Below, in pieces: positions 1 through 14,511 of a DNA stretch of 14,511 bases. Position numbers and translations under genes: made by a program. Within the stretch, counting starts at the first letter, position 1. Each line of letters begins with the position of its first letter. The notes below the pieces were generated by a model. The model was not told the DNA's origin. It did no database searches and saw nothing but the letters and a program-made list of their open reading frames with translations. Origin of the DNA: Candidatus Zixiibacteriota bacterium (lineage in GTDB: Bacteria; Zixibacteria; MSB-5A5; GN15; JACZUZ01); contig JACZUZ010000007.1 in NCBI GenBank assembly GCA_022572905.1, positions 1-14,511 on the forward strand. Direction: 5' to 3'.

Positions 1-84
1 CCGTTCAAAGTATTGTTATTCGTGCTTGTGGATGGCTGGTATCTGATAATAAAGTCTCTGGTTCAATCGTTCAAGGTTGTTTAA
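1..84 (+). CDS. fliP: FliP flagellar export-gate protein, C-terminal 27 residues only (5' part outside the window)
   Basis: The first 84 bases read without interruption in frame 1 as the end of FliP and stop at TAA (82-84). The residues include LLFVLVDGWYL followed by SLVQSF, matching the conserved FliP C-terminus (LLFVLVDGW...L..SL..SF). FliP forms the core of the export gate in the inner membrane together with FliQ and FliR, at the centre of the basal body. fliQ follows 44 nt downstream, the usual neighbour. The piece is cut by the window edge and shows no sign of being broken. Identification is based on this short C-terminal signature plus gene order. Confidence 0.9.
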   Translation, partial: PFKVLLFVLVDGWYLIIKSLVQSFKVV

Positions 85-128
85 GATATTCAATACTCTA
101 TGTGCAAAGCTTTAAGTGAGGTTAAAAT

Positions 129-398
129 ATGTCACAGCAACTTGTTGTAAATATTGGTCGTGAGGCTCTTACACTAATTCTTATGGTTTCCGGACCGATG
201 CTATTGTTTGGACTGGTTGTTGGTGTGGTAATTTCAATCTTTCAATCCGTGACTCAGATAAATGAAATGACCATGACCTTTGTACCCAAAATCGTTTCAG
301 TAGCTGTCGCGTTGCTACTCTTTATGCCCTGGATGATTAACATGATCGTCGACTTCACTCATCGCATGTATGCGCTTATACCCACTCTTGGCGCATGA
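129..398 (+). CDS. fliQ: FliQ flagellar export-gate protein
   Basis: An 89-residue protein, the usual FliQ length. It has two hydrophobic helices (about residues 15-38 and 50-76) joined by the family signature FQSVTQINEMTMTFVPK (canonical FQAxTQINExTLxFVPK). FliQ joins FliP and FliR in the helical gate complex of the flagellar type III export apparatus in the inner membrane. The ATG at 129 is preceded by GTGAGG (116-121), which places the GAGG core 7 nt from the start. It lies 44 nt after fliP, consistent with co-transcription. The gap to fliR (about 310 nt) is unusually long, because fliQ and fliR are normally adjacent or overlapping. All conserved features are present, so the call is secure. 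Confidence 0.95.
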   Translation: MSQQLVVNIGREALTLILMVSGPMLLFGLVVGVVISIFQSVTQINEMTMTFVPKIVSVAVALLLFMPWMINMIVDFTHRMYALIPTLGA

Positions 399-399
399 C

Positions 400-418
400 C
401 AATACTGATTTCTAAGTC
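400..418 (+). repeat. Left boundary repeat of the fliQ-fliR gap (A then B)
   Basis: The sequence is CAATACTGAT (A, 400-409), then T, then TCTAAGTC (B, 411-418). The same 10-mer and 8-mer recur together at 686-702 but in the order B then A. A 7-base version, CAATACT, also lies at 91-97 in the fliP-fliQ gap. On reading the window I found CAATACT only at these three places, all between genes. An imperfect B (TCTAAGCC) occurs at 491-498. Confidence 0.65.
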
Positions 419-419
419 C

Positions 420-458
420 ATTTTCGAAAGACCAATCAGGAACATCTTTCCCGAAAAT
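420..458 (+). other. Imperfect hairpin just downstream of fliQ
   Basis: The left arm ATTTTCGAAAGA (420-431) pairs with the right arm TCTTTCCCGAAAAT (445-458). This gives 12 base pairs with a 2-nt CC bulge in the right arm and a 13-nt loop. It starts 22 nt after the fliQ stop. There is no T-run behind it (the next bases are CGGCGCC), so it does not look like a standard intrinsic terminator. A role in 3'-end protection, RNA processing or partial attenuation is inference. Confidence 0.5.
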
Positions 459-685
459 CGGCGCCAATTTCCCAAGAATCATTTGCATTCTCTAAGCCTT
501 TGCTTGGACGCTCGTAACTGGCTGTCTAGCACGCGGTTACAGGGGCGCAAAATCGTTTCAACGTGGCACAGAGTTTGATTAAAGCTATGTCGAGAAGGCG
601 AGCCATGCCCGTAAGTCACTGGCGACTTGGCGCTCCAAACGTAAACAAAACAAGGAAAACAGTTCATCGATACTCGCTCAGCGAA

Positions 686-702
686 TCTAAGTCAATACTG
701 AT
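686..702 (+). repeat. Right boundary repeat of the fliQ-fliR gap (B then A)
   Basis: TCTAAGTC (686-693) runs directly into AATACTGAT, so that CAATACTGAT (693-702) shares the C at 693. Both words also occur at 400-418 in the opposite order. The palindrome TGATATCA (699-706) overlaps the end of this repeat. The fliR GTG start follows at 712 with no Shine-Dalgarno sequence in between, so this repeat sits where the fliR ribosome site would normally be. Confidence 0.6.
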
Positions 703-711
703 ATCATACTC

Positions 712-1500
712 GTGTTCGAATTTCTCTCATATGGCGTTGAAACGCTACAGCTCCTAATGCTGTCCCTGTTTCGCATTTCCGGAATGGTTCTGGCAGCGCC
801 GGTTTTGAATCATCGCGCATTGCCCACGATGGTAAAAGTTGGGTTTGCGCTTCTTCTGGCGATTTTACTTTTACCGACACTTAGCTCGACGTCATTGAGC
901 GCTGATTACAGTCTCATAGATCTGCTGGCGCTGGGTAGCAAAGAAGCCCTGGTGGGTGTGATAATCGGATTCTTTATGCGCATGGTGTTTTTCGCCGCGC
1001 AGATGGCTGGTTCGCTTGTGGGATTGCAGAGTGGCCTGTCGGTTGCCAATATAATCGATCCATTCTCATCGCAAGAAGTAAATGTGATCGGCGAGTTTTG
1101 GCTGTTGGTCGCTGGAGTAATATTTCTCGCTATCGATGGACACCACGCTGTTATCTCAGCGGTTGCCAACAGCTTTCATGTGGTCCCGATTGGCGCTGTT
1201 TCATTCGACGGAGTAATAGGGTCATCTCTGATGAAAATATCGGGAATGATGTTCTCGATGGCGCTAAAATTTGCGGCGCCGGTGATGATGACTGTTTTCC
1301 TAGTGGATGTGTCAATGGGTATTTTGGCTCGCACAGTTCCACAGATGAACATCTTCGTAATTGGTATTCCGGTGAAAATTGCCGTCTCGCTTACCATGGT
1401 GGCTGTGTCGCTACCTCTTTTCACATGGGCGCTGACCAACATGGTTGGCTATCTGGAACGAAAACTAGATCCGCTCGTCGGTTCTTTAGCCACCGGATAA
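712..1500 (+). CDS. fliR: FliR flagellar export-gate protein
   Basis: A 262-residue integral membrane protein of normal FliR length with about six hydrophobic segments. Signatures include FRISGMVLAAPV near the N-terminus, the central stretch GLQSGLSVANIIDPFSSQEV, AIDGHH, and the C-terminal RTVPQMNIFVIGIPVKI, all typical of FliR. It completes the FliP5-FliQ4-FliR1 gate of the flagellar export apparatus and contacts FlhB. The start is GTG 712: an in-frame stop lies at 688-690, and the next in-frame ATG (757) would remove conserved residues. No Shine-Dalgarno is visible before this GTG, which is odd for a gene that follows a long gap. FlhB begins 79 nt downstream. Confidence 0.95.
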   Translation: MFEFLSYGVETLQLLMLSLFRISGMVLAAPVLNHRALPTMVKVGFALLLAILLLPTLSSTSLSADYSLIDLLALGSKEALVGVIIGFFMRMVFFAAQMAGSLVGLQSGLSVANIIDPFSSQEVNVIGEFWLLVAGVIFLAIDGHHAVISAVANSFHVVPIGAVSFDGVIGSSLMKISGMMFSMALKFAAPVMMTVFLVDVSMGILARTVPQMNIFVIGIPVKIAVSLTMVAVSLPLFTWALTNMVGYLERKLDPLVGSLATG

Positions 1501-1535
1501 CTCCCATCAGGAATCAAAGACATTAAGTAAGCGCT

Positions 1536-1574
1536 TAAGAAAACATAAGAAAACTATGAGAAATATCTAAGAAA
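1536..1574 (+). repeat. Four helically phased TAAGAAA-type repeats upstream of flhB
   Basis: TAAGAAA begins at 1536 and 1546, a variant TGAGAAA at 1557, and TAAGAAA again at 1568. The spacings are 10, 11 and 11 nt, close to one DNA turn. The last copy ends 5 nt before the flhB ATG. A 10-bp palindrome TAAGCGCTTA sits just upstream (1528-1537). Possible roles are an operator read on one DNA face, curved DNA, or an A-rich translation enhancer replacing a Shine-Dalgarno. The repeat is visible in the sequence; the role is unknown. Confidence 0.5.
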
Positions 1575-1579
1575 CTACG

Positions 1580-2647
1580 ATGCCTCCCGAAAGTTCACAG
1601 GAAAAAACAGAGCAAGCAACTCCGCATCGCCTGCAAAAGGCGCTGGAAGAGGGCAAAGTCTCTAAATCGGTTGAGCTGAGTTCAGCTTTGATAATTGGAT
1701 TCGGCTTTCTGGTCATTTTTGTTCTTGGTCCGCAAGTGGTTTCCAATTCAATCAAACTGATGCGCTACGTATTTAGTCAGGCGCCATTGATGACAATGTC
1801 TTCAAGTTCGGTAGTCGGATTCTTCAGAGAAAATCTGCTCTCGTTTTTCGTAACGATTGGGCCGTTTCTGGCTTTGATGACAGTGATTGGAGTTTTGGTC
1901 AATGTCGCGCAAATCGGGTTCCGCATTTCAACCAAACCGCTGGAACCAGATCCAAGTCGAATGAGTCCGCTAAAAGGATTCAAGCGACTTTTTAGTACAA
2001 GGACTTTAGTCAGCGCTGCTCGGGATTCACTGAAAGTGACCTTGATCTTAACTCTAGCCTGGTGGATTATCAGTTCAGACGTTCAATCGTTTCTATCACT
2101 TGCTGGTGTTTCGACGCAAGAGTTTGCGCGTAGCTTCGGGATATTTTCGCTCCTCCTGGCGCTGAAAATGTCCGCCGCACTGCTCTTGTTGGGATTTCTG
2201 GATTTCGCATATCAGAAATATGATTACAAAAAGGGCCTGCGCATGACTCACCAGGAGGTCAGGGACGAAAGCAAAGACACCGACGGGAATCCTGTTTCGA
2301 AAAGTCGTGTGCGCCAGGTTCAAAAGGAAATGGCGCGCAAGCGCATGATGAGCGAAGTGGCCACGGCTGATGTTGTGGTTACGAATCCTACATCTGTTGC
2401 GGTTGCGCTTAAGTATGATCGCGAAACAATGGATTCTCCGATTGTAGTCGCCAAAGGTAAGCGCTTAATCGCAGATAAGATCAAAGAACTGGCAAGAGCG
2501 GCCGGTGTTCCCATCGTGGAAAATAAACCGCTGGCGCGTTCGCTCTATAAGCTTTGTGATGTTGGCGCTTCTGTGCCCGAGAAACTCTACAAGGCCGCCG
2601 CTGAGGTTCTGGCTTATGTCTATCGCCTGAAAGGCCAGGAAGCCTAA
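1580..2647 (+). CDS. flhB: FlhB flagellar export gate and substrate-specificity switch protein, NPTS variant
   Basis: A 355-residue protein of standard FlhB length. It starts with the typical EKTEQATPHRLQKALEEG segment. Four membrane helices follow (about residues 32-55, 85-112, 148-168 and 183-208), then a cytoplasmic domain with SPIVVAKG, VPIVENKPLARSLY and the ending KLYKAAAEVLAYVYRLK. FlhB sits beside the FliPQR gate and switches export from rod/hook to filament substrates after cleaving itself between Asn and Pro. The site here is N269-P270-T271-S272. The Asn and Pro needed for chemistry are present, but the almost universal His is Ser. No strong Shine-Dalgarno is seen before ATG 1580, only the AAGAAA repeats. 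flhA follows after 12 nt. Confidence 0.96.
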   Translation: MPPESSQEKTEQATPHRLQKALEEGKVSKSVELSSALIIGFGFLVIFVLGPQVVSNSIKLMRYVFSQAPLMTMSSSSVVGFFRENLLSFFVTIGPFLALMTVIGVLVNVAQIGFRISTKPLEPDPSRMSPLKGFKRLFSTRTLVSAARDSLKVTLILTLAWWIISSDVQSFLSLAGVSTQEFARSFGIFSLLLALKMSAALLLLGFLDFAYQKYDYKKGLRMTHQEVRDESKDTDGNPVSKSRVRQVQKEMARKRMMSEVATADVVVTNPTSVAVALKYDRETMDSPIVVAKGKRLIADKIKELARAAGVPIVENKPLARSLYKLCDVGASVPEKLYKAAAEVLAYVYRLKGQEA

Positions 2648-2659
2648 AGAAAAAAAGCT

Positions 2660-4741
2660 ATGAGTCAGACAACAAATACATCGCCCACGATGCTGGATAG
2701 TCTAATGAAACGCTCAGACCTGCTCCTGGCGCTTGGAGTAGTGTGTATACTTGTTGTGCTGGTTATTCCGATGCCGGTGTGGTTGATGGATTTCGCGCTG
2801 GCTTTCAATATAACTTTCTCGCTGATAATTCTTCTCTCGACACTCTACGTCCGCAAAGCGCTGGATCTTTCCATATTTCCCGGCATGCTGCTTTTGATAA
2901 CACTCATGCGACTCGCTCTTAATGTCGCCACCACCAGACTGATTCTAAGCGAAGCGTATGCCGGCGATGTAATCAATTCGTTCGGACAATTTGTGGTTGG
3001 CGGAAATTATGTAGTCGGATTCATCGTTTTCGCAATTCTGGTGATCATTCAATTTGTAGTTATCACCAAGGGCGCTGGAAGAATTTCCGAAGTCGCCGCG
3101 CGATTCACTCTGGACGCAATGCCCGGCAAACAGATGGCGATTGACGCCGATCTGAACGCAGGCCTCATTACAGACACCGAAGCTCGCTCACGTCGCGCAA
3201 AGATAGCCGAAGAAGCGGATTTTTATGGAGCCATGGACGGCGCCTCGAAGTTTGTGCGCGGTGACGCTATCGCCGGAATTTTGATAACTCTGATCAATAT
3301 TGTCGGCGGATTTATAATCGGCGTCGCCATGAATGATATGTCGATGACCGAAGCTTTGCGCACTTACACTCTTCTCTCCGTCGGAGACGGGCTGGTTACT
3401 CAGATCCCCGCTCTGATCGTTTCGGTCGCGGCTGGCCTAATAGTTACTCGCGCGGATTCTGATGGCAACATGGGCAGCGATTTAGTTCGTCAGTTGACCG
3501 GCCAGCCCAGCGCCATACTGGTCGCGGGCGGCATGCTGATTGTGTTCGGCATTGTGCCGGGCATGCCGACTCTGACATTCTTCGCGCTCGGTAGCGTCGT
3601 CGGGGCTATTGGATATATGGCGCGCCAGGATCAGGAGAAAAAAGCTCTTGCGGAAGCCGCAGCTTCAGAAGAAGTAACCAAAGCGCCGGAAGAAAAAACA
3701 GAAGACCTGCTCAAGGTTGATCCACTGGAAATTGAAATAGGCGCAGGTCTAATTCCAATGGTTGACAGCGCCCAGGGCGGAGACTTGCTCCAGCGCGTTT
3801 CAACCGTGCGCCGCGAACTGGCTATTGAACTGGGAATCATTATTCCGCCCGTCCGCATTAGAGATAATGTAGAGCTTGATCCAAACGTATATCGAGTCAA
3901 GTTAAACGGCGTCAAGGTTGGTCTGTTCGAGTTGATGAACGACCACCTTCTTGCCATCAACCCGGGCGCCATTGACGAAAGCATAGAAGGTTTTTCAACT
4001 ATTGAACCTGCGTTCGGGCTTAAAGCCACGTGGACAATACCTAATCTCAAGGAAACCGCCGAAGCGCGCGGATACACGGTCGTAGAGCCTTCAGCCGTGC
4101 TGGCTACACATCTGACCGAGATTATTCGCACAAATGCGGCGGAATTACTAACTCGTCAGGACGTCGCCGGATTAATTGACACACTAAAAGAGGATGCGCC
4201 GGCTCTTGTCGAAGAGTCTGTTCCGACAGTTGTCACAATCGCGCTATTTCATCGCGTGTTGCAGTCGCTTCTCCGTGAACGAATTCCAATACGCGATCTA
4301 GGTTTGATTCTCGAAACAGTTTCAGATTATGCCAGCGCAACGAAGGAGCCGGAAGTGCTGGCTGAATACGCCAGAATGACTCTCAAGCGCAGGATAACTG
4401 AACTCTATAGATCGCCAGATAGCTCGATAAATGTATTCACAGTTGACCCGGCCGTTGAACAAGCCATAGCTGAATCAATCCAGAATTCACGACAGGGCTT
4501 GATTATGGCCCTCGCTCCAGAGGTGATGGAGCGTCTCATCAAATCTGTAAATGAAGAAGCGCAAAAGCTGACTAACTCAGGCTTCACTCCGATTTGTCTC
4601 TGCTCGCCCAATGTCAGATTAGCTTTAAGAAAAGTAATAGAAACGTCAAATCCTCAGGTCGTTGTCTTGAGTTTCAACGAACTGGTTTCAGATGTGGAAG
4701 TAATCGCTAAAGGTATAGTGAGGTTAACAGATGATAATTAA
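2660..4741 (+). CDS. flhA: FlhA flagellar export-gate protein (FHIPEP family)
   Basis: A 693-residue protein of typical length. The N-terminal half (about residues 18-330) holds roughly eight membrane helices and the FHIPEP signature: GRISEVAARFTLDAMPGKQM near residues 140-160, then GAMDGASKFVRGDAIAG. The cytoplasmic half (from about residue 355) carries the family segment RERIPIRDLGLILETVSDYA. FlhA forms the nonameric ring that receives export substrates and chaperones and uses the proton motive force. It lies 12 nt after flhB, and its last 11 nt overlap flhF. The end of the gene also encodes the flhF ribosome site (GTGAGG, 4718-4723), so translation of the two is probably linked. Nothing is missing. 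Confidence 0.97.
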   Translation: MSQTTNTSPTMLDSLMKRSDLLLALGVVCILVVLVIPMPVWLMDFALAFNITFSLIILLSTLYVRKALDLSIFPGMLLLITLMRLALNVATTRLILSEAYAGDVINSFGQFVVGGNYVVGFIVFAILVIIQFVVITKGAGRISEVAARFTLDAMPGKQMAIDADLNAGLITDTEARSRRAKIAEEADFYGAMDGASKFVRGDAIAGILITLINIVGGFIIGVAMNDMSMTEALRTYTLLSVGDGLVTQIPALIVSVAAGLIVTRADSDGNMGSDLVRQLTGQPSAILVAGGMLIVFGIVPGMPTLTFFALGSVVGAIGYMARQDQEKKALAEAAASEEVTKAPEEKTEDLLKVDPLEIEIGAGLIPMVDSAQGGDLLQRVSTVRRELAIELGIIIPPVRIRDNVELDPNVYRVKLNGVKVGLFELMNDHLLAINPGAIDESIEGFSTIEPAFGLKATWTIPNLKETAEARGYTVVEPSAVLATHLTEIIRTNAAELLTRQDVAGLIDTLKEDAPALVEESVPTVVTIALFHRVLQSLLRERIPIRDLGLILETVSDYASATKEPEVLAEYARMTLKRRITELYRSPDSSINVFTVDPAVEQAIAESIQNSRQGLIMALAPEVMERLIKSVNEEAQKLTNSGFTPICLCSPNVRLALRKVIETSNPQVVVLSFNELVSDVEVIAKGIVRLTDDN

Positions 4742-6116
4742 ATCATTCCTGGCGGATAGTATCGCCGATGCCCTAAAAATGATCCGATCCGATCTGGGCG
4801 GTAAAGCTGTTGTCTTAAAAACTCGCGCGCTGTCTGCGCATGAGAGTGGACAGGGGCGTAGAATGGTCGAAATAACAGCATGTCTAGACAACCCGACCGT
4901 TGGCGCCGTTGGATCTCTCGACCGAGAGCGCGTTTCGGGTATGTCCAATGCCTCTCAAAAAGTTCCGGGCGCTGTTGAAAAACGGTCTATGGCTCCAAGA
5001 ATAAAGGATGACACTCGGATGATTCCCGGGAAGGTTGCGGGGGGCGACGATGTCAGAACTCTAACGAAAAGTCAGAAACTTGTGCTTAAGCGAGGCCCCG
5101 AGGTAGTCGAGAACTTAGCCGATAGGCCTATCGATAAGCCATTCGAAAAACCAGTCGTAGATCACATCGAAGAGATGGCGGATGAAACTGAAGAAAAAAC
5201 GATTCAGACTGCGCAAATGGAAAAGATAAGCTCCGCAACTGAAACAAAAGAGTTCATCCTCAGGCTTGAAGATAAGCTGGATAAGATTCTCTGCGCCCAG
5301 GGCGCTCCCAAGCTTGTAGCAGACTTTTCGGACGAAGCGGCGATCATTCAGAACATCCTTGTCAAAGCCGATATCCCCGATTTCTCAACCAGGCGTCTGA
5401 TGATCAGACTCCTTGAGCGCTCCCGATTACAACCTGACACACCAATGCGTGAATTGGCGGAGAGAATGATGGTCGAGGAGTTCGCCGAGGGCTCATTGCC
5501 CGGTCTCGATTTATCTCCAAACTCAACGGTTCTCTTTATCGGACCGGTGGGAAGCGGGAAGACATCCTCTTTGGGGAAAATGTGCGTTGATTTGCTTTTC
5601 CACAAAAAGCAGAAAGTGACAATTGCAACTCTCGACGATTTCAAAGTGGCCGCCACAGAGGAAATTGCGGGCTATGCTGAAGCGCTCGGAGCAAACATTA
5701 CATACCTCGAAAACATTAACGATGACGCAGATAATTATAAAAGAGCAGAGCGAGATGACATTCTCCTGGTCGATACGCATTCGAATATCACTGATCAGAG
5801 TCAATACAACAAACTACTGGAAAACTCGCAGTCCCTTAAGCCGGATGTAACACTTCTGACAATTTCAGCGTTGACTCGCAGTATCGATGTATTGCGACTT
5901 ATTCGACGCCTCGAACCTTTCCGTCCCACGCATCTGCTTTTAACGCATGCTGATTTGACCGCCACATTTGGCGGACTCTATGCGGCCATGCAAGTGACCG
6001 GATTGAAATTAATGGGCGTCACAAACAGCCCAGGCGCTGTCGGTGGCATTAACACTCCCGACCCGGCGGAAATGGCTCGCAGAATTTTTCATGGAGCGGT
6101 TATTAATGAGAACTAG
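4731..6116 (+). CDS. flhF: FlhF-like SRP-type GTPase with altered G motifs
   Basis: A 461-residue protein built like FlhF: an N-terminal B segment (MIIKSFLADSIADALKMIRS), a charged linker to about residue 160, a helical N domain (about 165-260) and a C-terminal SRP-type G domain. FlhF normally recruits the first flagellar parts to the cell pole as a GTP-bound dimer. The P-loop GPVGSGKT (271-278) is intact. The other G motifs differ: DDFKVAA (302-308) replaces DTYRxxA, DTHSN (348-352) replaces DTAGR, THAD (405-408) replaces TKLD, and the G5 region reads VTNSPG instead of TNGQ. It may bind or hydrolyse nucleotide poorly. ATG 4731 overlaps flhA by 11 nt and has GTGAGG 7 nt upstream. The family is clear from layout and context; activity is uncertain. 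Confidence 0.88.
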   Translation: MIIKSFLADSIADALKMIRSDLGGKAVVLKTRALSAHESGQGRRMVEITACLDNPTVGAVGSLDRERVSGMSNASQKVPGAVEKRSMAPRIKDDTRMIPGKVAGGDDVRTLTKSQKLVLKRGPEVVENLADRPIDKPFEKPVVDHIEEMADETEEKTIQTAQMEKISSATETKEFILRLEDKLDKILCAQGAPKLVADFSDEAAIIQNILVKADIPDFSTRRLMIRLLERSRLQPDTPMRELAERMMVEEFAEGSLPGLDLSPNSTVLFIGPVGSGKTSSLGKMCVDLLFHKKQKVTIATLDDFKVAATEEIAGYAEALGANITYLENINDDADNYKRAERDDILLVDTHSNITDQSQYNKLLENSQSLKPDVTLLTISALTRSIDVLRLIRRLEPFRPTHLLLTHADLTATFGGLYAAMQVTGLKLMGVTNSPGAVGGINTPDPAEMARRIFHGAVINEN

Positions 6117-6987
6117 CGCTCCCATACTCAATCACCCGGACGCCGCCGACATGATTACTGGCAAGCCATTTATTGTGTCAATTCTTTCAGGCAAAGGAGG
6201 AGTTGGTAAATCAACTGTTGCCTTGAATCTGGCTTGCGCTCTGGGGCATTCCGAACTGCGAACATTGCTTATTGATTTGGATTGGAGCTTAGGCTCGCTC
6301 CACATTCTCGCAAATGTTGCTCCTGAATTCTCTGTGAACGACGTCATCAGAGAGAAAGCGTTTGTTAAAGACGTAGCCATTCCGTTGACCGCGAACGTAA
6401 GTCTTCTGGCGTCTGCTTCCGCGACCGGCGACAGCGCCGCCCCGGAGCCAATCGAGCTTGCGAGATTCATGGAAACTGCCCGTGAAACTCTTAGCGGCTA
6501 CAAGGTGATAGTCATTGACACGCCTTGCGAGCTGAGTGAGTCTCTTGGCGTAATCGCGCATACGTCCGACCTGCCAATTCTTGTTCTCAATCCTGAGATT
6601 ACAGCAATTACAGCTTGCTACGGGATGTACAAATTTCTCGTTACTCTGAATAAAACATTTACCGGAGCGACGCTTCTAAACTGCGCTTCCAGCGTTAGCG
6701 AGGCCAATGACATCGCTCAACGCTTTGAAACTATGACTTCCAGATTTCTGGGACGAACTCCAATCAATATCGGAAGCGTCCCGCTTGATCTCTTGATAAA
6801 GAATTCTGTGGCGCGCCAGACTCCGGTAGTCGTTAGACATCCCTCAGCGAAATCGTCAGTCCAGTTCAACGTCATAGCGGGGCGCATAATCAATTTGCTG
6901 TTCAAAAATCATACAAGCCCGAGACTAAATGAAATTGAAACAAGAAATTCTAACTACGAAACACTACAAGCCGATATTAAGGGGTAG
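6106..6987 (+). CDS. flhG: FlhG/FleN MinD-like ATPase
   Basis: A 293-residue MinD/ParA-family ATPase. The deviant Walker A motif GKGGVGKST is at residues 29-37, with A' DLD at 57-59 and a Walker B aspartate at D138 (VIVIDTPCEL). FlhG limits flagellar number and normally stimulates the FlhF GTPase through an N-terminal DQAxxLR motif. The 20-residue N-terminus here has only a weak remnant (PDAADMI) with no Gln or Arg. The family segment TPExTxITDAY reads NPEITAITACY. I chose ATG 6106, which has GGAG (6093-6096) 9 nt upstream and overlaps flhF by 11 nt. The frame is open further upstream to 6043, but that extension would lie deep inside flhF. The sigma factor starts 7 nt after the stop. Confidence 0.92.
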   Translation: MRTSAPILNHPDAADMITGKPFIVSILSGKGGVGKSTVALNLACALGHSELRTLLIDLDWSLGSLHILANVAPEFSVNDVIREKAFVKDVAIPLTANVSLLASASATGDSAAPEPIELARFMETARETLSGYKVIVIDTPCELSESLGVIAHTSDLPILVLNPEITAITACYGMYKFLVTLNKTFTGATLLNCASSVSEANDIAQRFETMTSRFLGRTPINIGSVPLDLLIKNSVARQTPVVVRHPSAKSSVQFNVIAGRIINLLFKNHTSPRLNEIETRNSNYETLQADIKG

Positions 6988-6994
6988 CGGAAGA

Positions 6995-8017
6995 ATGACT
7001 ACTGTTCAAACAAAGAATGCAAGCGACCGCAAAAACAACCCATACGCGGAAACGAATGATTCAGGCGCCAAGCTTGTGCGAGAGGAAGTTGTCAGTGGAA
7101 ACAGCAACTGGCAAAAAGCTCAGGAGGATGAATTGAAGCACGAAAACAATCAAGCGCCAGAAAGTCCGACTCAAGTGACGAACGTTGAAGAACTTCTCGC
7201 GGACGCTGGTATTCTGGCCGCCAAACCTCGCCGTGAGCGTCGCTCAGCGTTGGCGTCTCTGGAATGGGCTCGATACAGACGGACTAAAGCTCCTGAAGCA
7301 AGACAGAATCTGCTGAATATCTATCTGCCGTTGGTAAGAAGTGTTGCAGGTAGAATGGCAATGGGCTTTCCGCGTTCGGTGGACCTGCACGACTTAATAA
7401 ACACTGGCGTAATTGGATTGATTGAAGCGTTCGCGAATTTCGATCCGGATCGTGGTGTGAAGTTTGAGACTTACGCAGTTCCGCGCATTCGGGGCGCTAT
7501 TCTTGACGAACTTCGCGCATTGGATTGGGCGCCGCGCTCAACTCGCGCAAAGGCTCGCAATATCGACAAAGCGATAAACGCTCTTGAAAATGACTTTGGT
7601 CGTCCCCCGACTAATGATGAATTGGCCAAGAGACTGGAATACTCGGTGGAAGAGCTCTTAGCCGCCCAGGATGATGTCAGTAGCGCAACTATTCTGTCGC
7701 TTGATGAAGTGATATATGGCGATGATGATAATCGCCAGGTTCCGAGAATTGAAGCGGTGGAAGACCCTCAGGGTTCATCGGTTTTGAACTCCCTCATGAA
7801 AGATGAGGTAAGAGCGTTTTTGAGAATGGCGATCGGTCAGCTTACCGAACAGGAAAAGCTGGTGGTCGCGCTCTACTATTTTGAAGAGCTGACTCTCAAG
7901 GAAATCGGTGAGGTAATGAAAATATCTGAATCGCGAGTTTCGCAGATTCATACTAAGTCGGTAAGCAAATTACGAGCGCTAATAAAGGAGCGCTTTGGAC
8001 CACATCCGGAAAGCTAG
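6995..8017 (+). CDS. fliA: Sigma-28 family RNA polymerase sigma factor (FliA/WhiG/SigD type) with long N-terminal extension
   Basis: A 340-residue sigma factor. Region 2 runs from about residue 90 (EWARYRR...LLNIYLPLVRSVAGRM, then DLINTGVIGLIEAF). The sigma-28 signature AVPRIRGAILDELRALDWAPRS is near residues 158-180. Region 3 lies at about 185-235, and the region 4 helix-turn-helix (LTLKEIGEVMKISESRVSQIH) is near 297-320. It should direct RNA polymerase to late flagellar promoters. Family members are usually about 240-260 residues; this one has about 85 extra N-terminal residues rich in Asn, Glu and Lys, likely disordered. ATG 6995 is chosen because AAGGGG lies 10 nt upstream; an ATG at 6929 inside flhG is possible but has no such site. 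In SigD/FliA systems an anti-sigma factor such as FlgM is usual, and none is obvious here. Confidence 0.95.
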   Translation: MTTVQTKNASDRKNNPYAETNDSGAKLVREEVVSGNSNWQKAQEDELKHENNQAPESPTQVTNVEELLADAGILAAKPRRERRSALASLEWARYRRTKAPEARQNLLNIYLPLVRSVAGRMAMGFPRSVDLHDLINTGVIGLIEAFANFDPDRGVKFETYAVPRIRGAILDELRALDWAPRSTRAKARNIDKAINALENDFGRPPTNDELAKRLEYSVEELLAAQDDVSSATILSLDEVIYGDDDNRQVPRIEAVEDPQGSSVLNSLMKDEVRAFLRMAIGQLTEQEKLVVALYYFEELTLKEIGEVMKISESRVSQIHTKSVSKLRALIKERFGPHPES

Positions 8018-8065
8018 AACAATATATCTGGAACATAGTGGTCGGATGTGCGCGGGAGTTTAGAG

Positions 8066-8398
8066 ATGATTGGTTCGGAATCATTAGGGAGTCTTTCAAG
8101 AACTCATGGAGATGAACGCCTCATGAGGATACAGAAGAGCGCTCCCGATGGAAAGAATAAGAAATTTGAAAAACTTCTCAAAGATGAATCTGACAATGAC
8201 GGAAAACAAGAGCCGGACAAGCAGGAAGACACATATCAATCCATAAAAGATATCGAACAGAAAGAGAAACTAACGGATCAGGAAGTAATTAAGAACTCTG
8301 AAAGACAGAAAAATATAACTCCCCCTTCCGAGGAGGTGGAGAAGACGCAAGACACGAAGTCAGGCGACGGAACCGAACACATCGATTTAAAAGCCTGA
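8066..8398 (+). CDS. Small charged, probably disordered protein of unknown function
   Basis: A 110-residue protein I do not recognise. It is very rich in Lys, Glu, Asp, Gln and Ser, has no Cys or Trp, no membrane segment and no signal peptide, and should be largely disordered. The start ATG 8066 is supported by GGGAG (8054-8058) 7 nt upstream; a GTG at 8048 would add six residues but lacks a site. It lies 48 nt after the sigma-28 gene and 24 nt before a membrane protein, so it is probably in the same operon. Its size, charge and place recall disordered anti-sigma factors such as FlgM, but I see no FlgM motif. A secreted or chaperone-like flagellar protein is equally possible. Confidence 0.7.
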   Translation: MIGSESLGSLSRTHGDERLMRIQKSAPDGKNKKFEKLLKDESDNDGKQEPDKQEDTYQSIKDIEQKEKLTDQEVIKNSERQKNITPPSEEVEKTQDTKSGDGTEHIDLKA

Positions 8399-8422
8399 AA
8401 GCATAGGAAGGACGTAAAAGAA

Positions 8423-8890
8423 ATGGAATTCAATGAAGAAAGATTAATCGAGGCAGGGCTAAATTTCATCGCCTATGTCGCGGCGGCAGGGGCTATCGGT
8501 CTTGTCTACACGATGTTTTCGGGGAAGCGAAAAAAACTTTCGACAGTGAACGCCGCGCCTGTTGCATTTACTCCAGCTCTTCCGGGCGAGTCAGGTCGTG
8601 CCGGGTTCAAATTTGGGGCGGATATGTCTTTAGATCATCGCTTGAGCGGAGTGAGTCCCAGTGATATCAAAAGTGAATCCTACTCCGGGCGCCAAATGCG
8701 AAGAGCTAACTCGGTTGAGTCTACCGACTCGGTGCAATCGCGCTTTTCTCGCAATAGACGCGAAGTAATCGAACTGGCGCGAAAAATGTTGGAGTCCGGC
8801 GAATCCGCAAGTAGAGTGTCTGATCTTCTTCCCCTTTCCGAATCCGAATTGAGTATGGCAACAATTGCTGCGCGCGGAAACGCTGCCTAA
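8423..8890 (+). CDS. Single-pass membrane protein with C-terminal helical motif, YlxL/SwrB- or DUF2802-like layout
   Basis: A 155-residue protein. One hydrophobic helix (about residues 12-31, GLNFIAYVAAAGAIGLVYTMF) is followed by a basic GKRKK stop, a linker of about 75 residues, and a C-terminal helical segment (about 111-150: REVIELARKMLESGESASRVSDLL, then SESELSMATIA). The anchor + linker + short REVxxLAxxGxSxxxxAxxLxxSxxEhxL-type tail is the layout of small proteins found just after the flagellar sigma gene in other phyla (YlxL/SwrB in Bacillus, DUF2802 proteins in Proteobacteria). SwrB promotes export-gate assembly in Bacillus. The link here rests on layout and place only. AGGAAGGA (8405-8412) precedes ATG 8423 by 10 nt. 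Confidence 0.75.
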   Translation: MEFNEERLIEAGLNFIAYVAAAGAIGLVYTMFSGKRKKLSTVNAAPVAFTPALPGESGRAGFKFGADMSLDHRLSGVSPSDIKSESYSGRQMRRANSVESTDSVQSRFSRNRREVIELARKMLESGESASRVSDLLPLSESELSMATIAARGNAA

Positions 8891-8952
8891 ACGTAGGCAA
8901 ACCGAGATAATTGGCGGTGAATCAAGAAAGCACGTAACGAGAAAGCATTAAT

Positions 8953-10116
8953 ATGAAGTCAGCGTTTTTTAATACGATAGTTGAATGCCCCGTTTGCAGG
9001 AATGAGCACTCATTTGAAACCATTCGGGTGGGCGCCTATGTCGAATCCGGTAGGGACACCGATTTTTGCCCAACTGGTGTTAAGTGGCGGTTTGCAGAAC
9101 TACAAGGATACAATCCGCTGGTTTATTTTGTGGCGACATGTCCGACCTGTCTCTATAGCCGCGAATTCAACAATTCATTTAGGAACTGGAAAAAGGACAA
9201 CACATTTCGAACATACAGAGTCAAGAAGATTCGCGAAAAACATCTGCAGGAGTTATCAGACGATAATTCAATGCTCAAAAGAGTAAGTGGAGCGATTGAC
9301 ATGGAAAACGCTCCGAATGAAAGCGCGGTTATGAAGTTGCTTCTGGCAATTTTCGACGAGTCCCTCTCGGAGCATGTGTCTGCTCTTGACCTTGCGAGAT
9401 GGTATTTACGAATCGGCTGGATTTACAGGGAGATGGATGGGGGAGCCGACGGGTCTTCCAATATTCTCGGCCAAACGGTGGCAAAAGCAGGCGCTTCGCT
9501 CGGAAATTCCCTGAGAACTTTCAACGCCTGGAAGGACAGCTCTGACGTTTACACTGATACTCTTAAGAAAGCGATGAAATCACTGGATGTCGTATCGCAC
9601 ATATCCAGGCTTGTCGAAATGAATGAGTCTCTTCTCAAACTACAGATGAGCGCTGAGGAAATTCTCCATGATCAGGGAGGAGTAATTAAGGCGATGGGCG
9701 ACGATCAGTGCGGCGGATCCCAGCTTACTTCTAACACTTCCATTGGCGGCCATAATAGTTTGTTTGAGTTCATCATGAGTCTCAAACATGAGTGGCAAGA
9801 CGCTCCGGCGAATGAACGCGAAGCTCTTCTCACGGCCATTCATTATTACAAACTAGCATTTGAAGGAGGTAAAGAGGTTTCGAAAGGAAACCAGCAAACA
9901 CAAGTCTGTTATCTGATCGCTGAGTTGTCACGCAGGGTTGGTCTGTATGATCAGGCCAGGGAGTATTTTCATGGCGCCATCAAATCCGGTCAGCAGTTGA
10001 TCCACGAAATGCGCGGAGATAAATCCAGGACTGCGTTAGCTCGAAAGATTCTTGAGCTCGCGATGGAGCAGAACCAGCTAACTCGTGAAATGGTGGCGGA
10101 ACTGGCGGTTGAATAA
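8953..10116 (+). CDS. DUF2225 family zinc-ribbon and TPR-like protein
   Basis: A 387-residue protein. The N-terminus has paired cysteines C12-x2-C15 and C63-x2-C66, with RDTDF (34-38) and NPLVY (54-58) between them, matching the DUF2225 pattern of a split zinc ribbon. An additional C39 lies in the loop. The rest is helical. Its C-terminal part contains CYLIAELSRRVGLYDQAREYF (about residues 317-337), which looks like the conserved helical repeat seen in DUF2225 proteins. The family has no established function. The protein has no signal or membrane segment, so it is probably cytoplasmic. It is longer than the Bacillus members I recall. ATG 8953 has only a weak site (GAGAAAG). It is 62 nt after the preceding gene, and that gap holds nothing I recognise. 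Confidence 0.8.
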   Translation: MKSAFFNTIVECPVCRNEHSFETIRVGAYVESGRDTDFCPTGVKWRFAELQGYNPLVYFVATCPTCLYSREFNNSFRNWKKDNTFRTYRVKKIREKHLQELSDDNSMLKRVSGAIDMENAPNESAVMKLLLAIFDESLSEHVSALDLARWYLRIGWIYREMDGGADGSSNILGQTVAKAGASLGNSLRTFNAWKDSSDVYTDTLKKAMKSLDVVSHISRLVEMNESLLKLQMSAEEILHDQGGVIKAMGDDQCGGSQLTSNTSIGGHNSLFEFIMSLKHEWQDAPANEREALLTAIHYYKLAFEGGKEVSKGNQQTQVCYLIAELSRRVGLYDQAREYFHGAIKSGQQLIHEMRGDKSRTALARKILELAMEQNQLTREMVAELAVE

Positions 10117-10174
10117 TAAGAAAAGTAAAATATTGATGCGGTAAGTAAACGTATGATAATTGGAGAATTCGAAA

Positions 10175-10675
10175 ATGTTAAAAAGTTCCAGACTTAAATT
10201 CGTGACTGAAATCGAAACTGACCAGAAAGAGCTAAAAGCTGAATCTCCTTTCAAGCTTCACACAGAAGAGCGTAGAAAGTTCATACGCCTTGAAGTGGAA
10301 GAGTCACTTGTCTTTGATGTGTTAAAGCATTACAATTGCGCCCTCAGTCCACAAGGAACGGATGAAACCCGGTCCGGCGTAACGCTTAACCTGAGCGAGG
10401 GTGGAATGTTAATCGACACAACAGAGCCAGCCGCGGAGGGCTCGATAATAGCCATTACCCTAACCTTGCAACAGGAGATAAGAGTCGGCGATATTCTTGC
10501 GCGAGTGAAGCGCCTCGATAGTACCGTTGGAACACCATTGATGGGGATCGAATTTGTGGGCAGGGATAATCTTTCTGACTGTCTTTCAACCGCTGAGCTG
10601 GAGCTTCTGGATCCACGTTACAATAGGTTTGAAAAGCAAGTGAATAAGGTATTAGCGAATTATGTCAAAAGGTAA
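10175..10675 (+). CDS. PilZ domain protein, probable c-di-GMP receptor
   Basis: A 166-residue protein with one PilZ domain. It has the c-di-GMP-binding pair RKFIR (residues 34-38, RxxxR) and NLSEGG (72-77, [DN]xSxxG), separated by a typical beta-rich stretch. It ends with the PilZ-like segment GTPLMGIEFVG and a helical tail. Both binding motifs are intact, so it should bind c-di-GMP. In motile bacteria such proteins often slow or stop the flagellar motor (YcgR type), but this one lacks the YcgR N-terminal domain. ATG 10175 is chosen because GGAG (10162-10165) sits 9 nt upstream; a TTG at 10160 is less likely. Its last 14 nt overlap the next gene. Confidence 0.88.
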   Translation: MLKSSRLKFVTEIETDQKELKAESPFKLHTEERRKFIRLEVEESLVFDVLKHYNCALSPQGTDETRSGVTLNLSEGGMLIDTTEPAAEGSIIAITLTLQQEIRVGDILARVKRLDSTVGTPLMGIEFVGRDNLSDCLSTAELELLDPRYNRFEKQVNKVLANYVKR

Positions 10676-11306
10676 TCACTTATTCGCAATAACGCACGGT
10701 GTCCTCAAAAGACTGGTGATATTCGCCTCTCTTTTTGCGCTTCTCTCGGTTAAGTCCGTTGTGCCGCGTGAGTCGGCGCTTGCGTTGGCGCACATTGACC
10801 CCGCGACGTCGATTTTTGGAACCGTTAATCTTGAGAATAAGTTACTTGACAGACTATCGGGAGTGCGCGGACTCAGAGTTGTTATAGTTCCTGATTCCCA
10901 ATGGAAATCCGAGGCGATATCGACGGAATTTTTTGATATCGATTCGGTAGTCTCATTTGGCTCTATGCATGGAGCCAGATTTGTGATTGACATTTCCGAT
11001 ATTGAGTCCGGAATAGAGGTGAAAAAGGGGCTATCAATTCCGCTCTTGTTCTCTCGATATAGCGCTGTCGGAAAAATTTGCGGATTTATAAGGATAGTGG
11101 ACGTCAAGAAGCGTCGTCTTGTTGCGAATGAAGATTTCTGTGTCGAAAAAAAAGGAAAATCAAACTGGCAACCTCTGGAAGATAATCCATACACAAGTGA
11201 CCTGCATATTTCCGCGGCGGAAAAGCCCCGACTCTATGAGGACCTCGAGTGGAAAACAGCGGATTGGTTGTCAAAGACATTTTTAAAAAGAACAAGCTTG
11301 CGATGA
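10662..11306 (+). CDS. Exported or membrane-anchored protein, possible CsgG/FlgT-like domain
   Basis: A 214-residue protein. A basic N-terminus and hydrophobic core (about residues 15-32, LKRLVIFASLFALLSVKS) followed by small residues (SALALA near 38-43) look like a signal peptide or anchor. The mature part alternates strands and helices: LENKLLDRLSGVRGLRVVIVPDSQW, SFGSMHGARFVIDISDIES, then GFIRIVDVKKRRLVANEDF. This resembles the plan of CsgG, LpoB and the FlgT middle domain (helix, conserved GxxxGARFVI-type strand, then a strand pair around 'D...rLV'). FlgT supports the motor in some marine bacteria. The fold assignment is my inference. It overlaps the PilZ gene by 14 nt and the next gene by ATGA. 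Confidence 0.72.
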   Translation: MSKGNHLFAITHGVLKRLVIFASLFALLSVKSVVPRESALALAHIDPATSIFGTVNLENKLLDRLSGVRGLRVVIVPDSQWKSEAISTEFFDIDSVVSFGSMHGARFVIDISDIESGIEVKKGLSIPLLFSRYSAVGKICGFIRIVDVKKRRLVANEDFCVEKKGKSNWQPLEDNPYTSDLHISAAEKPRLYEDLEWKTADWLSKTFLKRTSLR

Positions 11307-11875
11307 ACACAAATTTGGATCACAACGAAGACTTTCTGGACAAAGATTTCTCACGCGAAGAATCATCCTTGCCTGACCATACGGTCGGCTCCGACCCAAA
11401 AGACGGAAACGACCCATCCGGAACGTCTGCTGAAAGTCCCAGGCAAGTCCTTACAAACGGAGGAGAGGGGCTTGATTGCAAAGGTCCTGAATCAATCGAA
11501 ACCGAATCGAGACGCGCTGAAGCGATAGCCGACGCGCAAATGGCTCTTAAGCTGGCCGCTAAACTAAAGTTGATGTCAATCAATGTCGCTGTAGAGGCGG
11601 CCAAGCGAAAAGGCGATCCGTACCAGATGAGAGAAATTAAAAAATCAATTGGCGTTTTGGCTAATCGGGCGATGAAAGCCTCCAATCAGATGGATGATTT
11701 CATCGCGTCCTGCCGGGGCGAGGAAAGCGTCTCCGGCTCCGAAAAAAGCGATTACTTGCAGGCCGTGGAGTTGAGCAAAGAGTTGCGTTCAATTCTTTCT
11801 CGAACTCAGAGCGCTCTTGCGGCGATCGATAGTACTGAGGGTAATACGCGAGGGCTATTTGGTCCCGCCAGATAG
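11303..11875 (+). CDS. Soluble coiled-coil protein with a chemoreceptor hairpin-tip-like segment
   Basis: A 190-residue protein with no membrane segment. Residues 1-70 are acidic and low-complexity. Residues 72-137 are helical and include LKLMSINVAVEAAKRKGD (88-105), then IGVLANRAMKASNQM (116-130). This lines up with the signalling tip of methyl-accepting chemotaxis proteins (LLALNAAIEAARAGE, then VRxLAxxSxxAxxxI). A further helix (151-175) follows. There is no sensor, HAMP or full-length four-helix bundle, so it is not a normal receptor. It may be a small partner of CheA/CheW-like proteins, a decayed receptor piece, or a chance resemblance. ATG 11303 overlaps the previous stop (ATGA), giving tight coupling. 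A receiver gene follows after 12 nt. Confidence 0.75.
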   Translation: MNTNLDHNEDFLDKDFSREESSLPDHTVGSDPKDGNDPSGTSAESPRQVLTNGGEGLDCKGPESIETESRRAEAIADAQMALKLAAKLKLMSINVAVEAAKRKGDPYQMREIKKSIGVLANRAMKASNQMDDFIASCRGEESVSGSEKSDYLQAVELSKELRSILSRTQSALAAIDSTEGNTRGLFGPAR

Positions 11876-11887
11876 TGTGAGTTGGTT

Positions 11888-12331
11888 ATGTCCAATCTGA
11901 AGGAAATCGACGGCTTAACGCAATTACATGAGATTGCGCAATCGCTCGGTCGCCCCCTGCGGGGTTTGATCATTGATGATGAAGCGAATGTAGCGGAAAC
12001 CTTCCGCACGGTTTGTGAGATTTCCGAGGATTTGAACGTAGATATTGCCGCAAGTTCCGCGGAGGCTCTTCGAGCTTTGAATTTGCGGGAATATGATTTC
12101 GCAACAGTCGATATTGTCATGCCAGAAGTGTCAGGTCTGGAAACTATCCGCATAATTCGGGATCGCTTTCCAAAAGTCTCGATTCTGGTTATTACTGGAA
12201 ACGCAACCGAGAAACTAAAAAGGGAAGCATGCTCTGAAGGCATCTTGAGGCTTCTGGAAAAGCCGCTTGAGATCGCTGAATTCCTTGGAGCGCTGGGAGA
12301 ATCCCTGAAGACAGAGTTTCGCAAGGAGTAG
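11888..12331 (+). CDS. Stand-alone response-regulator receiver with N-terminal extension
   Basis: A 147-residue protein: about 24 leading residues, then one receiver (REC) domain to the end with no output domain. Acidic pair D30-D31, phospho-acceptor D75 (VDIVMP), T103 (LVITGN) and K125 (LEKP) are all present, so it should be phosphorylatable. Stand-alone receivers act like CheY on the motor or as relay parts in a phosphorelay. No histidine kinase is in the window. ATG 11888 has GTGAG (11876-11880) 7 nt upstream; a TTG at 11882 in frame is less likely. It is 12 nt after the chemoreceptor-like gene, and a hairpin follows its stop. Confidence 0.9.
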   Translation: MSNLKEIDGLTQLHEIAQSLGRPLRGLIIDDEANVAETFRTVCEISEDLNVDIAASSAEALRALNLREYDFATVDIVMPEVSGLETIRIIRDRFPKVSILVITGNATEKLKREACSEGILRLLEKPLEIAEFLGALGESLKTEFRKE

Positions 12332-12356
12332 AACGGGCGGAGTTTGTCTTAGCAGG

Positions 12357-12381
12357 TTTGCGACTCAGCTTGAGCCGCAAA
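12357..12381 (+). terminator. Stem-loop after the first receiver gene, possible weak terminator
   Basis: TTTGCG (12357-12362) pairs with CGCAAA (12376-12381). After one A-C mismatch, CTCA (12364-12367) pairs with TGAG (12371-12374) around a 3-nt GCT loop. The hairpin starts 26 nt after the stop codon of the first receiver. The bases that follow (GTAAAGTTG) are not a T-run, so it is at best a weak or factor-assisted terminator, or a 3'-end protecting hairpin. Its position before a candidate promoter fits a transcription-unit boundary. Confidence 0.45.
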
Positions 12382-12421
12382 GTAAAGTTGTCGCGATCGT
12401 TTCTCATTGAAACAGCCATGG

Positions 12422-12448
12422 TGAATATTTGCGTATTTTATCCGATCT
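12422..12448 (+). promoter_or_regulatory. Candidate sigma-28 promoter upstream of the second receiver gene
   Basis: TGAATATT (12422-12429), an 11-nt spacer, then TCCGATCT (12441-12448). The sigma-28 consensus is TAAAGTTT-N11-GCCGATAA. The -35 matches at 5 of 8 positions, the -10 matches at 5 of 8 including the core CCGAT, and the spacer length is exact. It lies about 70 nt before the next gene, in the only intergenic gap above 100 nt in the second half of the window, and the window itself encodes a sigma-28 factor. Confidence 0.35.
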
Positions 12449-12464
12449 AGATACTAATGGATTC

Positions 12465-12479
12465 GTCATAATATATGAC
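12465..12479 (+). promoter_or_regulatory. Palindrome GTCATA-N3-TATGAC, possible operator
   Basis: GTCATA (12465-12470) and TATGAC (12474-12479) are perfect 6-bp inverted repeats around ATA. The site lies about 17 nt downstream of the candidate -10 element and about 40 nt upstream of the second receiver gene. It could be bound by a dimeric regulator or form a small RNA hairpin near the 5' end. No specific regulator can be named. Confidence 0.35.
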
Positions 12480-12521
12480 ATCTGATAAAGATCATAAAAC
12501 AGCGTCGAATGGAGAATGAGT

Positions 12522-12932
12522 GTGTCCCTGCCAGGTAGCGTTTCTGTACTCGTGGTTGATGACGAAGAATTAATGCGTCAACTGCTCAAAAAGATTCTTG
12601 AACGTGAAGGCTATACCGTTCAGGAGGCAGATTCCGTAGCCGAGGCGAAGGATTTGCTATCAGGCAACGACTTTGATGTTATTGTCTCCGACATCAAAAT
12701 GCCCGACGAGGATGGATTTTCTCTCTTGAAGTATGTCAAAGAGAATTATCCCGATATCGGCGTGGCCCTCATAACGGGTCACGGCGACACCTATTCGGTT
12801 AAAGACGCCATGTTATTGGGGGCGGATGAATATGTCGCCAAGCCCTTTAAGAGCTATGAAATTGCGTTGGTGGTTGAGAGAATGTACTGGCGGTCCGTTT
12901 CAAAAGCCAGAATGGAAAAATCAGGCGCATAG
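12522..12932 (+). CDS. Stand-alone response-regulator receiver (CheY-like)
   Basis: A 136-residue single receiver domain with no output domain. D13-D14, phospho-acceptor D57 (VSDIKMPDEDG), T85 (LITGHG) and K107 (AKPF) are intact. The sequence is close to the receiver type found in NtrC-like and stand-alone regulators. The best start is GTG 12522, because GGAGA (12511-12515) is 6 nt upstream. An in-frame ATG at 12516 would add two residues but has that same site right against it. A 184-nt gap with a hairpin, a candidate sigma-28 promoter and a palindrome separates it from the first receiver, so it may start its own unit. FapA follows after 21 nt. Confidence 0.92.
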   Translation: MSLPGSVSVLVVDDEELMRQLLKKILEREGYTVQEADSVAEAKDLLSGNDFDVIVSDIKMPDEDGFSLLKYVKENYPDIGVALITGHGDTYSVKDAMLLGADEYVAKPFKSYEIALVVERMYWRSVSKARMEKSGA

Positions 12933-12953
12933 AAAGCGAAAAATAGTTCAATT

Positions 12954-14399
12954 ATGACCACGTCAGCAAATTCGACATCATCAGATACGACGCAAAGAAA
13001 AGCGCGCGTCCTGGTTAAAATTTCCGGTGATCGGTTAAAAGCCTCGGTTCGACTTGCAACACATGAATCCGATGACGAACCGTACACCACGCAGGAAATA
13101 ATGAACGCCCTGACGGCGGAGGGTGTCAAGGAAGGGATTGACCTCGAAGCTATAGAAGCGCTCGCAAACGGCAAGAAGACGGAAGAATTTATAGATGTGG
13201 CTTTTGGCGATCCTCCAGTTGCTGGCGCAGACGCCGCTTTAGAATATCTTTTTGATCTTACTCCCGATCATAGCCCTAAAACGGACTCAAAGGGACGCAT
13301 TGATTATCGCGAAGTGAGCTTCGTACAGGGAGCCAAGACAGGGCAGGAGCTAGTTCGATTGATATTTCCGACAGAGGGAACGCCCGGTATAGGCGTGGAC
13401 GGACGACCCGTTTCCGCTTCAAAAGGCAAAGAGAAGAAACTGCCAATAGGCAAGAACACCAGGATTTCCGATGACGGCGCAACTCTCCTTGCTACCGTGG
13501 ACGGAGCGCTTGCGTACACAAAGAAGGATGTGTCAGTACGTGATGTCATCACTATTTCTGGCAATGTAGATTCCAACACGGGGAACATAACTTCCCCCGG
13601 ATCCGTCAAAGTCTCCGGCGATGTTTGCGGCGGATTCAAAGTAACTGCAGACGGCGACATAGAAATCTCGGGAGGTGTTGAAGACGCAGAGGTAACGGCC
13701 AAGGGCAATATATTCGTCAAGCGTGGTTTCGTGGGAAGGGGCGATGGAATTATTAGAGCTGAGGGTAACGTAACCATTCAACATGTAGAGAATCAGAAGA
13801 TTGTCGCTGGAGACAGTGTTATTGTCGGTGGAGATTTGCTAAACGCCCGTGTTGAAGCTGGAGACCGTGTTACCCTCAAGACCAAGACCGGTTCAATCTA
13901 CGGTGGCGAAATCCGAGCGGAAAACGAAATCAGGGCCGCCGTACTGGGCTCTGAAGTCTGGTCTACCACAAAGCTGAAAGTGGCTATGAGCTCTGATCTC
14001 AGCGAAAAGATATTAGAGATCAAGTCAGAAATCAAACGTATGGAAAATGATCAAGAACGAGTTCAGGAAGGCGTTTTCCAACTGCTTCAGCTTCAAATCG
14101 AAGGTCGTCTGGGAGAGGATAAAAAAGTTGCCCTAAAGAAGCTTCGCAACTATCAGCGTGAAATGCCTGAGAACATTAAAGAGCTCGAAGAGAAAAAAGC
14201 TGAGCTTGAAGAGCGAATGGCCCAGGACCTGGAAGCTCGCATTATTGCTACAGAAAAAGTCTATCCGGGAGTTGTCTGCCACTTCGGTGTCGCCTACCTC
14301 GAGATCAGAGCCGAACGTGATGCGGTGATCTTTTCCTCTGTCGGTGGTCGCGTCCTCATGGACGATTACGACCCCAAGAAAGACATGAATAAAAAGTAA
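12954..14399 (+). CDS. fapA: FapA family protein (DUF342, 'flagellar assembly protein A')
   Basis: A 481-residue DUF342/FapA protein. The N-terminal region (to about residue 190) includes RLIFPTEGTPGIGVDGRPV, the conserved 'PxxGxpGxxVxG' patch. It is followed by a right-handed beta-helix region of repeated strand-Gly turns (about 195-340, with DVITISGNVDSNTGNI and GDVCGGFKVTADGDIEISGGV). A coiled coil rich in Lys and Glu runs from about 345 to 425, and a short beta ending follows. The family often sits near flagellar or polar-growth genes. Despite the name its role is not settled, and in Vibrio FapA is linked to carbohydrate-dependent control of flagellum synthesis. No strong ribosome site precedes ATG 12954; it is probably co-transcribed with the receiver 21 nt upstream. 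Confidence 0.93.
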   Translation: MTTSANSTSSDTTQRKARVLVKISGDRLKASVRLATHESDDEPYTTQEIMNALTAEGVKEGIDLEAIEALANGKKTEEFIDVAFGDPPVAGADAALEYLFDLTPDHSPKTDSKGRIDYREVSFVQGAKTGQELVRLIFPTEGTPGIGVDGRPVSASKGKEKKLPIGKNTRISDDGATLLATVDGALAYTKKDVSVRDVITISGNVDSNTGNITSPGSVKVSGDVCGGFKVTADGDIEISGGVEDAEVTAKGNIFVKRGFVGRGDGIIRAEGNVTIQHVENQKIVAGDSVIVGGDLLNARVEAGDRVTLKTKTGSIYGGEIRAENEIRAAVLGSEVWSTTKLKVAMSSDLSEKILEIKSEIKRMENDQERVQEGVFQLLQLQIEGRLGEDKKVALKKLRNYQREMPENIKELEEKKAELEERMAQDLEARIIATEKVYPGVVCHFGVAYLEIRAERDAVIFSSVGGRVLMDDYDPKKDMNKK

Positions 14400-14511
14400 A
14401 ACCGATTTTCTTCCCCCAATTCCCCAAATCTTTCCCAACGGTAAATTCTTCCATTGCTTCCTAGCTCTGCGGACGTCGATTCATCATGATTGACAGCGCA
14501 TTTGGTTAAGG
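14400..14511. other. Non-coding tail after fapA, no feature recognised
   Basis: The last 112 nt hold no believable gene start: an ATG near 14487 opens a frame of only seven codons. The top strand is pyrimidine-rich, with runs of five, four and three C (14413-14417, 14422-14425, 14434-14436). I see no strong hairpin with a T-run. The fapA unit may end further downstream. Confidence 0.5.

Follow-up and report, generated by a model that had tools for sequence, protein, structure and literature searches.

FlhF proteins and their described mutants

FlhF, the third SRP-type GTPase, is described structurally from B. subtilis (2px0, 2px3, 3syn) and S. putrefaciens (8r9r). The arginine finger resides in its G2 motif, the DxxG of G3 positions Mg and water, and the Asp of G4 reads N1 and N2 of guanine, as set out in the accessible part of PMC10910532. 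The protein is activated by its partner FlhG via an N-terminal DQAxxLR helix of the latter (available sections of PMC12826062). In S. oneidensis and P. aeruginosa, the GTPase activity is reported to be needed for motility, unlike placement of the flagellum (PMC12713375, accessible text), and the NG domain of Shewanella FlhF binds HubP regardless of nucleotide (PMC11236974, in the part available).

A set of mutants relevant here comes from V. alginolyticus (PMC6092412, accessible text). R334A has no GTPase activity and shows normal flagella and polar localisation, as placement is likewise kept after loss of activity in P. aeruginosa R251G, where the same Arg is changed; GTP binding by R334A is not confirmed in that text. 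G380A still makes flagella, more strongly polar, with reduced motility, while flagella are reduced in K437A and abolished in T306A and D439A. Substitutions K305A, G299A, G304A and D377A reduce flagellation, with some flagella still formed, and the change of E440 to Lys is fatal. It should be kept in mind that 11 of the 12 mutants in the GTPase motifs precipitated, G380A and K437A included. The need of FlhF for GTP hydrolysis has thus far been argued from point mutants, which disagree between species.

Retention of a GTPase fold after the loss of catalytic motifs is known from degenerate septins and from the pseudoGTPase domains of p190RhoGAP (PMC10731463, PMC5593906, in the parts accessible), which differ from FlhF in being eukaryotic and belonging to other GTPase classes. 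A literature search returned no example of an SRP-type pseudoGTPase and, among open papers, none that describes a natural FlhF lineage with an altered GTPase.

The locus and its FlhF

The window, i.e., the whole 14,511-nucleotide stretch of Candidatus Zixiibacteriota DNA that was analysed, comes from a fragmented genome assembly (484 contigs, 2.49 Mb in total) with a completeness of 76.57%. It harbors a cluster of flagellar export and placement genes, in which the order flhA-flhF-flhG-fliA is kept:

from 129: fliQ
from 712: fliR, named from position and sequence
from 1580: flhB, named from position and sequence
2660..4741, + strand: FlhA, upstream neighbour (TIGR01398, 885.5 bits)
4731..6116, + strand: FlhF with altered G motifs, 461 aa
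4731..4889, + strand: conserved N-terminal part of the FlhF B domain (MIIKSF...ALKMIRSDLGGKAVVLKTR...VEITACL), from the TIGR03499 match and an alignment
5541..5564, + strand: G1/P-loop, GPVGSGKT (residues 271-278), kept
5634..5654, + strand: G2, DDFKVAA against DTYRxAA (residues 302-308), Asp kept, Arg replaced by Lys
5772..5786, + strand: G3, DTHSN against DTAGR (residues 348-352), Asp kept, Gly and Arg lost
5865..5888, + strand: SALTRSID loop with Arg383 (near-fixed in the order) and Asp386 (fixed in the order)
5943..5954, + strand: G4, THAD against TKxD (residues 405-408), Asp kept, Lys lost
6021..6035, + strand: G5, TNSPG against TNGQ (residues 431-435)
6106..6987, + strand: FlhG, MinD-type ATPase (AAA_31, 1.9e-14, read from 6088)
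6929..8017, + strand: FliA/WhiG sigma factor, downstream neighbour (TIGR02479, 256 bits, cut-off 189.6)

The 3' end of flhA overlaps the start of flhF. The start of flhG was chosen with a simple ribosome-site heuristic, and an alternative ATG exists at 6091; for fliA, a later ATG near 6995 is a possible start. Further 3' of fliA, there are small proteins (see below), a DUF2225 protein, a PilZ protein, response regulators (the second of them named from position and sequence) and a FapA protein.

The flhF frame (4731-6116) has no internal stops, and its product contains an SRP54-type NG domain (PF00448, 64 bits, cut-off 22.7). The NCBIfam model of FlhF, TIGR03499, aligns from model position 1 and stays under its cut-off (109 bits against 174.15). 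The best PDB match found with phmmer is B. subtilis FlhF (2px0, 1.5e-11), and a profile built from 14 FlhFs, with the window protein as first member, retrieves 8r9r at 6.3e-37 and 2px0 at 2.5e-33. Homology and gene place together identify the protein as an FlhF orthologue. Of the 132 phylum genomes, one has a listed match above the TIGR03499 cut-off; hence, automatic annotation may not name the FlhFs of this phylum, because the model misses them.

The window protein shares with the known FlhFs the B-N-G architecture, the P-loop, the Asp residues of G2, G3 and G4 and the place between flhA and flhG-fliA; it is unlike them in that the arginine finger, the Gly of DxxG, the Arg of DTAGR, the Lys of G4 and G5 are replaced. 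The phmmer alignment with 2px0 pairs DTYR with DDFK, DTAG with DTHS, TKID with THAD and TNGQ with TNSP in a single register. At the Arg of DTAGR, the window protein has a one-residue gap against B. subtilis FlhF and Asn352 against E. coli Ffh, so there is no Arg under either alignment. The P-loop pattern GxxGxGK[ST] of an active SRP-type GTPase is found, and DxxR, DxxG and [NT][KQ]xD are not; judged by its motifs, the protein is a GTPase-altered variant of FlhF. An AlphaFold2 model computed from three sequences was of low confidence (pLDDT 45.8).

The earlier note on this DNA, made from the letters alone, had described an FlhF with altered G2 to G5 and a kept P-loop. All of these motifs lie where they had been placed, but the description goes too far: the Asp of G2, G3 and G4 is kept, and G4 is only half altered, since its guanine-reading Asp is still there.

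Distribution of the altered motifs

The search covered 132 genomes of the phylum, all from one class. FlhF was read from 91 of these, 90 being usable; the remaining one (G042) has a run of N in the G domain. The order of the window contributed 73 usable FlhFs (74 with G042) from 80 genomes. Six genomes (G016, G023, G037, G057, G058, G121) were left out, as a full FlhF was not among the matches listed; in G023, the contig ends before FlhF does. A further 17 FlhFs were read from outside the order, and that of G101 was added later. Eight outgroup FlhFs served for comparison, from two Nitrospira, Bacillus, Cupriavidus, Acetoanaerobium, Pontibacillus, Aeromonas and Priestia; the Nitrospira loci came from a P-loop pattern scan of contigs, which gave at least two. 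N runs inside flhF occur in the assemblies of two loci, L079 (G042) and L164 (G101).

The residues expected to hold the nucleotide are nearly invariant. The P-loop Lys is present in 73/73 FlhFs of the order and 8/8 outgroups, the Ser/Thr following it in 72/73, the Asp of G2 in 72/73 and that of G3 in 73/73, and the guanine-reading Asp of G4 (Asp408) in 73/73 and, again, 8/8 outgroups. The picture is reversed at the catalytic positions. The Arg of DxxR, found in all eight outgroups, is Lys in 70/73 FlhFs of the order and Arg in three; the Gly of DxxG (outgroups 8/8) is retained in 11/73, being replaced by Ala (44), Ser (15) or Pro (3) in the rest; the Lys of G4 (outgroups 8/8) remains in 4/73, with Met in 52 and His in 17. 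The Arg of DTAGR was found in 0/73. Its loss alone proves little, since it is also missing in four of the eight outgroup FlhFs (Ile in two, Met in one, Val in one).

The substitutes follow the families of the order. His is the G4 residue in family f1, to which the window belongs (4/4), and in f3 (13/13), whereas Met takes its place in f2 (6/6) and f4 (46/50). At G5, Pro434 is found in f1 (4/4), f3 (11/13) and f4 (43/50), and in 0/6 of f2; the outgroups have Gln in six and Arg in two. The G3 loop of f1 reads D-[TC]-H-S-N-I in 4/4, with H350, S351 and N352 in each, the three genomes other than that of the window (G001, G002, G003) having D-C-H-S-N-I and T-H-T-D in the corresponding positions. 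These three are also the FlhFs of the order with Arg in DxxR. A second correction to the earlier description concerns DDFK: within f1 its Lys is peculiar to the window, the other members having DDFR, and in the rest of the order Lys is the rule.

Arg383 is present in 70/73 and Asp386 in 73/73 FlhFs of the order. The idea that Arg383 is a clear gain was weakened by the outgroups, as four of the eight have a basic residue there (Arg in one, Lys in three). Taken together, these counts make the altered motifs a trait of the whole order, and the order with its equivalent changes can be regarded as a natural experiment on FlhF hydrolysis. Neither this order-wide spread nor the absence of the activating helix from FlhG (see below) had been noticed in the earlier note.

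Family f7 of the same class departs further: the P-loop Lys of its FlhF is Arg (4/4) and the Asp of G4 is lost (4/4), so that f7 FlhF is a candidate full pseudoGTPase. The gene (L058, L068, L069, L074) still lies between flhA and flhG. Useful comparisons are offered by f7, which has also lost nucleotide-binding residues, and by the sister lineages f13 and f17, which have kept the motifs.

When the Vibrio positions are matched with those of the window by motif, i.e., without aligning the Vibrio sequence, R334, G380 and K437 correspond to K305, S351 and H406, all changed, and T306 and D439 to T278 and D408, both kept. Ala, the residue of the G380A mutant, is the commonest one at this position in the order (44/73). 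The positions of Vibrio K305, G299, G304 and D377 are conserved here, though mutations there only reduced flagellation. At the E440 position, the window has Leu, and the order Leu in 41, Glu in 13 and Gln in 9 of 73. The laboratory mutants differ from the window FlhF in that the latter is natural, combines the change of the same Arg with changes in G3 and G4, and shares this state with its order.

Maintenance and descent of the gene

The relatives of the window FlhF have open frames, among the matches listed. In six pairs with dS < 1, which share genomes, fall into four groups and come from families other than f1, the dN/dS of the G domain was 0.060-0.163; the B domain gave higher values in the same pairs (0.205-0.556). 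Four further pairs with higher dS gave 0.070-0.154, one of them being the only f1 pair (G001/G003), which gave 0.077 with dS near saturation; the f7 pair was saturated and thus uninformative. By this measure, the G domain of the relatives' FlhF is under purifying selection. The frame without stops, the order-wide conservation and these ratios bear out the earlier view of an intact, maintained gene.

In an FlhF tree of 96 rows, built by a quick method with the motif columns removed and with G042, G020 and G099 left out, each multi-row family is set apart from all other rows by a single branch; f1 adjoins f4 (support 84), and the order stays together (99). As the tree follows the families, the history looks like vertical descent rather than acquisition of a foreign gene.

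A normal FlhF elsewhere in the genome, which had been suggested as something to look for, was not found: a second FlhF was absent from all 14 genomes searched (14/14). In each of the 12 near-complete genomes among them, the matches over the cut-off comprise Ffh, FtsY and a single FlhF; an extra match in G047 is a MeaB/ArgK-like GTPase, judged from its sequence, and one in G068 lies below the cut-off. The relatives G001 and G003 (96-97% complete) are better evidence on this point than the window genome, given the incompleteness of the latter. DTAGR and the DxxR Arg are both present in all 26 Ffh/FtsY loci read, which belong to 14 of the genomes analysed. The pattern [TS]KxD was found in 25/26, the exception being AKLD; the SKDD of L113 is perhaps not the G4 site. 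The motif change is, therefore, specific to FlhF, the motifs of Ffh and FtsY being normal in the same genomes.

The FlhG partner

Upstream of the FlhG P-loop, DQA was found in none of the 87 FlhGs read in the phylum (0/87), that of the window included. It is present in three of five outgroup FlhGs, the two without it being those of Nitrospira. Nitrospira FlhF keeps DxxR, DxxG and TKxD though its FlhG is without DQAxxLR; hence, the absence of this helix does not imply a dead FlhF. A strict coupling between the loss of FlhF motifs and the absence of DQAxxLR was rejected for the same reason, the helix being missing also beside orthodox FlhFs of the phylum.

The ATPase motifs of the window FlhG are intact (SGKGGVGKST, LLIDLDW). 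FlhG was scored at six positions, the roles of which we take to be those in MinD: the signature Lys, the P-loop Lys and Ser/Thr, both Asp residues of DxD and the switch II Asp. Of the 70 FlhGs from the order, 67 have all six, the exceptions (G001, G003, G018) having Asn for the second Asp. Elsewhere in the phylum, the state of the two partners differs by family. In f17, with orthodox FlhF, the second switch I Asp of FlhG is lost via a two-residue gap (4/4: L033, L034, L037, L038). In f13, also with orthodox FlhF, the FlhG P-loop is broken in 3/3, counting G101 (L035, L036 and L164); the three P-loops read GAGGSGRT, GSPLYGKS and GSPPPGQS. Both partners are altered in f7 (4/4). In the other seven genomes from outside the order, the FlhF motifs are incomplete throughout; FlhG is intact in five of them (one each in f8, f10 and f14, two in f9) and altered in two (one in f9, one in f14). 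In one genus of the phylum, g12 (G012, G024, G128; loci L048, L043, L065), fliA directly follows flhF and there is no flhG at that place; a search for flhG elsewhere in these genomes gave short weak matches in G012 and G024 and none in G128.

Thus, both partners are intact in 0/87 phylum genomes in which both were read and in 5/5 outgroups. On the tree, the state of orthodox FlhF changes once and that of intact FlhG on seven occasions, and one independent pair can be drawn; since there is one contrast, the reciprocal pattern, striking as it is, describes these genomes and does not amount to a statistically independent correlation. As a strict law, reciprocity was rejected on this ground and because both partners are altered in f7 (four genomes), in G085 and in one of the two f14 genomes. 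Overall, it would seem from the distribution that the helix of FlhG and the active sites of both proteins can each be lost independently of the others.

With the heuristic starts, the short N-terminus of FlhG in the order often reads M(x)NRL (e.g., L029 of G021 and L086 of G004), NRL being found in 31/70 and [NDE]R[LIMF] in 41/70; the FlhG of the window is without NRL. It is possible, as a lead only, that NRL replaces the DQAxxLR contact.

Possible mode of action and its alternatives

The order appears to keep the residues that hold the guanine nucleotide and to change those that cut it. From this pattern, we infer nucleotide binding, absence of hydrolysis and a polar function: the window protein is probably a maintained FlhF orthologue, in which nucleotide binding is kept and the GTPase cycle is lost or strongly slowed. 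Of the possibilities raised in the earlier note, binding without hydrolysis is the one that best fits the kept and lost residues, whereas a preference for another nucleotide is weakened by the invariance of Asp408. The P-loop, the metal-side Asp residues of G2 and G3 and the Asp of G4 would hold GTP or GDP; the arginine finger of DxxR, the water-placing turn of DxxG, the Arg following it and the Lys of G4 are replaced, and FlhG has no DQAxxLR helix, by which the active site of FlhF is completed in other bacteria. FlhF could then act as a long-lived, nucleotide-bound polar platform, held in place by its NG domain, either dimerised or bound to a landmark, with the conserved B domain recruiting the first parts of the flagellar ring. 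Its release would proceed via, e.g., division, turnover or the ATPase of FlhG rather than via stimulated GTP hydrolysis. Against this reading, 11 of 73 FlhFs of the order keep DxxG, four the Lys of G4 and three the Arg of DxxR. Lys is also able to substitute for Arg sometimes, and a catalytic role may have moved to the conserved Arg383.

These last points lead to an alternative which we consider unlikely but worth weighing, i.e., a protein that is still a GTPase with a rewired site, where Lys305 and Arg383 replace the lost arginines and the His or Met of G4 and the P-x-L or H-S-N of G3 are tolerated. Such a site would explain why Arg383 and Asp386 are so strongly conserved and why the substitutes at the replaced positions are conserved family by family, which makes these positions look like adaptation rather than drift; the variation of the DTAGR Arg in half of the outgroups would be in line with it as well. 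Still, the arginine finger, the Gly of DxxG, the Arg of DTAGR and the Lys of G4 are all gone in one lineage, FlhG is without its activating helix, and a basic residue at 383 also occurs in orthodox FlhF. The opposite extreme, a true pseudoGTPase scaffold in which nucleotide is dispensable and the G domain is a docking module only, seems rather improbable for the window: the invariance of the P-loop Lys and of the Asp residues of G3 and G4 throughout the order is not easily understood if no guanine nucleotide is bound. That FlhF can go so far is indicated by f7, to which the strict scaffold proposed earlier fits better than to the window FlhF, and the nucleotide-independent binding of FlhF to HubP in Shewanella (PMC11236974, in the part available) would favor a docking role.

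The many motif losses, the changes of FlhG in several lineages and the genus without flhG beside flhF might also be expected of a gene on its way out, with selection relaxed after polar placement was no longer needed and the frame still unbroken. This is very improbable in view of the open frames of the relatives (among the matches listed), the low dN/dS of their G domains, the conservation of the substitutes in the motifs themselves and the gene order kept in the window. A sequencing or assembly artefact, for which the fragmented and incomplete assembly is the sole argument, has a negligible probability, the same residues being found in G001, G002 and G003 and related changes across the order in separate genomes; sequencing error was thereby ruled out, as the comparison with related genomes proposed earlier had been meant to decide.

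The preferred reading, binding without an effective GTPase cycle, may be part of a wider process in which the FlhF-FlhG switch of two NTPases was dismantled piecemeal in the phylum once the FlhG helix was absent; this is a tentative proposal, toward which we lean somewhat less than away from it. Under it, the order would have lost FlhF catalysis and kept the ATPase motifs of FlhG, f13 and f17 would have kept the FlhF motifs with an altered FlhG, f7 would have lost the FlhF P-loop Lys, and one genus would do without flhG in the cluster, no genome read keeping both partners. We infer that the FlhG helix was lost first, though the phylum may never have had it. If dismantling of this kind did occur, flagellar placement in these bacteria would operate on one switch, or none.

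Candidate FlhF partner and a small protein downstream of fliA

Two short genes follow fliA:

8048..8398, + strand: small charged protein lying between fliA and the next gene, C-terminus conserved (HIDLKA)
8423..8890, + strand: single-TM protein with C-terminal G-x15-E-x2-[LMIF], candidate divergent FipA (FlhF partner)

The protein at 8423-8890 has no Pfam match. A comparable single-TM protein was seen in 13 of 16 relatives read and not in the other three (G071, G079, G090); the window protein and 12 of the 13, all but that of G005, have G-x15-E-x2-[LMIF] near the C-terminus. This spacing fits the invariant residues G110, E126 and L129 of FipA (PMC11620751, accessible text). The FipA family model PF10975 (DUF2802) gave no match over its cut-off in the 16 genomes, the protein of G087 reaching 24.9 bits against a cut-off of 33.5 and the Aeromonas DUF2802 protein itself 89.4 bits. 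Weak matches (E up to 1) also occurred in 10 of 14 control genomes, so the PF10975 search alone shows nothing, apart from G087. A profile of the 14 single-TM proteins ranks the Aeromonas DUF2802 protein first of 342 ORFs (E 0.0034); the hhalign probability for the latter is only 10%. The 8423-8890 protein may thus be a divergent FipA and a candidate landmark for FlhF, as a lead rather than proof; if so, FlhF would have a divergent partner of this type beyond the gammaproteobacteria, the group from which FipA is described.

The protein at 8048-8398 likewise has no Pfam match. An ORF with the tail [ILV]-D-[ILVFY]-x-[AG] is found at the same place in the window and in the 16 relatives read.
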